Part shown: positions 1 through 64,000 of the stretch, piece after piece
Position numbering within the stretch: the first letter of the stretch is position 1
Layout: each line of letters opens with the position of its first letter
Source: Micrococcus cohnii
Lineage (GTDB): Bacteria; Actinomycetota; Actinomycetes; Actinomycetales; Micrococcaceae
Assembly (NCBI RefSeq): GCF_014205175.1
Contig: NZ_JACHNA010000001.1
Span: 186,001-250,000, forward strand
Direction: 5' to 3'
DNA: 64,000 bases
Translations under genes and position numbers: made by a program
Notes under the pieces: model-generated
Database searches by the model: none
The model's input: the letters and a program-made list of their open reading frames with translations, nothing else
Told to the model about the DNA's origin: nothing

Positions 1-487
1 TCTTCACGTAGTCGGCACCGGCGGCCACGGCGGCCTGGCACGCCAGGACGATCTGGTCGTCGTTCAGCAGGCAGGTCTCCAGGATCACCTTCAGCAGCCC
101 GGCGCCGCCGGGGGCGTCCGCGGCGTGCACCTGCTCGGCCACCGCCCGCACGTCCTCCTCGAGCCGTTCGCGGTCGCCCGCGCGGGCCGCCGCGACATCG
201 ATGACCATGTCGATCTCCCGAGCCCCGTCGGCGAGCGCCCGGTGCGCTTCGTAGGCCTTGGTCGCGGTCGTGGTCGCGCCCAGCGGGAACCCGACGACGG
301 TGCACACGAGGACCGGGGAGCCGGCGAGCGCCGCGGCCGCGTCGGCGACCCATCGGGGGTTCACGCACACGGAGGCGGTGCCCAGGCGGCGGGCCTCGTC
401 GGTCAGGCGGGTGATGTCCTCGGCGGAGGTCTCCGGCTTCAGGGCGGTGTGGTCGATCATGCGGGCCAGCTCGGCGGTGTCGATCAT
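1..487 (-). CDS. deoC: Deoxyribose-phosphate aldolase DeoC, N-terminal 162 residues
   Basis: The DeoC domain cleaves 2-deoxyribose 5-phosphate to glyceraldehyde 3-phosphate and acetaldehyde. ATG 487 starts a normal DeoC N-terminus with MIDHTALKP, then VCVNPRW, CTVVGFPLG and EIDMVID blocks; the window cuts it before the Schiff-base lysine region, at the segment ending ADYVK. It lies in the same frame as the upstream mutase, with no stop between. A TACGGT box 7 nt before ATG 487 suggests that it can also be made alone from a leaderless transcript. Whether the cell makes the fusion, the short form or both cannot be told from the sequence. Confidence 0.85.
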   Translation of the reverse strand, partial: MIDTAELARMIDHTALKPETSAEDITRLTDEARRLGTASVCVNPRWVADAAAALAGSPVLVCTVVGFPLGATTTATKAYEAHRALADGAREIDMVIDVAAARAGDRERLEEDVRAVAEQVHAADAPGGAGLLKVILETCLLNDDQIVLACQAAVAAGADYVK

Positions 488-2314
488 GCGGCCCACCGTA
501 TCGGTCGGTCCGGGGCCGTCGGAGCCGGGCGCGGCGGTGGCGAGGCGGCACGCGTGCCGGTCATCGCCGCGGTCCAGCAGAGCGTCCACCTCGGTGCTCA
601 GGCGTGCGAGTCGGGCGTGAGCGGCCCGGGAGTGCTCTGCCGGGACTTCGAGGTAGCCCTTGAGCTTGGGTTCGGTGCCCGAGGGGCGCACGATCAGCCG
701 TGTGCCGTCCTCCGCCGCGTACAGCAGGCCCTGCGTCGGCGGGAGGGCATCGGCGTCCGACGCCCCCGAGCCTTCGCTGTCCGGTGCCGCGAGGTCACGC
801 CGTGTCGTGACGGGGCTGCCGTCCAGGTGGGTCGGGGGGTGCTCACGCAGTCGGCGCAGGGCACGCTCTCGAGTGGCGGGGTCGCTCGTGCGCACCGACA
901 CCTGAGCTGTGGCGACGGCACCGTGCTCGGCGTCGAGGCGCGCGAGCTCCGACTCGACGGTGCGGCCCCCGGTCGCCAGGCCCGCGACGAGTTCGGCGGC
1001 CAGCAGTGCAGCGGTGAGCCCGTCCTTGTCGCGGACCAGGTTCGGGGCGACGCAGTAGCCGAGGGCTTCCTCGTAGCCGTACCCGAGGCGCGGGGCGCGA
1101 GCGATCCACTTGAAGCCGGTGAGGGTCACGTGGTGTTCCACCCCGGCGGCTCGGGCCAGGTGGCCGAGCCGGGTGGAGGAGACGAGCGAGGTGGCCGTGC
1201 TGCGGCCCATCGCCTGCAGCCGTGGCATCAGGTGCGCGCCGAGCAGCACGCCGATCTCGTCTCCGGTGAGCAGCCGCCAGCCGCCGGGCGTGTCGGGGGA
1301 GGGCACGGCCAGGGCGAGTCGGTCGGCGTCGGGATCGTTGGCGACGACCAGGTCGGCCTGACGACGCCGTGCCTCGTCGAGGGCGAGGTCCAGCGCGCCG
1401 GGCTCCTCGGGATTGGGGAACGTCAGGGTCGGGAAGTCGGGGTCCGGTTCGGCCTGTGCCTCGACCACGTGCAGGTCGCCGAACCCTGCCTCGGCGAACA
1501 GCCCGGGCAGGATGGCACCGCCCACGCCGTGCAGCGGCGTGTAGACGATCCGCAGTCCGCGGTCGGGGCCGCCGGAGGGTCCGGACACGGTGTCGAGCAC
1601 ACCGAGCGCGGCCTCTCGGTACGCGTCGATCAGGTCCTCGCCCGCCACGTCCCAGCCGTCCTCGGACATCGGGATGTCCTTCGGCCAGGCCTCGTGGTCG
1701 ATGCGGGCGGCGATCTGCTCGTCGAACGGGGCGACGATCTGCGCACCGCGGCCGGGCTCGTCGGTCATCCGTCCGCCCGCGTAGACCTTGAGACCGTTGT
1801 CCTGCGGCGGATTGTGGGACGCCGTGACCATAACGCCGGCATCCGCGTTCAGATGGCGCACGAGGAACGCCAGCACGGGGGTGGGCAGCGGCCGGGGCAG
1901 CACCGTGACGTGCGCGCCGGCGGCCAGCAGCACGCCGGCCACGTCGCGGGCGAACGCCGCGGAGCCGTGACGGGCGTCGTGGCCGACCACGACCCCGGCC
2001 GGGCCCTCATCGTCGCCGATGCCGTCGGTCAGCCAGCGCGCGAGGCCAGTGGCAGCGCGACGCACCACGACCCGGTTTATGCGGGCCGGCCCCGGCCCCA
2101 CGGAGGCGCGCAGACCGGCGGTGCCGAAGCGCAGGGGGCCGGCGAAACGATCGGCCAGCGATGCGGCGGCCTGCCCCGCGTCGGCCGCTGAGCCGGACTC
2201 GGCCGCGGCGAGCTCGCGTTCCAGGACGCGGACGTTCTCGGGGTCGGGATCGTGTGCGGCCCACTGCCGGGCCGCGAGGCGGACGGCGGGATCGAGGGGG
2301 AGTGAGGCGGTCAC
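1..2314 (-). CDS. Phosphopentomutase-type sugar phosphomutase fused in frame to DeoC (3' end cut by window edge)
   Basis: The frame opens at GTG 2314, with AGGAG about 7 nt upstream, and has no stop before base 1, so it holds at least 771 codons. Residues 1 to about 575 are an alpha-D-phosphohexomutase: the phosphoserine motif TASHNPP has its Ser near residue 166, and a RPSGTEPK phosphate-binding motif lies near the end of this part. A linker of roughly 35 residues leads to a DeoC domain starting at Met610. In nucleoside salvage a phosphopentomutase turns (deoxy)ribose 1-phosphate into the 5-phosphate, the substrate of DeoC. The adjacent purine nucleoside phosphorylase supplies the 1-phosphate. 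The family also contains phosphoglucomutases and phosphomannomutases; the pentose preference is inferred from the fusion partner and neighbour. Confidence 0.85.
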   Translation of the reverse strand, partial: MTASLPLDPAVRLAARQWAAHDPDPENVRVLERELAAAESGSAADAGQAAASLADRFAGPLRFGTAGLRASVGPGPARINRVVVRRAATGLARWLTDGIGDDEGPAGVVVGHDARHGSAAFARDVAGVLLAAGAHVTVLPRPLPTPVLAFLVRHLNADAGVMVTASHNPPQDNGLKVYAGGRMTDEPGRGAQIVAPFDEQIAARIDHEAWPKDIPMSEDGWDVAGEDLIDAYREAALGVLDTVSGPSGGPDRGLRIVYTPLHGVGGAILPGLFAEAGFGDLHVVEAQAEPDPDFPTLTFPNPEEPGALDLALDEARRRQADLVVANDPDADRLALAVPSPDTPGGWRLLTGDEIGVLLGAHLMPRLQAMGRSTATSLVSSTRLGHLARAAGVEHHVTLTGFKWIARAPRLGYGYEEALGYCVAPNLVRDKDGLTAALLAAELVAGLATGGRTVESELARLDAEHGAVATAQVSVRTSDPATRERALRRLREHPPTHLDGSPVTTRRDLAAPDSEGSGASDADALPPTQGLLYAAEDGTRLIVRPSGTEPKLKGYLEVPAEHSRAAHARLARLSTEVDALLDRGDDRHACRLATAAPGSDGPGPTDTVGRMIDTAELARMIDHTALKPETSAEDITRLTDEARRLGTASVCVNPRWVADAAAALAGSPVLVCTVVGFPLGATTTATKAYEAHRALADGAREIDMVIDVAAARAGDRERLEEDVRAVAEQVHAADAPGGAGLLKVILETCLLNDDQIVLACQAAVAAGADYVK
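495..500 (-). promoter_or_regulatory. Putative -10 box (TACGGT) for leaderless deoC
   Basis: On the minus strand TACGGT lies 7 nt before ATG 487, the same spacing as the TAGACT boxes of several genes in this window. No Shine-Dalgarno sequence precedes the ATG. It sits inside the coding frame of the upstream mutase. Inference from spacing only. Confidence 0.4.
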
Positions 2315-2395
2315 GTCGAGCTCCTGGATCAGGCGGGAGGTACGGGCAGGGGCGGTGGTCCGGTCGGAGGACGCTGCGGGTGGGGGCCGCCGAGG

Positions 2396-3316
2396 TCAGA
2401 GCCGCGCGATGATCCGCGCGAGCAGCTCGGAGATGCGGGCGGAGGCGTCGCGTCCGGCGGCGACGACCTCGTGATGGGACAGCGGTGCGGACTGGATGCC
2501 CGCGCCCAGGTTGGTCACGAGCGAGACGGCGAACACCTCGAGTCCGGCGTGGCGGGCGGCGATCGCGTCGAGGGCCGTGGACATGCCGACCAGGTCTGCA
2601 CCGAGTCGGCCGGCCATGCGCACTTCCGCCGGCGTCTCGTACTGGGGGCCGGCGAACTGGGCGTAGACGCCTTCGGTGAGCGTGGGGTCGACCTCGCGGG
2701 CGATGGCCCGGATGCGCGGTGAGTACAGATCGGTCATGTCGACGAAGCTCGGGCCGAGCAGCGGGGTAGTGCCCGTGAGGTTCAGATGGTCGGAGACGAG
2801 GACGGGGGTGCCCGGGGCGATCTGCGGGTCGAGGCCGCCGCATCCATTGGTGAGCACGACGGTCTCGGCCCCGGCTGCCGCTGCGGTGCGCACGGTGTGC
2901 GCGACCGCCTGCGCGTCGCGGGACTCGTAGTAGTGCGTGCGGGAGCCGAACACGAGGGCGTGCGAGCCGTCGGCCAGGCGCACCGACCGGATGCTCGCAT
3001 TGTGCCCCGGCACCGCAGGGGCGTGGAAGCCCGGCACATCGGCCAGGCCCAGGGTGTGCTCGGTCTGGCCGATCAGCTCCGCGGCCCCGCCCCAGCCCGA
3101 GCCGAGCACCACGGCGATCCGGTGACGGTCGACGCCCGTGGCCCGAGTGATCGCGGCGGCCGCGCGGCGGGCCTCGTCGAATCCGGGGTGGTCGCCCGCC
3201 AGGAACGAGGTGGGCGAGGCGGCCGCGCCCGCGAGCGCGGCGGCGCTGTCGTGGTCGCCGTCGGGTCCGTCGACGGGGCGGGGGACGGGCGGGTTCTGGC
3301 TGAGGTGCTCGCTCAC
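2396..3316 (-). CDS. Purine-nucleoside phosphorylase, class II (trimeric type)
   Basis: Cleaves purine (deoxy)nucleosides with phosphate to the base and (deoxy)ribose 1-phosphate in the cytosol. The 306-residue product shows the phosphate loop LGSGWG (residues 71-76), GPQYETPAE (223-231), the MST motif (245-247) and a purine-contacting Asn in VTN (269), all expected of the PNP/MTAP family. About 45 unconserved residues precede the core. GTG 3316 is chosen because a TAGACT box ends 7 nt before it, implying leaderless expression. The downstream mutase-DeoC gene would process its sugar phosphate product. MTA phosphorylase is an alternative within the superfamily but less likely here. Confidence 0.88.
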   Translation of the reverse strand: MSEHLSQNPPVPRPVDGPDGDHDSAAALAGAAASPTSFLAGDHPGFDEARRAAAAITRATGVDRHRIAVVLGSGWGGAAELIGQTEHTLGLADVPGFHAPAVPGHNASIRSVRLADGSHALVFGSRTHYYESRDAQAVAHTVRTAAAAGAETVVLTNGCGGLDPQIAPGTPVLVSDHLNLTGTTPLLGPSFVDMTDLYSPRIRAIAREVDPTLTEGVYAQFAGPQYETPAEVRMAGRLGADLVGMSTALDAIAARHAGLEVFAVSLVTNLGAGIQSAPLSHHEVVAAGRDASARISELLARIIARL

Positions 3317-3323
3317 GCACGCC

Positions 3324-3329
3324 AGTCTA
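3324..3329 (-). promoter_or_regulatory. -10 box TAGACT for the PNP gene
   Basis: Minus-strand TAGACT is followed after 7 nt by GTG 3316, the arrangement of a leaderless actinobacterial transcript. The divergent gene at 3382 has only a weak AAGAAT box 6 nt before its GTG. Confidence 0.5.
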
Positions 3330-3381
3330 GGACGCGAGCCGATGCTGTGACTTTCCCGTCCCGAACGGCAAGAATGGGGCC

Positions 3382-4803
3382 GTGAGCACCTCGGAGAGCA
3401 CCTACACCCCGACCCTGACCATCATCGGCGGAGGCCCCGGCGGCTATGAGGCCGCCCTCGTCGCCGCGAAGCTCGGCGCCCAGGTCACCGTCGTGGAACG
3501 CAAGGGCATGGGCGGCGCGGCCGTCCTGACCGACGTCGTCCCCTCGAAGACCCTGATCGCGACCGCCGACTCGATGCGTCGTGTGCAGCGCGCCGCTCAG
3601 TTGGGCGTGGATCTCGGTGACGTCGAGCCGCGGGCGCGCATGTCGGAGGTCGACCACCGCATCCTGCAGATCGCCGGCGAGCAGTCTCGCGACATCGAGG
3701 CGGATCTGGAACGCCGGGGCGTGCGCATCGTCCGCGGGCGCGGTCGCGTCGTCGGTCCGCATCAGGTGCAGGTGACCCCCGAGGGTGCCGAGGAGCCGAG
3801 CGAGACCCTCACCTGTGACGCCATCCTGGTCAGCGTCGGCGCCTCGCCGCGTGAACTGCCCACGGCCAAGCCCGACGGCGAGCGAATCTTCAACTGGACG
3901 CAGCTCTATGCCCTCGAGGACATCCCTGAGCACATGATCGTGGTCGGTTCGGGCGTGACGGGCGCCGAGTTCGCCTCCGCCTACGATCTGCTCGGTGCGC
4001 AGGTCTCCCTCGTCTCCTCCCGCGAGCACGTGCTTCCGGGCGAGGACCAGGACGCCGCTCAGCTGCTCGAGCACGTCTTCGCATCCAACGGCGTCAATGT
4101 CGTCTCGAAGTCTCGCGCGGAGGCCGTCGAGCGCACGGCCGACGGGGTCCGGGTGACCCTCTCCGGCGAGGGCGCTGCGCAGACCCCGACCCTCGAGGGC
4201 TCACACTGCCTTCTCGCCGTCGGCGGTGTGCCGAACACCGAGGATCTCGGCCTCGAGGAGGTGGGCGTGCGCCTGACCGACTCCGGCCACGTCGCGGTCG
4301 ACGGAGTCTCCCGCACGAGCGTGCCGAGCATTTATGCCGCCGGCGACTGCACGGGCGAGCTCGCCCTGGCCTCCGTCGCGGCGATGCAGGGGCGCATTGC
4401 GGTCGCCCACCTGATGGGCGACGCCGTCAAGCCGCTGCGCAAGCACCTCGTCGCCTCGAACATCTTCACCTCGCCCGAGATCGCGACCGTCGGTGTCACA
4501 CAGGCGCAGGTCGACGCCGGCGAGTGTCAGGCCGATGTGGTGAAGCTGGAGTTCGCGACCAACCCGCGGGCCAAGATGCAGGGCATCAGTGAAGGTTTCG
4601 TGAAGGTGTTCGCCCGCAAGGGCTCGGGCACCGTGCTCGGCGGTGTCGTCGTGGCCCCGCGCGCCTCCGAGCTGATCTGGTCGCTCGCGCTGGCCGTCAC
4701 GCACAAGCTGCATGTGGACGACTTGGCGGACACCTTCACCGTGTACCCCTCCATGTCCGGATCGCTGGCCGAGGCGGCGCGCCGCCTGCACGTGCGCCTG
4801 TGA
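3382..4803 (+). CDS. lpdA: NAD(P)H-quinone dehydrogenase, LpdA-type flavoprotein disulfide reductase without redox cysteines
   Basis: A 473-residue FAD/NAD(P) oxidoreductase. The N-terminal dinucleotide motif GGGPGG is at residues 16-21, a second one (GSGVTGAEFAS) near 190, and a C-terminal dimerisation domain follows. At residues 44-56, where dihydrolipoamide dehydrogenases carry the CxxxxC pair, this protein reads GGAAVLTDVVPSK, so no redox disulfide exists. The C-terminal catalytic His-Pro is also replaced (YPSMSGSLAEA). This matches mycobacterial LpdA (Rv3303c), a quinone reductase. In mycobacteria lpdA also lies near PNP and pmmB genes. The start is GTG 3382, divergent from the PNP gene. 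Confidence 0.85.
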   Translation: MSTSESTYTPTLTIIGGGPGGYEAALVAAKLGAQVTVVERKGMGGAAVLTDVVPSKTLIATADSMRRVQRAAQLGVDLGDVEPRARMSEVDHRILQIAGEQSRDIEADLERRGVRIVRGRGRVVGPHQVQVTPEGAEEPSETLTCDAILVSVGASPRELPTAKPDGERIFNWTQLYALEDIPEHMIVVGSGVTGAEFASAYDLLGAQVSLVSSREHVLPGEDQDAAQLLEHVFASNGVNVVSKSRAEAVERTADGVRVTLSGEGAAQTPTLEGSHCLLAVGGVPNTEDLGLEEVGVRLTDSGHVAVDGVSRTSVPSIYAAGDCTGELALASVAAMQGRIAVAHLMGDAVKPLRKHLVASNIFTSPEIATVGVTQAQVDAGECQADVVKLEFATNPRAKMQGISEGFVKVFARKGSGTVLGGVVVAPRASELIWSLALAVTHKLHVDDLADTFTVYPSMSGSLAEAARRLHVRL

Positions 4804-4809
4804 GCGTCG

Positions 4810-4841
4810 GGGCCCCGGTCGCCAGCCGGCGGCCGGGGCCC
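4810..4841. terminator. GC-rich hairpin between convergent lpdA and MFS genes
   Basis: GGGCCCCGG at 4810-4818 pairs with CCGGGGCCC at 4833-4841 around a 14-nt loop that can pair further. It lies between two convergent genes. There is no U-tract, so a bidirectional terminator role is an inference. Confidence 0.45.
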
Positions 4842-4867
4842 GCTTCGGCGCGTCGCGGGACGTCTCG

Positions 4868-6295
4868 TTACCGGCGCTCGTCGGCCCGGCGCTCGCGCGC
4901 GGAGGTCACCCCGCTCAGGTCCGCGTGTCTGGTCTCGGGCGTGAGCACCAGGGCGACCAGGGTGATCGTCGAGGCCGCCGCCAGGTACCAGCCGACGGCC
5001 GCGACGTCGAACTCGGTGACCAGCCAGGTCGCGATGAACGGCGTCAGGGCCGCACCCAGGATGGAGGACATGTTGTAGGCGATCCCCGAGCCGGTGTATC
5101 GGGTGTTTGTCGGGAACAGCTCGGGCAGCACCGCGGACATCGGGCCGAAGGTCAGGCCCATCAGAATCATGCCGACGATGAGGAACCCGACCATGCGCGG
5201 GGTGCTCATCGCCTCGCCCGTGCCCATGGCGGTCGGATCCAGCCACGGGCCGAACGCCAGGCCGAAGACGATCATTAGCGCGGTCACCACCATCAGCGTG
5301 GGCCGACGACCGAAACGGTCGGCCAGCTCACCGGAGATCGGGATGAACGCCGCGAAGAACAGGATGCCGACCAGCTGCAGGACCAGGAAGTCCGCGTAGT
5401 CCACACCCAGCAGGCCGATCCGCGTGCTGCCGATCGCGTACGAGAGGATCCACGTCGTCATCAGGTAGAACAGCACGTACGTCGCGTACATCACGAACGT
5501 GCCGAGGAGCAGCTCCCACCAGTTGCGGCGGAACACCTCGCCCAGGGGTGCCTTCACGCGCTCGTCCTGCTGTAGGGCCCGCTGGAAGACGGGCGTCTCT
5601 TCGAGCTTGAAGCGCACGTACAGGCCCACCAGCACCATGATGATCGACAGCAGGAAGGGCACGCGCCACACCCACGTCAGGAACACGCCGTCCGGGTCAG
5701 GATCGGTCGAATCGAATCCGGCCGCGGTGACGAGGGCGAGGAACAGGCCGTTGGCCAGCAGGAAGCCGATCGGGGCGCCCAGCTGCGGCCACATCGCGGC
5801 GCGGGCGCGTTTGCCCTCGGCCGCGTACTCCGAGGCCAGCAGCGCGGCGCCGGACCACTCTCCGCCCAGGCCCAGGCCCTGACAGAAGCGCAGGATCGCG
5901 AGCATCGTCGGAGCCCAGAGTCCGATCTGCTGATAGGTCGGCAGCAGTCCGATCAGGAACGTCGCCAGGCCCATCGTGAGCAGGGCGCCGATCAGTGTCG
6001 CCTTGCGACCCACGCGGTCGCCGAGGTGACCGAACACCACCGCGCCCACCGGGCGGGCGATGAACGCGACGCCGAACGTGGCCATCGAGACGAGGAACGT
6101 CATGGCCTCGTCGTCGCCCGAGAAGAAGATCAGCGGGAACACCGAGACCGCGGCGGTCGCGTAGATGTAGAAGTCGTAGAACTCGATCGACGTGCCGATC
6201 AGGGACGCGAGCACGACGCGCGAGCGCGGCACCGTCTCCTGGGACGGCGTGGAGTGCGCAGCCGGATCGTACGGGGCGGGGGAAGCAGCGGACAT
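4868..6295 (-). CDS. MFS transporter, metabolite:H+ symporter (MHS) family
   Basis: A 475-residue polytopic membrane protein with about 12 hydrophobic segments. The MFS signature between segments 2 and 3 is seen as GHLGDRVGRKATL near residue 95, its repeat in the second half is ADRFGRRPTL near 335, and EFYDFYIYA near residue 40 is typical of the MHS group (ShiA, ProP, KgtP relatives). These are proton symporters for organic acids, shikimate, proline or betaine; the substrate cannot be told. ATG 6295 has GGAAGG just upstream. It is convergent with lpdA and lies downstream of the biotin carboxylase gene on the same strand, 148 nt apart, so it probably has its own promoter. Confidence 0.85.
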   Translation of the reverse strand: MSAASPAPYDPAAHSTPSQETVPRSRVVLASLIGTSIEFYDFYIYATAAVSVFPLIFFSGDDEAMTFLVSMATFGVAFIARPVGAVVFGHLGDRVGRKATLIGALLTMGLATFLIGLLPTYQQIGLWAPTMLAILRFCQGLGLGGEWSGAALLASEYAAEGKRARAAMWPQLGAPIGFLLANGLFLALVTAAGFDSTDPDPDGVFLTWVWRVPFLLSIIMVLVGLYVRFKLEETPVFQRALQQDERVKAPLGEVFRRNWWELLLGTFVMYATYVLFYLMTTWILSYAIGSTRIGLLGVDYADFLVLQLVGILFFAAFIPISGELADRFGRRPTLMVVTALMIVFGLAFGPWLDPTAMGTGEAMSTPRMVGFLIVGMILMGLTFGPMSAVLPELFPTNTRYTGSGIAYNMSSILGAALTPFIATWLVTEFDVAAVGWYLAAASTITLVALVLTPETRHADLSGVTSARERRADERR

Positions 6296-6443
6296 GATGC
6301 CTTCCGGAGGTCGGGTCGGTGAGACCCACGCGCGGTGGGTTGCGCAGAATCATCGACCGGCGGTCGGCAGGATTCCAGACTCCGAGTCATCCGTCCACTA
6401 TTTGGAACATCGCGGGGATGCGGTGGTCCGTGACCGGTGGAGA

Positions 6444-8294
6444 TCAGTCAGTGGCGGTGATCTCGGCGACCACCGAGCCGGGGCTGACCGCCTCGCCCTC
6501 GGCGACAGAGATCGACGCGACCACGCCGGGGCGATGCGCCGTGAGCGGCTGTTCCATCTTCATCGCCTCCATGACCATGATCGTCTCGCCTTCGTCGACC
6601 TGCTGGCCGGCCTCGGCGACGACCTTCACGATCGTGCCCTGCATCGGCGCGGTCAGGGCGTTGCTGTTCCCCGCCGTCGGGGCGGTCCCGCCACGGCGTG
6701 CCGCACGAGGCTTACGCCGGGAGCCGGCCCGCTGCGCCGCACCCTGCATCTGGTGCAAGGCGCCCGCGAAGGTCGGCAGGGTGACCTCGACACGCTTGCC
6801 GTTGACCTCCACGGTCACCGTGTGCCGTTCCTCCGGCTCGGCCACGCCGGCGGCCTCCGTCTGCCCCGCAGGCAGGGACGTGGAGAAATCGTTCTCGATC
6901 CAGCGCGTGTGCACGCCCAAGCCCGTCTCGGCGCCCGAGATCTCCGGGGCGAACGCCGGGTCGCGCACCACCGCCCGGTGGAAGGGCAGCACTGTCGCCA
7001 TGCCCTCGATTGTCATCTCGTCGAGGGCGCGGGCCGCCCGTCGCAGAGCCTGCTCTCGGTCCGCCCCGGTGACGATCAGCTTGGCGATCATCGAGTCGAA
7101 GGCGCCGGAGATCGTCTCGTCCTCGACAACGCCGGCGTCCACGCGCACTCCCGGCCCCGCGGGCATGCGGAATGTGGACAGCGTGCCGGGGGCCGGCATG
7201 AAGTTGCGCCCCGGATCCTCACCATTGATGCGGAACTCGATGCTGTGGCCGCGCACCTGAGGGTCGTCATAGCCCAGCGCCTCGCCGCGGGCCAACCGGA
7301 ACTGCTCGCGCACCAGGTCGAGGCCGGTGACCTCCTCCGAGACGGGGTGCTCCACCTGAAGACGGGTGTTCACCTCGAGGAACGAGAGGGTGCCGTCGGT
7401 GCCCACGAGGAACTCGCAGGTGCCGGCGCCGACATAGCCGGCGGCCTTGAGCAGCTGCTTCGACGAGGAGACGAGACGCTCGTGCTGCTCATCGCTGAGA
7501 AACGGGGCGGGGGCCTCCTCGACGAGCTTCTGGTTGCGGCGCTGCAGCGAGCAGTCACGGGTGGAGACCACCACGACGTTGCCGTGCTCATCGGCCAGGC
7601 ACTGCGTCTCCACGTGGCGGGGCCGGTCCAGGAAGCGTTCGACGAAGCACTCGCCGCGGCCGAACGCGGCGACGGCCTCGCGGACGGCGGAATCGTACAG
7701 CTCCGGGATCTCCTCGCGGGTGCGAGCCACCTTGATGCCGCGGCCACCGCCGCCGTGCGCCGCCTTGATCGCCAGGGGCAGGCCGTGCTCGTCCGCGAAC
7801 GCGAGCACCTCGTCCGCGCCGGAGACCGGCTCGGTGGTGCCCGGAGCCATGGGGGCGCCCACATCGGTGGCGATCTGCCGCGCCGAGACCTTGTCGCCGA
7901 GCGCCTCGATCGCCGCCGGCGGCGGGCCGATCCACGTGAGCCCGGCGCCCTCGACGGCGCGGGCGAACTCCGCGTTCTCGGACAGGAAGCCGTAGCCGGG
8001 ATGCACCGCGTCCGCACCCGAGCGCTCCGCCGCATCCATGATCTTGTCGATCAGCAGGTAGGAGTCCGCCGCGGTGCTGCCGCCCAGCGAGACCGCCTCG
8101 TCCGCCATCCGCACGTGCAGGGCGTCCCGGTCCGGCTCGGCATACACGGCCACCGAGGTCAGGCCCTCGTCGCGGCAGGCGCGGATCACACGGACCGCGA
8201 TCTCGCCGCGGTTGGCGATCAGCACGCGGGAGAAGCGGCGATCGCGCTCGACGACGGTCACGTCGTAGTCCTTCTGCTCGATGGCGGAGGTCAT
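6444..8294 (-). CDS. Acyl-CoA carboxylase alpha chain: biotin carboxylase plus biotin carrier protein
   Basis: Carboxylates its own biotin with ATP and bicarbonate for transfer to acyl-CoA by the beta subunit; cytosolic, supplying malonyl- or methylmalonyl-CoA. Of 616 residues, the biotin carboxylase N-domain starts with [14 protein letters not shown] (about 22-35), the ATP-grasp glycine loop [11 protein letters not shown] is near 180, and [10 protein letters not shown] near 305 contains the catalytic region (Val replaces the usual Met). A Pro/Ala-rich linker leads to a biotinyl domain whose EAMKM places the biotinylated Lys at about residue 579. ATG 8294 has AGGAG 8 nt upstream. Partner beta and epsilon subunits are at 14166-15752 and 13846-14169, and the biotin ligase at 15958. 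Confidence 0.92.
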
Positions 8295-8338
8295 GGGGCA
8301 GGCTCCTCGTTCCAGGTGGCGGGCACGGCTTCCCCCGA

Positions 8339-8344
8339 ACCTTA
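8339..8344 (-). promoter_or_regulatory. Putative -10 box (TAAGGT) of the carboxylase alpha-chain gene
   Basis: Minus-strand TAAGGT lies about 45 nt before ATG 8294, giving a leader of roughly 35-40 nt with a good AGGAG ribosome-binding site. Confidence 0.35.
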
Positions 8345-8392
8345 GTGCGACGACGTGGGATCCCTACAGAAGCGCGGCGTGTTTCAGCGGAT

Positions 8393-9091
8393 TCAGCACG
8401 CGGCGTTGGAGGAATCCCACAAGCGGGCCAGGCTGACGCCGAGCTCGGCGCACTGCGCGCGCAGCGTCGACACGGACAGGCCGATGACGGCGTTCGGGTC
8501 CCCCTCGACGCCGTCGACTAGGGCCGCACCGGCGCCGTCGATCGTGAACGCCCCCGCGCAGTGCAGCGGCTCGCCGGTCGCCACGTAGGCCGCCAGCGTC
8601 GCCTCGTCCGCCTCGGCGAAGCGGACCACGGCCGAGACCACCGTCTCGCTCGATCCCCGCAGTCGACCGGAGGAGTCGAGCAGGCCGACCCACTGGCCGG
8701 TGTGCAGCGTGCCGGTGCGTCCCGCCTGCCTCCGCCACCGGGCCAGGGCGACCTCGGGCTCGTACGGCTTGCCGTGGGCGTTGCCGTCGAGCTCGAACAC
8801 CGAGTCGCAGCCGATGACGATCGTGCCGCCGGATCCGGCCTCGTCCTCGGCGGCGAGCTGTGCGGCCACGTTCTCACCCTTGGCCGCGGCCAGCAGGCCG
8901 GCCAGCTCGGCGGGCGTCGCCTCGGGGGAGCGCGCCCCCACCGCCTCTTCGTCCACCATCGAGACGGCGACGCGGAACGGCAGTCGGGCTCGCGTGAGCA
9001 CCTGGGCTCGCGCGGGTGAGGCGGAGCCGAGCACCAGCGTGACCGGGGCCGGATCGCCCCGGCCGGCTGCGGGGTCGCCGGGCGTGCTCAT
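8393..9091 (-). CDS. maf: Maf family nucleotide pyrophosphatase
   Basis: Maf proteins hydrolyse non-canonical or modified nucleoside triphosphates. The 232-residue product has the family N-terminal LVLGSASPAR motif at about residues 18-27, a VDEE acidic patch, GCDSVFELDG near 100 (cf. the usual D(T/S)VV motif) and KPYEP. ATG 9091 overlaps the stop of the upstream peptidase gene (ATGA), implying translational coupling. The product ends with a cysteine-containing tail (NAAC). Confidence 0.88.
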   Translation of the reverse strand: MSTPGDPAAGRGDPAPVTLVLGSASPARAQVLTRARLPFRVAVSMVDEEAVGARSPEATPAELAGLLAAAKGENVAAQLAAEDEAGSGGTIVIGCDSVFELDGNAHGKPYEPEVALARWRRQAGRTGTLHTGQWVGLLDSSGRLRGSSETVVSAVVRFAEADEATLAAYVATGEPLHCAGAFTIDGAGAALVDGVEGDPNAVIGLSVSTLRAQCAELGVSLARLWDSSNAAC

Positions 9092-10770
9092 CGCAGGGCC
9101 TCCCGGAGGGTGTCCAGACCCATCGAGCCCAGACGCAGAGCCCGGGTGTGGAATGCCTTGAGGTCGAAGTCGGCTCCCTCGCGCGCCTCGTGTTCGGCCC
9201 GGATCTGCTCCCAGATGCGCTGGCCGACCTTGTAGGACGGCGCCTGCCCCGGCCAGCCGAGGTACCGGGTGAACTCGAAGCGCCGCTGGCCCTCGGAGAT
9301 GTTCAGGTGCTTGGACAGGAACTCGTAGCCCTTCTGCGGGTCCCACGCGCCGCCGCCCACCGAGGCAGGCGCCTCGAAACCGCAGTGGTAGCCGATGTCG
9401 AACACAACGCGAGCGGCGCGCATGCGCTGCATGTCGAGCATGCCCAGGTGGTCGCCGGCGTCCTCGAGGAAGCCGAACTCCTCCATGAGGCGTTCGGCGT
9501 ACAGCGCCCAGCCCTCCCCGTGCCCGGACGTCCAGCACGCCGTGCGACGCCACGCGTTGAGCTCCTCGCGGGCCATCATGGCGGTGGCGATCTGCAGGTG
9601 GTGGCCGGGAACCCCCTCGTGGTAGACGGTCGTGGTCTCGGCCCACGTCGTGAACTCGTTCTCGCCGGCGGGGACGGACCACCACATGCGGCCTGGCCGG
9701 GAGAAGTCCTCGGACGGGCCGGTGTAGTAGATGCCGCCCTCCTGCGTCGGCGCGATCATGCACTCGATCCGGTCCATGGGGGAGGGGATCTCGAAGTGCT
9801 CTCGCATGCGCTCCAGGGCCCGGTCGGAGAGGCCCTGCATCCACGAACGCAGCGCCTCGGTGCCCGAGAGCTGGCGGGCCGGGTCCCCGTCGAGGATCTG
9901 CCGGGCCTGGTCGATCGAGGCGCCCGGACGGATGCGCTCGGCGTCCTGCTCCTGGGCGGCGATGATGCGGGCCAGCTCGTCCTGGCCCCAGGCGTAGGTC
10001 TCTTCGAGGTCGATGCGCGCGCCCAGGAACTGCCGCGATGCCAGGGCGTAGTGTTCCTGGCCGACGGCGTCCTCTGCGGGGGCGTGCGGGCGCAGGCCGG
10101 TCTCGAGTGCCTCCGCGAACTCGGCATACGCGGCCGCGGCGGTGGCGACGCCGCGCTCGATCCTGCTGTGCAGGGCCTGCGGCACGGCGTCGGCGGTGCG
10201 GGCACGGTCGAGCAGGCTCGGGAAGAACCCGCCGACGGCGACGTGGGCCCGGGCCTGGTCGATCACGATGTCCACCTGCCGGGCGGCCGCGACGTGGCCG
10301 GCCTCACGCGAGGCGAGCAGCGACTGCGTGTAGCCGGACAACGCCGCGGGGAGGTTCTCCAGACGACCGCCGATGTGCTCCCAGTGCTCGGTCGTGTCCG
10401 TTGGCATCAGGTCGAAGATCGCGCGGATCCCCTGGGCCGGGGACGCGATGTTGTTCAGTACGGTGCGTCCCGTGGCGTGGAGTTCGCGCTCGAGGCCGAT
10501 CCGCTCCTGCATGGCGGCCTTGGTGACGCGGTCCACGTCGTCGGTCGGCTCCAGGCGGTCGAGGTCCTCCAGTAGCCGGCGGTTCAGCTCGTCGAGGGCG
10601 GCGGCGCCGGTGGGGGAGTAGTCGCCATACTCGGTCTCGTGACCGGGCAGGCCGAGGCTCGTGGCCTCCTCGGGCCGCAGGGTGAGCACGTCATGATGGT
10701 GCTGTTCGGCCCGAGCGTCGATGGCCGATGGCGTGCGCGGGGCGTCGAGGCGGGGTGTGGGCTGCGTCAT
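9088..10770 (-). CDS. DUF885 family metallopeptidase-like protein
   Basis: A 560-residue cytosolic protein (no signal peptide) of the DUF885 family, predicted zinc carboxypeptidase-like hydrolases. The zinc motif HEGVPGHH (HExxH type with an extra His) lies near residue 390, followed by SGHGEGWALYAE, whose glutamates are likely further metal ligands. The substrate is unknown. ATG 10770 is supported by TAGACT 7 nt upstream. It ends in an ATGA overlap with maf, so the two form an operon. Confidence 0.85.
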   Translation of the reverse strand: MTQPTPRLDAPRTPSAIDARAEQHHHDVLTLRPEEATSLGLPGHETEYGDYSPTGAAALDELNRRLLEDLDRLEPTDDVDRVTKAAMQERIGLERELHATGRTVLNNIASPAQGIRAIFDLMPTDTTEHWEHIGGRLENLPAALSGYTQSLLASREAGHVAAARQVDIVIDQARAHVAVGGFFPSLLDRARTADAVPQALHSRIERGVATAAAAYAEFAEALETGLRPHAPAEDAVGQEHYALASRQFLGARIDLEETYAWGQDELARIIAAQEQDAERIRPGASIDQARQILDGDPARQLSGTEALRSWMQGLSDRALERMREHFEIPSPMDRIECMIAPTQEGGIYYTGPSEDFSRPGRMWWSVPAGENEFTTWAETTTVYHEGVPGHHLQIATAMMAREELNAWRRTACWTSGHGEGWALYAERLMEEFGFLEDAGDHLGMLDMQRMRAARVVFDIGYHCGFEAPASVGGGAWDPQKGYEFLSKHLNISEGQRRFEFTRYLGWPGQAPSYKVGQRIWEQIRAEHEAREGADFDLKAFHTRALRLGSMGLDTLREALR

Positions 10771-10777
10771 GGCCGAC

Positions 10778-10783
10778 AGTCTA
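10778..10783 (-). promoter_or_regulatory. -10 box TAGACT for the DUF885-maf operon
   Basis: Minus-strand TAGACT is followed after 7 nt by ATG 10770, consistent with leaderless transcription of the operon. Confidence 0.5.
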
Positions 10784-10838
10784 GGCGCCCCGCCCGTCGG
10801 CGTGGGCGCAGGGGCGGGGAGCGTCGGTCGATCCCGGG

Positions 10839-11807
10839 TCAGGAACGGTAGCCGTGCGAGCGCAGCTCGCGACGCAGCCGCCGGTATTCGGCGAAGGTCG
10901 CCCGCGGCTGCGAGAGCTTCTTCTTGAGGCGGTTCAGGCGGGCGCGACGGATCTCTGCGGGGCTCGCCTCCGCGCTCAGGGACGGCGCCGAGTAGGCCAG
11001 CCCGTCGGCGCTCGGCGCCACCGCGGCCAGCGCCATGCGCACCTTGAGGCGCCACGGGGCGTGGACCAGCTGGGCCAGGCGCAGTGTTCCGGGATGCTCG
11101 GTGTGCGTGATCAAGAGCCATTCCCGAGGCGGCGTGCCGTAGGCATCCCAGTCCGGCGTGGGCTCGTCGTCGGGCTGGGTGCGCTCGAAGAACGGACGCA
11201 GGGCCGGCAGCGCCCCCATGGCCTCGGCGGCGGCGAACGTCTCGCGACGCTCCTCGCGCTGGGAGCGCCAGCGCAGCTCCACCGAGGTCAGCAGCGTGTC
11301 GTGCCGGTGCTGCCAGGGCTCCCGCAGCGCGGTGAGCAGCAGGAGCACGCGGTGGTGCGCCGGGGACGGCACCCGCACGGGAGTGTGCGCCAGCTCGACA
11401 CGGTCGACGGCAGGCCAGAGGGCGTCGAACGCCTGGCGGCCGTCGCGTGCCATGCCGGGATACCAACGGTGCACGTCCACGGTGCAGGGCCAGGAGTCGT
11501 GGATCATCGTCACCGCGTGGAGCGGGAAGATCCCCAGGCGATCATCGGCCGGCACGGGGCGCCAGCCGTGCTGGCCCATCGCCGCGAGCAGCGCATCGAG
11601 GTCGTCCGGGTGGGGGAGCACATCGACGTCCATCGAGTCGCGGCGAGGGCGCAGCCCCTGCAGGGCGGCCGCGGGGCCCTTGATCGTGAGGGTGCGCAGT
11701 CCGTGCTGGTCGGCGATCCGCTCGATGAGCACGGACACCAGCGGCACGCCGGCCTCGGCGGGGAGGCCGGCGTCCCACTTGGACGTCGCGGCGCGCTGTC
11801 CGGTCAC
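10839..11807 (-). CDS. Nucleotidyltransferase family protein (PF14907-like)
   Basis: A 322-residue protein. The segment LTIKGPAAALQG and then SMDVDVLPHPDDL (about residues 35-65) matches the K-G plus RxxxDxDxLV pattern of the uncharacterised nucleotidyltransferase family often found in exopolysaccharide and peptide-modification clusters. The C-terminus is strongly basic. GTG 11807 overlaps the stop codon of the tyrosine kinase gene (GTGA), so it is translationally coupled to it. Its role in surface polysaccharide assembly is inferred from this coupling; the substrate is unknown. Confidence 0.7.
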   Translation of the reverse strand: MTGQRAATSKWDAGLPAEAGVPLVSVLIERIADQHGLRTLTIKGPAAALQGLRPRRDSMDVDVLPHPDDLDALLAAMGQHGWRPVPADDRLGIFPLHAVTMIHDSWPCTVDVHRWYPGMARDGRQAFDALWPAVDRVELAHTPVRVPSPAHHRVLLLLTALREPWQHRHDTLLTSVELRWRSQREERRETFAAAEAMGALPALRPFFERTQPDDEPTPDWDAYGTPPREWLLITHTEHPGTLRLAQLVHAPWRLKVRMALAAVAPSADGLAYSAPSLSAEASPAEIRRARLNRLKKKLSQPRATFAEYRRLRRELRSHGYRS

Positions 11808-13387
11808 TTCGACGAGCGGCGGCGCCGCTTCTTCTTCGTCGGGGCCGCGGCGCCGTCCTCGCCCTCGGGGCGGCTCTCGTAGGCGTCCGCGTAGTAACCG
11901 CCGTAGTACTGGTAATAGCTGGCCTGGCTGCCCTTGGTCGGGACCTGGTTGAGCACGGTGCCCAGCAGCTTGGCCCGGACCTTCTTGAGGTTGTCCGCGG
12001 CCTTCGAGATTGCGTCGACGTTGGTCGACCCGGCCTTCACCACCAGGATGCAGCCGTCGTAGCGGGCCGCGAGGATCGCGGCGTCGGTGACGGGCAGCAG
12101 CGGCGGCGCGTCGATGATGACCATCGAGTCCTGGGCCAGGCCCTGCACGAGCTGATCGAAGCGGCTGGAGGCGAGGATCTCCGAGGGGTTCGGGGGCACA
12201 GAGCCGCCGGCGAGCACGCGCAGGGCCGGATGACCGGGCACCTCCTGCAGCACGTCCTCCGGGTAGGCGTTGCCGACGACGACGTTCGTCAGACCGACGG
12301 TGTTCACGAGGCCGAAGGCGCGAGCCACGACCGGGCGGCGCAGATCGGCGTCGATCAGGACGGTCGGGATGTTCGACTGCGCGAGCGTGAGTGCGAGGTT
12401 CGTCGAGATGGTCGACTTGCCCTCGCCGGGCACCGACGAGGACACGACGATCACGCGCGGCGGATTGTCCGGGTTCATGAACTGCAGGTTGGTGCGCAGC
12501 TCCTTGAAGGACTCGGTGATGCGGAAGCGCTCGCGGCGCTCCTTGGAGCCGACCTCGCCGGCCTCGGCCTCGTCCCGGGCGAGCAGCGCGCGGGTGGCGC
12601 CGTCCTCGTCGGGGTTCTTGACGCCCTTGCGCACGAGCGGCACTGAGGCCAGCACGGGCGCCTTGACGCGCTCCTCGAGCGCGGAGGCGGACTTGATGCG
12701 CCGGTCCAGGATGGTGCGCAGGGCAGCGATGCCCAGACCGACCGCCAGGCCGGCGGCCAGGCCCACGAGCAGAGCCAGGGGGATGTTCGGGGAGAACGGG
12801 GCCGAGGGCTTGGTCGCTTCGACCAGCTGCTGCACCTTGATGATGGACGACTTCGAGCCGCCCTCCGTGACGCCCTTCTCGTCCACGGACGTGCCGCCGT
12901 TTTCGACCCGGTCCACCTCTTCGGCGAGCCCCTTCACCCATGCGTTGGAGAGCGCGGCGGCGGCGTCGGGAGTCGGCGCGACAACCTCGACCTGCATCTG
13001 GGCGGTGTCCTTGGGCACGGTGACGGAGACGGAGCTGAGCGCGCGGGCCGACGTGACGTCCAGGCCGGAGTGCTTGACGGCCTTGTCCGCCACGGCCGAG
13101 GACTTGGCCAGCTGCTCGTACTGCACGGCCTTCGACTTGGCGAGGTTGTCGGCGGTCAGTGCGACGCCGAGGTTCTCGCTCGATCCGGCGGTCACGACGG
13201 CCGTCGTGGTGGCCTTGTACGTCCTCGGCTGCATGAGGGCCCATCCGGCCGCGAGGAGAACGCCGATGAGGGCCGAGGCCAGGATCGTCTTCCAGTGGTT
13301 CCGCAGAAGCTGGATCACATCGCGGACCGGCGAGGAGGTCTGTTCCCCGGGGGTCGGGTTCTCCGTGGCGGGAGGGTTCTGAATCAC
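11804..13387 (-). CDS. Polysaccharide co-polymerase / BY-type protein tyrosine kinase
   Basis: Wzc/CapB-like regulator of capsule or exopolysaccharide chain assembly at the membrane. A Wzz domain is bounded by membrane segments at about residues 32-52 and 203-224. The C-terminal kinase carries Walker A SVPGEGKST (318-326), A' VLIDAD (343-348) and B VIIDAP (423-428). The tail has a tyrosine cluster (491-503, seven Tyr) for autophosphorylation, then a Lys/Arg run. GTG 13387 is preferred because GAGGAC lies 6 nt before it; an ATG at 13432 would add 15 residues. Neighbours are a nucleotidyltransferase (overlapping) and a PqqD-like protein, but no glycosyltransferases or flippase. Confidence 0.85.
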   Translation of the reverse strand: MIQNPPATENPTPGEQTSSPVRDVIQLLRNHWKTILASALIGVLLAAGWALMQPRTYKATTTAVVTAGSSENLGVALTADNLAKSKAVQYEQLAKSSAVADKAVKHSGLDVTSARALSSVSVTVPKDTAQMQVEVVAPTPDAAAALSNAWVKGLAEEVDRVENGGTSVDEKGVTEGGSKSSIIKVQQLVEATKPSAPFSPNIPLALLVGLAAGLAVGLGIAALRTILDRRIKSASALEERVKAPVLASVPLVRKGVKNPDEDGATRALLARDEAEAGEVGSKERRERFRITESFKELRTNLQFMNPDNPPRVIVVSSSVPGEGKSTISTNLALTLAQSNIPTVLIDADLRRPVVARAFGLVNTVGLTNVVVGNAYPEDVLQEVPGHPALRVLAGGSVPPNPSEILASSRFDQLVQGLAQDSMVIIDAPPLLPVTDAAILAARYDGCILVVKAGSTNVDAISKAADNLKKVRAKLLGTVLNQVPTKGSQASYYQYYGGYYADAYESRPEGEDGAAAPTKKKRRRRSSK

Positions 13388-13497
13388 TGAGTTGTCCTCA
13401 CAGACGCGGGCTCGTGGGTGTCGGGACGCCATGGTGCCGGGCCCAGCACGCAGGCTCGAGGGCCGGCAGCGGCCCGGGGCCCCGAGGTATCCCCAGC

Positions 13498-13503
13498 AGT
13501 GTA
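13498..13503 (-). promoter_or_regulatory. Putative -10 box (TACACT) of the tyrosine kinase gene
   Basis: Minus-strand TACACT lies about 110 nt upstream of GTG 13387, implying a leader of around 100 nt. No recognisable riboswitch is seen in that leader. Confidence 0.35.
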
Positions 13504-13551
13504 GCGGTCACCGCTGCGCGAGGCGTCGGGGACGGGGCGGCAGCGGCGGGA

Positions 13552-13821
13552 TCAGGCGGAGGGCTCGTCTCGGATGAGACCCCACTCACGCAGGGACCTC
13601 AGGTGAGCCGTCACGGCGGTGAGAAGACCCGCCCGGTCCAGACCGTCGACGTCGCCGATCTCGTCGACGATCTGCTCGGCCGCGCGGGGCGTCTGCACCA
13701 GCTCCCAGACGAGCACCGCGGCGTCCTGCAGGACGATGGCCTCGTCGCGGTCGGGGGGCAGCACGTAGCGGCGGCCGTCACGGGCGTCATGCCACGGCAC
13801 GGGGACCTGGGTGTAGCGCAT
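13552..13821 (-). CDS. Small PqqD-like (RRE-type) protein
   Basis: An 89-residue acidic protein with the PqqD-like pattern: a beta segment (RRYVLPPDRDEAIVL), then VWELVQTPRAAEQIVDEI and a C-terminal helical part ending LREWGLIRDE. PqqD-like folds bind leader peptides of modified peptides or act as adaptors in polysaccharide clusters. No precursor peptide or radical SAM gene is nearby. ATG 13821 has TAGACT 7 nt upstream. It lies just before the tyrosine kinase gene on the same strand. The assignment rests on pattern resemblance, so confidence is moderate. Confidence 0.55.
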   Translation of the reverse strand: MRYTQVPVPWHDARDGRRYVLPPDRDEAIVLQDAAVLVWELVQTPRAAEQIVDEIGDVDGLDRAGLLTAVTAHLRSLREWGLIRDEPSA

Positions 13822-13828
13822 GGCGGCG

Positions 13829-13834
13829 AGTCTA
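13829..13834 (-). promoter_or_regulatory. -10 box TAGACT for the PqqD-like gene
   Basis: Minus-strand TAGACT with exactly 7 nt to ATG 13821, the same leaderless spacing as at 3324, 10778 and 495. Confidence 0.5.
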
Positions 13835-13845
13835 GTCAGGCGCGG

Positions 13846-14169
13846 TCACTGCGGCCCGGCGGCATCGCGCCACTGGCCGGCGCCGGGCCGGGCCCACAGG
13901 CCGAGACGGCGACGGCGCTCCAGGGTGCGATCGATGCCGCGCGGACCACGCGGGGACACACGCTCGCGTGGCGACGCGGCCGCGGCCTGCTCGTCGGTGT
14001 TCGGCAGCTGGGCCAGCAGCGCGGTGAGTGCGGCCATCTCCTCGGGCTCGAGCTGGGCTCCGCTGATGCGCAGCTGCTCCTCGACCTCGCCGACCGCCTC
14101 GTCGGGGCCGACGCCGTCGTCGGACGACGGCTCGACGGGAGGGTCCGGATGCTCGTCGTGGGGGCTCAC
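13846..14169 (-). CDS. Acyl-CoA carboxylase epsilon subunit-like protein
   Basis: A 107-residue protein. The segment [20 protein letters not shown] (about 35-54) matches the short epsilon-subunit domain (PF13822) that in actinobacteria tethers the alpha and beta chains of acyl-CoA carboxylase. The rest is acidic then basic low-complexity, ending with [11 protein letters not shown], as is usual. GTG 14169 overlaps the stop of the beta-subunit gene (GTGA), so the two are co-translated. Confidence 0.82.
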
Positions 14170-15752
14170 AGCGGCATGTTCCCATGCTTCTTGGCCGGAC
14201 GCGCCTCGCGCTTGTGCAGTGTGGCGTGCAGGGTGCGCACCAGCTGCGACCGCGTGTGCGAGGGCGGGATGACCGCGTCCACGTAGCCCAGGTCTGCGGC
14301 CTGATACGGGTTCAGCAGCTCGGCTTCGTAGTCCTCGACCAGCCCGGCGCGCTTGGCTTCGACGTCCTCGCCGGCCTGTTCGGCGGCCTTCAGATCGCGC
14401 CGGTAGAGGATGTTGACGGCGCCCTGCGGGCCCATCACGCCGATCTGCGCGGTCGGCCAGGCCAGGTTCAGGTCCGCGCCGAGCTTCTTGGAGCCCATCA
14501 CGATGTAGGCGCCGCCGAAGGCCTTGCGGGTGATCACGGTCAGCTTCGGCACGGTCGCCTCGGCGTAGGCGTAGATGAGCTTGGCGCCTCGACGGATGAT
14601 GCCGCTGAACTCCTGCTCGGTGCCCGGCAGGAAGCCGGGCACATCGACGAACGTGAGGATCGGGATGTTGAACGCGTCGCACAGTCGCACGAAGCGCGCG
14701 GCCTTCTCGGAGGCGGCGATGTCCAGGGTGCCGGCGAACTGCATCGGCTGGTTGGCGACGATCCCGACGCTCATGCCGTCGACGCGGGCCAGGGCCGTGA
14801 TCACGTTCGGCGCGTAGAGCTCCTGCAGCTGCAGCATGTGGCCGTCGTCGACGATCGAGCCGATCACCTCGCGCATGTCGTAGGGTTGGTTGGCCGAATC
14901 GGGGATCAGGGTGTCGAGCACTTCGTCCTCGGCAGTGACCTCGGTCGGCGAGTCGGCCTCGAATGCGGGCGCCTCGGCGAGGTTGTTCGAGGGCAGGAAC
15001 TCGAGCAGCTCCTGCACGTAGGCGATCGCGTCCTCTTCGGAGTCGGCCATGTAGTGGGCCGTTCCGGAGGTCGAGTTGTGCGAGTGGGCGCCGCCGAGCG
15101 TCTCCATGTCGACGTCCTCGCCCGTGACGGTCTTGATGACGTCGGGGCCGGTGATGAACATGTGCGAGGTCTTGTCCACCATGACGACCACGTCGGTCAA
15201 GGCGGGCGAGTAGGCGGCGCCGCCGGCCGAGGGGCCCATGATCAGCGAGATCTGCGGAACCAGGCCGGAGGCCATCACGTTGCCGCGAAAGATGTCCGCG
15301 AACTGGGCCAGGGATGCGACGCCTTCCTGGATGCGGGCGCCGCCGCCGTCGAGGATGCCGACCACGGGGCATCCATTGCGCAGGGCGAACTCCTGCACCT
15401 TCACGATCTTCTGGCCGTTGCGCTCGGACAGGGACCCGCCGAATACCGTGAAGTCCTGGGCGTACACGGCGACCTGGCGGCCGTCGACGGTGCCGAACCC
15501 GGAGACGACGCCGTCGCCGGCCGGGTGCTTGGCGTCCATGCCGAACGCCGTGGTGCGGTGCACGGCCAGGGCGTCCAGCTCGACGAACGATCCCTCGTCC
15601 AGCAGCATCTCGATCCGCTCACGGGCGGTGCCCTTGCCTCGGGCGTGCTGGCGCTCCACGGCGGCCTCGCCGCCGGGTGCCTGCGTGGCGGCCATGCGCT
15701 CCTGCAGGTCCTCCAGTCGTCCGGCGGTGGTTCTCAGGTCGGGTCCGGTCAC
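14166..15752 (-). CDS. Acyl-CoA carboxylase beta subunit (carboxyltransferase)
   Basis: Transfers the carboxyl group from biotin to acetyl- or propionyl-CoA. The 528-residue product has the two crotonase-like halves of the PccB/AccD5 family: [20 protein letters not shown] near the N-terminus, [17 protein letters not shown] (about 125-141), [13 protein letters not shown] (about 170), then [13 protein letters not shown] and [11 protein letters not shown]. It ends KKHGNMPL, a conserved tail. GTG 15752 with GAGGAG 9 nt upstream is preferred to an ATG at 15827. The epsilon gene overlaps its end and the biotin ligase gene is divergent. Which acyl-CoA it prefers cannot be read directly. Confidence 0.9.
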
Positions 15753-15881
15753 GGGTGGGTGCTCCTCGCCTGCGGTCAGCGGTCGGTGGGTGGCGGACGG
15801 GGCCGACCGCGTGGTCGAGTCCCACAATCCGCCCCGCCGCGCTGGCGGCCCGTCAGGACCGGCGGCGGCGGTCTGGAGCGC

Positions 15882-15887
15882 AGTCTA
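15882..15887 (-). promoter_or_regulatory. Putative -10 box TAGACT for the carboxylase beta-epsilon operon
   Basis: Minus-strand TAGACT about 130 nt upstream of GTG 15752, suggesting a leader of some 120 nt. It sits in the divergent region shared with birA. Confidence 0.35.
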
Positions 15888-15944
15888 CGCGGCGGCTGAG
15901 CCTCGGCCCCGCTGAAGGAATCCTCCAGCACCGTGCGTGTGCGC

Positions 15945-15950
15945 TATACC
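15945..15950 (+). promoter_or_regulatory. Putative -10 box TATACC for leaderless birA
   Basis: TATACC is 7 nt before ATG 15958. No good Shine-Dalgarno precedes the start. Confidence 0.4.
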
Positions 15951-15957
15951 TGGGGGC

Positions 15958-16809
15958 ATGACCGAGATGATCTGGCTGGACTCCGTCGACTCCACTCAGG
16001 ACGAAGCCCTGCGCCGGCTGTCCGAGGACCCCGCGTCGCTGCCCCACGGCACCGCCCTGGCGACGGCCGACCAGCAGGCCGGCCGCGGACGCAGCGGCCG
16101 AGTCTGGACCGCGCCGCGTGGCTCGGGCCTCGCGCTGACGCTCGTGCTGCGCCCGGGTGAGCTGCCGCGTCCAGTGGGGCACCAGCATTGGAGCTGGGTG
16201 TCGCTCGTGGCGTCCGCGACGCTCGCCGGTGAGCTCGAGGCCCTCGGCGTGCCGACGCATGTGAAGTGGCCCAACGACGTGCTGACCACCGACGGGAGGA
16301 AGCTGTGCGGCGTGCTGGCGGCGGTGGGTCCGGGTGACTCGCTCGTGTTGGGCATGGGGGTGAACCTGGACCACAGCGCCGGCGCGCCGGTGCCCACGGC
16401 CACGGCCATCGCCGACTGGGCGCCGCGGGGACAGGTCCCCGAGGCGCCTGAGCTGGCCGAGCGGCTGCGGGACGCGGTTCTGCACGCTCTGCAGGACTGG
16501 GCCGCGGCCCTGCCTGAGGGACCGGAGCCGATCGACGGTACGGCGGCCGCGGTGGCCGGCGTCGTCGAACGCATCTCGACGCTGGGGCGTCGGGTGCGCG
16601 CGGAGCTGCCCGGCGGCGGCTCCTTCGAAGGCGAGGCGACCGGCCTCGGGCCCGGCGGCACACTCAAGGTGACGCCGACGACCGGCGGACGTGACGACGA
16701 CCATGAGAGGATGACCGGGCGCGAGATCAGCGCCGCCGACGTGGTGCATCTGCGCGGCGACGTCCACCGGGGCGGGGAGGACAGCCCTCAGCGTCCCCCC
16801 GGAGAGTGA
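15958..16809 (+). CDS. birA: Biotin-[acetyl-CoA-carboxylase] ligase (monofunctional)
   Basis: Activates biotin with ATP and attaches it to the carrier lysine of acyl-CoA carboxylase. The 283-residue product has the biotinyl-AMP loop GRGRSGRVWTAP (about residues 44-55), the KWPND motif (about 108) and KLCGVL, plus a C-terminal capping domain. There is no N-terminal helix-turn-helix, so it is a ligase but not a repressor. ATG 15958 is chosen for the TATACC box 7 nt upstream; an in-frame ATG at 15937 is less likely. It is divergent from the carboxylase beta gene and heads a plus-strand cluster. Confidence 0.9.
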   Translation: MTEMIWLDSVDSTQDEALRRLSEDPASLPHGTALATADQQAGRGRSGRVWTAPRGSGLALTLVLRPGELPRPVGHQHWSWVSLVASATLAGELEALGVPTHVKWPNDVLTTDGRKLCGVLAAVGPGDSLVLGMGVNLDHSAGAPVPTATAIADWAPRGQVPEAPELAERLRDAVLHALQDWAAALPEGPEPIDGTAAAVAGVVERISTLGRRVRAELPGGGSFEGEATGLGPGGTLKVTPTTGGRDDDHERMTGREISAADVVHLRGDVHRGGEDSPQRPPGE

Positions 16810-16826
16810 GAGAGGAAGGTCACCAC

Positions 16827-17345
16827 GTGCGCTTGCTGCCCGAGGAACACGTCATCGTGCGCACGCGCGCGCATCCGCGGGCGCTGCTGAGCGCGGCCGC
16901 GGTCCTCGTGGTCACCGCGGGTGTTCTGTCGTACGTGCTCGGCGTTCTGGCTCGTCCCGACCTCATCCCGGCGCTGGACCGGGCCTCGGGGGTGCTGGGA
17001 CTGCTCGCGTGGGTCGCGGCCGGAGTCGTCGTCCTGCTCGGCACCGTCCGCCCGGTGTGGCGCTGGCTGACCCGCCGGATCGTGCTCACCTCGCATCGGC
17101 TCGTCACGCACGCCGGTGTCGGCGGGGCGGCCACGCAGGCCATGCCTCTGCCCGCCATCGTGGCGGTGGACCGTCGCCTGCGCGGCAGCGGGGCCGGCGA
17201 CCTGCACCTGCGGTTCCAGGACGCGTACAACCAGGTGTACTGGCGCCTGACGAACGTGCCGGAGATGGAACGGTTCGAGCAGGTGCTCGCGGAGGCGACC
17301 CGCGCAGCCCGCGCGCAGGCGTACGTCGGTGGGGCGGTGCGCTGA
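16827..17345 (+). CDS. PH-like domain membrane protein
   Basis: A 172-residue protein with two hydrophobic segments (about residues 15-40 and 53-75) followed by a bacterial PH-like (bPH2) region: RRIVLTSHRLVTHAG, PLPAIVAVDRR, then LRFQDAYNQVYWRLTNVP. Such proteins are membrane-bound and of unknown function. GTG 16827 has AGGAAGG 7 nt upstream; an alternative GTG at 16806 would overlap the birA stop. Its stop overlaps the start of the adenylate cyclase gene (TGATG), suggesting a functional link to cAMP signalling or simple coupling. Confidence 0.7.
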   Translation: MRLLPEEHVIVRTRAHPRALLSAAAVLVVTAGVLSYVLGVLARPDLIPALDRASGVLGLLAWVAAGVVVLLGTVRPVWRWLTRRIVLTSHRLVTHAGVGGAATQAMPLPAIVAVDRRLRGSGAGDLHLRFQDAYNQVYWRLTNVPEMERFEQVLAEATRAARAQAYVGGAVR

Positions 17346-18433
17346 TGAGCGAGCACACGGAGCCGGACGAGGTCCGGACCGCACCGTTGCCCCGGCTGGG
17401 GTGGACGAGCGCGATGCGCACCCTGGGCGCGGGACTCGTCATGGGCCCGCCGCGGTACACGCGGCGCGAGATGGCCGAGCGGTTGGGCATCTCCTCGGTG
17501 TCGGCCCGCAAGATCTGGCGTTCCCTGGGTTACTCGCAGGTCGCGGAGGGCGAGCGGGTGTTCACCGAGTCGGATGCCGAGGCCTTTGAAACCGTGCTCG
17601 GCCTCGTCGACTCCGGGACGTTGCGGGAGGCGACCGCCGAGTCGCTCGCCCGCTCGGTGGGGCAGATGACCGACCGTATGGTGGTCTGGCAGATTGAGGC
17701 GCTCGTGGAGGACCGGGTGGCCGCCGGGGTCGCGGATCAGGACGCGCGACGCGAGGTCATCGACATGCTGCCGCAGTTGATCGCGCCGCTGGAGAAGGTC
17801 ATGCGGACCGTGTATCGGCGCCAGCTGAACAACGCCGTCAAGCGGCTGACCGTCAACGTGCAGGCGGGCCTCGACGCCACCGAGCGCGGCCGCGATGGTT
17901 CCGAAGACGACGCTCCGCTGCCGTTGGCGCGCGCCGTGGGTTTCGCGGACATGGTCGCCTACACGTCGATGTCCCGGCAGATGGATGAGCGGACCCTCGC
18001 CCGGATGGTGCAGCGTTTCGAGTCGAAGGCCGCGGAGATCATCACCGCGGGCGGCGGCTGGCTGGTGAAGACCATCGGCGATGAGGTGATGTTCAACACC
18101 GAGACGCCGGAAGAGGGGGCCCGGATCGCGCTGAGCCTGGCCGACCAGATCAACGACGACCCGGTCCTGCCCTCGGCCCGCGTGGCGCTGACGTGGGGCC
18201 GCGTGCTCTCCCGGCTCGGTGACATCTACGGGCCCACCGTGAACCTCGCGGCCCGGCTGACGGCGCTCGCCGACCCGGGTACCGTGCTCGTGGACGCGAT
18301 GACCGCCACCGTCCTCGCCGACGACGACCGGTTCGTCCTCGTGCCTCAGCCGCCGCAGCTGGTGCGCGGCTTCGGCGAGGTCCGGCCCTCGATGCTGATG
18401 GCCAGCTCGAACCAGGCCCTGGACCTCGACTGA
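17345..18433 (+). CDS. Class III adenylate cyclase with N-terminal regulatory domain
   Basis: Makes cAMP from ATP. Of 362 residues, about 15-180 resemble the autoinhibitory Ad_Cy_reg domain of the pH-sensing mycobacterial cyclase Rv1264, with an HTH-like segment (YTRREMAERLGISSVSARK). The catalytic domain starts at about 195 and all six key residues are visible: metal Asp202 and Asp246, adenine-contacting Lys242 and Asp293 (GDIYGP), and transition-state Asn300 and Arg304. No transmembrane segment is seen. ATG 17345 overlaps the previous stop (TGATG). pH regulation is by analogy only. Confidence 0.85.
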   Translation: MSEHTEPDEVRTAPLPRLGWTSAMRTLGAGLVMGPPRYTRREMAERLGISSVSARKIWRSLGYSQVAEGERVFTESDAEAFETVLGLVDSGTLREATAESLARSVGQMTDRMVVWQIEALVEDRVAAGVADQDARREVIDMLPQLIAPLEKVMRTVYRRQLNNAVKRLTVNVQAGLDATERGRDGSEDDAPLPLARAVGFADMVAYTSMSRQMDERTLARMVQRFESKAAEIITAGGGWLVKTIGDEVMFNTETPEEGARIALSLADQINDDPVLPSARVALTWGRVLSRLGDIYGPTVNLAARLTALADPGTVLVDAMTATVLADDDRFVLVPQPPQLVRGFGEVRPSMLMASSNQALDLD

Positions 18434-18478
18434 CGGCCCTCGCGCTCGGCCCCGCCCCTCGCACCTCGGAGAACCCTC

Positions 18479-19234
18479 ATGGACCAGCCCGTTCCGACCA
18501 CCCGACGCCCGATCGTCGCCGCACGCACGGACGTGGGTGTCGTCCGAGAGCTGAATGAGGACGCGTGCGTGCGGGTCGGCGACCCCCTGCGCATCGCGGT
18601 CGTCGCCGACGGCATGGGCGGTCACGAGGCCGGCGAGGAGGCCTCGGCGGCCGCGATCGCCGCCGTGCAGGAGCAGGCGGAGTCTCGGCTGGCCGACGCG
18701 CACGCCGAGGAGGCCCTGCAGCGCCTGGGCGAGATCGTGCATGCCGCCCATCAGGCCGTGCTCGAGCGCGCCCCGCGCGGCGCCGGCACGACCTTCACCG
18801 CTCTGGCACGCCTCGACGCCGACGCAGAACGATGGGCGGTGGCGAACGTGGGCGACTCGCGCGTGTACCGCCGGCCGGCCGCCGCGCGCATGCTCGAGCA
18901 GCTCACGGTCGACCACTCGGCGGTCCAGATGCTCGTGGACGCCGGTCAGCTGACCGCAGACGAGGCGCGGGTGCACCCGCGACGCAATGTGATCACCCGC
19001 GCGCTCGGTTCGGACGAGCAGCTGGTCGTGGACGTCGGCGAGGTCGAGGCCCGGACGGGGGACCGGTTCCTGCTGTGCAGCGACGGGCTCACCGGAGAGC
19101 TGCGCGACGAGGAGATCCTCGATCTGCTCGACGCTCACGAGGACGTCGAGGACGCGGTCGACGCGCTGATCGACGCGGCCCTGTGGCGCGGCGTCCAGGA
19201 CAACGTGACCGTCGTGCTCGTGCAGATGCCCTGA
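18479..19234 (+). CDS. PP2C-family serine/threonine protein phosphatase
   Basis: A metal-dependent protein phosphatase of 251 residues, cytosolic with no transmembrane tail. Motifs: RELNEDAC (Asp28), VVADGMGGHEAG (Asp44), GDSRVYR near 120, LCSDGLTGEL near 200 and DNVTVV near the end, together giving the usual two-metal centre. ATG 18479 has GGAG 8 nt upstream. It lies 45 nt after the cyclase gene, with no partner kinase in view. Confidence 0.88.
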   Translation: MDQPVPTTRRPIVAARTDVGVVRELNEDACVRVGDPLRIAVVADGMGGHEAGEEASAAAIAAVQEQAESRLADAHAEEALQRLGEIVHAAHQAVLERAPRGAGTTFTALARLDADAERWAVANVGDSRVYRRPAAARMLEQLTVDHSAVQMLVDAGQLTADEARVHPRRNVITRALGSDEQLVVDVGEVEARTGDRFLLCSDGLTGELRDEEILDLLDAHEDVEDAVDALIDAALWRGVQDNVTVVLVQMP

Positions 19235-22667
<3,433 letters not shown>

Positions 22668-22668
<1 letters not shown>

Positions 22669-23165
22669 TGCGCGTGTGGGGCAGCCCGTGGCTGTATCCG
22701 TCCCTGTTCATCGTCCTTGCCCTCGGCTGCCTTGGCTTCGGCACGGCACAGGCCAACGTCGTGCTGCTGGCCGCCGGTGTGCTCGCTCTGGTGTGCGCGC
22801 TGTTCTACGTGCCCGTGCTGCGGGTGCGCTCGCGGCCGGCCGCCGGGGCCGAGCAGCATGTGCGTGATGGCGGTGTGGTGGTGCTGTGGCGGCCGGGGGA
22901 GCGCAACTGCCTGCGCCTGCTGAAGTCCCTCGACCCCGCCGATCGCGACGCGATCTACTGGGTGAACGTCTGGGCCGACGAGGACGGCCCCGCGCTGCTG
23001 CAGCGCACGCACATCACGGGCACCGGCCGCGCCACCGCCGAGCACCGCGACGACACCGTGCCGGTCGCCCTGGGACGGCGCGCCGCGTTCGTCGTCGCCG
23101 ACGCGGATGATCGTGCCCGCGTGGCAGACCTGGCCGCCGCCGCACGGGACCGGAGGCGCCGATGA
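22668..23165 (+). CDS. Small membrane protein of unknown function
   Basis: A 165-residue protein with two hydrophobic segments near the N-terminus (about 10-28 and 30-48) and a soluble, Arg/Asp-rich C-terminal domain (VVLWRPGERNCLRLLKSL, then AIYWVNVWADEDGPA). I do not recognise the family. Overlaps on both sides (TGATG with the inositol-phosphatase gene, ATGA with the GNAT gene) place it in the ligA-gat gene chain. Confidence 0.6.
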
Positions 23166-24106
23166 GCACGGTCGACTCTGCGGCCGGCGCAGCACCGTCC
23201 GCGGGCGCGCGGTCCCGGGTGGTCGTGCGGGCCCTGGCCGAGAGCGACCACGAAGCCGTGGCGGAGCTGACGGTGGCCTCCTACGTCGGCGGCGGACACA
23301 TCCCGGCCGGTGACGCCTACGAGGCTGTCCTGCGTGATGTGGCCGGACGCGCCGCTCGGGCCGAGGTGCTCGTGGCCGAGCTCGACGGCGAGGTCGTCGG
23401 CTCCGTCGTTCTCACGCCGCACGGCACCGCGATGTCCGAGACCGCCCGGGCCGATGAGTACGAGTTCCGCATGCTGGCCGTCCACCCCAGGGCGCACCGG
23501 CGCGGAGTGGCCCGAGCCCTGCTGCGGGCCGTGCTGGATCGCGCCCGCGCGGCCGAGGGCGTCCGGGCGGTCGCGCTGACGACCATGCCGAGCATGCGCC
23601 ACGCGCACCGCATGTACGAGGCCCTGGGCTTCGAGCGCGTCCCGGAACGGGACTGGTGGCTGCGCGACGTGCTGCCCGAGGTCGAGCCCGCTGAGGATCC
23701 AGGCCCGTTCCTCGTGTACCGCCTGACCCTGGACCCTGCGGATGTCACCGTCTTGGGCAGGACAGTAGACTCGCCCGAGTCACGCCCGATCCCGTCACAA
23801 GGAGCTGAATTGGCTGAGATCACGCGCGAACAGGTGGCCCATCTGGCCTCCCTGGCGCACATCCGGATGAGCGAGACGGAGCTGGAGACCCTCTCCGGCG
23901 AGCTCGGGCTCATCCTGGACTCGGTGTCCGCGGTGCAGAAGGTCGCCGGGGCCGACGTCGAGCCGACGTCCCACCCGATCGCCCTGCACAACGTCTTCCG
24001 CGAGGACGTGCCGGCCGGCATGCTCACGCAGGAGCAGGCGCTGGACCAGGCGCCCGACGCCGAGGACGGCCAGTTCAAGGTCCCCGCGATCCTGGACGGA
24101 GAGTGA
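23162..24106 (+). CDS. GNAT acetyltransferase reading in frame into GatC without a stop
   Basis: ATG 23162 opens a 314-residue frame. Residues 1 to about 195 are a GNAT N-acetyltransferase: acetyl-CoA motif [18 protein letters not shown] (about 101-118) and [16 protein letters not shown] (about 153-168). About 20 unconserved residues follow, then from residue 217 a complete GatC. No stop separates them. Either a bifunctional fusion is made, or GatC starts separately at TTG 23810, which has a strong AAGGAG. The acetyl acceptor is unknown. ATG 23162 overlaps the previous stop (ATGA). Confidence 0.75.
23766..23812 (+). promoter_or_regulatory. Internal -10 box and ribosome-binding site for gatC
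   Basis: TAGACT at 23766-23771 fits a -10 box, and AAGGAG at 23799-23804 lies 5 nt before TTG 23810. These signals inside the 3' end of the GNAT frame argue that GatC can be made alone, with a leader of about 30 nt. Confidence 0.5.
23810..24106 (+). CDS. gatC: Glutamyl/aspartyl-tRNA amidotransferase subunit C
   Basis: A 98-residue small subunit that wraps around GatA and helps join it to GatB in tRNA-dependent Asn/Gln synthesis. It shows the usual [19 protein letters not shown] start, [14 protein letters not shown], and RED-P near the C-terminus. The TTG start at 23810 is supported by AAGGAG 5 nt upstream and by the normal GatC N-terminus, although the frame is open upstream through the GNAT gene. 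Only 8 nt separate its stop from the gatA ATG. Confidence 0.85.
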
Positions 24107-24114
24107 TCACGGAT

Positions 24115-25739
24115 ATGACGCAGCCACACCACGACGTGCACGCCGAGCTAACCGCCGACCAGCTCGTCCGCCTCACCGCGCTGCAGATGGCCGAGCGCCT
24201 GCGTGCGGGCACCACCACCGCGGTGGAGCTCGTGCAGGCCCACCTGGACCGCATCGCCGCGTTCGACGGCGACCCGCGCGCCGATGCCGCCTCCGACCGC
24301 GGCGTGCGTGCGTTCCTGCACGTGAACGCGGAGGAGGCGCTCGCCGATGCCGCCGAGGTGGACCGCATCCGCGCCGCCGGTGGCACCGAGGCCGAGTCCC
24401 TGCACCCGCTGGCCGGCGTGCCCGTGGCGGTGAAGGACAACATCGTCACCGTCGGTCAGCCGACCACCGCCGCCTCGATGATGCTCGACGGGTGGATGAG
24501 CCCCTACGACGCGACGGTCGTGACCCGGCTGCGGCAGGCCCGCATGCCGATCCTCGGCAAGACCAACCTCGACGAGTTCGCCATGGGCGGCTCGACCGAG
24601 CACTCCGCGTTCGGTATCACCCGCAACCCGTGGGACGGCGACCGGGTGCCCGGCGGATCCGGCGGCGGGTCGGCGGCGGCGGTGGCCGCGTTCCTGGCTC
24701 CGCTGGCCCTGGGGTCGGACACGGGCGGTTCGATCCGCGAACCCGCCGCGTTCACCGGCACCGTCGGCATGAAGCCGACCTACGGCGCCGTGTCCCGGCA
24801 CGGCGTGATCGCGATGGCGTCCTCACTCGACCAGGTGGGCCCGGCGGCTCGCACCGTCGCGGACGCGGCCGCGCTGCAGCAGGTCATCGGCGGACACGAC
24901 CCGCTCGACTCGACCTCGCTGCCGGAGGCTCTCGGCGACCTCGGGGCCGCCGTGGCCGCTGGTTCCGGGCGGTCGAACCTGGCGGGCCTGCGCGTCGGCG
25001 TCATCACCGACCAGCCGATGGAGGGCTACCACCCGGGCCTGCGCGAGGCGTTCGAGCAGCGCGTGGCCCAGCTGCGCGAGGCCGGCGCCGAGATCGTCGA
25101 GGTCTCGTGCCCGCACTTCTCCGCCGCACTGGGCGCGTACTACCTGATCATGCCCTCGGAGGTCTCCTCCAACCTGGCCCGCTTCGACGGAGTCCGCTAC
25201 GGCAACCGCGTGGTGCCCGACGGCGGCGGCACGATCGAGCAGGTCATGGCGGCCACCCGCGCCGAGGGTTTCGGCGACGAGGTCAAGCGCCGCATCATCC
25301 TGGGCACCTACGCCCTCTCCGCCGGCTATTACGACGCCTACTACGGTTCGGCGCAGAAGGTCCGCACCCTCGTGCAGCGGGACTTCGCCGAGGCGTTCGA
25401 GCAGGTCGACGTGCTGCTGACCCCGGCCTCGCCACATCCGGCGTTCCCGCTGGGCGAGCAGGTCGACGACCCGCTGGCCATGTACCTCAACGACTACACG
25501 ACGATCCCCGCGAACCTGGCCGGTGTGCCGGGCGTCTCGGTGCCCGGCGGCCTGGTGGACGGGCTGCCGTGGGGCCTGCAGCTGATGGCGCCCGCCCGCG
25601 AGGACGCCCGCCTCTACGAGGTGGGCGCGGCCGTCGAGGCTCTCGTCGAGCGCCATGAGCCGGCCCCGGTGTGGGCGCGGATCCCCGAGACCGAGCGCGG
25701 CGTGGCCCGCGCGACCGCGACGACCGCAGGAGGCCAGCA

Positions 25740-25743
<4 letters not shown>
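24115..25743 (+). CDS. gatA: Glutamyl/aspartyl-tRNA amidotransferase subunit A
   Basis: Glutaminase subunit of GatCAB; releases ammonia from glutamine for amidation of Glu-tRNA(Gln) or Asp-tRNA(Asn). The amidase-signature Ser-cisSer-Lys triad is visible: Lys in PVAVKDNIV, the cis-Ser in [12 protein letters not shown] and the nucleophile in [10 protein letters not shown]. The protein is about 542 residues, slightly long for GatA owing to an N-terminal stretch and inserts. ATG 24115 is chosen; GTG 24103, overlapping the gatC stop, is an alternative. It overlaps gatB by GTGA. Confidence 0.93.
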
Positions 25744-27245
<1,502 letters not shown>

Positions 27246-27264
27246 ACCCGTCGCCACCTCCTGC

Positions 27265-27325
27265 GACGAGGGTGCAGTCGTGGTCGCCTCAGAGTCTGCG
27301 AGGCGACCACGACTGCACCCTCGTC
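27265..27325. repeat. Perfect 26-bp inverted repeat with 9-nt loop (copy A)
   Basis: The arms at 27265-27290 and 27300-27325 are perfectly complementary over 26 bp around a 9-nt loop. A second, imperfect copy with the same arm and loop lengths lies at 29716-29776, beyond the kbl gene. It sits between gatB and tdh and probably forms a transcription terminator or REP-like palindrome. There is no clear U-tract. Confidence 0.85.
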
Positions 27326-27428
27326 TGATGCTGGGCGACTCGGCCCTCGCAGCGAACACCGCGTACAGTGCTCCTCGTCACCATGACGTCGACCACCTCG
27401 CCGTTCCTCGAGAGGACCTGCCTGTCCC

Positions 27429-28475
27429 ATGAAGGCCCTGTACAAGCCCGGACCCCATGCCGGCTTCGAGTTCACCGACCGTCCCGAGCCCGACTGCGGC
27501 CCGGCCGATGTGAAGATCTGTGTGCACACCACCGGCATCTGCGGCACGGACCTGCACATCGAGTGCTATGACGCCGCGGCCGAGGCCATGATCCAGGCCC
27601 CGATGATCCCGGGCCACGAGTTCTACGGCGAAGTCGTCGAGGTCGGCGACCTCGTCGAGCACGTGCGGGTGGGCCAGCGCGTCTCGGGCGAAGGGCATCT
27701 GGTGTGCGGCATGTGCCGCAACTGTCGTGCGGGACGGCGGCAGATGTGCATCAACACGGTCTCCGTGGGGGTGCAGCGCGACGGCGCGTTCGCCGAGTAT
27801 GTCGTGATCCCCGAGGCGAACGTGTGGGTGCATCGCGATGAGCACATCACGGCCGAGCTCGGCGCGATCTTCGACCCCCTAGGCAACGCCGTGCACACCG
27901 CCCTGAGCTTTCCGCTGGTCGGCGAAGACGTGCTCGTCACGGGCGCCGGGCCGATCGGGCTGATGTCGGTGGCGATCGCCCGCCACGCCGGCGCCCGGTT
28001 CATCGCGATCACAGACGTGTCCGCGCAGCGCCTCGCGCTGGCCGCACGCATGGGCGCCGACGCGACGATCGACGTCTCGGCCCAGCGCGTCCACGAGGCC
28101 CAGGGGTCGTTGGGCATGCTCGAGGGCTTCGACGTCGGGCTCGAGATGTCGGGCCGCGCGAGCGCTCTGCAGGAGATGGTGGCCAATATGAACCACGGCG
28201 GGAAGATCGCCCTGCTGGGCCTGCCCGCCGAGGAGATCTCGATCGACTGGCAGTCCGTCGTCACGCATATGCTCACGATCAAGGGGATCTATGGTCGTGA
28301 GATGTTCGAGACGTGGTACGCGATGTCCGCGATGCTGCAGACCAATGAGGCTCTGCGCGCGAACGTCGAGTCCGTCATTACCGACGTGATCGACGCACCC
28401 GACTGGAAGCGGGGCTTCGATACCGCCCGTGCCGGGGCCACCGGCAAGATCGTCCTGGACTGGAGGAATCTCTGA
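27429..28475 (+). CDS. tdh: L-threonine 3-dehydrogenase
   Basis: NAD-dependent, zinc-containing oxidation of threonine to 2-amino-3-ketobutyrate. Medium-chain dehydrogenase features over 348 residues: catalytic zinc site GICGTDLHI and GHEFYGEV, structural zinc Cys4 (CGMCRNC then QMC, about 96-111) and the Rossmann loop GAGPIGLM near 175. [10 protein letters not shown] is typical of Tdh. The stop overlaps the kbl ATG by one base (TGATG). A GAGAGGA about 13 nt upstream is a poor ribosome-binding site. Confidence 0.93.
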
Positions 28476-29695
28476 TGTACGCGTTCAAGGAACAACTGGC
28501 CGCCGAGCTCGACGAGTTGCGAGCGGCGGGGCTCTACAAGCACGAGCGGGCCATCACCACGGCCCAGTCGGCCCGCGTCTCGGCCCGCGCGGCCGACGCC
28601 GAGGACGGCCGGAGCAGGCCCGTGCTGAACTTCTGCGCCAACAATTACCTGGGCCTGGCCAACGACGAGCGGCTGATCGAGTCCGCGAAGCGCGCGCTCG
28701 ACGAGCGGGGCTTCGGCATGGCCTCGGTGCGTTTCATCTGCGGCACGCAGGATCGCCACGTCGAGCTCGAGCGCCGGGTCTCAGCCTTCTTGGGCACCGA
28801 CGACACGATCTTGTTCTCCAGCTGCTTCGACGCGAACGGCGCGGTGTTCGAGCCGCTGTTCGGCCGTGAGGACGCGATCATCTCCGACGCGCTGAACCAT
28901 GCCTCGATCATCGACGGTGTGCGCCTGTCCAAGGCTCACCGGTTCCGCTACGCGAACCGAGATATGACCGAGCTGCGGGCCCGCCTCGACGAGGCCAAGA
29001 CCCTCAACGACGGCGCGGGGGCCCGCCGCACGGTGATCGTGACCGACGGGGTGTTCTCGATGGACGGCTACCTGGCCCCGCTGCGGGAGATCTGCGACCT
29101 CGCTGACGAGTACGGGGCCCTGGTGATGGTGGACGACTCGCATGCGGTGGGCTTCATGGGCGCCACCGGCGCGGGCACTCCGGAGCACGCGGGCGTGTCC
29201 GATCGGGTCGATATCTACACCGGCACCTTCGGCAAGGCCCTGGGCGGTGCCTCGGGCGGCTACGTGGCCGCACGGCAGGAGATCGTCGATGTGCTGCGTC
29301 AGCGCGGTCGGCCCTACCTCTTCTCCAACTCGATCGCGCCGGCCATCGTCGAGGCGACCATCACGGCGCTCGAGCTGCTGGAGAGCTCGGGTGAGCTGCG
29401 CGCGGCCTTGTTCGAGAATGCCGCCCTGTTCCGCCGCCGCATGGACGAGGAGGGGTTCGAGCTGCTCGAGGGCGAGCACGCGATCATCCCGGTGATGTTC
29501 GGTGACGCGGCTCTGGCCGCGCGGATCGCCGAGGCGATGCTCGACCAGGGTGTCTACGTCACCGCGTTCTCCTACCCGGTGGTGCCGAAGGGACAGGCGC
29601 GCATCCGCGTGCAGCTCTCCGCTGCGCACTCTGCCGAGGACGTCGAGGCGGCCGTGCAGGCGTTCGTCGCCGCCCGTGAGGCCGTGCAGGGCTGA
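28475..29695 (+). CDS. kbl: Glycine C-acetyltransferase (2-amino-3-ketobutyrate CoA ligase)
   Basis: PLP enzyme that splits 2-amino-3-ketobutyrate with CoA into glycine and acetyl-CoA, the step after Tdh. The 406-residue product shows [41 protein letters not shown] and the PLP lysine in [14 protein letters not shown] (about residue 255). It is translationally coupled to tdh (TGATG), and together they channel threonine to glycine. Confidence 0.93.
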
Positions 29696-29715
29696 GCCGA
29701 CCCCGGCTCCACTGC

Positions 29716-29776
29716 GACGAGGGCGCAGTTGTGGTCGTCTCACCGACGCTGAGGCGACGACGATTGCACCCTCGTC
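29716..29776. repeat. Imperfect 26-bp inverted repeat with 9-nt loop (copy B)
   Basis: The arms at 29716-29741 and 29751-29776 pair with 21 Watson-Crick pairs, three G-T wobbles and two mismatches. The arms are clearly homologous to copy A at 27265-27325 while the 9-nt loops differ. It lies between the convergent kbl and phosphotransferase genes, a suitable place for a bidirectional terminator. Confidence 0.8.
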
Positions 29777-29786
29777 GGGGAGGGGC

Positions 29787-30848
29787 TCAGCGTGCCGCGG
29801 CGTGCACGATGCGCGGCAGCGTCGTGCGCAGCAGCTTCGCCCAGCGCAGCGGCCGACCGGTCGTCTCGTGACGGGCACATGCGTCGTCGAGGGCGTCGAG
29901 ACTCGCCGCGGCCAGCCACACACGGGCCCGGGCGGCCTCGGCGGGTGAGGCGGCGACGGCGTCGATCTGCCGCTTTCCGTGCCAGAGCCCGAGGTAGGCG
30001 AGGTTCCGTGCGGGGTCGCCGGCGTGGGCGAGGTCCCAGTCGAGCACGCCCCGCAGCCGCCACTCGACGCCGGGAGCCCCGTCGGTGTCGCGCCCGCCCG
30101 GCCGGGGCTGCCACAGCATGTTGTGCCCGGCCAGATCGCCGTGGACCAGCCCGGGGGTGACCGGCGGCGTCTCATGCCAGCGTCGGACTCTGTCGAGCAC
30201 GGCCCGCACGGTTGGCTCCCACGGTCGAGGGAGCCCGTCGAACGCGGAGGACGCCGCGACGTCCCTCTCCGCCAGAAATCGGGGCAGGCCGAGCACACGC
30301 TCGACGCGCTCGTCCGTCCACGGGCCGCGGAAATCGTGCGGTCCGCCCAGCTGCGGCGCCAGGTCCGGCGCCGTGACGTCGACGGCGGCGAGCGCATCGA
30401 GCACCCACCGCAGCGTCGCCGGGTCGCCGTCGTGCGGCGGGTGAGCCTGCCCGGGGACGAAACGCTGGAGCACGGCGGCGGTGAGCGGCTCGTCATCCTC
30501 GCGGGTGCAGACCACCTCCGTCAGCGGCTCGGGCAGGGCGAACGGTGGCCGCTGAGCGGCGAGGGCCTCGAGCAGGCGCATGCGTCGGGGCAGGTGCGCG
30601 GCCGGAGAGTTCCGTCGCGACCAGCTGGAACCCGGGGCGGCCCCGGCCTCCTGCAGCCGGGTCATCCGCAGCACCGCGACGTCCGGCACGACGAGCACGC
30701 GATGGAACTGGCCGGATTCCTCGACCCGGCCGGAGCGCGGGTCGGCGCCGGCCACCGCGTCCGCGACGGCGTCGGGGACGGTCGGCCTCAGGCGCTCGGC
30801 CAGGGTGTGCCATAACTCGATCTCGACGGGGTCCGGATCCGAGGCCAT
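29787..30848 (-). CDS. Aminoglycoside phosphotransferase (APH) family protein
   Basis: A 353-residue kinase-like protein. Catalytic loop HGDLAGHNML (about residue 248) and metal-binding GVLDWDLAHAGDP (about 279-291) match the APH/choline kinase superfamily. The substrate is unknown, and resistance cannot be inferred since many housekeeping members exist. ATG 30848 lies 7 nt after a minus-strand TAGGTT box, implying leaderless expression from a promoter overlapping that of the divergent CPBP gene. Confidence 0.8.
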   Translation of the reverse strand: MASDPDPVEIELWHTLAERLRPTVPDAVADAVAGADPRSGRVEESGQFHRVLVVPDVAVLRMTRLQEAGAAPGSSWSRRNSPAAHLPRRMRLLEALAAQRPPFALPEPLTEVVCTREDDEPLTAAVLQRFVPGQAHPPHDGDPATLRWVLDALAAVDVTAPDLAPQLGGPHDFRGPWTDERVERVLGLPRFLAERDVAASSAFDGLPRPWEPTVRAVLDRVRRWHETPPVTPGLVHGDLAGHNMLWQPRPGGRDTDGAPGVEWRLRGVLDWDLAHAGDPARNLAYLGLWHGKRQIDAVAASPAEAARARVWLAAASLDALDDACARHETTGRPLRWAKLLRTTLPRIVHAAAR

Positions 30849-30855
30849 GTTCGCC

Positions 30856-30865
30856 AACCTACACT
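30856..30865. promoter_or_regulatory. Overlapping divergent -10 boxes sharing one TA step
   Basis: The ten bases AACCTACACT hold plus-strand TACACT (30860-30865) and minus-strand TAGGTT (30861-30856). They share T30860/A30861. Each box is followed after exactly 7 nt by a start codon: GTG 30873 and ATG 30848. Confidence 0.6.
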
Positions 30866-30872
30866 GGCGGCC

Positions 30873-31781
30873 GTGATCAGCTCCGCCTCCGCCAGGCCCA
30901 TGCCGCAGCCCCGGTCCGACGCGCACGAACGCCGAGCCACGGGCGCCCTGCCCGCCCCGAGCGCGCGCGTGGTGCGCTGGGAGATCGCGATCGTGCTGGG
31001 TCTGAGCCTTGGCCGGGCGGCGGTCTACGCCGTCGTCGAGCTGCTGGAGAAAGCCACGCGCGCTCCGCTGTCCGACCAGTCCACCGTGCTGAACCCGTCG
31101 TTGGCCGAGCGGCCGCTGTTCGACCTGGTCCACCAGTTGCTCGGCATCGGCTTCGCGTTCGTGCCCGTGGCGCTCGTGCTGCACCTGACGTGGCTGCACG
31201 GTCGGAACCCGTTCCGGGCGTTCGGCCTGGACCTGCGCCGTCCCGGCCGCGACCTCGCGTGGGGCGTGGGCCTGTTCTTGATGATCGGCGTGGGCACGCT
31301 GGCCGTCTACGCGGCGGGCCGCGCTGCCGGTGTGACGACGGCGATCGTCGGCACCGGTCTGGGGGAGCAGTGGTGGTCGGTGCCCGTGCTGCTGCTCAAC
31401 GCGGCCCGGCACGCGCTGGTGGAGGAGGTGATCGTCGGGGCCTGGCTGGTGGACCGGCTCGGCTGGCTGCAGCAGCTGCGCGCCGCCGGCCAGCACCGCG
31501 CCCCCGTGCCTCGCCTGGCCGATCCCGTACGCACCTCGACGGGCGCGTTCCTGCCGACTCGGCTGCTCAGCGCGGTGCTCGCCCTGGCGCTGCTGCGCGG
31601 GGCCTACCACCTGTATCAGGGCGTCGGACCGGGCATCGGCAACGCGCTCATGGGCGTCGCGTTCGTCCTGGTCTTCGTCCGGTACGGCAGGGTCGCCCCG
31701 CTCGTGCTCGCACACCTGCTGCTCGACGCGGCCGGTTTCGTCGGCTACCCGCTGCTGGCGCGGGCGGGGCTGCTCGGCTGA
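30873..31781 (+). CDS. CPBP family intramembrane metalloprotease
   Basis: A 302-residue membrane protein with about eight hydrophobic segments. The Abi/CPBP motifs are visible: EEVIVGAWL (Glu-Glu, about residue 188), AYHLYQG (about 249) and HLLLDAAG near the C-terminus. Relatives process prenylated proteins or act in bacteriocin self-immunity; no bacteriocin gene is nearby. GTG 30873 is 7 nt after TACACT. An inserted loop of about 30 residues follows the first motif. Confidence 0.82.
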   Translation: MISSASARPMPQPRSDAHERRATGALPAPSARVVRWEIAIVLGLSLGRAAVYAVVELLEKATRAPLSDQSTVLNPSLAERPLFDLVHQLLGIGFAFVPVALVLHLTWLHGRNPFRAFGLDLRRPGRDLAWGVGLFLMIGVGTLAVYAAGRAAGVTTAIVGTGLGEQWWSVPVLLLNAARHALVEEVIVGAWLVDRLGWLQQLRAAGQHRAPVPRLADPVRTSTGAFLPTRLLSAVLALALLRGAYHLYQGVGPGIGNALMGVAFVLVFVRYGRVAPLVLAHLLLDAAGFVGYPLLARAGLLG

Positions 31782-31790
31782 GCCGCCCGG

Positions 31791-32444
31791 TCAGAGCGTG
31801 ACGGTGCCCTTCGGCGTCTGCACGGTGACGGACAGCAGGCCCGGGGTGCCGGAGGGGGCGACGAACTCCATCGTGAGGTCCTCGACGTTCTGCTCCGGCT
31901 CGTCCAGGCCCAGCCACGAGCGCACCCGCTCCTCAGAGCCGGCCAGGCTCACGGATACCAGCTCGCCCTGCGGCTCGGCGGCGCGGGAGGGGTGCAGGTC
32001 CTCGGTGCCGTCGTCCCAGCGCAGGATGTAGGGGACCTGGGGGTCGGCGAGCAGACCCTTGATGCCGATCTGCTGCCACGTCAGTTCCCGTCCGTCCGGG
32101 AACTTGCGGTTGCCCGGCACGGAGGCGCGCCCGAGGCGCTCTTCGAACGGGGCGAGGTCGTCGGTCGCGACGACCCAGCCCATCCAGCCGCCGCCCTGTT
32201 CGGAGCGGGCGCGCACAGCCTGGCCGAACGGGGCGTTGTCCGAGGCGGGGTGGTCGAGTACCTCGACGACCTCGAGGTACTGGTTCCGACGCAGTGGGAA
32301 CAGCACGTTGCGGGTGCCGAAACGGGGGTGGATGCCGCCCTTGACCCGGTCCATCCCCAGCGCCTCGGCGATCTTCTCGACGGTGGCGTCGAGTCCCTCG
32401 GGGCCGGCGGCGTAGGAGACGTGGTCCAGTCGGATGCTGCTCAC
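31791..32444 (-). CDS. VOC / glyoxalase-like domain protein
   Basis: A 217-residue soluble protein with the glyoxalase-like pattern: IRLDHVSYAAG at the N-terminus, GIHPRFGTRNVLFPL and QYLEVVEVLDHP (about 36-64), then a second half with WMGWVVATDDL and a final beta region. Proteins of this type are uncharacterised dioxygenase- or lactoylglutathione lyase-like. GTG 32444 has AGAGGAA about 10 nt upstream. It is convergent with the CPBP gene, 9 nt apart. Confidence 0.7.
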   Translation of the reverse strand: MSSIRLDHVSYAAGPEGLDATVEKIAEALGMDRVKGGIHPRFGTRNVLFPLRRNQYLEVVEVLDHPASDNAPFGQAVRARSEQGGGWMGWVVATDDLAPFEERLGRASVPGNRKFPDGRELTWQQIGIKGLLADPQVPYILRWDDGTEDLHPSRAAEPQGELVSVSLAGSEERVRSWLGLDEPEQNVEDLTMEFVAPSGTPGLLSVTVQTPKGTVTL

Positions 32445-32585
32445 GGGGCGCGGTTCCTCTCGTGCGGCCGCCTCGAGTCTCCTCGGGCGGGGCTGGCGTC
32501 GCGGATGCGTCGCGACGTCGGATATCGGCAGCCGCGGCGCGCGCGGCCGGTGGTCGGCTCAGGCTAACGTCGTGTGACGCGCGCC

Positions 32586-32614
32586 GTGAAATCAGACACG
32601 TCCCCGCCTAGCGT
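32586..32614 (+). promoter_or_regulatory. Putative promoter of metY-metX
   Basis: GTGAAA (32586-32591), a 17-nt spacer and TAGCGT (32609-32614) give a plausible promoter about 68 nt before ATG 32682. No SAM riboswitch pattern was recognised in the leader. Confidence 0.35.
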
Positions 32615-32681
32615 CGCTGCCCACCGGCCCCAGGGGCACCGCCCTCGGGTGCAGAGGCGACAGCACAGAGGAGACACGGCT

Positions 32682-34037
32682 ATGACCAACAAGCACCACC
32701 TGACTCCGGACGGCGGGCGCGCCCGGGACGAGGGCCTGGGGTTCAGCACCCGTCAGATCCACGCGGGCGTTCCCAGGGACACGCCGACGGGCGCGACGGC
32801 CCTGCCGATCTTTCAGAGCACCTCCTTCGACTTCCCAGATTCGCAGACGGCGGCCGACCGGTTCGCGCTCGCCGACCTCGGCCCGCTTTACACGCGCATC
32901 GGCAACCCGACCCAGGAGGCGGTCGAGAACAAGATCGCCGCGCTCGAAGGCGGCGTCGGGGCGCTGCTGGTGGCCTCGGGGCAGGCGGCCACGACGGTTG
33001 CGATCCTCAACCTGGCCGGGGCCGGCGACCACGTCGTCGTCTCAGCCTCGCTCTACGGCGGCACACAGAACCTGTTCAAGCACACCCTGGCCCGCGTTGG
33101 GATCGAGACGACGTTCGTCGAGCGGCCCGAGGACCTCGAAGCCTGGCGAGCGGCGGCGCGTCCGGACACGAAGGCCTTCTTCGGTGAGTCGCTGGGTAAC
33201 CCGCGCGGCGATGTGCTGGACGTCGCCGGTGTCGCGGCGGCCGCGCACGAGGTCGGCGTCCCCCTGATCGTGGACAACACGCTGGCCACGCCGTACTTGC
33301 TGCGGCCCCTCGAACACGGTGCGGACGTCGTGATCCATTCCGCCACCAAGTACCTGGGCGGGCATGCGGCGGCCATGGGTGGGGTCATCGTCGACGCCGG
33401 CCGCTTCGACTACGGTGCCGAGCCGGGCCGGTTCCCCGGCTTCACTGAGCCGGACGAGTCCTACAACGGGACGGTGTTCTCGCGGGACCTGGGCGTCGAC
33501 GGCCCGTTCGGGACGAACCTGTCCTACATCCTCAAGGCCCGCGTGCAGCTGTTGCGGGACTACGGCTCGGCCATCTCCCCGTTCAACGCGTTCCTGCTGA
33601 ACCTGGGCCTGGAGACACTCTCGCTGCGCGTGCGCCAGCACGTGGCCAATGCGGCCGCGGTGGCCGCATTCCTCCAGGCGCATCCGCAGGTGGACTCCGT
33701 CGTGTACCCGGGACTCGAGTCCAGTCCTTGGTACGAGGCGGCCCGGCGCTACCTGACCGAGGGGGCGGGCGGGATCGTGTCCTTCCGGATCGTCGGCGGG
33801 CGCGAGGCCGGCGCGGCGTTCGTCGACGCGCTGAGACTGCACCACCACGTGGCCAATGTGGGCGATGTGCGCTCACTGGTGATCCACCCGGCCTCGACGA
33901 CGCACTCGCAGCTGAGCGATCAGGAGCAGCGCCGCGCCGGCGTCGACCCCGGGCTCGTGCGGCTCTCGGTGGGCCTCGAGGACGTGGCGGACATCCTGGC
34001 AGATCTCGCGCACGGCTTCGAGGCGGCGGCGCGTTGA
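32682..34037 (+). CDS. metY: O-acetylhomoserine sulfhydrylase
   Basis: PLP enzyme of the Cys/Met metabolism family that makes homocysteine from O-acetylhomoserine and sulfide. Of 451 residues, the N-terminus GFSTRQIHAGVPRDTPTGA and YTRIGNPTQEAVENKIAALEG are typical, and the PLP lysine lies in HSATKYLGGHAA (about residue 219). NVGDVRSLVIHPASTTHSQL near the end distinguishes MetY from MetB. ATG 32682 has GAGGAGA about 10 nt upstream. Its stop overlaps the metX start, so substrate producer and user are coupled. Confidence 0.93.
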   Translation: MTNKHHLTPDGGRARDEGLGFSTRQIHAGVPRDTPTGATALPIFQSTSFDFPDSQTAADRFALADLGPLYTRIGNPTQEAVENKIAALEGGVGALLVASGQAATTVAILNLAGAGDHVVVSASLYGGTQNLFKHTLARVGIETTFVERPEDLEAWRAAARPDTKAFFGESLGNPRGDVLDVAGVAAAAHEVGVPLIVDNTLATPYLLRPLEHGADVVIHSATKYLGGHAAAMGGVIVDAGRFDYGAEPGRFPGFTEPDESYNGTVFSRDLGVDGPFGTNLSYILKARVQLLRDYGSAISPFNAFLLNLGLETLSLRVRQHVANAAAVAAFLQAHPQVDSVVYPGLESSPWYEAARRYLTEGAGGIVSFRIVGGREAGAAFVDALRLHHHVANVGDVRSLVIHPASTTHSQLSDQEQRRAGVDPGLVRLSVGLEDVADILADLAHGFEAAAR

Positions 34038-35179
34038 CCGTGACCGGGCTGCACGCCTCGTCCGAGTCGGGCACGTCCCCGCGCCGATTGCCGACCGGTG
34101 CCCGCGGGCACGCCGAGATCGGCCCGGTGGACCTGGAGACGGGTGGCCGCCTGGACGCCGTGACCGTGGCCTACGAGACCTGGGGCGAGTTGGATGCCGA
34201 CGGGAGGAACGCCGTGCTCGTGCTGCACGCGCTCACCGGCGACGCCCATGTCGCTTCGCACGCTGCGGACCCGTCCGCCGGCTGGTGGGAACAGCTCGTC
34301 GGGCCCGGGCGGGCAGTCGACACAGACCGATGGTTCGTCCTCGCCCCGGCGATGATCGGCGGCTGTCACGGCTCGACCGGGCCAAGCTCGCCGGCCGCTG
34401 ACGGCCGACCCTGGGGGTCGCGGTTCCCGTTCCTGACCCTGCGCGACGCGGTCGCGGCCGAGGCCCGGCTCGCCGACGTGTTGGGCGTCGAGCGGTTCCA
34501 CGCCGTGATCGGCGGGTCGATGGGCGGCGCCCGGGCCCTGGAATGGGCCGTGACGCAGCCCGAGCGCGTCGGCGGCGTCGGCGTGTTCGCGTCGACGGCC
34601 GCGTCCTCGGCCGAGCAGATCGCGGTCGCGCAGGCCCAGTGCGCAGCGATCCGGCTGGATCCGTGCTTCGCCGGGGGCGACTACTACGGCGGACCGGCTC
34701 CTGAGGCGGGACTGGGGCTGGCCCGGCGCATCGCGCATGTGACCTACCGCTCCCGCGCTGAGCTGGCCGAGCGCTTCGGCCGCCACGCCCAGCCGGGGGA
34801 GGACCCGTTCGGCACCGTGGCCGGGGCGCGGGTCGGGCGTTATCAGGTGGAGTCGTATCTGGACCATCAGGCGGCCAAACTCGTCGACCGCTTTGACGCG
34901 AACAGCTACCTGACGCTCACCGAGGCCCTGATGAGCCACGACGTCGGCCGCGGCCGCGGCGGCGTGGCCGCGGCCCTGGCCCGGTTCAGCGGCCCGGCGT
35001 TCATCGCCGCCGTGGACTCGGACCGCCTCTACCTGCCCGCCGAATCCGAGCGACTGGCCGCGGCGCTGCCCGGGGCCGAAGGCGTGCACGTGATCCGTTC
35101 CGACATCGGTCACGACGGATTCCTCACCGAGTACACGCAGGTGGCCGACCCGCTTGCCCGCGCCCTCGCCCTGCTCTGA
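34034..35179 (+). CDS. metX: Homoserine O-acetyltransferase
   Basis: Acetylates homoserine with acetyl-CoA, feeding MetY. An alpha/beta hydrolase of 381 residues: VLVLHALTGDAHV (oxyanion region), GGSMGGARALEWA with the nucleophilic Ser (about residue 158), and Asp and His of the triad in AVDSDRLYLP and IGHDGFLTE. The start is TTG 34034 (TTGA overlap with the metY stop) or GTG 34040. The family is hard to separate from serine O-acetyltransferase-like members, but pairing with metY supports MetX. Confidence 0.92.
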   Translation: MTVTGLHASSESGTSPRRLPTGARGHAEIGPVDLETGGRLDAVTVAYETWGELDADGRNAVLVLHALTGDAHVASHAADPSAGWWEQLVGPGRAVDTDRWFVLAPAMIGGCHGSTGPSSPAADGRPWGSRFPFLTLRDAVAAEARLADVLGVERFHAVIGGSMGGARALEWAVTQPERVGGVGVFASTAASSAEQIAVAQAQCAAIRLDPCFAGGDYYGGPAPEAGLGLARRIAHVTYRSRAELAERFGRHAQPGEDPFGTVAGARVGRYQVESYLDHQAAKLVDRFDANSYLTLTEALMSHDVGRGRGGVAAALARFSGPAFIAAVDSDRLYLPAESERLAAALPGAEGVHVIRSDIGHDGFLTEYTQVADPLARALALL

Positions 35180-35193
35180 CCGGGGCCGCCGGC

Positions 35194-35214
35194 CGGCCGT
35201 CGCCACCACGGCCG
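35194..35214. terminator. Hairpin between convergent metX and SGNH hydrolase genes
   Basis: CGGCCGT (35194-35200) pairs with ACGGCCG (35208-35214), 7-nt loop, in the 44-nt gap between convergent genes. No U-tract. Confidence 0.4.
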
Positions 35215-35223
35215 GGCGGGCGC

Positions 35224-36063
35224 TCAGCCGTCCGGGTTCGATCCCTGCGGCATGCGCTCGCCGAACAGGGGCGCCGGAACGGGCCGCTTGGGCTCGATTC
35301 CGTCACCGGAGGACACGCCGCGGATGCGTCGGACCACCCACGGCATCAGGTGCGTGCGGGCCCAGGCCCGGTCCTCGGCACGGGCCTGGCGCCACGTCCG
35401 GGGCACCGGCGGCCGGGCCTCGTGACGTTCGAGTCCGTGGGAGACGCCGAGGGTCTCGAGCACCATCGCGGCGATCCGGTGGTGGCCCAACGCCGAGAAG
35501 TGCAGTCGGTCCTCGGCCCACATCTGCGGTCGGGCGAGCTCCTTGAGGGACCACATGTCCGGCACGAGGGCGTCGTGTCGCGAGGCGATCGTGCGCACGT
35601 TCTCGTTGTAGATGGCCACGCGTCCGCGCAGCCAGCCGATCACGGGGGTGCCCTTGATGTCGGTGGCGTTGAACAGCAGAACGGTGGCCCCGGTGGCGGC
35701 GACCCGGGCCACGACCGCGTCGAGGCGTCGGGCGACCTCGTCGGGATCAGCCCGACGCAGGATGTCGTTGCCCCCGGCGCAGACGCTCACCAGGTCCGGA
35801 GAGAGGGCGACGGCGTCGTCGACCTGCTCCGCAGCGATCTGGTCGAGCAGTTTCCCCCGCACGGCCAGGTTCGCGTACGAGAACGGCTCCGGCCCGTCGG
35901 CCAGCCGGGCGAGCTCTTCGGCGACCCGGTCGGCCCATCCGCGGTGGTAGCCGGGACGGTGAGGGTCTGGGTCGCCGATGCCCTCGGTGAACGAGTCTCC
36001 CAGGGCGACGTAGCGACGCCATGGGTGGGCGGTGGAGAACCGGTCGGAGTCGTCGATGTGCAT
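35224..36063 (-). CDS. SGNH/GDSL-family hydrolase
   Basis: A 279-residue esterase/lipase-type hydrolase. Block I ALGDSFTEGIG (nucleophilic Ser about residue 22), block III CAGGNDILRR and block V DRLHFSALGHH with the catalytic Asp-x-x-His are all present. No signal peptide, so probably cytosolic. ATG 36063 is preferred, as a CACAAT box lies 6 nt upstream; GTG 36069 would add two residues. The C-terminus is Arg/Pro-rich. The substrate is unknown. Confidence 0.82.
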   Translation of the reverse strand: MHIDDSDRFSTAHPWRRYVALGDSFTEGIGDPDPHRPGYHRGWADRVAEELARLADGPEPFSYANLAVRGKLLDQIAAEQVDDAVALSPDLVSVCAGGNDILRRADPDEVARRLDAVVARVAATGATVLLFNATDIKGTPVIGWLRGRVAIYNENVRTIASRHDALVPDMWSLKELARPQMWAEDRLHFSALGHHRIAAMVLETLGVSHGLERHEARPPVPRTWRQARAEDRAWARTHLMPWVVRRIRGVSSGDGIEPKRPVPAPLFGERMPQGSNPDG

Positions 36064-36140
36064 GCACACATTGTGGCCCTGCCGGTCGGTGGGCTCGACC
36101 CCGTGCCTCCGGGGCGCCCCGCGTGCTGTCCGGCCGTCGA

Positions 36141-36146
36141 TAGGCT
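36141..36146 (+). promoter_or_regulatory. -10 box TAGGCT for the leaderless carboxylesterase gene
   Basis: TAGGCT is followed after 6 nt by ATG 36153, with no other start signal. Confidence 0.45.
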
Positions 36147-36152
36147 GGGGGC

Positions 36153-36854
36153 ATGACTGCCCAGAGCACCCCGCGCGCCGAGTCCGCCTCCCGCCTCCGC
36201 GACGAGTTCACCGTCCGCTGGTCTCGTCCCGAGGGCGAGCGCACCGGACACCTGCTCGTCGTCCTCCACGGTTACGGCGCCGACGAGAACGACCTGTTCT
36301 CTCTGTGCCGCGAGGTCCCCGAGCGGATCACGGTGGCCAGCCTGCGCGCTCCGCTGGGCCTGCCGACCGGTGGGTACGCCTGGTTCCCGCTCACTGAAGG
36401 CCTGGACACGGACCCGGCCTTGCTGCGGCGCGTGATCGAGGCGACGCACGCGTGGGTCGACGAGGTGCGTGAGGAGTTCGAGTCCGTCTCGCTGCTGGGC
36501 TTCTCGCAGGGCATGGCGGTGGCCACCTCGCTGCTGCGCCGGGATCCCGCCGGCTTCGCGTGCACCGTCGCGCTGAGCGGCTTCGTCGTGGACCCGCAGG
36601 CTCAGGTGCCCCAGCTGGCGGGCGCGTTCCGGCCCGACGGCGAGGTCGCCGCGGCGAAGCCGAAGGTGTTCTGGGGCCGCGACCAGGACGACCCGGTCAT
36701 CCCCGAGGAGCTGGTGGCCCAGTCCCACGCGTGGCTGAACGAGAACGTGGATTTGATGAAGATCGTCTACACCGGCACCGGGCACGGCATCGGTCCGCAG
36801 GAGATCGGGCACATCGTGGAGTACCTGGACCAGTTCGTCCCCGGGCGCGGCTGA
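36153..36854 (+). CDS. Phospholipase/carboxylesterase family alpha/beta hydrolase
   Basis: A 233-residue cytosolic hydrolase. LVVLHGYGADENDLF (about 33-47) is the oxyanion region; GFSQGMAVA holds the nucleophilic Ser (about residue 116); the Asp in QDDPVIP and the His in GTGHGIGP complete the triad. It belongs to the bacterial YpfH/acyl-protein thioesterase-like group. ATG 36153 is supported by the TAGGCT box. It ends at a hairpin shared with the convergent S4 gene. Confidence 0.85.
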   Translation: MTAQSTPRAESASRLRDEFTVRWSRPEGERTGHLLVVLHGYGADENDLFSLCREVPERITVASLRAPLGLPTGGYAWFPLTEGLDTDPALLRRVIEATHAWVDEVREEFESVSLLGFSQGMAVATSLLRRDPAGFACTVALSGFVVDPQAQVPQLAGAFRPDGEVAAAKPKVFWGRDQDDPVIPEELVAQSHAWLNENVDLMKIVYTGTGHGIGPQEIGHIVEYLDQFVPGRG

Positions 36855-36856
36855 GT

Positions 36857-36901
36857 CCTGACGGTCCAGAGCTGTCCGGTCGGACCGCCCGGGCCGTCAG
36901 G
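36857..36901. terminator. Hairpin between convergent carboxylesterase and S4 genes
   Basis: CCTGACGG (36857-36864) and CCGTCAGG (36894-36901) form the outer stem, and the inner part can pair again through GGTCC/GGACC. It lies exactly in the convergent gap. Confidence 0.45.
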
Positions 36902-36908
36902 GCGGGGC

Positions 36909-37178
36909 TCAGGCGCGGCTGGCGGCCACGACGAACGCCTCGCCGGCGAACTCGACCACGTCCCCGTCGCGCAGCTGGGCCCCGCGCTGGGTGCGCACCT
37001 GGCCGTTGACCGTGACCTCGCCGGCCTCGATCACCTCGCGTGCCATCGCGCCGTCGTCGACGAGGGCGGCCAGCTTGAGGGCCTGCCCAAGCCGGATCAT
37101 GTCGTCTCGCAGCGGCAGCGACTCGGCGTGGGCAGGCGCGTCGGAGGTGGTGGCGGCGTGGTCATCGCGGTTGGTCAT
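36909..37178 (-). CDS. S4-domain RNA-binding protein (YbcJ/YaaA-like)
   Basis: An 89-residue protein with a single S4 fold: MIRLGQALKLAALVDDGAMAREV then IEAGEVTVNGQVRTQRG (about 45-62) and DGDVVEFAGEAFVVAA. Such small proteins bind RNA in ribosome biogenesis or quality control. ATG 37178 gives the normal length; the frame is open further upstream. It is divergent from glyS. Confidence 0.83.
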   Translation of the reverse strand: MTNRDDHAATTSDAPAHAESLPLRDDMIRLGQALKLAALVDDGAMAREVIEAGEVTVNGQVRTQRGAQLRDGDVVEFAGEAFVVAASRA

Positions 37179-37248
37179 GCCCCTGATTGTCCCCGGTAGG
37201 GTGGCCTGCGAACCACCGCCGTCTCGATCACAACGGAGCTGATGCCCC

Positions 37249-38631
37249 ATGACCGCCACGTCCGCGCTGGACAACGTCATCAACCTCGCCAAGCGGCGCG
37301 GTTTCGTGTTCCAGGCCGGTGAGATCTACGGCGGTTCGCGCTCCGCCTGGGACTACGGGCCCCTGGGCGTGGAGCTGAAGGAGAACATCAAGGCCGAGTG
37401 GTGGAAGACCTTCGTGCGTTCGCGCGCGGACATGGTCGGTCTGGACTCCTCGATCATCCTGCCGCGCGATGTGTGGAAGGCCTCGGGCCACGTCGACACC
37501 TTCACTGATCCGCTCGTGGAGTGCACCCAGTGCCACAAGCGCCACCGCCAGGACCACCTGCTCGAGGCGTACGAAGCGAAGAAGGGGCGCGCCGCTGAGG
37601 GCATGGAGCAGATCACCTGCCCCGACTGCGGCACCACCGGCGGGTGGACGGATCCGCAGATGTTCTCCGGCCTGATGAAGACCTACCTCGGACCCGTCGA
37701 CAACGAGGAGGGACTGCACTACATGCGGCCCGAGACGGCGCAGGGCATCTTCGTGAACTTCCTGAACGTGGTGCAGGCGGCGCGCAAGAAGCCTCCGTTC
37801 GGGATCGGGCAGGTCGGCAAGGCGTTCCGCAACGAGATCACCCCTGGCAACTTCATCTTCCGCACCCGTGAGTTCGAGCAGATGGAGATCGAGTACTTCG
37901 TGCCGCCGGCCCAGGCGCAGGAGCACTTCGACCGCTGGGTGGAGGACTGCTGGAACTGGTTCATCGACCTGGGGCTGAACCAGGACAACCTGCGCCGGCT
38001 CGACGTCCCCGCCCAGGAGCGGGCCCACTACTCGGACGGCACGATCGACCTGGAGTACCGGTTCGGCTTCGCCGGCGGCGACGGCTGGGGGGAGCTGATG
38101 GGCGTGGCCAACCGCACCGACTACGACCTGTCTCAGCACACCGAACACTCCGGCACGAAGATGCAGTTCTTCGACCAGGCCAACGACGAGCACTACACGC
38201 CGTACGTGATCGAGCCCTCGTTCGGCCTGACCCGCGCGATGATGGCGTTCCTCGTCGACGCCTACGCCGAGGACGAGGCGCCGAACACCAAGGGTGGTGT
38301 GGACGTGCGCACCGTGCTCAAGCTCGACCCGCGCCTCGCCCCGGTCAAGGCCGCCGTGCTGCCGCTGTCGAAGAAGGACGACCTCAAGCCGGTCTCGCAG
38401 GACCTGGCCGCGCAGCTGCGCGGACTGTGGAACGTCGACTACGACGATGCCGGCGCGATCGGCCGCCGCTACCGCCGCCAGGACGAGATCGGCACCCCGT
38501 TCTGCATCACCGTCGACTTCGACACCCTCGAGGACCAGGCCGTCACCATTCGTGAGCGCGACACGATGCAGCAGGAGCGCGTATCCCTCGACCAGGTGAA
38601 GTCCTATCTGATCGAGCGTCTGGTCAAATGA
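37249..38631 (+). CDS. glyS: Glycyl-tRNA synthetase (alpha2 type)
   Basis: Class II synthetase charging tRNA-Gly. The 460-residue protein starts [21 protein letters not shown] and [13 protein letters not shown], the single-chain dimeric family. Motif 2 ([23 protein letters not shown]) is at about 188-210, and a zinc-like CTQC...CPDCG insertion lies at about 92-127. Motif 3 is the segment around PSFGLTRAM near 325. ATG 37249 has GGAG about 10 nt upstream. The stop overlaps the next gene (ATGA). Confidence 0.94.
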
Positions 38632-39797
38632 GCGGCGAGACGACGGCCGGGCGCGGCCCGGCGGACACGGCGGGCCTGCCCTCGGGCGTGCGTCTGCGCG
38701 CCTGGGCCGACGGCGACGACCTCGCCCTGCTCGAGGTGTGGGGCGACCCGGTCAATGCGCAGCAGCACCAGGACCGCTCGATGCTCGCGGCGGACTCGAC
38801 GTCCCCGTGGCGACGCACGCTCGTGGCCGAGGAGGACGGAGTGCCGGTGGCCGCGGGCACGGTGTTCCACTCCACCGTGCACCCGCGTCGGCTGTGGACC
38901 TACGTCGAGACGGCGCCGACCGCGCGTCGTCGGGGCATCGGCTCCGCGCTTCTGAACGCTCTGCGGGCCGAAGCGTCTGCGGCGCATGCCGCCGGAGCTG
39001 TGCCCTCCGCAGCACTGAAGACACGCTTCGCGAAGAACGCGCTGGTCGCCGCGACCTCGCAGACGCAGGCGGAGGAGGACGCCGACGGCGAGACCAGCCT
39101 GGCCCGACACGGCCTGCACGAGCCCGAGCGGACGCAGGAGCAGACCGCGCGGCTCGCGGAGGCTGCTGAGGCCTTCCTCGTGCCCCGCGGGTTCGCCCCC
39201 GTGCAGCGCTCGCGGCGCGTGGCCATCGCCCCGGGCAGCCTCGAGCTGCCCTCGGTGCGGGATGAGCAGCACCCGGACGGGCTCGTGTTCGAGGAGGCGG
39301 CGACCGGTTCGGTCGAGCTGACGCAGGCTGTCGTGGACTTCTACGACGCGGTGCACGACTGGGACCCCTCGGCGATGAGCCTCGGGGCGGCGCAGAACCT
39401 GCTGCTGGGCCCGAGCACGGGCGCGGCCGGGGCCGTGGTGCAGCGCGAGCGGCCGAAGGAGGACGGCGGTGCGATCCGCGCGTTCGCCGTCTCCTACACG
39501 GCGCAGCGCCAGGATGAGCCAGCGGACGTGCTGCTCGGCTGGGACCCGCAGCTGTCGGAACCGGAGGCGCTGCAGGCGGTCGCGGACATGCTCGCGGTGC
39601 TCGTGGCCCAGCACCCGGTGCAGGTCGAGGTCGACGAGGCGATGGCGCCGCTCGAGCGGATCGTCGATGGGCTCGAGGCCGCCGGAGCGGCCCGCACCCT
39701 CGTGGACGCCTATGTGTTCGTCGACGACGCCGACTCCGGCGACGAGCAGGTCACACACACCCGTGCGGAGCCGACGGGGTCCGGGGCCGCCCGGTGA
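38628..39797 (+). CDS. GNAT family N-acetyltransferase
   Basis: A 389-residue protein with a GNAT domain at the N-terminus (about 20-115), where [22 protein letters not shown] holds the acetyl-CoA motif. A second acidic region of about 250 residues follows that looks like a degenerate tandem GNAT copy. The substrate is unknown. ATG 38628 overlaps the glyS stop and the next gene overlaps its end (GTGA), so three genes are coupled to glyS. Confidence 0.72.
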
Positions 39798-40315
39798 TCG
39801 ACGAGGCCCTGTTCACCCCGAGCACCGCGACCTGGTCCGGCACGTGCGCGTTCCGGCTGCTGCCGGATCACGAGCTGTCGCCGGCGCCGGCGACGGCATC
39901 GACGCGGGGCGTGGCCGAAGGCGTGGCCTGGACACTCGACTACGTGTGGCTGCATCCCGAGGACGGCGTGCAGGAGGGCCATCTCGTCGTGGGCGGTCCT
40001 CGCGAGGACGGCACCGTGACGGCCGGCTGGGTCGACTCGTGGCACCAGAAGGACGAGATCGCGCTGCTGGCCGGCACGAGCGCCTGCCCGGGTGACAGGA
40101 CCGGCGAACATTCCGAGGCGGCGACCGGGGCCGGCGCCGTGCAAGTGGCCATGGGGCACTCCGGCTGGGGCTGGCGCATCGAGGTGTTCCGCTCCGATGA
40201 CGCGCTGCGGTTACGCATGTACAACGTCGTCCCGAAGGGCGTCGAGGGTGTCGAGGGCGTCGACGCGGGGCCGTATCTCGTGATGGACGCCGCGTGGGAG
40301 CCGGTGCGGGCATGA
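39794..40315 (+). CDS. Small beta-rich protein of unknown function (DUF1579-like)
   Basis: A 173-residue protein, probably a lipocalin-like beta barrel: TWSGTCAFRLLPDH, WTLDYVWLHPEDGVQEGHLVVG, GTVTAGWVDSWHQKDEIALLAG, GWGWRIEVFRSDDALRLRMYNVVPKG. This resembles DUF1579-type proteins, but the match is not certain. GTG 39794 overlaps the previous stop (GTGA) and it overlaps the next gene (ATGA). Confidence 0.6.
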   Translation: MIDEALFTPSTATWSGTCAFRLLPDHELSPAPATASTRGVAEGVAWTLDYVWLHPEDGVQEGHLVVGGPREDGTVTAGWVDSWHQKDEIALLAGTSACPGDRTGEHSEAATGAGAVQVAMGHSGWGWRIEVFRSDDALRLRMYNVVPKGVEGVEGVDAGPYLVMDAAWEPVRA

Positions 40316-40926
40316 GTGTGGACCGGGCGTCGTTGCGCCGGGCGGTGCTGCTCGTCGCCGGGCTCAACCTGGCCTACATGCTCGTCGAGCTGGCGGTCGC
40401 GGTGTCGATCGGCTCGGTAGCGCTCGTGGCCGACGCCGTCGACTTCTTCGAGGACTTCGCGGTGAACCTGCTCATCGCGATCGCCCTGGGCTGGTCCGTG
40501 GCCCGGCAGGTCCGTGTCGGCAAGATCATGGCGGTGCTCATCGTGCTGCCGGCTATCGCGGCGCTGATCATGGCGGTCATGAAGGTCGGCGACCCCGACC
40601 CGCCGGCGTCCGGCCCGCTGCTGGCCGCCGCCCTCGGTGCGCTCGTCGTGAACCTGGTGTGTACGGGGGTGCTCGTGCGGTTCCGCTCGGGCGTGGGTTC
40701 CCTGACCGCGGCCGCCTACCTGGCCGCGCGGAACGACCTGCTGGCGGGCGTCGCGATCGTCGCGCTGGCAGGGGTGACTGCGTGGACCGGCTCCGGCTGG
40801 CCGGACATCCTGCTCGGCGTGGGGCTCGTGCTGCTCAACGGCACCGCGGCCAGGGAGGTCTGGGAGAAGGCCGAGCAGGAGCGGCTGGCCGAGCAGGCGC
40901 TCGCCGGAGAGCTCGACGACGACTGA
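40312..40926 (+). CDS. Cation-diffusion-facilitator-like membrane protein
   Basis: A 204-residue membrane protein with five or six hydrophobic segments. The order of LNLAYMLVELAVAVSIGSVALVADAVDFFEDF near the N-terminus resembles the CDF transporter start, with DAVDFFED in place of the metal-binding HDxxD signature. The cytoplasmic C-terminal domain of full CDF proteins is missing; the protein ends in an acidic tail. It is therefore a truncated or divergent CDF homologue of uncertain transport function. ATG 40312 overlaps the previous stop. Confidence 0.62.
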   Translation: MSVDRASLRRAVLLVAGLNLAYMLVELAVAVSIGSVALVADAVDFFEDFAVNLLIAIALGWSVARQVRVGKIMAVLIVLPAIAALIMAVMKVGDPDPPASGPLLAAALGALVVNLVCTGVLVRFRSGVGSLTAAAYLAARNDLLAGVAIVALAGVTAWTGSGWPDILLGVGLVLLNGTAAREVWEKAEQERLAEQALAGELDDD

Positions 40927-40969
40927 CGAGCACGGGCACGGTCGGGACGGTCCGTGGCAGGCTGGCCTC

Positions 40970-41365
40970 ATGCGTGAACAGGACATCGAGCTGGCCAATC
41001 GCCTCTTCGACGCCGCCCGGGCCGGTGAGACCGCTCTGTTAGAGGCGTATCTCGAGGCCGGGGTGAGCACGCGCATCCGCAACCACGCCGGAGACACGTT
41101 CCTCACGCTCGCCGCGTACCACGAGCAGTCGGAGACGGTCGCGATGCTCCTGGCCCGCGGAGCCGACGTGGAGGACGCCAACGACCGTGGTCAACGGCCT
41201 CTGACCTGCGCGACATTCAAACAGGACGAAGCGTCGATGCGCCACTTGCTGGCCGCCGGTGCGGACCCCGACGCCGGCACCCCCTCGGCCCGACAGACCG
41301 CGCAGATGTTCGGCGGGGAGCACCTGGTGCCGCTGTTCGACGAGGCGCGCCACACAGACGCCTGA
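40970..41365 (+). CDS. Ankyrin repeat protein
   Basis: A 131-residue protein made of about three ankyrin repeats: LFDAARAGETALLEAYLEAG, NHAGDTFLTLAAYHEQSETVAMLLARGAD and NDRGQRPLTCATFKQDEASMRHLLAAGADP. No signal peptide is seen. Repeats of this kind mediate protein contacts; the partner is unknown. ATG 40970 is preceded by a weak CAGGCT box 6 nt upstream. Confidence 0.82.
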   Translation: MREQDIELANRLFDAARAGETALLEAYLEAGVSTRIRNHAGDTFLTLAAYHEQSETVAMLLARGADVEDANDRGQRPLTCATFKQDEASMRHLLAAGADPDAGTPSARQTAQMFGGEHLVPLFDEARHTDA

Positions 41366-41401
41366 GTCGGCCCCGGCGCGTCTGGGACAATGGTCCCCAC
41401 C

Positions 41402-42685
41402 ATGACTGCCTCTTCCCAGACCGCTCCCGTCGACCCGAACGCCGCGCACTATGCGAAGTCCGCCGGCGCCGGTCGACGCATTCCCGACGACGAGCAGCTG
41501 CACGAGGGCCGGCACGCCGGGCCCACGCAGAGCACGCTCTCGCTGCCGCCGCTGCGTCTCGGCCCGATCACGATCGACACCCCCGTCGTGCTCGCCCCGA
41601 TGGCCGGCATCACCAACACGGCGTTCCGTCGCCTCTGCCGCGAATACGGCGGCGGCCTGTACGTGAACGAGATGGTCACCGCGCGCGCCCTGGTGGAACG
41701 CAAGCCCGAGTCCATGCGGATCATCCAGCACGACCCCGACGAGGTGCCCCGCTCCGTCCAGCTGTACTCGGTGGACCCGGTCACCACCGGTGCGGCGGTG
41801 CGCATGCTGGTCGAGGAGGACCGCTGCGACCACATCGACATGAACTTCGGCTGCCCCGTCCCGAAGGTCACCCGCCGCGGCGGTGGATCGGCCCTACCGT
41901 GGAAGTCGGAGCTGTTCGCCTCGATCGTGAAGGCGGCCGTCACGGAGGCCTCGAAGAAGGACCTCCCGGTCACCGTGAAGATGCGCCGCGGCATCGACGA
42001 GGACCACCTCACCTTCCTCGATGCCGGCCGCACCGCCCGGGATCTGGGCGTCGCCGCGGTCGCTCTGCACGGGCGCACCACGCGGCAGTTCTACTCGGGC
42101 ACGGCGGTGTGGGAGGACATCGCCCGGCTGCGCGAGGCCCTGCCGGACATCCCGGTGCTGGGCAACGGGGACATCTGGTCCGCCGAGGACGCGATCGCGA
42201 TGGTCGAGCAGACCGGCGTGGACGGCGTCGTGATCGGCCGCGGCTGCCAGGGCCGCCCGTGGCTGTTCGGTGACCTGCAGGCCGCGTTCGAGGGCCGCAC
42301 CGACCGGTTCCGCCCGAACCTCGGCACGGTCGCTGACACCCTGTACCGGCACGCCGAGCTGCTCGTGGACACCTTCGGCGGTGACGAGGTGAAGGCGCTG
42401 CGGGACATCCGCAAGCACGTGGCCTGGTATTTCAAGGGCTACGCGGTCGGATCGGCGGTGCGCACTGCTCTGTCGACCGTCCCGGACTTGGCGACGATGC
42501 GTCAGATCCTCGCCCAGGTTGACCGCGACGCCCCGTACCCCGGCCTCGACGCCGAGGGGCCGCGCGGTCGTGCCGGCGCCCCGAAGCGCCCGCACCTGCC
42601 GGAGAACTGGCTCGACTCCCGCGAGCTGAACGCGGAGCAGAAGGCCATGATCGCCGCGGCCGAGCTGGACGTCTCCGGTGGCTGA
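41402..42685 (+). CDS. dusB: tRNA-dihydrouridine synthase
   Basis: FMN enzyme that reduces uridines in the tRNA D-loop. The 427-residue product has the TIM-barrel DUS pattern: VLAPMAGITNTAFRRLCREYG (about 62-82), the catalytic MNFGCPVPKVTRRGGGSAL (about 144-162; Cys149), KMRRGID, ALHGRTTRQFY and the FMN-binding GNGDIWS and IGRGCQGRPWLF. It is DusB-like. ATG 41402 is chosen; ATG 41390 is an alternative adding four residues. It overlaps dgt by 8 nt. Confidence 0.9.
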   Translation: MTASSQTAPVDPNAAHYAKSAGAGRRIPDDEQLHEGRHAGPTQSTLSLPPLRLGPITIDTPVVLAPMAGITNTAFRRLCREYGGGLYVNEMVTARALVERKPESMRIIQHDPDEVPRSVQLYSVDPVTTGAAVRMLVEEDRCDHIDMNFGCPVPKVTRRGGGSALPWKSELFASIVKAAVTEASKKDLPVTVKMRRGIDEDHLTFLDAGRTARDLGVAAVALHGRTTRQFYSGTAVWEDIARLREALPDIPVLGNGDIWSAEDAIAMVEQTGVDGVVIGRGCQGRPWLFGDLQAAFEGRTDRFRPNLGTVADTLYRHAELLVDTFGGDEVKALRDIRKHVAWYFKGYAVGSAVRTALSTVPDLATMRQILAQVDRDAPYPGLDAEGPRGRAGAPKRPHLPENWLDSRELNAEQKAMIAAAELDVSGG

Positions 42686-44042
42686 GACCCGCGCGCGCCA
42701 CGACGCGCTCCCGCACCCGGTGCTCTTCGGCCCCGAGGGCCGCCCGCCGTATGCGGGGGAGGCCGTTCAGACGCCCGGGTACACGGCGTGGGACCGCGCC
42801 CGCTGGCTGCCCGAACCCTCGAAGTCGACGTACCGTTCGGACTTCGAACGGGACCGGGCGCGGGTGCTGCACTCCTCCTCGCTGCGCCGGCTCGGGGCGA
42901 AGACGCAGGTCGTGGCCCCCGACGCCGACGACTTCGCGCGCACGCGCCTGACGCACTCGCTCGAGGTCGCGCAGATCGGCCGCGAGCTGGGCCGGTCGCT
43001 GGGCTGCGACCCGGACGTCGTGGACACCGCGTGCCTCTCGCACGACCTGGGGCATCCGCCGTTTGGCCACAACGGGGAGAAGGCGCTCGACGCGGTCTCC
43101 GGGGACATCGGCGGCTTCGAGGGCAACGCCCAAACGCTGCGGCTGCTTGCCCGGCTCGAACAGAAGAAGTTCTTCGACGACGGTGTCTCGGCCGGCCTGA
43201 ATCTGACGCGGGCGAGCCTGGACGCGGCGTGCAAGTACCCGTGGCGGGCCGAGGATGCTCCGCTGCGCGCCGACGGCACCCGCTCGAAGAAGTTCGGCGT
43301 CTACGAGGACGATCTGCCGGTGTTCCGCTGGTTCCGGGAGGGGCTGACGGGCACTCGGACGTCAATGGAGGCGCAGGTGATGGACCTGGCCGATGACGTC
43401 TCCTACTCGGTGCACGACGTCGAGGATGGAGTGGTCAACGCCGCGTTCCAGCTCGGCTGGCTGCGCCGGGATCACCACCGCGAACGGGTCATCGAGACCA
43501 CACGGCAGTGGTATCTGCCACAGACGGACCCGGACGAGATCGACGCGGCTCTGGCCCGGCTCGAGGCCACGGAGGTGTGGGTGGCGCAGTTCGACGGCTC
43601 CCGTCGGGACCTGGCCGCGATGAAGGACATGACGAGCCAGTTGATCGGCCGGTTCTGCACCGCGGCGTTCGACGCGACGCGGGCCGTGCACGGCAATGAG
43701 CCACTGACCCGGCACAACGCCGACGTGGTGGTGCCGGCCGAGACGGAGACGGAGATCGCGGCGATGAAGGGCATCGCGGCGGCCTACGTCATGACCTCGG
43801 AGCAGCGGCAGCCGATGTACGCGCGGCAGCGGCAGATCCTCACCGAGCTCGTCGAGCTGTTGGAGGTGACGGGGCCGCGGTACCTCGAGCCGATGTTCGC
43901 CCATGACCATGCCGAGGCCGCTGACGACGCGGCGCGCCGGCGGATCGTGATCGATCAGGTGGCCTCGCTGACCGACTCGACGGCTCTGGAGTGGCACCAC
44001 ACCCTCGTGCAGGGCACGGAGTTCCGGAGGGTGTGGATCTGA
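42678..44042 (+). CDS. dgt: Deoxyguanosinetriphosphate triphosphohydrolase-like protein
   Basis: HD-domain enzyme releasing triphosphate from dNTPs. Of 454 residues, the metal ligands are in TRLTHSLEVAQ (His about 94), LSHDLGHPPFGHNGE (His-Asp, about 115-129) and the later DLADDVSYSVHDVED (Asp about 237). SFEGNAQTLR-like GFEGNAQTLRLL is also present. GTG 42678 is inside the dus stop region, so the two genes are coupled. In many actinobacteria the order dus-dgt-dnaG is kept; here pabB and sir2 intervene on the other strand. Confidence 0.9.
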   Translation: MAETRARHDALPHPVLFGPEGRPPYAGEAVQTPGYTAWDRARWLPEPSKSTYRSDFERDRARVLHSSSLRRLGAKTQVVAPDADDFARTRLTHSLEVAQIGRELGRSLGCDPDVVDTACLSHDLGHPPFGHNGEKALDAVSGDIGGFEGNAQTLRLLARLEQKKFFDDGVSAGLNLTRASLDAACKYPWRAEDAPLRADGTRSKKFGVYEDDLPVFRWFREGLTGTRTSMEAQVMDLADDVSYSVHDVEDGVVNAAFQLGWLRRDHHRERVIETTRQWYLPQTDPDEIDAALARLEATEVWVAQFDGSRRDLAAMKDMTSQLIGRFCTAAFDATRAVHGNEPLTRHNADVVVPAETETEIAAMKGIAAAYVMTSEQRQPMYARQRQILTELVELLEVTGPRYLEPMFAHDHAEAADDAARRRIVIDQVASLTDSTALEWHHTLVQGTEFRRVWI

Positions 44043-44417
44043 ACGGTCGGGGGTGAGGTGTAGCGTCCGGCGGTCGGGGGTGAGGTGCGGTGCCCGGCGG
44101 CCTGACCCTCCGACGATGGTCCCGTGGCAGGTTGCGCGTCCGGTCGGCTCGAGCGCGTCATCGAAGCCGAAGCCGAAGCCGAAGCCGAAGCCGAAGCCGA
44201 AAAAGTCGACTTCATACGGTTGAGTGGGGTTCGCAGAGGCGCGTAGGCGTATGAAGTCGACGCAAGAGGCAGGGGCCGGGCACGATGCGGGGCCGCGCAC
44301 GAGGTGCGGTGCCGGGGCCAGGCACGATGGGGCCCGGGCACGAGGTGCGGTGCTGGGGCCGGGCAGGTGCCGGGGCCAGGCGGACCGCACTGCCGACGGC
44401 ACCGTCGGGCCCAGGAG
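44043..44417. repeat. Intergenic repeat cluster between convergent dgt and pabB
   Basis: This 375-nt gap has no convincing gene. It holds: a direct repeat of GGTCGGGGGTGAGGTG near 44045 and 44072; six tandem CGAAGC units (44162-44197); a perfect 14-bp inverted repeat (44205-44218 and 44248-44261, 29-nt loop); and a degenerate tandem repeat of about 42 nt (44272-44313, 44314-44354, and a partial third copy to about 44379) built on GGGGCC and GCACGAGGTGCGGTGC. The inverted repeat may act as the terminator for both genes. Confidence 0.75.
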
Positions 44418-46070
44418 TCACCGCCTCCGGGTGGCGCCCGGCAGCTGCTGCCCGCGTCCCCTCGCGCGTGCCATCGCCCGCTGCAGGGCCGCGGCCTTGA
44501 GGAGCACCTCGTCGTGCTCGGACTCCGCGTCGGAGTCGGCGACGATCGCCCCGCCCGCCCCCACGCTCCAGCGCAGCCCCGAGGCCGTCGGGGCGAGCAC
44601 GGCCGTGCGGATCACGATCGACAGCTCGCAGTCCCCGTCGGCGCCGAACATCCCGAGCGCCCCCGAGTAGACACCCCGTGGGGCGGCCTCCCACGAGGCC
44701 AGCAGCTCCACCGTCCGGGCCTTCGGCGCCCCCGTCATTGACCCGCCCGGGAACAGGGCGCGGGCGACGTCGACGGCGCTCACCCCGTCGGCGGCCACCC
44801 CCGTGACGGTCGAGACGAGCTGGTGCACGCTCGCGAAGGACTCGACGGCCATCATCGCCGGCACCCGCACCGAGCCGGGCTCGCACACCCGCGACAGGTC
44901 GTTGCGCAGCAGGTCCACGATCATCAGGTTCTCTGCCCGGGTCTTCGCGTCCGCGGCCAGGGACCGGGCCGCGGTGGCGTCGCGCTCCGGGTCCGCGTGG
45001 CGCGCAGCCGTGCCCTTGATCGGCTTGGTGCTGTACACACCCGAGCGGCCCGAGAGGAACCGCTCCGGCGAGGCCGAGACGACGGCCAGCCGCTCCTGCT
45101 CAGGGGCGCCCCCGTCGATTTCGAGCAGCGCCGCGTAGGGGGCGGGGCTGCCCTCGCGCAGCGCCATGAACAGCGCCAACGGGTCGATCTCCACGTCATC
45201 GGCGACGTCGAAGCGCGTGGTCAGGCACAGCTCGTAGGACTCGCCCTCCCACAGTGCCCGGTGGCAGCGGTCGATCAGCTCGGCATACTCGCCGCGGTTG
45301 TGTCGCCACCTGCCGTGCACGGACGAGGCGGGTGACCCAGGCGCGGCGGGGGAGTCCGGGGACGCGGGCGAACGACGGTCATCGGCCAGGCGGTCGTCCG
45401 TGGCTGCAGCAGTGTCCGCCACCTCCAGCGCGGCGAGCACCCGCTCGTGCCAGGCGGCGCACGCCTCGTGGACGCGGGCCTCGTCCAGTCCGACGGTGAC
45501 GCTCGTCAGGGTCCCGGCCCGGTGGTCGAGCACGACATACCGGCTCGGTCGCACCCAGAGCATGCCCGGCACGACCGGGTCCTCAGGTCCGGGCGTCGGG
45601 GCCCTGACGCCCAGGTCTGCGAGGCCGAGCTCATAGGAGCAGAACCCGACCACGCCACCGCGCAGTGGCAGGCCCTCCCCGCCGCGCACCTCACGGCCAC
45701 CGACGAGGGCAGACAGGCGGGCCCACGCCGCCTCGGGATCCGTGTGGCCGGCGCGCAGGATCCTCGGGCCGAGCGGGCCGTCGTCGTCCGCGCCGCCCGC
45801 GTCCTCGTCGTTCAGCACGTCCGCTGCGTCGCCGAGCACACTGTGCCGGGCGCCCTCGTCGTGTTCGCCGGCCGGGGTCACCCGCGCAGAGTCCAGCCAG
45901 AACCTCGCCCCGGGCTGGTCCGGCATCCGTTCCAGGGCGTGCGCGTAGACGGCCGGGCCCGCGCTGGCGCTCGTGTGTCCGAGGGCGGCCAGCCGTGGGG
46001 AATCGATCGTCCGGGTCGCCACGTGCAGCGGCGCGGGTGCCGCCGTCGGGTCCGGCACGGCCACGCTCAT
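44418..46070 (-). CDS. pabB: Aminodeoxychorismate synthase component I
   Basis: Converts chorismate plus ammonia to 4-amino-4-deoxychorismate for folate. The 550-residue chorismate-binding protein has YELCLTTRF, VSASPERFLS, KPIKGTAARH (the Lys of PIKGT marks PabB, where anthranilate synthase has Ala), ENLMIVDLLRNDLSRV and FPGGSMTGAPKARTVELL. A Ser/Pro-rich variable segment at about 245-275 separates N- and C-terminal parts. No glutaminase (pabA) is nearby. ATG 46070 overlaps the sir2 stop (ATGA). Confidence 0.87.
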   Translation of the reverse strand: MSVAVPDPTAAPAPLHVATRTIDSPRLAALGHTSASAGPAVYAHALERMPDQPGARFWLDSARVTPAGEHDEGARHSVLGDAADVLNDEDAGGADDDGPLGPRILRAGHTDPEAAWARLSALVGGREVRGGEGLPLRGGVVGFCSYELGLADLGVRAPTPGPEDPVVPGMLWVRPSRYVVLDHRAGTLTSVTVGLDEARVHEACAAWHERVLAALEVADTAAATDDRLADDRRSPASPDSPAAPGSPASSVHGRWRHNRGEYAELIDRCHRALWEGESYELCLTTRFDVADDVEIDPLALFMALREGSPAPYAALLEIDGGAPEQERLAVVSASPERFLSGRSGVYSTKPIKGTAARHADPERDATAARSLAADAKTRAENLMIVDLLRNDLSRVCEPGSVRVPAMMAVESFASVHQLVSTVTGVAADGVSAVDVARALFPGGSMTGAPKARTVELLASWEAAPRGVYSGALGMFGADGDCELSIVIRTAVLAPTASGLRWSVGAGGAIVADSDAESEHDEVLLKAAALQRAMARARGRGQQLPGATRRR

Positions 46071-46966
46071 GCGGTCCCGCCGGTGGCCTCGGCGCCGATG
46101 AGGGCGGGCAACACGCGGGCGGCTGTCCCGGCGAGTCGGTGCGTGACGTGTGGGCTCAGCTCGGTGCGCTCGGGGTTCACCTCGACGACCGGCACCCCGG
46201 CCTCGAGTGCGAGCAGCGGCAGGGACGCGGCCGGCTGCACGAACGAGGAGGTGCCGACCACGAGCACCAGGTCGGCGCGCTCCACGGCGTCGACGGCACG
46301 CTCCCACGGCCCGGCCGGGAGCATCTCCCCGAACCACACGACGCCGGGGCGCAGCGTCCCGTCCGGGCAGCGGGGGCACGCGGGCGGCTCGTGCCGGAGC
46401 ATCGCCGCCAGGTCCGCCTCGGAGCCGGCCGCACCCTCATCGGCGACGCCCGGGTCGTGCTCGGCGGGGGCGTCGCACACGGCGCAGCGGTGCTCGAACA
46501 GCGAACCGTGCACGTGGGCGAGCACGCGCGCCCCGGCGCGCTCATGCAGGTCGTCCACGTTCTGGGTGACCACGTGCAGGCTGGCCTCCGCTGAACCCGC
46601 CGTGCCATCCGCCGCGTCGAGCCGACGCTGCCAGGCCGCGAGCGCCCGATGCCCGGCGTTCGGCTCACACGCGCGGATCATGCGGGCTCGCCAGCGGTAC
46701 CAGGACCACACCAGTGCCGGGTCGGCGCGGAACGCCTCCTCGGTGGCGAGCTCCTGCGGGCTGAACCGCTCCCACAGGCCGGTCTGCGCGTCGCGGAACG
46801 TGGGGACGCCGGACTCGGCGGACATGCCCGCGCCAGTCAGGACGACGGGCCGTTGTGCGTGGTCGACGAGGGTGCGGACGGCGTCCAGCGTCGCGGCGTC
46901 GAGGCCGGCGCTGGAGACGGGGTCACCGGGGTTCTGGTGAGGGGAGTCGTCGGGGGTGGCAGGCAT
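46067..46966 (-). CDS. Sir2-family NAD-dependent protein deacylase (class III type)
   Basis: Removes acyl groups from protein lysines using NAD. The 299-residue product has GAGMSAESGVPTFRDAQTGLW (about 45-65), TQNVDDLHERAG, catalytic His in HVHGSLFEH, zinc Cys pairs CAVC and CPRC, and GTSSFVQPAASLP. The sequence YRWR (about residues 89-92) fits the Tyr-x-x-Arg of class III sirtuins that remove succinyl or malonyl groups. ATG 46966 is 6 nt after a minus-strand TAGGCT box shared with the dnaG promoter. Confidence 0.88.
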   Translation of the reverse strand: MPATPDDSPHQNPGDPVSSAGLDAATLDAVRTLVDHAQRPVVLTGAGMSAESGVPTFRDAQTGLWERFSPQELATEEAFRADPALVWSWYRWRARMIRACEPNAGHRALAAWQRRLDAADGTAGSAEASLHVVTQNVDDLHERAGARVLAHVHGSLFEHRCAVCDAPAEHDPGVADEGAAGSEADLAAMLRHEPPACPRCPDGTLRPGVVWFGEMLPAGPWERAVDAVERADLVLVVGTSSFVQPAASLPLLALEAGVPVVEVNPERTELSPHVTHRLAGTAARVLPALIGAEATGGTA

Positions 46967-46972
46967 GGCTCC

Positions 46973-46982
46973 AGCCTAGAAT
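46973..46982. promoter_or_regulatory. Overlapping divergent -10 boxes for sir2 and dnaG
   Basis: AGCCTAGAAT holds minus-strand TAGGCT (46978-46973) and plus-strand TAGAAT (46977-46982), sharing T46977/A46978. ATG 46966 follows after 6 nt on one side and ATG 46990 after 7 nt on the other; neither start has a ribosome-binding site. Confidence 0.6.
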
Positions 46983-46989
46983 GGCGGGC

Positions 46990-48906
46990 ATGGCTGGACT
47001 GATCGTGCGCAAGGACATCGACCTCGTCCGCGAGCGCACTGATCTGAAGGCCGTCGTCGAGGAGTATGTGACGCTGCGCTCGGCCGGCGTCGGCTCGTTC
47101 AAGGGCCTGTGCCCCTTCCACGACGAGCGCACCCCGTCGTTCCACATCCGCCCGGCCGTCGGCACGTATCACTGCTTCGGCTGCGGTGAGCACGGCGACG
47201 TCATCGCGTTCCTCATGGCCCTGGAGCACACGACGTTCACTGAGACGGTCGAGCGGCTGGCCGAACGGGCCGGCGTCGAGCTGCACTACGAGGACGGCGG
47301 ATCCGGCCCGGACAGGCAGGAGGTAGGGCGTCGGCGTCGGCTGCTCGAAGCGCACAAGATCGCCGACGAGCTGTTCGTGCGGGCCCTCGGCTCGCGCGAG
47401 GCGCAGACGGCGCGCGAGTTCCTCACCGACCGCGGGTTCACCGCGGAGCACGCCAAGCACTTCGGCATTGGCTACGCCCCGCAGGGCTGGTCGAACCTGC
47501 ATGACGAGCTGCGCCGCCGCGGCTTCACCGACGACGAGCTGCGCGCCTCCGGTCTGGTCTCCGAGGGCCAGCGCGGCCTCTACGACCGGTTCCGGGGCCG
47601 GCTGATGTGGCCGATCCGGGACATGACCGGCGCGACCATCGGCTTCGGCGCCCGCAAGCTGTACGAGGACGACCCTGGCCCGAAGTACCTGAACACTCCG
47701 GAGAGCCCGCTGTACAAGAAGTCGCAGGTGCTCTACGGCATCGACCTGGCCAAGCGGTCGATCGCGAAGAAACGTCAGCTCGTCGTCGTCGAGGGGTACA
47801 CGGATGTGATGGCCGCGCACCTGGCCGGCGTCGACACGGCCGTGGCCACGTGCGGCACCGCGTTCGGCGCGGAGCACATCAAGATCGTGCGGCGGCTGAT
47901 CTCCGACGACGGCACCGGCGGCGAGGTGGTGTTCACCTTCGACGGCGATGAGGCCGGGCAGAACGCGGCGCTCAAGGCGTTCGACGAGGACCACCGGTTC
48001 CTGGCGAAGACGTTCGTGGCGGTGGAGCCCTCCGGCATGGACCCGTGTGATCTGCGCCAGCACAAGGGCGACGAGGCGGTGCGGGCGTTGATCTCCTCGC
48101 GGCGGCCGCTGTTCGAGTTCGCGATCCGCGCGGGGCTGAAGGACTACGACCTGAACACCGTGGAGGGCCGGGCCGGAGCCCTGCGGCACGCGGCGCCGAT
48201 CGTCGCGGGCATCAAGGACTCGGTGCTGCGTCCCGGCTATGAGCGGGAGCTGGCCGGCTGGCTGGGCCTGGACCCGAACGATGTGCGCCGGGCCGTCGCC
48301 GCGGCGGGGCGTGGCCGGCGTGCGGGGGAGCGGGCCGGGGACCGGACGCAGCAGCGCGCGGAGCGTCGGGAGGCGGCGGAGCCGGCGCAGTCGGCCGAGC
48401 ACGTGGACCAGCAGCCGCGGGTCCCGTTGGTCGTCCCCGTCGATCCTCGGGATCCGACGGCCCGGCGTGAGCGCGAGTCCCTCGAGGTGGTGCTGCAGCA
48501 TCCGACGTTGCTCTCGGCCGAGCAGTGGCGGGCGTTCTACACGTCGCGGTTCACGGTGCCGCAGTATGCGGCGGTGCACGCGGCGGTGAAGCGGGCGGGC
48601 GCGTCGGGGGCAAGCCCCCAGCACTGGGTGGACGCGGTGCGTGACGCGGTGCCCGAGGAGGTCGGGGCGGTCGTCTCCGAGCTGGCGGTGCGAGACATTC
48701 CGGCGCGGACGGAGGCGGATGTGGTGCGCTACTGCCAGGACATCATGAACCGACTGTTCGCCCTGCAGATCCAGCACCAGAAGGAGGAGCTACTCGGGCG
48801 GCTCCAGCGGCTCGGGCTTGACGGGGCCCACGACGAGTTCGTGCGCCTGAACGAGGAGCTCATGCGGCTCGAGGCACGGCGTCGGGCGCTGCGGGCGGAG
48901 GACTGA
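46990..48906 (+). CDS. dnaG: DNA primase
   Basis: Makes RNA primers at the replication fork. Of 638 residues: CHC2 zinc domain with Cys41, His44, Cys62 and Cys65 (CPFHDERTPSF then HCFGCGEHGD); an RNA-polymerase core with a Toprim fold (VVVEGYTDVMAAH, TFDGDEAGQNAA); and a C-terminal helicase-binding region from about 500 to the end, after a Gln/Glu/Arg-rich linker. ATG 46990 is chosen because TAGAAT ends 7 nt before it; ATG 46981 would lie within that box. Confidence 0.93.
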   Translation: MAGLIVRKDIDLVRERTDLKAVVEEYVTLRSAGVGSFKGLCPFHDERTPSFHIRPAVGTYHCFGCGEHGDVIAFLMALEHTTFTETVERLAERAGVELHYEDGGSGPDRQEVGRRRRLLEAHKIADELFVRALGSREAQTAREFLTDRGFTAEHAKHFGIGYAPQGWSNLHDELRRRGFTDDELRASGLVSEGQRGLYDRFRGRLMWPIRDMTGATIGFGARKLYEDDPGPKYLNTPESPLYKKSQVLYGIDLAKRSIAKKRQLVVVEGYTDVMAAHLAGVDTAVATCGTAFGAEHIKIVRRLISDDGTGGEVVFTFDGDEAGQNAALKAFDEDHRFLAKTFVAVEPSGMDPCDLRQHKGDEAVRALISSRRPLFEFAIRAGLKDYDLNTVEGRAGALRHAAPIVAGIKDSVLRPGYERELAGWLGLDPNDVRRAVAAAGRGRRAGERAGDRTQQRAERREAAEPAQSAEHVDQQPRVPLVVPVDPRDPTARRERESLEVVLQHPTLLSAEQWRAFYTSRFTVPQYAAVHAAVKRAGASGASPQHWVDAVRDAVPEEVGAVVSELAVRDIPARTEADVVRYCQDIMNRLFALQIQHQKEELLGRLQRLGLDGAHDEFVRLNEELMRLEARRRALRAED

Positions 48907-49006
48907 TCGGTCGGTGGGACGGCCGAGCGCGCGGCCGTGCCGTTGACCAGGCGGCCCCGGACACTGGTGGCCGCGTCGTCTGCATGGGCTGTGGCGTCGC
49001 GTCGAT

Positions 49007-49035
49007 GTGACTCGCCGGGGACGCTCTGGTATGGT
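49007..49035 (+). promoter_or_regulatory. Promoter of tRNA-Asn
   Basis: GTGACT (49007-49012), a 17-nt spacer and TATGGT (49030-49035) lie about 43 nt before the tRNA, the best -35/-10 pair in the chromosomal part of the window. Confidence 0.5.
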
Positions 49036-49077
49036 TTCATCCGTTGCTCGGACGGCCCTGGCCGCCGACGACAGCAT

Positions 49078-49149
49078 TCCCCCGTAGCTCAACGGCAGAG
49101 CATTCGACTGTTAATCGAAGGGTTGCTGGTTCGAATCCAGCCGGGGGAG
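49078..49149 (+). tRNA. tRNA-Asn (anticodon GTT)
   Basis: Full cloverleaf: the 7-bp acceptor stem TCCCCCG (49078-49084) pairs with CGGGGGA (49142-49148), with discriminator G49149. The D arm is AGCTCAACGGCAGAGC; the anticodon loop CTGTTAA has GTT at 49110-49112; the T loop is TTCGAAT. CCA is not encoded. It is the apparent attachment site of the element that follows. Confidence 0.95.
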
Positions 49150-49452
49150 CTGAGCAGAAGCTCCCTGAGCCCCTGCACCGACTAGTTCGGTGTGGGGGCT
49201 TCGTCGTGCCTGAAGAAGCTCCGGGCCGAGCAGGTCCGCGAGCGAGATGTCTAGCCAGTCGGCAATCTCCATGAGTTCAACGAGGGTGAAATCACGAGTC
49301 GCATTCATGCGGACGCTCACGGCACTTCGGGCGATACCGAGGTGACGCGCGAGGTCGCTCTGTGACTTTTGGCGCCGTCCCAGCCATGCGCGAATCTCAC
49401 TCGCCACCATCGCTGAGCGGGGGTCTCCATTGCTGTGCACTCGTCCTGTCAT
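49111..49452 (-). CDS. XRE-family regulator whose stop codon lies in the tRNA anticodon
   Basis: A 113-residue DNA-binding protein with an XRE/Cro-type HTH at about residues 20-75 (QSDLARHLGIARSAVSVRMN, DFTLVELMEIADWL). ATG 49452 lies 6 nt after minus-strand TACCCT, so it is probably leaderless. The last 30 or so residues are read antisense through the tRNA terminator and the 3' half of tRNA-Asn, and the TAA stop (49113-49111) overlaps the anticodon. It is a paralogue of the divergent XRE protein at 49564. Probable repressor of the element. Confidence 0.75.
   Translation of the reverse strand: MTGRVHSNGDPRSAMVASEIRAWLGRRQKSQSDLARHLGIARSAVSVRMNATRDFTLVELMEIADWLDISLADLLGPELLQARRSPHTELVGAGAQGASAQLPRLDSNQQPFD
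49168..49200 (+). terminator. Terminator of tRNA-Asn
   Basis: A 14-bp stem (49168-49181 with 49187-49200, two wobble pairs) and a 5-nt loop begin 19 nt after the tRNA. It also lies inside the 3' coding end of the opposite-strand XRE gene. Confidence 0.7.
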
Positions 49453-49563
49453 GACTCCAGGGTACTCGTGATGATATCGAATGTCATCGAATCGAGCCCG
49501 AAAGTTCGTGTTACGAGATCATCCGTCTTGACTTGATGACGCGTAACGAGAACACTTGTCCTC
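49453..49563. promoter_or_regulatory. Divergent control region of the two XRE genes, with three operator-like sites
   Basis: Plus promoter: TTGACT (49528-49533), 17 nt, AACACT (49551-49556), then 7 nt to ATG 49564. Minus promoter: ATGACA, 17 nt, TACCCT (49464-49459), then 6 nt to ATG 49452. Three related 13-mers of the type GTtCtcGTtAcGa occur at 49462-49474, 49504-49516 and, inverted, 49541-49553; the outer two touch the two promoters. The architecture resembles a phage CI/Cro switch. Confidence 0.55.
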
Positions 49564-49794
49564 ATGACGAGACAGACACAGCTCATTCGCCAGATTCGCT
49601 CACGACTCGCTCTGCTGGATCGGACGCAACGAGACCTTGGCCAATCGCTCGGCCTGGGTCATGCAGCTATCTCCGCCCGCATGAACGGGCACCGGGACTT
49701 TTCCTTCACGGAACTCGAGAAGGTGGCTACGTTCCTGGAGGTCCCACTGCACGAGCTGCTGACGTTCGAGCGTGACGGGGTGATGTCGCAGTGA
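49564..49794 (+). CDS. Small XRE-family regulator (Cro-like)
   Basis: A 76-residue protein that is nearly all HTH: QRDLGQSLGLGHAAISARMN, HRDFSFTELEKVATFLEVPLHELL. It shares the spaced pattern of RMN, DF and EL residues with the divergent XRE protein at 49111-49452, so the two are paralogues. ATG 49564 lies 7 nt after an AACACT box. It heads the plus-strand operon and overlaps the next gene (GTGA). Confidence 0.78.
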   Translation: MTRQTQLIRQIRSRLALLDRTQRDLGQSLGLGHAAISARMNGHRDFSFTELEKVATFLEVPLHELLTFERDGVMSQ

Positions 49795-50651
49795 GCGTGG
49801 ATCTTCAGCCTTCGCTGGCCGACCAGGGCAACGACCTCCTCACCCAACGTGGAGCGCGTGAGCTGACGGATCAGATCAAGACCGGAATGGAGTCGGTCTG
49901 GCACCTGATCCGGGCTGCTTATCGCGGTCGGGCCTGGGAAGCGATTGGGTACCACTCCTGGGACGAATACGTCACACGAGAGTTCGGCAACCTCTATCTG
50001 CGGCCGCCGCTCGAAGAACGACAGAACGTGGTCCTGTCCCTGCGTGAGGCCGGAATGAGCACCCGAGCCATCGTGAGCGCCACGCAACTCTCGATTGGCA
50101 CGGTGCACCGCGAGCTGAGGAGTGCCGAGACAGCAGGTGTTCCAAATGGAACACCTGAAGACGAAGAACACACTCGTGTCCTCGGTGTCGACGGCAAGGA
50201 GTACCAGCCCGCACGCCCGCAAGCACCGAAGCCCGCCGTAGAGGCCGTTGAGGAAGACATCGACATTGACGCGGTCCTGGACATGCCCGCTGAGGAGTTT
50301 GGTGTCGAGCCTCTGGACATGGAGCAGCGCGACAAGGAAGAAGCTGGGCGCGCCCGTCGAGTGCTGACCGCGTTCAACGGGTCTGGGGCCGCAGCGGTTC
50401 CCGCGCTCATCAAGGCTGCCGCGCCGATGGCCTCGCTGGTCTCTCCGGCTACAGGGGAGGCCGCGGTTTCGGACGAGGAGCTGCACGGAGTCGTGTGGGA
50501 CTCCGCCCGGTGTGTGCGGACCCTGGCGAACGTGATTCAGAGCGTGGGCCGCGTGAAGGGCGAGTCCACGACAGAGATTCAGTCGACCTTGCGGGATGCG
50601 GTCGATGACCTGGACACCGTGCTGAAGCGGATTGAGGAGGTCGAGCAGTGA
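49791..50651 (+). CDS. ParB-like / HTH DNA-binding protein
   Basis: A 286-residue acidic protein. The N-terminal part (about 25-110) is helical with an HTH-like stretch SLREAGMSTRAIVSATQLSIGTVHREL, followed by VLGVDGKEYQPARP, a segment I associate with ParB-like proteins of actinobacterial plasmids and phages. The C-terminal third is helical (VVWDSARCVRTLANVIQSV). A role in partition or in replication control is inferred. GTG 49791 overlaps the XRE stop and its own stop overlaps the next start (GTGA). Confidence 0.6.
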   Translation: MSVDLQPSLADQGNDLLTQRGARELTDQIKTGMESVWHLIRAAYRGRAWEAIGYHSWDEYVTREFGNLYLRPPLEERQNVVLSLREAGMSTRAIVSATQLSIGTVHRELRSAETAGVPNGTPEDEEHTRVLGVDGKEYQPARPQAPKPAVEAVEEDIDIDAVLDMPAEEFGVEPLDMEQRDKEEAGRARRVLTAFNGSGAAAVPALIKAAAPMASLVSPATGEAAVSDEELHGVVWDSARCVRTLANVIQSVGRVKGESTTEIQSTLRDAVDDLDTVLKRIEEVEQ

Positions 50652-51742
50652 GTGCTCAGGAGCAGTGGGAGGCCCGGACGGCCCGGGCCCGACATGAGGA
50701 ATCCCCGGTCAGCGGGCAGGCTGCCGAGGATTCCACTCACGTCCATTCCACGATGCAGGTTGGCTCCAATTCATCGGTTGGACGAGATGAGGATACCGCG
50801 CCCGATGGTGCCGCGTCATCGGAGCGGCCCGTGGGAGTGCCCCGGCGGCTGGACCCTACGGACGGACGGTTCATTCGGGCGATTGTGATCGGGACGGCCA
50901 TCGCCGGGGTGGTGGCGTTCAGCATCAGCTTCGCGGCGTTGTACGAGGTCGCGTCCTGGCTGGGACTGCCGCTGTTCATGAGCTGGGCCGTGCCGGTGTT
51001 CATCGACCTGGCGATCCTCGTTTATGCAGGTTCGGTGCTGATCCATCAGGCCCGTGGCGAATCGGCGCGAGCGTCCTGGTGGGCGCTCGGGGCGTTCACG
51101 GGCTTGTCGATGATCGCTAACGGGGCTCATGCGATGAGCGCGCAGACCGGGAGCGTCTGGCAGTCCTTGGTGGGTGTGACCATCGCGGTGATGGTCCCGG
51201 TGGCCGTGTTCGTGGCTACCGATCAGCTGGCGCGGGTCGCGGTTGAGACGCCGGATTCCCGGCGCGCGGAGCAGGCGACGCAGATGTCGGAGGAGGCCGA
51301 GCAGATCCGGGCTCGGGCCGAGTTGGAGCGTCAGCGTGCCGAGGTTGAGGCGGAGCTCGCGGCCAGTCGTCGGCAGATCGAGTCGGCGCGGCGTGAAGCC
51401 GAGCGTGAGGCCGAGGTCGCTGAGGCTCGGCACCAGCGCGAGCTGGACCGGATGGGTCGTGAGGCTGAGGCCGAGGAGGTCCGGGCGAGCACTGCCTTGG
51501 AGTCCACGGCAACGGTGTCCGAGAGGCAGGAAGACACGACGGCCCCGGCTCCGGCTCCGGTGAAGGCATCGGGTGCTGAGGTGACCGCGTGGATCGTGGA
51601 GCAGGCCGAGGCGGGACAGGCCCCGTCGGCGGCGGAGATTGCCGAGCGGTTTGGGTGCTCGGAGCGCACGGGGCGTCGCCGACTGGCTGATGCGCGTGAG
51701 GCGCACCCGGAGTCGTTCAGCGTGGAGGAGGAGCAGGCATGA
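50648..51742 (+). CDS. DUF2637-type membrane protein with coiled coil and C-terminal HTH
   Basis: A 364-residue protein. Four hydrophobic segments at about 75-100, 110-132, 142-162 and 172-192 match the DUF2637 membrane domain found in Streptomyces plasmids and conjugative elements (Spd-like). A long charged coiled coil follows (about 205-280, Glu/Arg/Ala rich). The last 55 residues carry an HTH (SAAEIAERFGCSERTGRRRLADA). Membrane anchoring combined with DNA binding suggests tethering of element DNA to the membrane. GTG 50648 and ATGA overlaps couple it to its neighbours. Confidence 0.7.
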   Translation: MSAQEQWEARTARARHEESPVSGQAAEDSTHVHSTMQVGSNSSVGRDEDTAPDGAASSERPVGVPRRLDPTDGRFIRAIVIGTAIAGVVAFSISFAALYEVASWLGLPLFMSWAVPVFIDLAILVYAGSVLIHQARGESARASWWALGAFTGLSMIANGAHAMSAQTGSVWQSLVGVTIAVMVPVAVFVATDQLARVAVETPDSRRAEQATQMSEEAEQIRARAELERQRAEVEAELAASRRQIESARREAEREAEVAEARHQRELDRMGREAEAEEVRASTALESTATVSERQEDTTAPAPAPVKASGAEVTAWIVEQAEAGQAPSAAEIAERFGCSERTGRRRLADAREAHPESFSVEEEQA

Positions 51743-52047
51743 GCACGACCGGACGTGAGGACCACGAGGTCGAGATGAACGTGATGGCGGCGGAGTGGGC
51801 CATGAATCGCACCGAGACCACGAGCGTGGAGCAGCGGATGGTGCTGATCCAGCTGGCGGCACGGGCTGACGAGGACGGACGTGGGGCCGTGTCGTTGGCA
51901 CAGCTGGCGCAGTCCAGTGCGCTGACGGTCGGGCAGGTCGAGCGGCATCTTGCCGGGATGAGCTGGCGGCGCGTGCTGGTCGTTGAGGTGCACGACGGGC
52001 GGGTGCTGTACCGGCTTCCGCTGACGGAGAGCGAGGGTCAGGCATGA
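51739..52047 (+). CDS. Small winged-helix protein related to the following initiator
   Basis: A 102-residue protein with a winged-helix pattern: AEWAMNRTETTSVEQRMVLIQLAARADEDG, SLAQLAQSSALTVGQVERHL, VLVVEVHDGRVLYRLPL. It aligns by eye with the first ~90 residues of the next protein (MMWARRVTETG...LNTGQAFVLLLLGDHADEE), so the two look like a duplicated HTH_36-type domain. It may be a copy-control partner; this is inference. ATGA overlaps at both ends. Confidence 0.6.
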   Translation: MSTTGREDHEVEMNVMAAEWAMNRTETTSVEQRMVLIQLAARADEDGRGAVSLAQLAQSSALTVGQVERHLAGMSWRRVLVVEVHDGRVLYRLPLTESEGQA

Positions 52048-53072
52048 GTATCGAGGCGATGATGTGGGCGCGTCGGGTCACGGAGACCGGCGTGCTGAAC
52101 ACCGGCCAGGCGTTCGTGCTGCTGCTCTTGGGGGATCACGCGGACGAGGAGTGGAGCTGCTTCCCGGGCCAGGAGCTGCTGGCTCAGGGGACGGCGCAGT
52201 CGGTGCGGTCGGTCCAGCGTCAGCTGACGAGGCTGGAGGAGCTGGGACTGATCTCGGTGAAGCCGATCTACGGCGGCAGGGACCGTGGTCGGACGGGATC
52301 GCGGTACCAGCTGCACCCTCAGACACTGGAGACGGTCACTGGAGAGCAGGTCGAGAACCGCATGAATCCGCGGGGCGACAATCTGTCGTCCAAATCCGAG
52401 AACCGCATGAGCACGCGGGGCGACAATCTGTCGCCCAAATCCGAGAACCGCATGAATACGCGCCCTGACACTTTGTCGCCCAAACCTGATTTGGGCGACA
52501 CCGTGTCCGATTTGGGCGACAACCACGACATCGCGCCTTATAAGGATCGCGCGCGGACTAACCCTCAAGAACCCTCATTGACTGATCCGTCCGTCAGTCC
52601 GTCTGTCGTCTCCGGTACGCGAGGCGACGACGACGGACCGACGACGGACGACGAGTCCCAGGACGAGGGGGAGGTGGTCCCGGCTTCGCATCGGGGCGTC
52701 GACCTGACCGAGTTGGTCCAGCGAGTCCCAGCCGCTGACTCCCTGGAGGCTGGGCAGGTGCGCTCCATCGTGGACGTGGTCCTGGCTCGGGCGGCTGGAC
52801 CGGTCCGTAAGCCCACCGCGTTCGTGGCCAGGTCGTTGGCCGCCGAGTTCGAGGAGCTGGTGGCGGTTACCCGCCCACGGTCTGCGCCGTCGAGCGGTGC
52901 CGGGGCTGGGCCGGTTGCGGTCCGTCAGGGCCGGGTCGGTGAGCCGTGCGAGAACCCGGGGGTGCATGTGCCCAACTACGGGCGGTCTGTGCTCGATGAC
53001 TGCCCGCACTGCCGGATCGAGCGCCGGATGATCCCGCGTGAGCCGGTCGGAGCCGGGGCGGTGCGTGACTGA
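52044..53072 (+). CDS. Winged-helix replication-initiator-like protein carrying internal repeats
   Basis: A 342-residue protein. Residues 1-95 form a winged helix of the HTH_36 / phage O-protein type (QELLAQGTAQSVRSVQRQLTRLEELGLI). Residues 104-148 are three 15-residue tandem repeats (ENRMNPRGDNLSSKS type), then a Pro/Asp-rich linker, a helical segment (about 225-280), and a Cys-containing tail (CPHC). Lambda O and similar initiators have iterons inside their own gene between the DNA-binding and helicase-recruiting parts; the DNA here shows the same layout. ATG 52044 overlaps the previous stop (ATGA); the stop overlaps the next gene (TGATG). Confidence 0.65.
   Translation: MSIEAMMWARRVTETGVLNTGQAFVLLLLGDHADEEWSCFPGQELLAQGTAQSVRSVQRQLTRLEELGLISVKPIYGGRDRGRTGSRYQLHPQTLETVTGEQVENRMNPRGDNLSSKSENRMSTRGDNLSPKSENRMNTRPDTLSPKPDLGDTVSDLGDNHDIAPYKDRARTNPQEPSLTDPSVSPSVVSGTRGDDDGPTTDDESQDEGEVVPASHRGVDLTELVQRVPAADSLEAGQVRSIVDVVLARAAGPVRKPTAFVARSLAAEFEELVAVTRPRSAPSSGAGAGPVAVRQGRVGEPCENPGVHVPNYGRSVLDDCPHCRIERRMIPREPVGAGAVRD
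52353..52523. repeat. Iteron-like array inside the initiator gene
   Basis: Three 45-nt tandem repeats (52353-52397, 52398-52442, 52443-52487) are followed by two inverted repeat units (52488-52508, 52509-52523). The core GGGCGACA occurs at 52373, 52418, 52493 and 52514; its complement TGTCGCCC is at 52429 and 52474, with one mismatch at 52384. TGTCGCCCAAA (52474-52484) and TTTGGGCGACA (52490-52500) form a perfect palindrome with a 5-nt spacer. A small AT-rich palindrome, CCTTATAAGG, lies at 52536-52545. Candidate replication origin. Confidence 0.7.
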
Positions 53073-53911
53073 TGGGTGAGCGCAACCAGCAGATGACCGA
53101 GGCCGTAGAGGTCTCGGGGGAGGAGCTGGCCGAAGCGGTCGCTTCGGTGCGCGGCACGGTGGTCTCCGTGCTCGGCCCCGCGGGCAACGGTGACGTCGTG
53201 GACGACGTTCTCCAGACCACGTGGGAGGCCGCGTGGAAGTCGCGGGACCGGTTTGACGCCGAGCGCGGATCGTTGCGGACCTGGGTCGGCACAATCGCCC
53301 GGAACAAGGCTGTCGATCACCTGCGTTCGGTCGCTGGGGATCGGGACCGGCAGGAGGTTTTCGAGGCGTCGGCGGTCGCCCGTGAGAAGAACTCGGTGTC
53401 GATGTTCCTGGCTGATCCGACCGACGAGGTTGTCGACGCGATGACCGCGCACAGCGAGGTCGCCGCGATCATGCGGGCCACGTTCGCGTGCATGGAGTCT
53501 CGGCAGATGGCCGCTCGGGCGTTGGCGGTGGTGATGGTCTACCGCGACGACGTGGCGGCTGCGTCGGCGGCGATGGGTGTCTCGGTATCCGCGTTGCGGC
53601 AGGCCCGCCGTGAGCTGGTGCGTTGCGCCCGTGTGGTGCGCGCGGCCCAGCGGGTCGCGGCGTCAGGTGCGCCGGTGACGTTGCGGGTGCTGGTGGGCTG
53701 CCTGCCCGACGACGGCGACGCGGGCGACTGGTCCCGCCAGGTGGCGCTGGCCTGCGCGAAGGCCGGGGGCCGTTTCGAGGCCGTCACGGTCGAGCACATC
53801 ATGCAGACCACCGGGTTCAGCCACTCCACGAGCAGGCAGTACCTCGCGGATACGCGGCATCTGCTGCGGGTCGCGTCGACGGTGATTCGGAACGAGAGGG
53901 GAGAGCAGTGA
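53072..53911 (+). CDS. ECF-like RNA polymerase sigma factor
   Basis: A 279-residue protein. Sigma region 2 is clear: DVVDDVLQTTWEAAWKSRDRFDAERGSLRTWVGTIARNKAVDHLRS (in two parts, about 40-90). A region-4-like HTH follows (VAAASAAMGVSVSALRQARRELV, about 155-177). A C-terminal extension of about 90 residues has another HTH-like stretch (HIMQTTGFSHSTSRQYLADTRHLLR). Longer than usual ECF factors (~180). It probably directs transcription of element genes. ATG 53072 overlaps the previous stop by one base; the next gene overlaps its end (GTGA). Confidence 0.75.
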   Translation: MGERNQQMTEAVEVSGEELAEAVASVRGTVVSVLGPAGNGDVVDDVLQTTWEAAWKSRDRFDAERGSLRTWVGTIARNKAVDHLRSVAGDRDRQEVFEASAVAREKNSVSMFLADPTDEVVDAMTAHSEVAAIMRATFACMESRQMAARALAVVMVYRDDVAAASAAMGVSVSALRQARRELVRCARVVRAAQRVAASGAPVTLRVLVGCLPDDGDAGDWSRQVALACAKAGGRFEAVTVEHIMQTTGFSHSTSRQYLADTRHLLRVASTVIRNERGEQ

Positions 53912-54171
53912 ACGAGCAGGAGACGCAAGAGCAGGGTGAGCCGCAGGTGATCTACATCGAGCGGGACAAGCCGAAGAAGCGGCTGAAGGACTCGGTGCAG
54001 AAGGCAGCGGCGCAGTGGCGTGAGAACTCGGTCGACGCGCCGTTGCCGGAGCAGCTGAGCGAGCGAGTTCCGGCGAGCTGGGACTCGCCACGAGGCCGGG
54101 CGCTGATCGGGGTGGTGTGCCTGGTGATGCTCGCCCTCTGGGTGCTGGTGATGGTTCTGGTGCTGTCGTGA
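53908..54171 (+). CDS. Small tail-anchored membrane protein
   Basis: An 87-residue protein: acidic N-terminus, a charged middle (IERDKPKKRLKDSVQKAA) and one transmembrane segment at the very C-terminus (about 67-86). GTG 53908 overlaps the stop of the sigma-factor gene. Its position and topology would suit an anti-sigma or a small transfer protein, but there is no recognised motif. Confidence 0.6.
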   Translation: MNEQETQEQGEPQVIYIERDKPKKRLKDSVQKAAAQWRENSVDAPLPEQLSERVPASWDSPRGRALIGVVCLVMLALWVLVMVLVLS

Positions 54172-54241
54172 CAGACACGGAGGGCGGGGCCGACGAACTT
54201 GTGATGAGACCAGACAACGGGCAACGGGAAGGGTAGAGACG

Positions 54242-54868
54242 ATGTTGGACGGGATTGATCCGGACGGACTGTCCGAGTGGACGACCCTGGCAGGTTGGGT
54301 GATGGGCTCCGCGCTGGTGCTGCTGATGGTGGCGGTGGCGGGGGGTGTCGCGCTGGCCCTCTGGGGCAAGGTCGTGTTTTCGTCGCGGGCGATTCGCCGT
54401 GGGTGGGCCACGGTGGGTGTGACCGCGGTGGGCGCGTCGATCGTGGCGAGTTCGGCGGCGGCTGCACAGTGGGGGACCAGCTTGGGGACCTCGGAGCTGA
54501 TGCCGGCAGGTGCGCGGCCGCAGGCTGTGGAGGTGAAGAAGGAAGCACCGAAGCAGTCGTGTACGGACATGGCGGTGCGCGACTTCACGAAGGAGGACCC
54601 GAAGCCCTCTGAGGAGGAGATCAAGCGGGTCGTGAAGAAGGTGACCGATGGGCAGTTCGAGCACGATGTCGTGCAGACGGCGGTCGCGCCGGGCGATATC
54701 TCGGTGAACTCGCTGAAGTGGTATGCCGCCGAGGGTGATGACTGTTCCGCGAAGAACGAGTCCGTGGAGAAGGGCACGGAGGTCAAGGTTGAGGTGACGC
54801 AGGTCCTCAACGGTGCGGACGGGAAGTTCCGCCGTTCGACGAAAACGGAGACGTTCACTGTCGGGTGA
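54242..54868 (+). CDS. Membrane protein with exported C-terminal domain, unknown
   Basis: A 208-residue protein with two hydrophobic segments (about 14-42 and 57-78) and a soluble, Lys/Glu-rich domain of about 125 residues containing two Cys (SCTDM and DDCSAK) that could form a disulfide. This layout suits an extracytoplasmic component of the conjugation machinery. ATG 54242 has GGGAAGGG about 10 nt upstream. It is followed by a strong terminator. Confidence 0.6.
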   Translation: MLDGIDPDGLSEWTTLAGWVMGSALVLLMVAVAGGVALALWGKVVFSSRAIRRGWATVGVTAVGASIVASSAAAAQWGTSLGTSELMPAGARPQAVEVKKEAPKQSCTDMAVRDFTKEDPKPSEEEIKRVVKKVTDGQFEHDVVQTAVAPGDISVNSLKWYAAEGDDCSAKNESVEKGTEVKVEVTQVLNGADGKFRRSTKTETFTVG

Positions 54869-54892
54869 CTGGAGTTGGCTCCCGTTGGAGTC

Positions 54893-54936
54893 AGGCCCCT
54901 GACGTTCTGCTGCGGCAGGACGTCAGGGGCCTTTCT
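54893..54936 (+). terminator. Strong intrinsic terminator
   Basis: A 13-bp arm (54893-54905) pairs with 54920-54932, with an inner CTGC/GCAG pairing and a TGCG tetraloop, followed by TTTCT. It separates the replication/regulation operon from the secretion genes. It is the clearest intrinsic terminator in the window. Confidence 0.8.
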
Positions 54937-55053
54937 CGTGTCCCAAGGGCCTGACATGCCCCTGGGGTCGTGACGACGTACATCTGGCAGCGGGCGCCTG
55001 CCTGCTGGCCGGTGACCTGCCGGTCGACTTCATCACTCATACAGGAGGAACTG

Positions 55054-55368
55054 ATGATGAATCTGACCACGACCCTGGCCGCCGGTGTCCCGCTGGCTGC
55101 TGAGGTTCCGGAGATTTCTCCGTCGTACGACGCGCCCTGGATGGACACGCTCGAGAACGTGACCGCCATGGTCATCGGCTCGTGTCTCGTCGCGATCATG
55201 GCTGCGGTCGCTATTGGCGGCATGATCTGGCTGTTCGGCAAGCTCTCGAAGTCCGGTGGTGCTCAGTCCGTGGGCATCTCGATCTTCCTCTGGGGCGTCG
55301 TCGGCGGCGCGCTGATCGCGTCGGTTTCGGCGCTGGTCCGCTGGGGCGCGGGTCTGACGCTGTTCTGA
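55054..55368 (+). CDS. VirB2-like small membrane protein (candidate pilin)
   Basis: A 104-residue protein with a signal-like N-terminus (MMNLTTTLAAGVPLAAE) and two strong hydrophobic segments (about 37-60 and 72-98) around a short basic loop (GKLSKSGGAQ), the layout of VirB2/TrbC pilins. ATG 55054 (or 55057) follows an excellent AGGAGG. It is first in the secretion gene run and is followed by the VirB6-like gene. The pilin role is inferred from topology and position. Confidence 0.6.
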   Translation: MMNLTTTLAAGVPLAAEVPEISPSYDAPWMDTLENVTAMVIGSCLVAIMAAVAIGGMIWLFGKLSKSGGAQSVGISIFLWGVVGGALIASVSALVRWGAGLTLF

Positions 55369-55410
55369 TCTGAGACCCGGTAGAGCGCACTCACGGAGGA
55401 GGTAGCCAAA

Positions 55411-56457
55411 ATGTGGGAGAAAGACTTCCAAGAATGGATGAACGGGTCGATCCTCGGGTTGGCGAAGGCCGCCTGGGGATTGCTCAAAGACTCCTTCGCC
55501 GTGGGTGCGCTCACCCCGGAGTGGTGGGTGTCGGTCGTCGGTGGGCAGGTAACCACCACCGTTGAGGGCGGCGGGACCGTGGTGGTCGATCACCCGGGAA
55601 TGTTGAACATCATCGTGGTGGCGATGCTGCCGTTGTTGATCGTGTTCGTGGTCATTCAGGTGGTGCTCTCGGCACTGCGTGGGTCCACGGCAGGGATGAT
55701 GCGGGCGCTGGTGACGGCAGTGTTCTCGGTGCCATTCACTTACGTCACTGTCGGATTGGTCTGGTTGGCCATGGGGGCCACACAGGCGATGACGATGTGG
55801 ATTCTCGAGGTTGGTTACGAGGGGTCCGAGGGCGAGGACCAGGCCGTCTCGGCAGTGCTCAACCTGTTCGGGCTGAGCTACAACGGCAAGGATGACGAGA
55901 TCATCCTCGATGAGAACTATGCGCAGTGGCAGATGGCCTCTAAGGACGCCGAGAACGGCATGATCCTGGTCGCTTGGCTCGTGGCGTTGGTGATCTTCAT
56001 CGCGTGCTTCGTGTTGATGGCGATGATGATCTTCCGGACCGTCGTGATCCTGCTGCTGGCTTCGTTCGCTGCTCCGGCGATCTTCTCGCTGGCCCTGGAA
56101 CCGGCGAAGGCGCTGGCGGGTCGGTGGCTGTCGATGGTCATTGGACTGTTGATGGCTGCGCCGGTCGGTGCGGCGACGATCCGGTTGGGCATGTCGATGG
56201 CGGCGCTGTCGACGGACTGGATTCAAACCGTGGCTGGCCTGGTTCTGGTGTTCGTCGCGGCCGCGATGCCGCTGGTGATGCTGTCGATGGTCACGTGGAT
56301 CAGCGGCGGTAGCCAGGGTGTCGAGCAGGCGGGCGTGATGGCCGCAGGCCGCGCTGGACGCGGTGTTCAGAATTCGATGAGAGGTGCCTCGGTTCGTGCC
56401 GGGCGAATGAGTCAGCGCGCGGCGTCGATGGCCGTGAGAGGAGGGCGGATGCGATGA
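55411..56457 (+). CDS. VirB6/TrbL-like polytopic membrane protein
   Basis: A 348-residue protein with about six to seven hydrophobic segments (roughly 68-90, 105-130, 185-215, 217-235, 240-265, 270-292) and a Ser/Arg/Gly-rich basic cytoplasmic tail. This matches the inner-membrane channel component of type IV secretion (VirB6/TrbL group). ATG 55411 follows GGAGGAGGT. It overlaps the next gene (ATGA). Confidence 0.7.
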   Translation: MWEKDFQEWMNGSILGLAKAAWGLLKDSFAVGALTPEWWVSVVGGQVTTTVEGGGTVVVDHPGMLNIIVVAMLPLLIVFVVIQVVLSALRGSTAGMMRALVTAVFSVPFTYVTVGLVWLAMGATQAMTMWILEVGYEGSEGEDQAVSAVLNLFGLSYNGKDDEIILDENYAQWQMASKDAENGMILVAWLVALVIFIACFVLMAMMIFRTVVILLLASFAAPAIFSLALEPAKALAGRWLSMVIGLLMAAPVGAATIRLGMSMAALSTDWIQTVAGLVLVFVAAAMPLVMLSMVTWISGGSQGVEQAGVMAAGRAGRGVQNSMRGASVRAGRMSQRAASMAVRGGRMR

Positions 56458-58043
56458 GCACCGTGGAAAAGCAGTTTGTCGAGTCCGAGTACGACGGAGT
56501 CCGGTTCCCGCAGGAGCGCACGGCAGGGCTATTGCTCGGGCTGACCTGGGATCAGCTGATCGTCGTCGGGTTCGGGGCGGTGTTCCTGCTGGTGAGCCTG
56601 TTCCGGGGCGGCTGGGCGATCCTTTTTGGTGTGCTTGTGCTGGCGGTCTGCACCGCGTTCGGGGTGGTGCGGTTCCGGGGTCGGTCCCTGCCTGCATGGG
56701 TTGCTGTCGGGCTGCGATACGCCAAGCGTGGAGCGGGCGATCAGCTGGAGTACCGACAGGGTCTGTCTCCGGCACACGAACTGAAGCTGCTTGATGGTGA
56801 ACCGCAGGTGCGTGCGCTGGAGGTCGAGCAGAAGGCGACCCGCACGCCGAAGGGCGCTATCAAGCCCGGCAACCCGACGAGGTTCCGCCTGCCAGGCGGG
56901 GCCAGCGAGCTGAAGGCGTATGCGTTGCCGAACGGTGCCGGGTTCGTGTGGGACCCGCATGAGCGTGAGGCCGTGATCTGCGCGAAGGTCATCACCAGCC
57001 GTGGGTTCAGCCTCGAGTCGTTCGACGCGCAGGAGGAGCGGTCCCTGTCGTGGGGTGCGGCGCTGGCTGGGTTATCCCGGATGCCGGGTGTGGTGCGCGT
57101 GCAGGCATCGGACCAGACCACCCTGATTTCCGGGTCGGCGGTGCAGGGGTTCTACGAGTCGAAGCAGGAGCAGTCCGGGATGAATGCGGCTGAGGTTGAC
57201 CCGTTCCTGGACCAGGCGTTCAAGGAGTTGATGAAGGAAGCGCAGTCGATGCCGGTGCATGAGCAGTGGCTGTCCGTGGTCGTCTCCCCTGCGCAGATTG
57301 GGTCGCGGCTGAAGGGGATGGGCGGCGGTCTTCCGGCCCTGATGGAGTACACGCTGAAGCTGATGACGACCATCGAGGGGCACTTGCCGCGTTCGGGTAC
57401 GCGGGTCGCGGCCTGGCACTCGCCCCGGTCGTTGGCGGCGCTGTCGCGTGCGGCGTTCGATCCTGATTCGTCGGTGACGGTGACGATGACCGGTGAGGAC
57501 GGGGAGCTGCGCGGCACCGCGCCCGCGTCGGCGGGGCCGATGGCCGTGGACGTCCACCCGGGCTACCTGGAGATGGACGGCTACCTGCATCGCACGTTCA
57601 AGATCGCGGAGCTGCCACAGGAGACAGCGCGACTCGGGTTCTTGGACGAGCTGGTGTTCTCCGGGGACTTCCGGCACACGGTGACTGTGGTGATGTCGCC
57701 AGTTGACCGCGCGAAGGCGATGCGCGCGACGCGGGGGCGGCGGTCCTCGTGGGAGTCGGATTCGCGGACGTTGAAGGCGATGGACCGGCCGCCGTCGCCG
57801 GAGCACGAGCAGGAGCTGGTCGACATCATGCGCGAGCAGGACGAGCTGATGCGGCGGCACGCGTCGCTGGACATGGTCGTGCTGGTCACGGTGACCGCGC
57901 GGAGCCTGTCGGAGCTGGAAGCGGCCTCGAACGATGTTGTCACGGACGCCATTGCGACTGGGTGCGAACTGCGCCCGCTGTGGCTCGAACAGGACTCGGC
58001 GTTCATGGCCGCGGCGCTGCCTTTCGGACGGATCAAGCTGTGA
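56454..58043 (+). CDS. SCO6880-family type IV secretion protein (VirB3/VirB4-N-like)
   Basis: A 529-residue protein. Two N-terminal hydrophobic segments (about 30-52 and 53-72) are followed by a soluble part without a P-loop: LEYRQGLSPAHELKLL, a region with EERSLSWGAALAGL, PVHEQWLSVVV, and VTARSLSELEAASNDVV. This is the pattern of the SCO6880 family in actinobacterial conjugative elements, which I read as VirB3 fused to the N-terminal half of VirB4. The ATPase half appears to be the gene at 58225. ATG 56454 overlaps the VirB6-like stop. Confidence 0.68.
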   Translation: MSTVEKQFVESEYDGVRFPQERTAGLLLGLTWDQLIVVGFGAVFLLVSLFRGGWAILFGVLVLAVCTAFGVVRFRGRSLPAWVAVGLRYAKRGAGDQLEYRQGLSPAHELKLLDGEPQVRALEVEQKATRTPKGAIKPGNPTRFRLPGGASELKAYALPNGAGFVWDPHEREAVICAKVITSRGFSLESFDAQEERSLSWGAALAGLSRMPGVVRVQASDQTTLISGSAVQGFYESKQEQSGMNAAEVDPFLDQAFKELMKEAQSMPVHEQWLSVVVSPAQIGSRLKGMGGGLPALMEYTLKLMTTIEGHLPRSGTRVAAWHSPRSLAALSRAAFDPDSSVTVTMTGEDGELRGTAPASAGPMAVDVHPGYLEMDGYLHRTFKIAELPQETARLGFLDELVFSGDFRHTVTVVMSPVDRAKAMRATRGRRSSWESDSRTLKAMDRPPSPEHEQELVDIMREQDELMRRHASLDMVVLVTVTARSLSELEAASNDVVTDAIATGCELRPLWLEQDSAFMAAALPFGRIKL

Positions 58044-58063
58044 CGAGCAGGGGAGGACGAGAG

Positions 58064-58222
58064 ATGACGGTGAATCTGACGGCAGGCGTCGAGCAGAAGG
58101 CGCAGGAGCTGAGGATCGAGCGACTGGTCCTGTTCGGTCGGATTGGTCAGGGCAAGGGCGCGTTGGTGCGTCGGCTGATGGGGCAGGGCGTGACGTGCGG
58201 CCCCGTGTCGGGGAGGTTCTGA
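58064..58222 (+). CDS. Possible 52-residue small protein with a P-loop-like stretch
   Basis: ATG 58064 has a good GGAGGA 8 nt upstream and the frame ends at 58222, 2 nt before the next start. The product contains LFGRIGQGKGALVRRL, which looks like a degenerate copy of the Walker A region of the following ATPase (LFGQVGTGKSSLAKSL). It may be a remnant of an ATPase duplication or a real small protein. No family recognised. Confidence 0.4.
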   Translation: MTVNLTAGVEQKAQELRIERLVLFGRIGQGKGALVRRLMGQGVTCGPVSGRF

Positions 58223-58224
58223 TC

Positions 58225-59733
58225 GTGGGACGTTCGACCGAGCATGGGCTGTTCCAGGTCATCGAGGATGGACGCGAGAACCGGCGTGAGGCGCAGAAGG
58301 CCCAACGGCAGCTGAACCGTGAACGCGCGAAACGGCGTCGGGAGCGGGCGAGGGAGGCCAAGCAAGACCGATTCCCAGAGCCGGAGGGTCGCAAGGTCGG
58401 GCCGTCGGGGAAGTACCAGTTGCGTGGGATGCACACGCTGGCCCCTCGTGCGGTCCGCACGACCTCGCACACGGCGAGCACGGCGTACCCATTCGTGGCA
58501 GGGCCGGGGTTGGGCGCCCAGGGCCTCTACATCGGGCGTGACATGAACGGTGGCGGGGCGTTCTGCTTCGACCCGTGGTCGCTCTACAAGTCCGGGGTCA
58601 TCTCGGGAATGTCGATGATGCTGTTCGGGCAGGTCGGCACGGGGAAGTCATCGCTGGCGAAGTCGCTGGCGGTGCGGCAGGTGCTGGCCGGGCGCAAGCT
58701 CTCGGTCGCCTCGGACAAGAAGGGCGAGTGGACCCGCGTGGTCCGGGGCCTGGGCGGCACTGTGATCCAGGTCGGGCCGGGCCTGGAGACGCGCCTGAAC
58801 CCGCTCGATCCTGGGACGCGTCCCTCGACGGATGTGGAGGGCAAGCCGATGACGGATCACGCGTGGGCGATGATGGTCCGCACCCGGCGGATGTCGATCC
58901 TGGTGACGCTGGCACGCATCCTCACCGACCGTGACCTGACCTCGCCCGAGCATCACGTTCTCGCGGGTGCCCTGGACTCGGCGGTGGCGACGGCGGCGCG
59001 TGAGTCGCGGGTGCCGGTGATCCCTGACGTGATCGCGGCGTTGCAGGTTCAGCGAGACGATGAGGACAAGCTCATTGTGGAAGCAGCGTCGGTGATGATG
59101 ATGACCCTTACGCGCGTCTCCTCTGGTGACCTCGCGGGCATGTTCGATGGGGAGACGACTGCGGTGCTCGACTCGTCAGCGCGGGCGACGTCGATCGACA
59201 CCTCGGCGCTGCGCGGTGCTTCCCCGGAGGCGGTGCGTGTGGTGAACGCGTGCGCTGGTGCCTGGACGGAGGCGATGGTGACCACCCGTGACGGGGGCCA
59301 GCGCCTGGTGATCTACGAAGAGGGCTGGGACAACATCTCGAGCGAGGCTGACCTGCGGCGCATGGTCGAGCAGTGGAAGCTCGCGAGGGCCTACGGCATC
59401 TTCAACGTGCTCGTGCTCCACAAGATCGCGGACCTCGAGATGGCCGGTGACAAGGACTCCCGCATGGCCGCGATGGCGAAGTCGTTGCTGTCTGACGCGG
59501 ACGTGAAGGTCATCTACCGGCAGGACCGGTCGGCGTTGAAGGTCACCGGCTCGGAGATGGAGCTGTCGGACCGGGAGCGGGCGCTGGTGCGGTCCCTGCC
59601 GAAGGGCACGGGCTTGTGGCGGCTCGGGGATTCATCGTTCGAGGTGCAGAACCGGCTCACGAAGGCCGAGCTGCCTCTGTTCGACACCGATGAGCGCATG
59701 GACAAGCAGCAGAATGAGGAGGTGTCGGCATGA
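58225..59733 (+). CDS. VirB4-like type IV secretion ATPase
   Basis: A 502-residue ATPase powering assembly of the conjugation channel. A very basic N-terminus (about 20-50) is followed by the P-loop domain: Walker A GQVGTGKS (135-142), Walker B LVIYEE (361-366) and a conserved Gln/Arg-like region (VIYRQDRSALK) near 430. GTG 58225 follows GGAGG at 8 nt. It lies next to the SCO6880-type gene and overlaps the coupling-protein gene (ATGA). Confidence 0.8.
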   Translation: MGRSTEHGLFQVIEDGRENRREAQKAQRQLNRERAKRRRERAREAKQDRFPEPEGRKVGPSGKYQLRGMHTLAPRAVRTTSHTASTAYPFVAGPGLGAQGLYIGRDMNGGGAFCFDPWSLYKSGVISGMSMMLFGQVGTGKSSLAKSLAVRQVLAGRKLSVASDKKGEWTRVVRGLGGTVIQVGPGLETRLNPLDPGTRPSTDVEGKPMTDHAWAMMVRTRRMSILVTLARILTDRDLTSPEHHVLAGALDSAVATAARESRVPVIPDVIAALQVQRDDEDKLIVEAASVMMMTLTRVSSGDLAGMFDGETTAVLDSSARATSIDTSALRGASPEAVRVVNACAGAWTEAMVTTRDGGQRLVIYEEGWDNISSEADLRRMVEQWKLARAYGIFNVLVLHKIADLEMAGDKDSRMAAMAKSLLSDADVKVIYRQDRSALKVTGSEMELSDRERALVRSLPKGTGLWRLGDSSFEVQNRLTKAELPLFDTDERMDKQQNEEVSA

Positions 59734-61796
59734 AGCGCGAAAACCAGCAGGTGCTCGAAGGTGCTGACTGGCCGGAGAAGATGCTCCTGTTCGTGATGCT
59801 CCCGGTGATGGGCCTGTACATGCTGTACGTCGCGGCGGGGTTCCTCGCGGTCCGGGTGGCCTGTGGTGAGCCGCCGATCCCCGAGGGGCTGCTGGCACCG
59901 CTGGGGTTCGTGGCCACGCAGGACCCGGCAGCGTTCGGCACGACGGCCTCGGGCTGCACGGCCACCAGTCAGGGTGTCACCGGCGCGCTGATCGGAGTGG
60001 GTGTCGCAGGCGTCGTCGCCCTGGTCGTCGGTGTGACGGCGTGGCAGAAGTACCAGCAGTCGGACAAGAAGTTCATCAAGGACCTGCGGGAGCGTGACGG
60101 GCTGGCGCGGTCTCCGGAGATTGCCAAGGCCGTGGGTCGCAAGGCCGTGCTGGGTCGGGTGAAGAAGGTGCGCCCGTCGATCAAGAAGCCGAAGATCACC
60201 GACGGGTCGATGCGGCTGGGCAAGGCTGAGGGCGTCGACGTGTTCGCCTCCTATGAGGAGTCGGTCGTGCTCATCGGCCCGCCGCGCTCGGGTAAGGGTG
60301 TGCACCTGTTGATCGGTGCGATTCTCGATGCGCCGGGGCCGGTCATCACGACCAGCTCGCGTGCGGACAACCTCGGCGCGACGGCCGAGATGCGGAAGAA
60401 GAAGGGTCCGGTCGCGTTGTTCGACCCGCAGGGCCTGACGGGGCAGCCCTCGACGCTGAAGTGGTCCCCCATCACCGGGTGTGAGGAGCCGCGGGTGGCG
60501 AACCAGCGGTCGGCGTCGCTGATCGGCGCCTCGGGGCTGGGGGCGTCGAGTTCGAACGCGGAGTGGCAGGCCCCGGCGATCACGATCATGGAGTGCCTGC
60601 TGCACGCCGCCGCGCTGGGGGACCGGACCGTCGATGACTTGATGCGGTGGGGCAACAACCCGGCTGAGGCGAAGGAAGCGGTCAAGATCCTGACGGAGCA
60701 CCCGAAGGCCGCGATGAACTGGAACCTCGTGTTGAAGGGGATCATCGAGGGCGACCCGAAGCTGTTGCAGTCGAAGTGGTTCGGCGTCGAGGGCGCGGTG
60801 AAGGGCCTGTCGGTGCCGGAAGTGCGTGATGTGCTGCGTCCGGGCGAGTTCGAGGAAGTGCTCGACATCGACAAGTTCCTCACCGAGTGCGGGACGCTCT
60901 ACATTGTCGGCACGAAGACGGGCGGCTCCAGTGCGGGGCCGTTCCTGATCGCGATGATGGACGCGATCACGGAGCGGGCGCGTGAGCTGGCGGCGAAGTC
61001 GCCGGGGAACCGGCTCGATCCGCCGTTGTCGTTGGTGCTGGACGAGATCGCGAACATCTCGGGTGCCTGGCCGGGTCTGACGCAGCTGATGGCCGATGGT
61101 GGCGGTGTTGGGGTGTCTCCGTTCGCGGTGTTCCAGTCGATGGCTCAGGCCCGTAACGAGTGGGGAGAGCAGCAGGCGCAGGCGCTGTTCGACGCGGCCA
61201 CGGTGAAGGTCCAGCTCGGTGGTGCCTCGAACGTCGCGGACCTGGAGCAGTTCGCGAAGCTGGCCGGTCAGCGGAAGATCCTGCGGTCCTCGACGTCGCG
61301 CGGCAAGGAGTCCACGTCGGTGTCGGAGCAGGTGCACGAGGCCGAGGTCGTATCGGTGTCGGAGCTGCGTCGTCTGCCGTTCGGCTGGGGGCTGCTGCTG
61401 AACCGCAACGGGCGGCCGATCCTGATGCAGATGACCCGGTGGTGGGACCGCAAGGACGGCAAGGAGATCAAGGCGGCAGCGGGCCGGTACTCGAAGGCGC
61501 TGCTGGACGAGCTCGAGTCGAAGGAAGCCGGGTCGTCCGAGCCGACGGCGGCGGACCGCGCCGACAACCCGGACACGGTGCAGCCGAAGCCTGAGTCCTC
61601 TCCCGTGCCGGAGTCCACGACTGCGGAGACGACGCAGAAGGAGCCTGCGGCCCCGGCCGAGGTGGAGCCGCAGACGGAGTCCTCGTCTACGGAGGACACC
61701 GCGCAGGACTCGGCGGAAGAGACCGAGGGCTCGACGGCGACGGAGCAGAAGCCGGAGCCAGAGCAGGCACCGGACCCGGCAATCGTGGTGCGGTGA
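59730..61796 (+). CDS. VirD4/TraG-type coupling protein
   Basis: A 688-residue ATPase that brings the DNA-relaxase complex to the secretion channel. Two N-terminal membrane segments (about 18-42 and 83-104) enclose a loop of about 40 residues. Walker A GPPRSGKG (183-190) and Walker B LSLVLDEI (433-440) define the motor domain. An acidic, Glu/Pro/Thr-rich unstructured tail of about 100 residues ends the protein, likely for substrate contacts. ATG 59730 overlaps the VirB4-like stop. Confidence 0.85.
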   Translation: MKRENQQVLEGADWPEKMLLFVMLPVMGLYMLYVAAGFLAVRVACGEPPIPEGLLAPLGFVATQDPAAFGTTASGCTATSQGVTGALIGVGVAGVVALVVGVTAWQKYQQSDKKFIKDLRERDGLARSPEIAKAVGRKAVLGRVKKVRPSIKKPKITDGSMRLGKAEGVDVFASYEESVVLIGPPRSGKGVHLLIGAILDAPGPVITTSSRADNLGATAEMRKKKGPVALFDPQGLTGQPSTLKWSPITGCEEPRVANQRSASLIGASGLGASSSNAEWQAPAITIMECLLHAAALGDRTVDDLMRWGNNPAEAKEAVKILTEHPKAAMNWNLVLKGIIEGDPKLLQSKWFGVEGAVKGLSVPEVRDVLRPGEFEEVLDIDKFLTECGTLYIVGTKTGGSSAGPFLIAMMDAITERARELAAKSPGNRLDPPLSLVLDEIANISGAWPGLTQLMADGGGVGVSPFAVFQSMAQARNEWGEQQAQALFDAATVKVQLGGASNVADLEQFAKLAGQRKILRSSTSRGKESTSVSEQVHEAEVVSVSELRRLPFGWGLLLNRNGRPILMQMTRWWDRKDGKEIKAAAGRYSKALLDELESKEAGSSEPTAADRADNPDTVQPKPESSPVPESTTAETTQKEPAAPAEVEPQTESSSTEDTAQDSAEETEGSTATEQKPEPEQAPDPAIVVR

Positions 61797-61800
61797 CGAC

Positions 61801-62190
61801 GTGGCCAGGTTCGGACTGCACCGCACAGGCTCGCCGGCGTACAAGCGGTATCTGCGGTCGCAAGCGTGGGGATACCGCCGTGTGCGCTGGTTCCGGGATT
61901 GTCGTGCAGACGGACATGAACCGGCGTGCCAGGTTTGCGGCGTCACACTCTCGGATGTGAAGAGCCTGGACCTGCATCACGTGTCATACAAGGGGGTGAC
62001 CAGGGACGAAGTCAGCGGGAAGTGGCTCGCGCGCGAGGCGCACGAGGACTTGATGCCGATGTGCCGGGAGCACCATCAGCGGCTTCACCAGATCATGGAC
62101 GGACGGAAGGAATTCTTCGGATGGGACAGGCGGCGGGCGACGATCGTGATCGTGGCGCGGATGATCCGGCAGCGACAGGACACGGCATGA
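61801..62190 (+). CDS. HNH endonuclease-like protein
   Basis: A 129-residue basic protein with an HNH-type zinc site: CQVCGVTLSD (about 43-52), LDLHHVSYKG (about 57-66) and a distal MPMCREHHQRLHQ (about 85-97). The order C-x-x-C...HH...C-x-x-H fits HNH nucleases of phages and mobile elements. GTG 61801 starts 4 nt after the coupling-protein stop; the next gene overlaps its end (ATGA). Target unknown. Confidence 0.75.
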   Translation: MARFGLHRTGSPAYKRYLRSQAWGYRRVRWFRDCRADGHEPACQVCGVTLSDVKSLDLHHVSYKGVTRDEVSGKWLAREAHEDLMPMCREHHQRLHQIMDGRKEFFGWDRRRATIVIVARMIRQRQDTA

Positions 62191-62459
62191 GCGCCCCGGC
62201 AGCAAGTCGCTGTCACGTCTGTCAACGTCCCGTGACGGTGCGCTGGCACAACCTCGATGGCCGTCATGTCGACCGGGCTGCTTGCCGGGCCTCGGGCGGG
62301 GTCGGGGTGTGGTTGTGCGAGACGTGTGAGGACGGCGCGCATCGGCACATGAGGACGACGGGATGCGATGGCCGGGAGGCCGTCGAGGAGCTGTTCCGGC
62401 GGCTCGAGAAGCTGCTGGGTGGACCGGCACGCAAGTACACGAGGGAAGGACGCTTCTGA
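62187..62459 (+). CDS. Small zinc-ribbon-like protein
   Basis: A 90-residue protein with paired Cys motifs, CHVCQRP (about 9-15) and LCETCED (about 43-49), around His residues, so probably binds zinc. The C-terminus is basic (KLLGGPARKYTREGRF). ATG 62187 overlaps the HNH stop and its stop overlaps the next ATG (TGATG). Possible partner of the HNH protein; no family recognised. Confidence 0.6.
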   Translation: MSAPAASRCHVCQRPVTVRWHNLDGRHVDRAACRASGGVGVWLCETCEDGAHRHMRTTGCDGREAVEELFRRLEKLLGGPARKYTREGRF

Positions 62460-63268
62460 TGGGTTCGCCGTGGGTGGAAGACGACGAGGCTCAGGACTGG
62501 GACGACGTCGCAGGGACGGACGGACAGACAGACGGACCGGACGGAAAGGGGACGCCGCTGCCCTTCGTGGACCCAGGGGTCGCGGCGGAACTGGCTGAGG
62601 GTGGTCCTCCGCGGTGGATGGGTGTGCGCTGGCGCGAGATCGAAGCCCAGGACCAGTGGGAAGCGTGGAACGCGTTGCGCCGCTGGGTGGACTGGTTCGT
62701 ACGCGAGTACCGGCTCGTGACGTCGATCGTTCCGCCGTGCTGGTACAAGCATTCGGACATCACGGCTGAGCTGTACGCGGCGATGTGCATGGAGTACAAG
62801 GTCTGGGAAGAGCAGGCTCCGGGTCTGGGGCCGATGATGATGTGGCACCCGCATGTGGAGATGCTGACCGCGCGGCTGCGCCGCATGGTCGATGAGGCCG
62901 GGTGCGAGAAGGTCGGCATGCACAAGGAGCCCGAGGCGTACGGGAACCGGCCCGCGTTCACACTGGACTACGACGAGGAGGACTTCACCGCGTGGGCATC
63001 CACGACGCGTGAGGAAGACACTCTGGGGCGGCCGAGCGATGCGGTGCAGTACATCCGCGCGCAGATCCTGAACAGTGACCGGGACGAGGTCGCGGTGTCG
63101 AACCCGGTCGGCCTCGCCCCGTTCCGGCCTCACGAGGGTGTGACGGCTGTGCTGGACGTTGCGTCGTCCACGCCAGCGGAGCCGCGTCTTCGCGTGGAGG
63201 TCTCGAGTTCGGACCCGGAGTTGGCGGTGGAGTGGCAGACGTCGAATGACGGGCGCGACTGGGCGTAA
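62459..63268 (+). CDS. Element protein of unknown function
   Basis: A 269-residue soluble protein, acidic at the N-terminus, with a Trp-rich middle (WREIEAQDQWEAWNALRRW, then PPCWYKHSDITAELYAAMC, about 57-105) and a C-terminal half of beta character. The pattern around WKHS and HPHVEML recalls DUF4913-type proteins of actinobacterial elements, but I am not sure. ATG 62459 overlaps the previous stop; its TAA stop lies inside the palindrome at 63266-63279. Confidence 0.6.
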   Translation: MGSPWVEDDEAQDWDDVAGTDGQTDGPDGKGTPLPFVDPGVAAELAEGGPPRWMGVRWREIEAQDQWEAWNALRRWVDWFVREYRLVTSIVPPCWYKHSDITAELYAAMCMEYKVWEEQAPGLGPMMMWHPHVEMLTARLRRMVDEAGCEKVGMHKEPEAYGNRPAFTLDYDEEDFTAWASTTREEDTLGRPSDAVQYIRAQILNSDRDEVAVSNPVGLAPFRPHEGVTAVLDVASSTPAEPRLRVEVSSSDPELAVEWQTSNDGRDWA

Positions 63269-63279
63269 ACGATCGTTTA
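63266..63279. promoter_or_regulatory. 14-bp palindrome TAAACGATCGTTTA, operator-like
   Basis: A perfect palindrome at the end of the long plus-strand run, 30 nt upstream of the -10 box of the acetyltransferase gene. A partial copy (TCGATCGTTT) occurs just after that gene, near 63891. It may bind a dimeric regulator. Confidence 0.45.
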
Positions 63280-63307
63280 TGAATCGCCTCGGACTGCCGG
63301 CGTGACA

Positions 63308-63313
63308 TAGGTT
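63308..63313 (+). promoter_or_regulatory. -10 box TAGGTT of the leaderless acetyltransferase gene
   Basis: TAGGTT is followed after 6 nt by ATG 63320. Confidence 0.45.
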
Positions 63314-63319
63314 GAGCTC

Positions 63320-63889
63320 ATGACGCCATCCGTCCTCGAGGCCACCGGCGCCGACATTCCACAGGCGGCCCGCGTGCTGGCCTCTGCCTTCGAGGAGTAC
63401 CCGTGGACGCGCTGGACGATCCCTGCCGAGGAGTACTCTGAACGTTTGGAGGCACTGCAAGCGATCTACCTTCGCCACGCTCTCGACCATGGGATCGTGC
63501 TCATCGAGCGCGACGGCCACGGAGTCGCGGCCTTCTTGGCTCCTGGCGCTCCTGTCCCGAGCGAGGCCGACCAGGCACGTATCGCAGTTCTGATGGGCGA
63601 CCGGCTTGCTGCTCTTGTGGCGACCGGACTGCCTGAACACCCGGCTGGCGCGTGGGAACTCGCGACGATTGGGGTGGACCCCGCGAGATGGGGCCAGGGC
63701 GTCGCGTCCTCGCTTCTCTCCGACGGGCTGCGAAGGCTCGATGCGGTGGGGGCCACTACGGTCCTGGAAACCTCCGATCCACGAAACGTCACCCTGTACT
63801 CGCGCCATGGGTTCGCCGTTGAAGTTACGACCAACATTCCGTCAGGACCTGTCGTCCACACCATGCGGCGCCCCGCGCAGCACACTTGA
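63320..63889 (+). CDS. GNAT family N-acetyltransferase (cargo gene)
   Basis: A 189-residue acetyltransferase: EATGADIPQAARVLASAF at the N-terminus, WELATIGVDPARWGQGVASSLLSDGL (acetyl-CoA motif, about 112-137) and VLETSDPRNVTLYSRHGFAVE. Substrate unknown; relatives include antibiotic- and toxin-acetylating enzymes. It has its own promoter and is less GC-rich than the housekeeping genes, so it looks like cargo of the element. Confidence 0.82.
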   Translation: MTPSVLEATGADIPQAARVLASAFEEYPWTRWTIPAEEYSERLEALQAIYLRHALDHGIVLIERDGHGVAAFLAPGAPVPSEADQARIAVLMGDRLAALVATGLPEHPAGAWELATIGVDPARWGQGVASSLLSDGLRRLDAVGATTVLETSDPRNVTLYSRHGFAVEVTTNIPSGPVVHTMRRPAQHT

Positions 63890-64000
63890 ATCGATCGTTT
63901 CTGGCATGGGCGGTGATGGCGTCCCGGTCCTGCCTGAACGGGTGTGCAAAAACGCTGGACAGAACCCGGTGAGCCATAAGGCGGAGCGTTCGGCGTTTTT
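63890..64000. other. Non-coding end of window with short inverted repeat
   Basis: No gene seen. AAAAACGC near 63948 and GCGTTTTT at the window end form an 8-bp inverted repeat about 37 nt apart, and TCGATCGTTT near 63891 repeats half of the palindrome at 63266. Could be a terminator for the acetyltransferase gene or part of a feature cut by the window. Confidence 0.4.

Follow-up and report, generated by a model that had tools for sequence, protein, structure and literature searches.

In phage λ the iterons of ori-λ lie in the middle of the initiator gene, O, with an AT-rich tract beside them (features of record J02459; PMC7466680, available text). In the staphylococcal plasmid pSK41, the Rep boxes are located centrally in the rep gene, preceded by the region for a winged helix-turn-helix (HTH) and followed by that for a primase-binding C terminus; in pPR9 a divergent stretch of approximately 500 bp replaces both the DNA-binding domain and the in-gene origin of pSK41 (PMC5703833). 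According to the accessible part of the same report, that stretch carries the pfam13730 HTH of the pPR9 Rep protein, and a mini-replicon can be built on the pPR9 rep region. An origin inside the gene for its own initiator is a known class, represented by phage λ O and by pPR9, which has the same Pfam domain as the protein described here. The domain pfam13730 has also been noted in phage replication or early-region proteins (PMC4936722 and PMC8951638, in the parts available).

Among conjugative elements, TnGBS1 and TnGBS2 possess a dedicated theta replication that is independent of the relaxase (PMC5704250, accessible text). Actinobacterial elements of the FtsK type replicate by RepSA, RepAM or Prim-Pol, and actinobacterial T4SS-type integrative conjugative elements (ICEs) are generally assumed not to replicate autonomously, with few known exceptions (PMC3218068, in the text available). 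Helicases, a DNA polymerase III subunit and a primase are given as replication genes of actinobacterial ICEs in the accessible part of PMC6579920. HTH_36 is absent from the Pfam table of PMC3218068, as far as that table was accessible. The first-pass annotation had called a theta-type, iteron-controlled origin in a VirB4/VirD4 element unusual and possibly undescribed. This fits the assumption made for actinobacterial T4SS elements (PMC3218068), and is too broad as a general statement in view of theta-replicating ICEs in Firmicutes (PMC5704250) and of pPR9 (PMC5703833), each as described in the available text.

The putative initiator gene and its element

The window, which is the whole 64-kb stretch of DNA analysed here (G000:C1:186001-250000 of a single-contig 2.28-Mb genome), contains on the + strand a gene at 52044-53072 encoding a protein of 342 aa. 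The protein was examined by Pfam, PHROG comparison, an AlphaFold model and alignment. Its N terminus matches HTH_36 (PF13730) at 8.8e-13, with 48.3 bits against a cut-off of 25 and hence above the curated threshold, and among PHROGs it is matched best by phage replication initiation families (down to 6.3e-18). No Pfam match was found for the C-terminal domain in the Pfam scan, and Phage_rep_O (PF04492) was absent from the Pfam matches at E ≤0.1. As the AlphaFold model was built with 20 sequences in the alignment and had a pTM of 0.38, only its domains were trusted. It contains a winged helix at residues 1-98, predicted with high confidence (helices within 3-66, wing at 70-90), a low-confidence linker at 108-206, mostly with pLDDT <50, and, towards the C terminus, helices at 221-276; a Cys/His cluster at 302-323 was read off the alignment. 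From the model and the co-variation described below, codons 43-66 (52170-52241, + strand) specify a helix at 43-50, which includes Q43, and the putative recognition helix at 54-66, with R55, Q58 and R59.

A Foldseek search of the model against the PDB gave MarR-type regulators as the best matches (E 1.9e-3), with the N-terminal domain of DnaD at rank 38. Against a viral library, 113 models matched at E ≤0.001, including HTH phage proteins and a putative replication protein O. Matches of the sequence profile to solved structures were weak, the DnaD N-terminal domain scoring E 0.13 and MarR-like regulators also appearing; ribosomal protein L32 was matched at 0.018, in the C-terminal Cys region. 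The HTH_36 phage proteins annotated as 'replication initiation O-like' (PHROGs 1032, 270, 391 and 678) share the N-terminal family, and part of them carry the AACC repeats described below; viral-contig matches extend no further than residue 138 of the window protein. The C-terminal domain is common to relatives in genomes of the same family. The HTH_36 and PHROG matches support identification of the product of 52044-53072 as an O-like/HTH_36 initiator homologue.

In contrast to λ O, the window protein has no PF04492 match and no P loader gene downstream, and strict membership of the λ O family was therefore rejected; the iteron sequences also differ. The λ O-like design put forward in the first-pass annotation holds for the in-gene iterons and the O-like/HTH_36 homology, and fails for the Phage_rep_O match and the adjacent P-like loader. 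The closest functional precedent is pPR9, whose Rep belongs to the same Pfam DNA-binding family (PMC5703833, accessible part); Rep proteins of the pSK41/pPR9 type (RepA_N; staphylococcal) differ in coming from Firmicute plasmids, and are likened here by description, not by sequence. The streptococcal elements TnGBS1 and TnGBS2 resemble the window element in the proposed replication mode. Overlapping the start of the initiator gene is an ORF of 102 aa (51739-52047) with weak HTH_36 and PHROG replication-initiation matches, which was not found by tblastn in five related elements.

The gene lies within an element that starts at a tRNA-Asn gene (49078-49150, + strand). The tRNA 3′ end at 49112-49150 is the probable left attachment site, and a copy of these 39 nt with two mismatches is present at G000:C1:317092, approximately 82 kb away; it was found by alignment and is missed by an exact 14-mer search. 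The element is thus bounded by direct repeats at a tRNA gene, the right one being partial. On the opposite strand, an XRE-type repressor-like ORF (49111-49452) reaches into the tRNA-Asn 3′ end, and in the genus part of this stretch is retained next to the tRNA. The T4SS genes occupy 57934-61796 on the + strand, as judged by Pfam and gene order. A VirD4-like coupling protein is encoded at 59730-61796 (TraG-D_C, 7.5e-24). The preceding ORF, 57934-59733 (start uncertain), has weak Pfam matches and adjoins the coupling-protein gene in relatives too; we read it as a putative VirB4-type ATPase. The element also encodes a MobF/TrwC relaxase (2.8e-69), approximately 24 kb from the initiator gene, and a Phage_integrase protein. 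By its relaxase, coupling protein and integrase it classifies as a MobF T4SS integrative conjugative element. It shares the integrase, the MobF relaxase and, with its putative VirB4, the VirB4/VirD4 set of the actinobacterial MobF T4SS ICEs of PMC3218068 and differs from them in its HTH_36 initiator, a type of protein not mentioned in the accessible text of that source.

The gene order orf49791 - DUF2637 - initiator - sigma-like is conserved in five related elements. T4SS genes follow in four of the five, and none were present in the fetched stretch of the fifth (L022). The sigma-like gene (53072-53911), immediately after the initiator, encodes a Sigma70_r2-like protein and is present in all five. 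A helicase loader was sought among 19 scanned proteins of the element and not found; the immediate neighbour of the initiator is this Sigma70_r2-like gene. Several other features of the element were seen. An Eco57I-type methylase and a BsuBI/PstI-type restriction endonuclease adjoin the relaxase (L016:13492-16031), and metal transporter-like genes were recognised by eye. One transposase occurs four times (L016:4155-5399, L102:4764-6008, L103:1018-2262 and L017:4674-7196), with one copy split by another insertion. A second integrase, together with ParA-like and peptidase genes that appear by eye to be duplicated, lies between att-like repeats, which suggests tandem or decayed elements.

The iteron array and the recognition helix

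A repeat search identified three 45-nt direct repeats on the + strand at 52352-52486. The units 52352-52396, 52397-52441 and 52442-52486 are 100, 91 and 80% identical to the first, an additional 13-nt repeat occurs at 52488/52509, and there are inverted pairs among the repeats, so that direct and inverted units together span 52352-52522. All six exact copies of GGGCGACA on both strands of the window fall within 52373-52521; a shuffled sequence would be expected to contain 6.47, but spread across 64 kb. A seventh half-site, TGTCGTCC at 52384-52391, has one mismatch. The half-sites are arranged as dyads. The first, at 52373-52391, has the form 8+3+8 with one mismatch, the second, at 52418-52436, is the perfect GGGCGACA-ATC-TGTCGCCC, and the third, at 52463-52481, is degenerate in its left half and intact in its right. 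A perfect palindrome with 11-bp arms follows at 52474-52500 (TGTCGCCCAAA at 52474-52484 and TTTGGGCGACA at 52490-52500), and TTTGGGCGACA recurs on the + strand at 52511-52521 as the last half-site. Beyond it lies an AT-rich palindrome, CCTTATAAGG, at 52536-52545. Of all 50-nt stretches of the gene, the one richest in AT starts at this palindrome, beside the iterons, though it is just 50% AT, compared with a mean of 33%. The array starts at codon 103, right after the predicted winged helix, and with the module behind it occupies codons 103-178, which encode most of the low-confidence linker. The GC-skew profile, considered as a possible theta signature, has no sign switch at the array, merely a dip to approximately zero.

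The first-pass annotation had described three 45-nt repeats, inverted units, seven half-sites, a perfect palindrome with 11-bp arms followed by an AT-rich one, and a location between the winged-helix region and the rest of the gene. All of these are present, with the reservation that the left half of the third repeat unit is degenerate.

Inverted 8-mer pairs in the window gene number 51, compared with a mean of 20.4 in synonymous-codon shuffles. None of 200 shuffles reached 51, which argues that the array is not a by-product of a peptide repeat. When the same test was applied to 55 genes chosen by homology, at most 10 of 200 shuffles reached the gene's own count in 28 genes, and more than 10 did so in the other 27. 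Among the nearest relatives, L062 has mismatched dyads, and 139 of 200 shuffles reach its count; the counts of L068, L069, L071, L073 and L074 were likewise not significant.

Of the genomes searched, those with a relative of the initiator number 5 of 11 for the genus, 32 of 395 for the family and 35 of 396 for the order, where the cut-off was E ≤1e-6. The survey of relatives for the array, which the first-pass annotation had proposed, showed that close relatives hold one at the same place but with their own half-sites. L062-L064 have four units each with a 45-nt period, and the dyad GGGCGACA-ATC-TGTCGCCC of the window corresponds to ACCCGACA-ATC-TGTCGGGT in L063 and ACCCGCCA-ATT-TGGCGGGT in L064; L067-L069 have GCAA-type half-sites. 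In-gene dyads are also present in the genes of many HTH_36 'replication initiation O-like' phage proteins.

To compare dyads between relatives, units were chosen by peptide pattern and not by palindromicity, giving 25 units, 18 of them distinct. Compensation was measured on 17 of the 18 distinct units, from nine genes, the one left out (L138, codon 228) lying in the C-terminal part. Paired cells amounted to 79.7%, compared with 62.5% after shuffling, and covariation to 0.423 compared with 0.190, a value reached in none of 500 shuffles. Changes on both sides were seen in 7 of 9 pairs, compared with 5.2 in shuffles. The three outer pairs, which are nearly free of the peptide pattern, were paired in 70.6% of cells, compared with 52.9%, and one of 500 shuffles reached this. 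The dyads therefore change in a compensated way across relatives.

Half-sites were extracted automatically for 177 genes with an HTH match. As raw half-sites included some CG runs, low-complexity ones were removed and a support of at least 4 was required, leaving 81 of 177 rows, and 53 genes after dereplication at 70% HTH identity. Association was then scored blind between 99 HTH columns and 8 half-site positions, with no column preselected. The strongest associations among the 53 genes were residue 43 with position 1 (Z 9.7), 59 with 7 (7.4), 55 with 6 (7.2) and 90 with 1 (6.5), followed by 58 with 2 (6.4), 26 with 4 (6.3) and 58 with 4 (5.6). Residues 55, 58 and 59 lie within the model helix 54-66, and residue 43 opens helix 43-50. 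Of the 26 genes with Arg59, 23 have C at position 7; of the 27 with another residue, 21 have A there. Under stricter dereplication (45%, 25 genes) residue 58 led, with Z 7.3 for 58-position 2 (0 of 300 permutations). Residues 43 and 55 remained listed, and 59 with position 8 was in the best 12, 59 with position 7 falling outside it. In disjoint pairs of relatives, Arg59/C7 changed as expected in 22, in the opposite way in none and was unchanged in 7 (n=29); the corresponding numbers were 19, 0 and 8 for Gln43/A1 (n=27), and 16, 4 and 10 for Gln or Lys58/G2 (n=30). Columns not expected at the DNA, L90, L26 and K73, also scored Z 5-6.5. Taken together, the co-variation is strong evidence that each protein would bind the iterons within its own gene; it is indirect, because the permutations ignore shared ancestry and columns 90 and 26 score too.

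The AACCNYCA repeats

Behind the array lies a second module, consisting of a CG tract, CGCGCGCG, at 52548-52555 and two copies of AACCCTCA on the + strand at 52560-52577, 10 nt apart and in two reading frames. The CGCGCGCG tract also precedes AACC copies in seven close relatives (L062-L064 and L067-L070), and many relatives have a CG tract and repeated AACCNTCA behind the iterons, although the encoded peptide differs. In L118 and L085 a longer CG-rich palindrome takes in the CG tract; ATCA-rich repeats come after it, and there is no AACC pair.

A pair of AAYCNYCA copies 9-14 nt apart was found in 18 of 54 genes (the 55 chosen by homology, less L123, a fragment of 136 aa), whereas 300 synonymous shuffles gave 3.55 such genes on average and never more than 7; the count of 18 was not blind, since some of these relatives are where the motif first came to notice. 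As an independent check, two related-loci scans and a pattern scan of viral contigs were used. AACC repeats were present in 8 of 23 dereplicated genes from the related-loci scans, a count without a shuffle control, and all eight were on viral contigs. The viral-contig scan required three AACCNYCA copies separated by gaps of 2-5 nt, and the reversed pattern served as control; the numbers refer to the matches listed, which are not random samples. Among these, the motif was found at 120 loci, of which 110 had an ORF over the match and 83 had an HTH initiator domain (E <1e-3) in that ORF. The control gave 116 further loci among the matches listed, 93 with an ORF and none with an HTH domain. Loci without an ORF of at least 80 aa over the match made up 10 of 120 and 23 of 116, respectively, of those listed. 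Four loci holding both patterns were counted with the motif set, and none of the four had an HTH match.

Among the matches listed, the spacing of AACC copies was 11 nt in 70 of 135 cases from 60 non-redundant genes (the pattern restricts spacing, to 10-13 nt, only for its three copies), and in 78 of 83 genes the copies were spread over two or three frames. Thirteen named genes were also inspected, and an AACC pair was found only in that of Pseudomonas phage MD8; the λ O gene, one of the thirteen, has no coding-strand AACCNYCA copies, unlike the window gene. A fourteenth named record, a Streptomyces plasmid with no annotated initiator gene and a single AACC copy, was not counted. With frequencies of 18/54, 8/23 and 1/13, the repeats are not universal in such initiator genes. 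A stricter pattern, the CG tract plus two AACC copies, was judged too strict because it had no matches in viral contigs and matched in only 2 of 396 genomes of the order, at the window's own place and in one relative.

We rate at about even the chances of a wider proposal, under which a second origin element, made of AACCNYCA repeats approximately one helical turn apart and independent of reading frame, is widespread among HTH_36 initiator genes, from those of actinobacterial conjugative elements to those of phages. The element would keep its sequence while the iterons and the recognition helix diverge together, and would therefore mark either the strand that is opened and bound by the initiator or the place where a conserved replication factor lands. 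Strand opening is our first guess for its role, as the AT-rich tract is bound in single-stranded form by lambdoid O proteins (PMC7466680, available text). HTH_36 initiators would then carry a readable code, in which residues 43, 55, 58 and 59 correspond to half-site positions 1, 6, 2-4 and 7. The AACC module is the part of the locus with the most novelty and the least explanation.

A candidate origin and the alternatives

The repeats are real, and are most likely an in-gene origin with its initiator. We consider it probable that the gene encodes the replication initiator of the integrated conjugative element, and that the middle of the gene is its origin. The winged-helix domain, probably as a dimer, would bind the dyad iterons (52373-52521), which lie in the part of its own gene that encodes the linker, as the co-variation suggests. 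Loading of the iterons may then open the adjoining module at approximately 52536-52580, with its AT-rich palindrome, CG tract and AACCCTCA repeats, and the constant AACCNYCA repeats would serve as contact either for the strand thus opened or for some conserved replication factor. By analogy with λ O and pSK41, the C-terminal domain could recruit the host replicative helicase or primase, and the excised circle would replicate by a theta-type mechanism. Lineages would switch iterons and recognition helix together, giving each element its own origin specificity.

The co-variation would indicate binding, not its purpose, and the protein might instead bind inside its own gene as an operator, controlling transcription of the operon and not replication. 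The sigma-like gene downstream, the T4SS genes that follow in four of five related elements, and the MarR-type regulators at the head of the PDB matches would all suit this. We nevertheless think it improbable, since by sequence the protein is closest to families of replication initiators, the array is followed by a second conserved DNA module, and similar architecture occurs in phage genes, some of them beside P or DnaB-like genes. In 3 of 11 phage records a P or DnaB-like gene lies immediately behind the initiator, one of these three P or DnaB-like genes being matched via its C-terminal part only. Accessory HTH proteins and inverted repeats are found at oriT, and the element encodes a MobF/TrwC relaxase and T4SS genes, so the region could be a conjugative transfer site (a relaxosome accessory site or oriT) with no part in vegetative replication. 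Against this, a similar architecture and the AACC module are seen in many viral contigs, and phages do not conjugate; the relaxase gene is also some 24 kb distant, and we regard a transfer site as very unlikely.

Hardly credible, in our estimate, is that the DNA pattern merely reflects a linker peptide repeated by duplication or slippage, with no role at the DNA level. The unit length is divisible by three, repeats in a linker may expand with ease, and the 27 genes whose counts are reached by more than 10 of 200 shuffles would be accommodated; the window gene's own shuffle result, the compensated dyads, the association of half-sites with recognition-helix residues and the spread of AACC copies over two or three frames all argue the other way. 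A further reading accepts the origin and holds that this copy is dead, the element having decayed through insertion sequences and tandem remnants. The four transposase copies, one of them split, the second integrase and second partial gene set between att-like repeats, and the degenerate third dyad are consistent with it, and the element, full of insertion sequences, may no longer move. Death of the origin itself seems unlikely, because the initiator, coupling-protein and relaxase frames are open, and dyads and AACC copies are intact, save that the third unit is degenerate and the first has one mismatch.

For the preferred reading, an in-gene origin with its own initiator, what appears new within the literature searched is the occurrence of such an initiator in an actinobacterial MobF/T4SS element, together with the AACCNYCA signal. 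That search, in which subscription journals were thinly covered and sources were available in part, yielded nothing on this class of initiator in such elements, on the AACC repeats or on the co-variation. The AACC repeats pose the question of whether they are read by a conserved factor or by part of the initiator, and if the proposal is true their independence of reading frame would make them a simple handle for origins in unannotated phages and elements. Co-variation of initiator and iterons would likewise make origin specificity, and hence incompatibility of coexisting elements or phages, predictable from sequence. Micrococcaceae T4SS elements would then possess in-gene theta origins of their own, which the account in the accessible text of PMC3218068 does not require and for which, apparently, it did not look.
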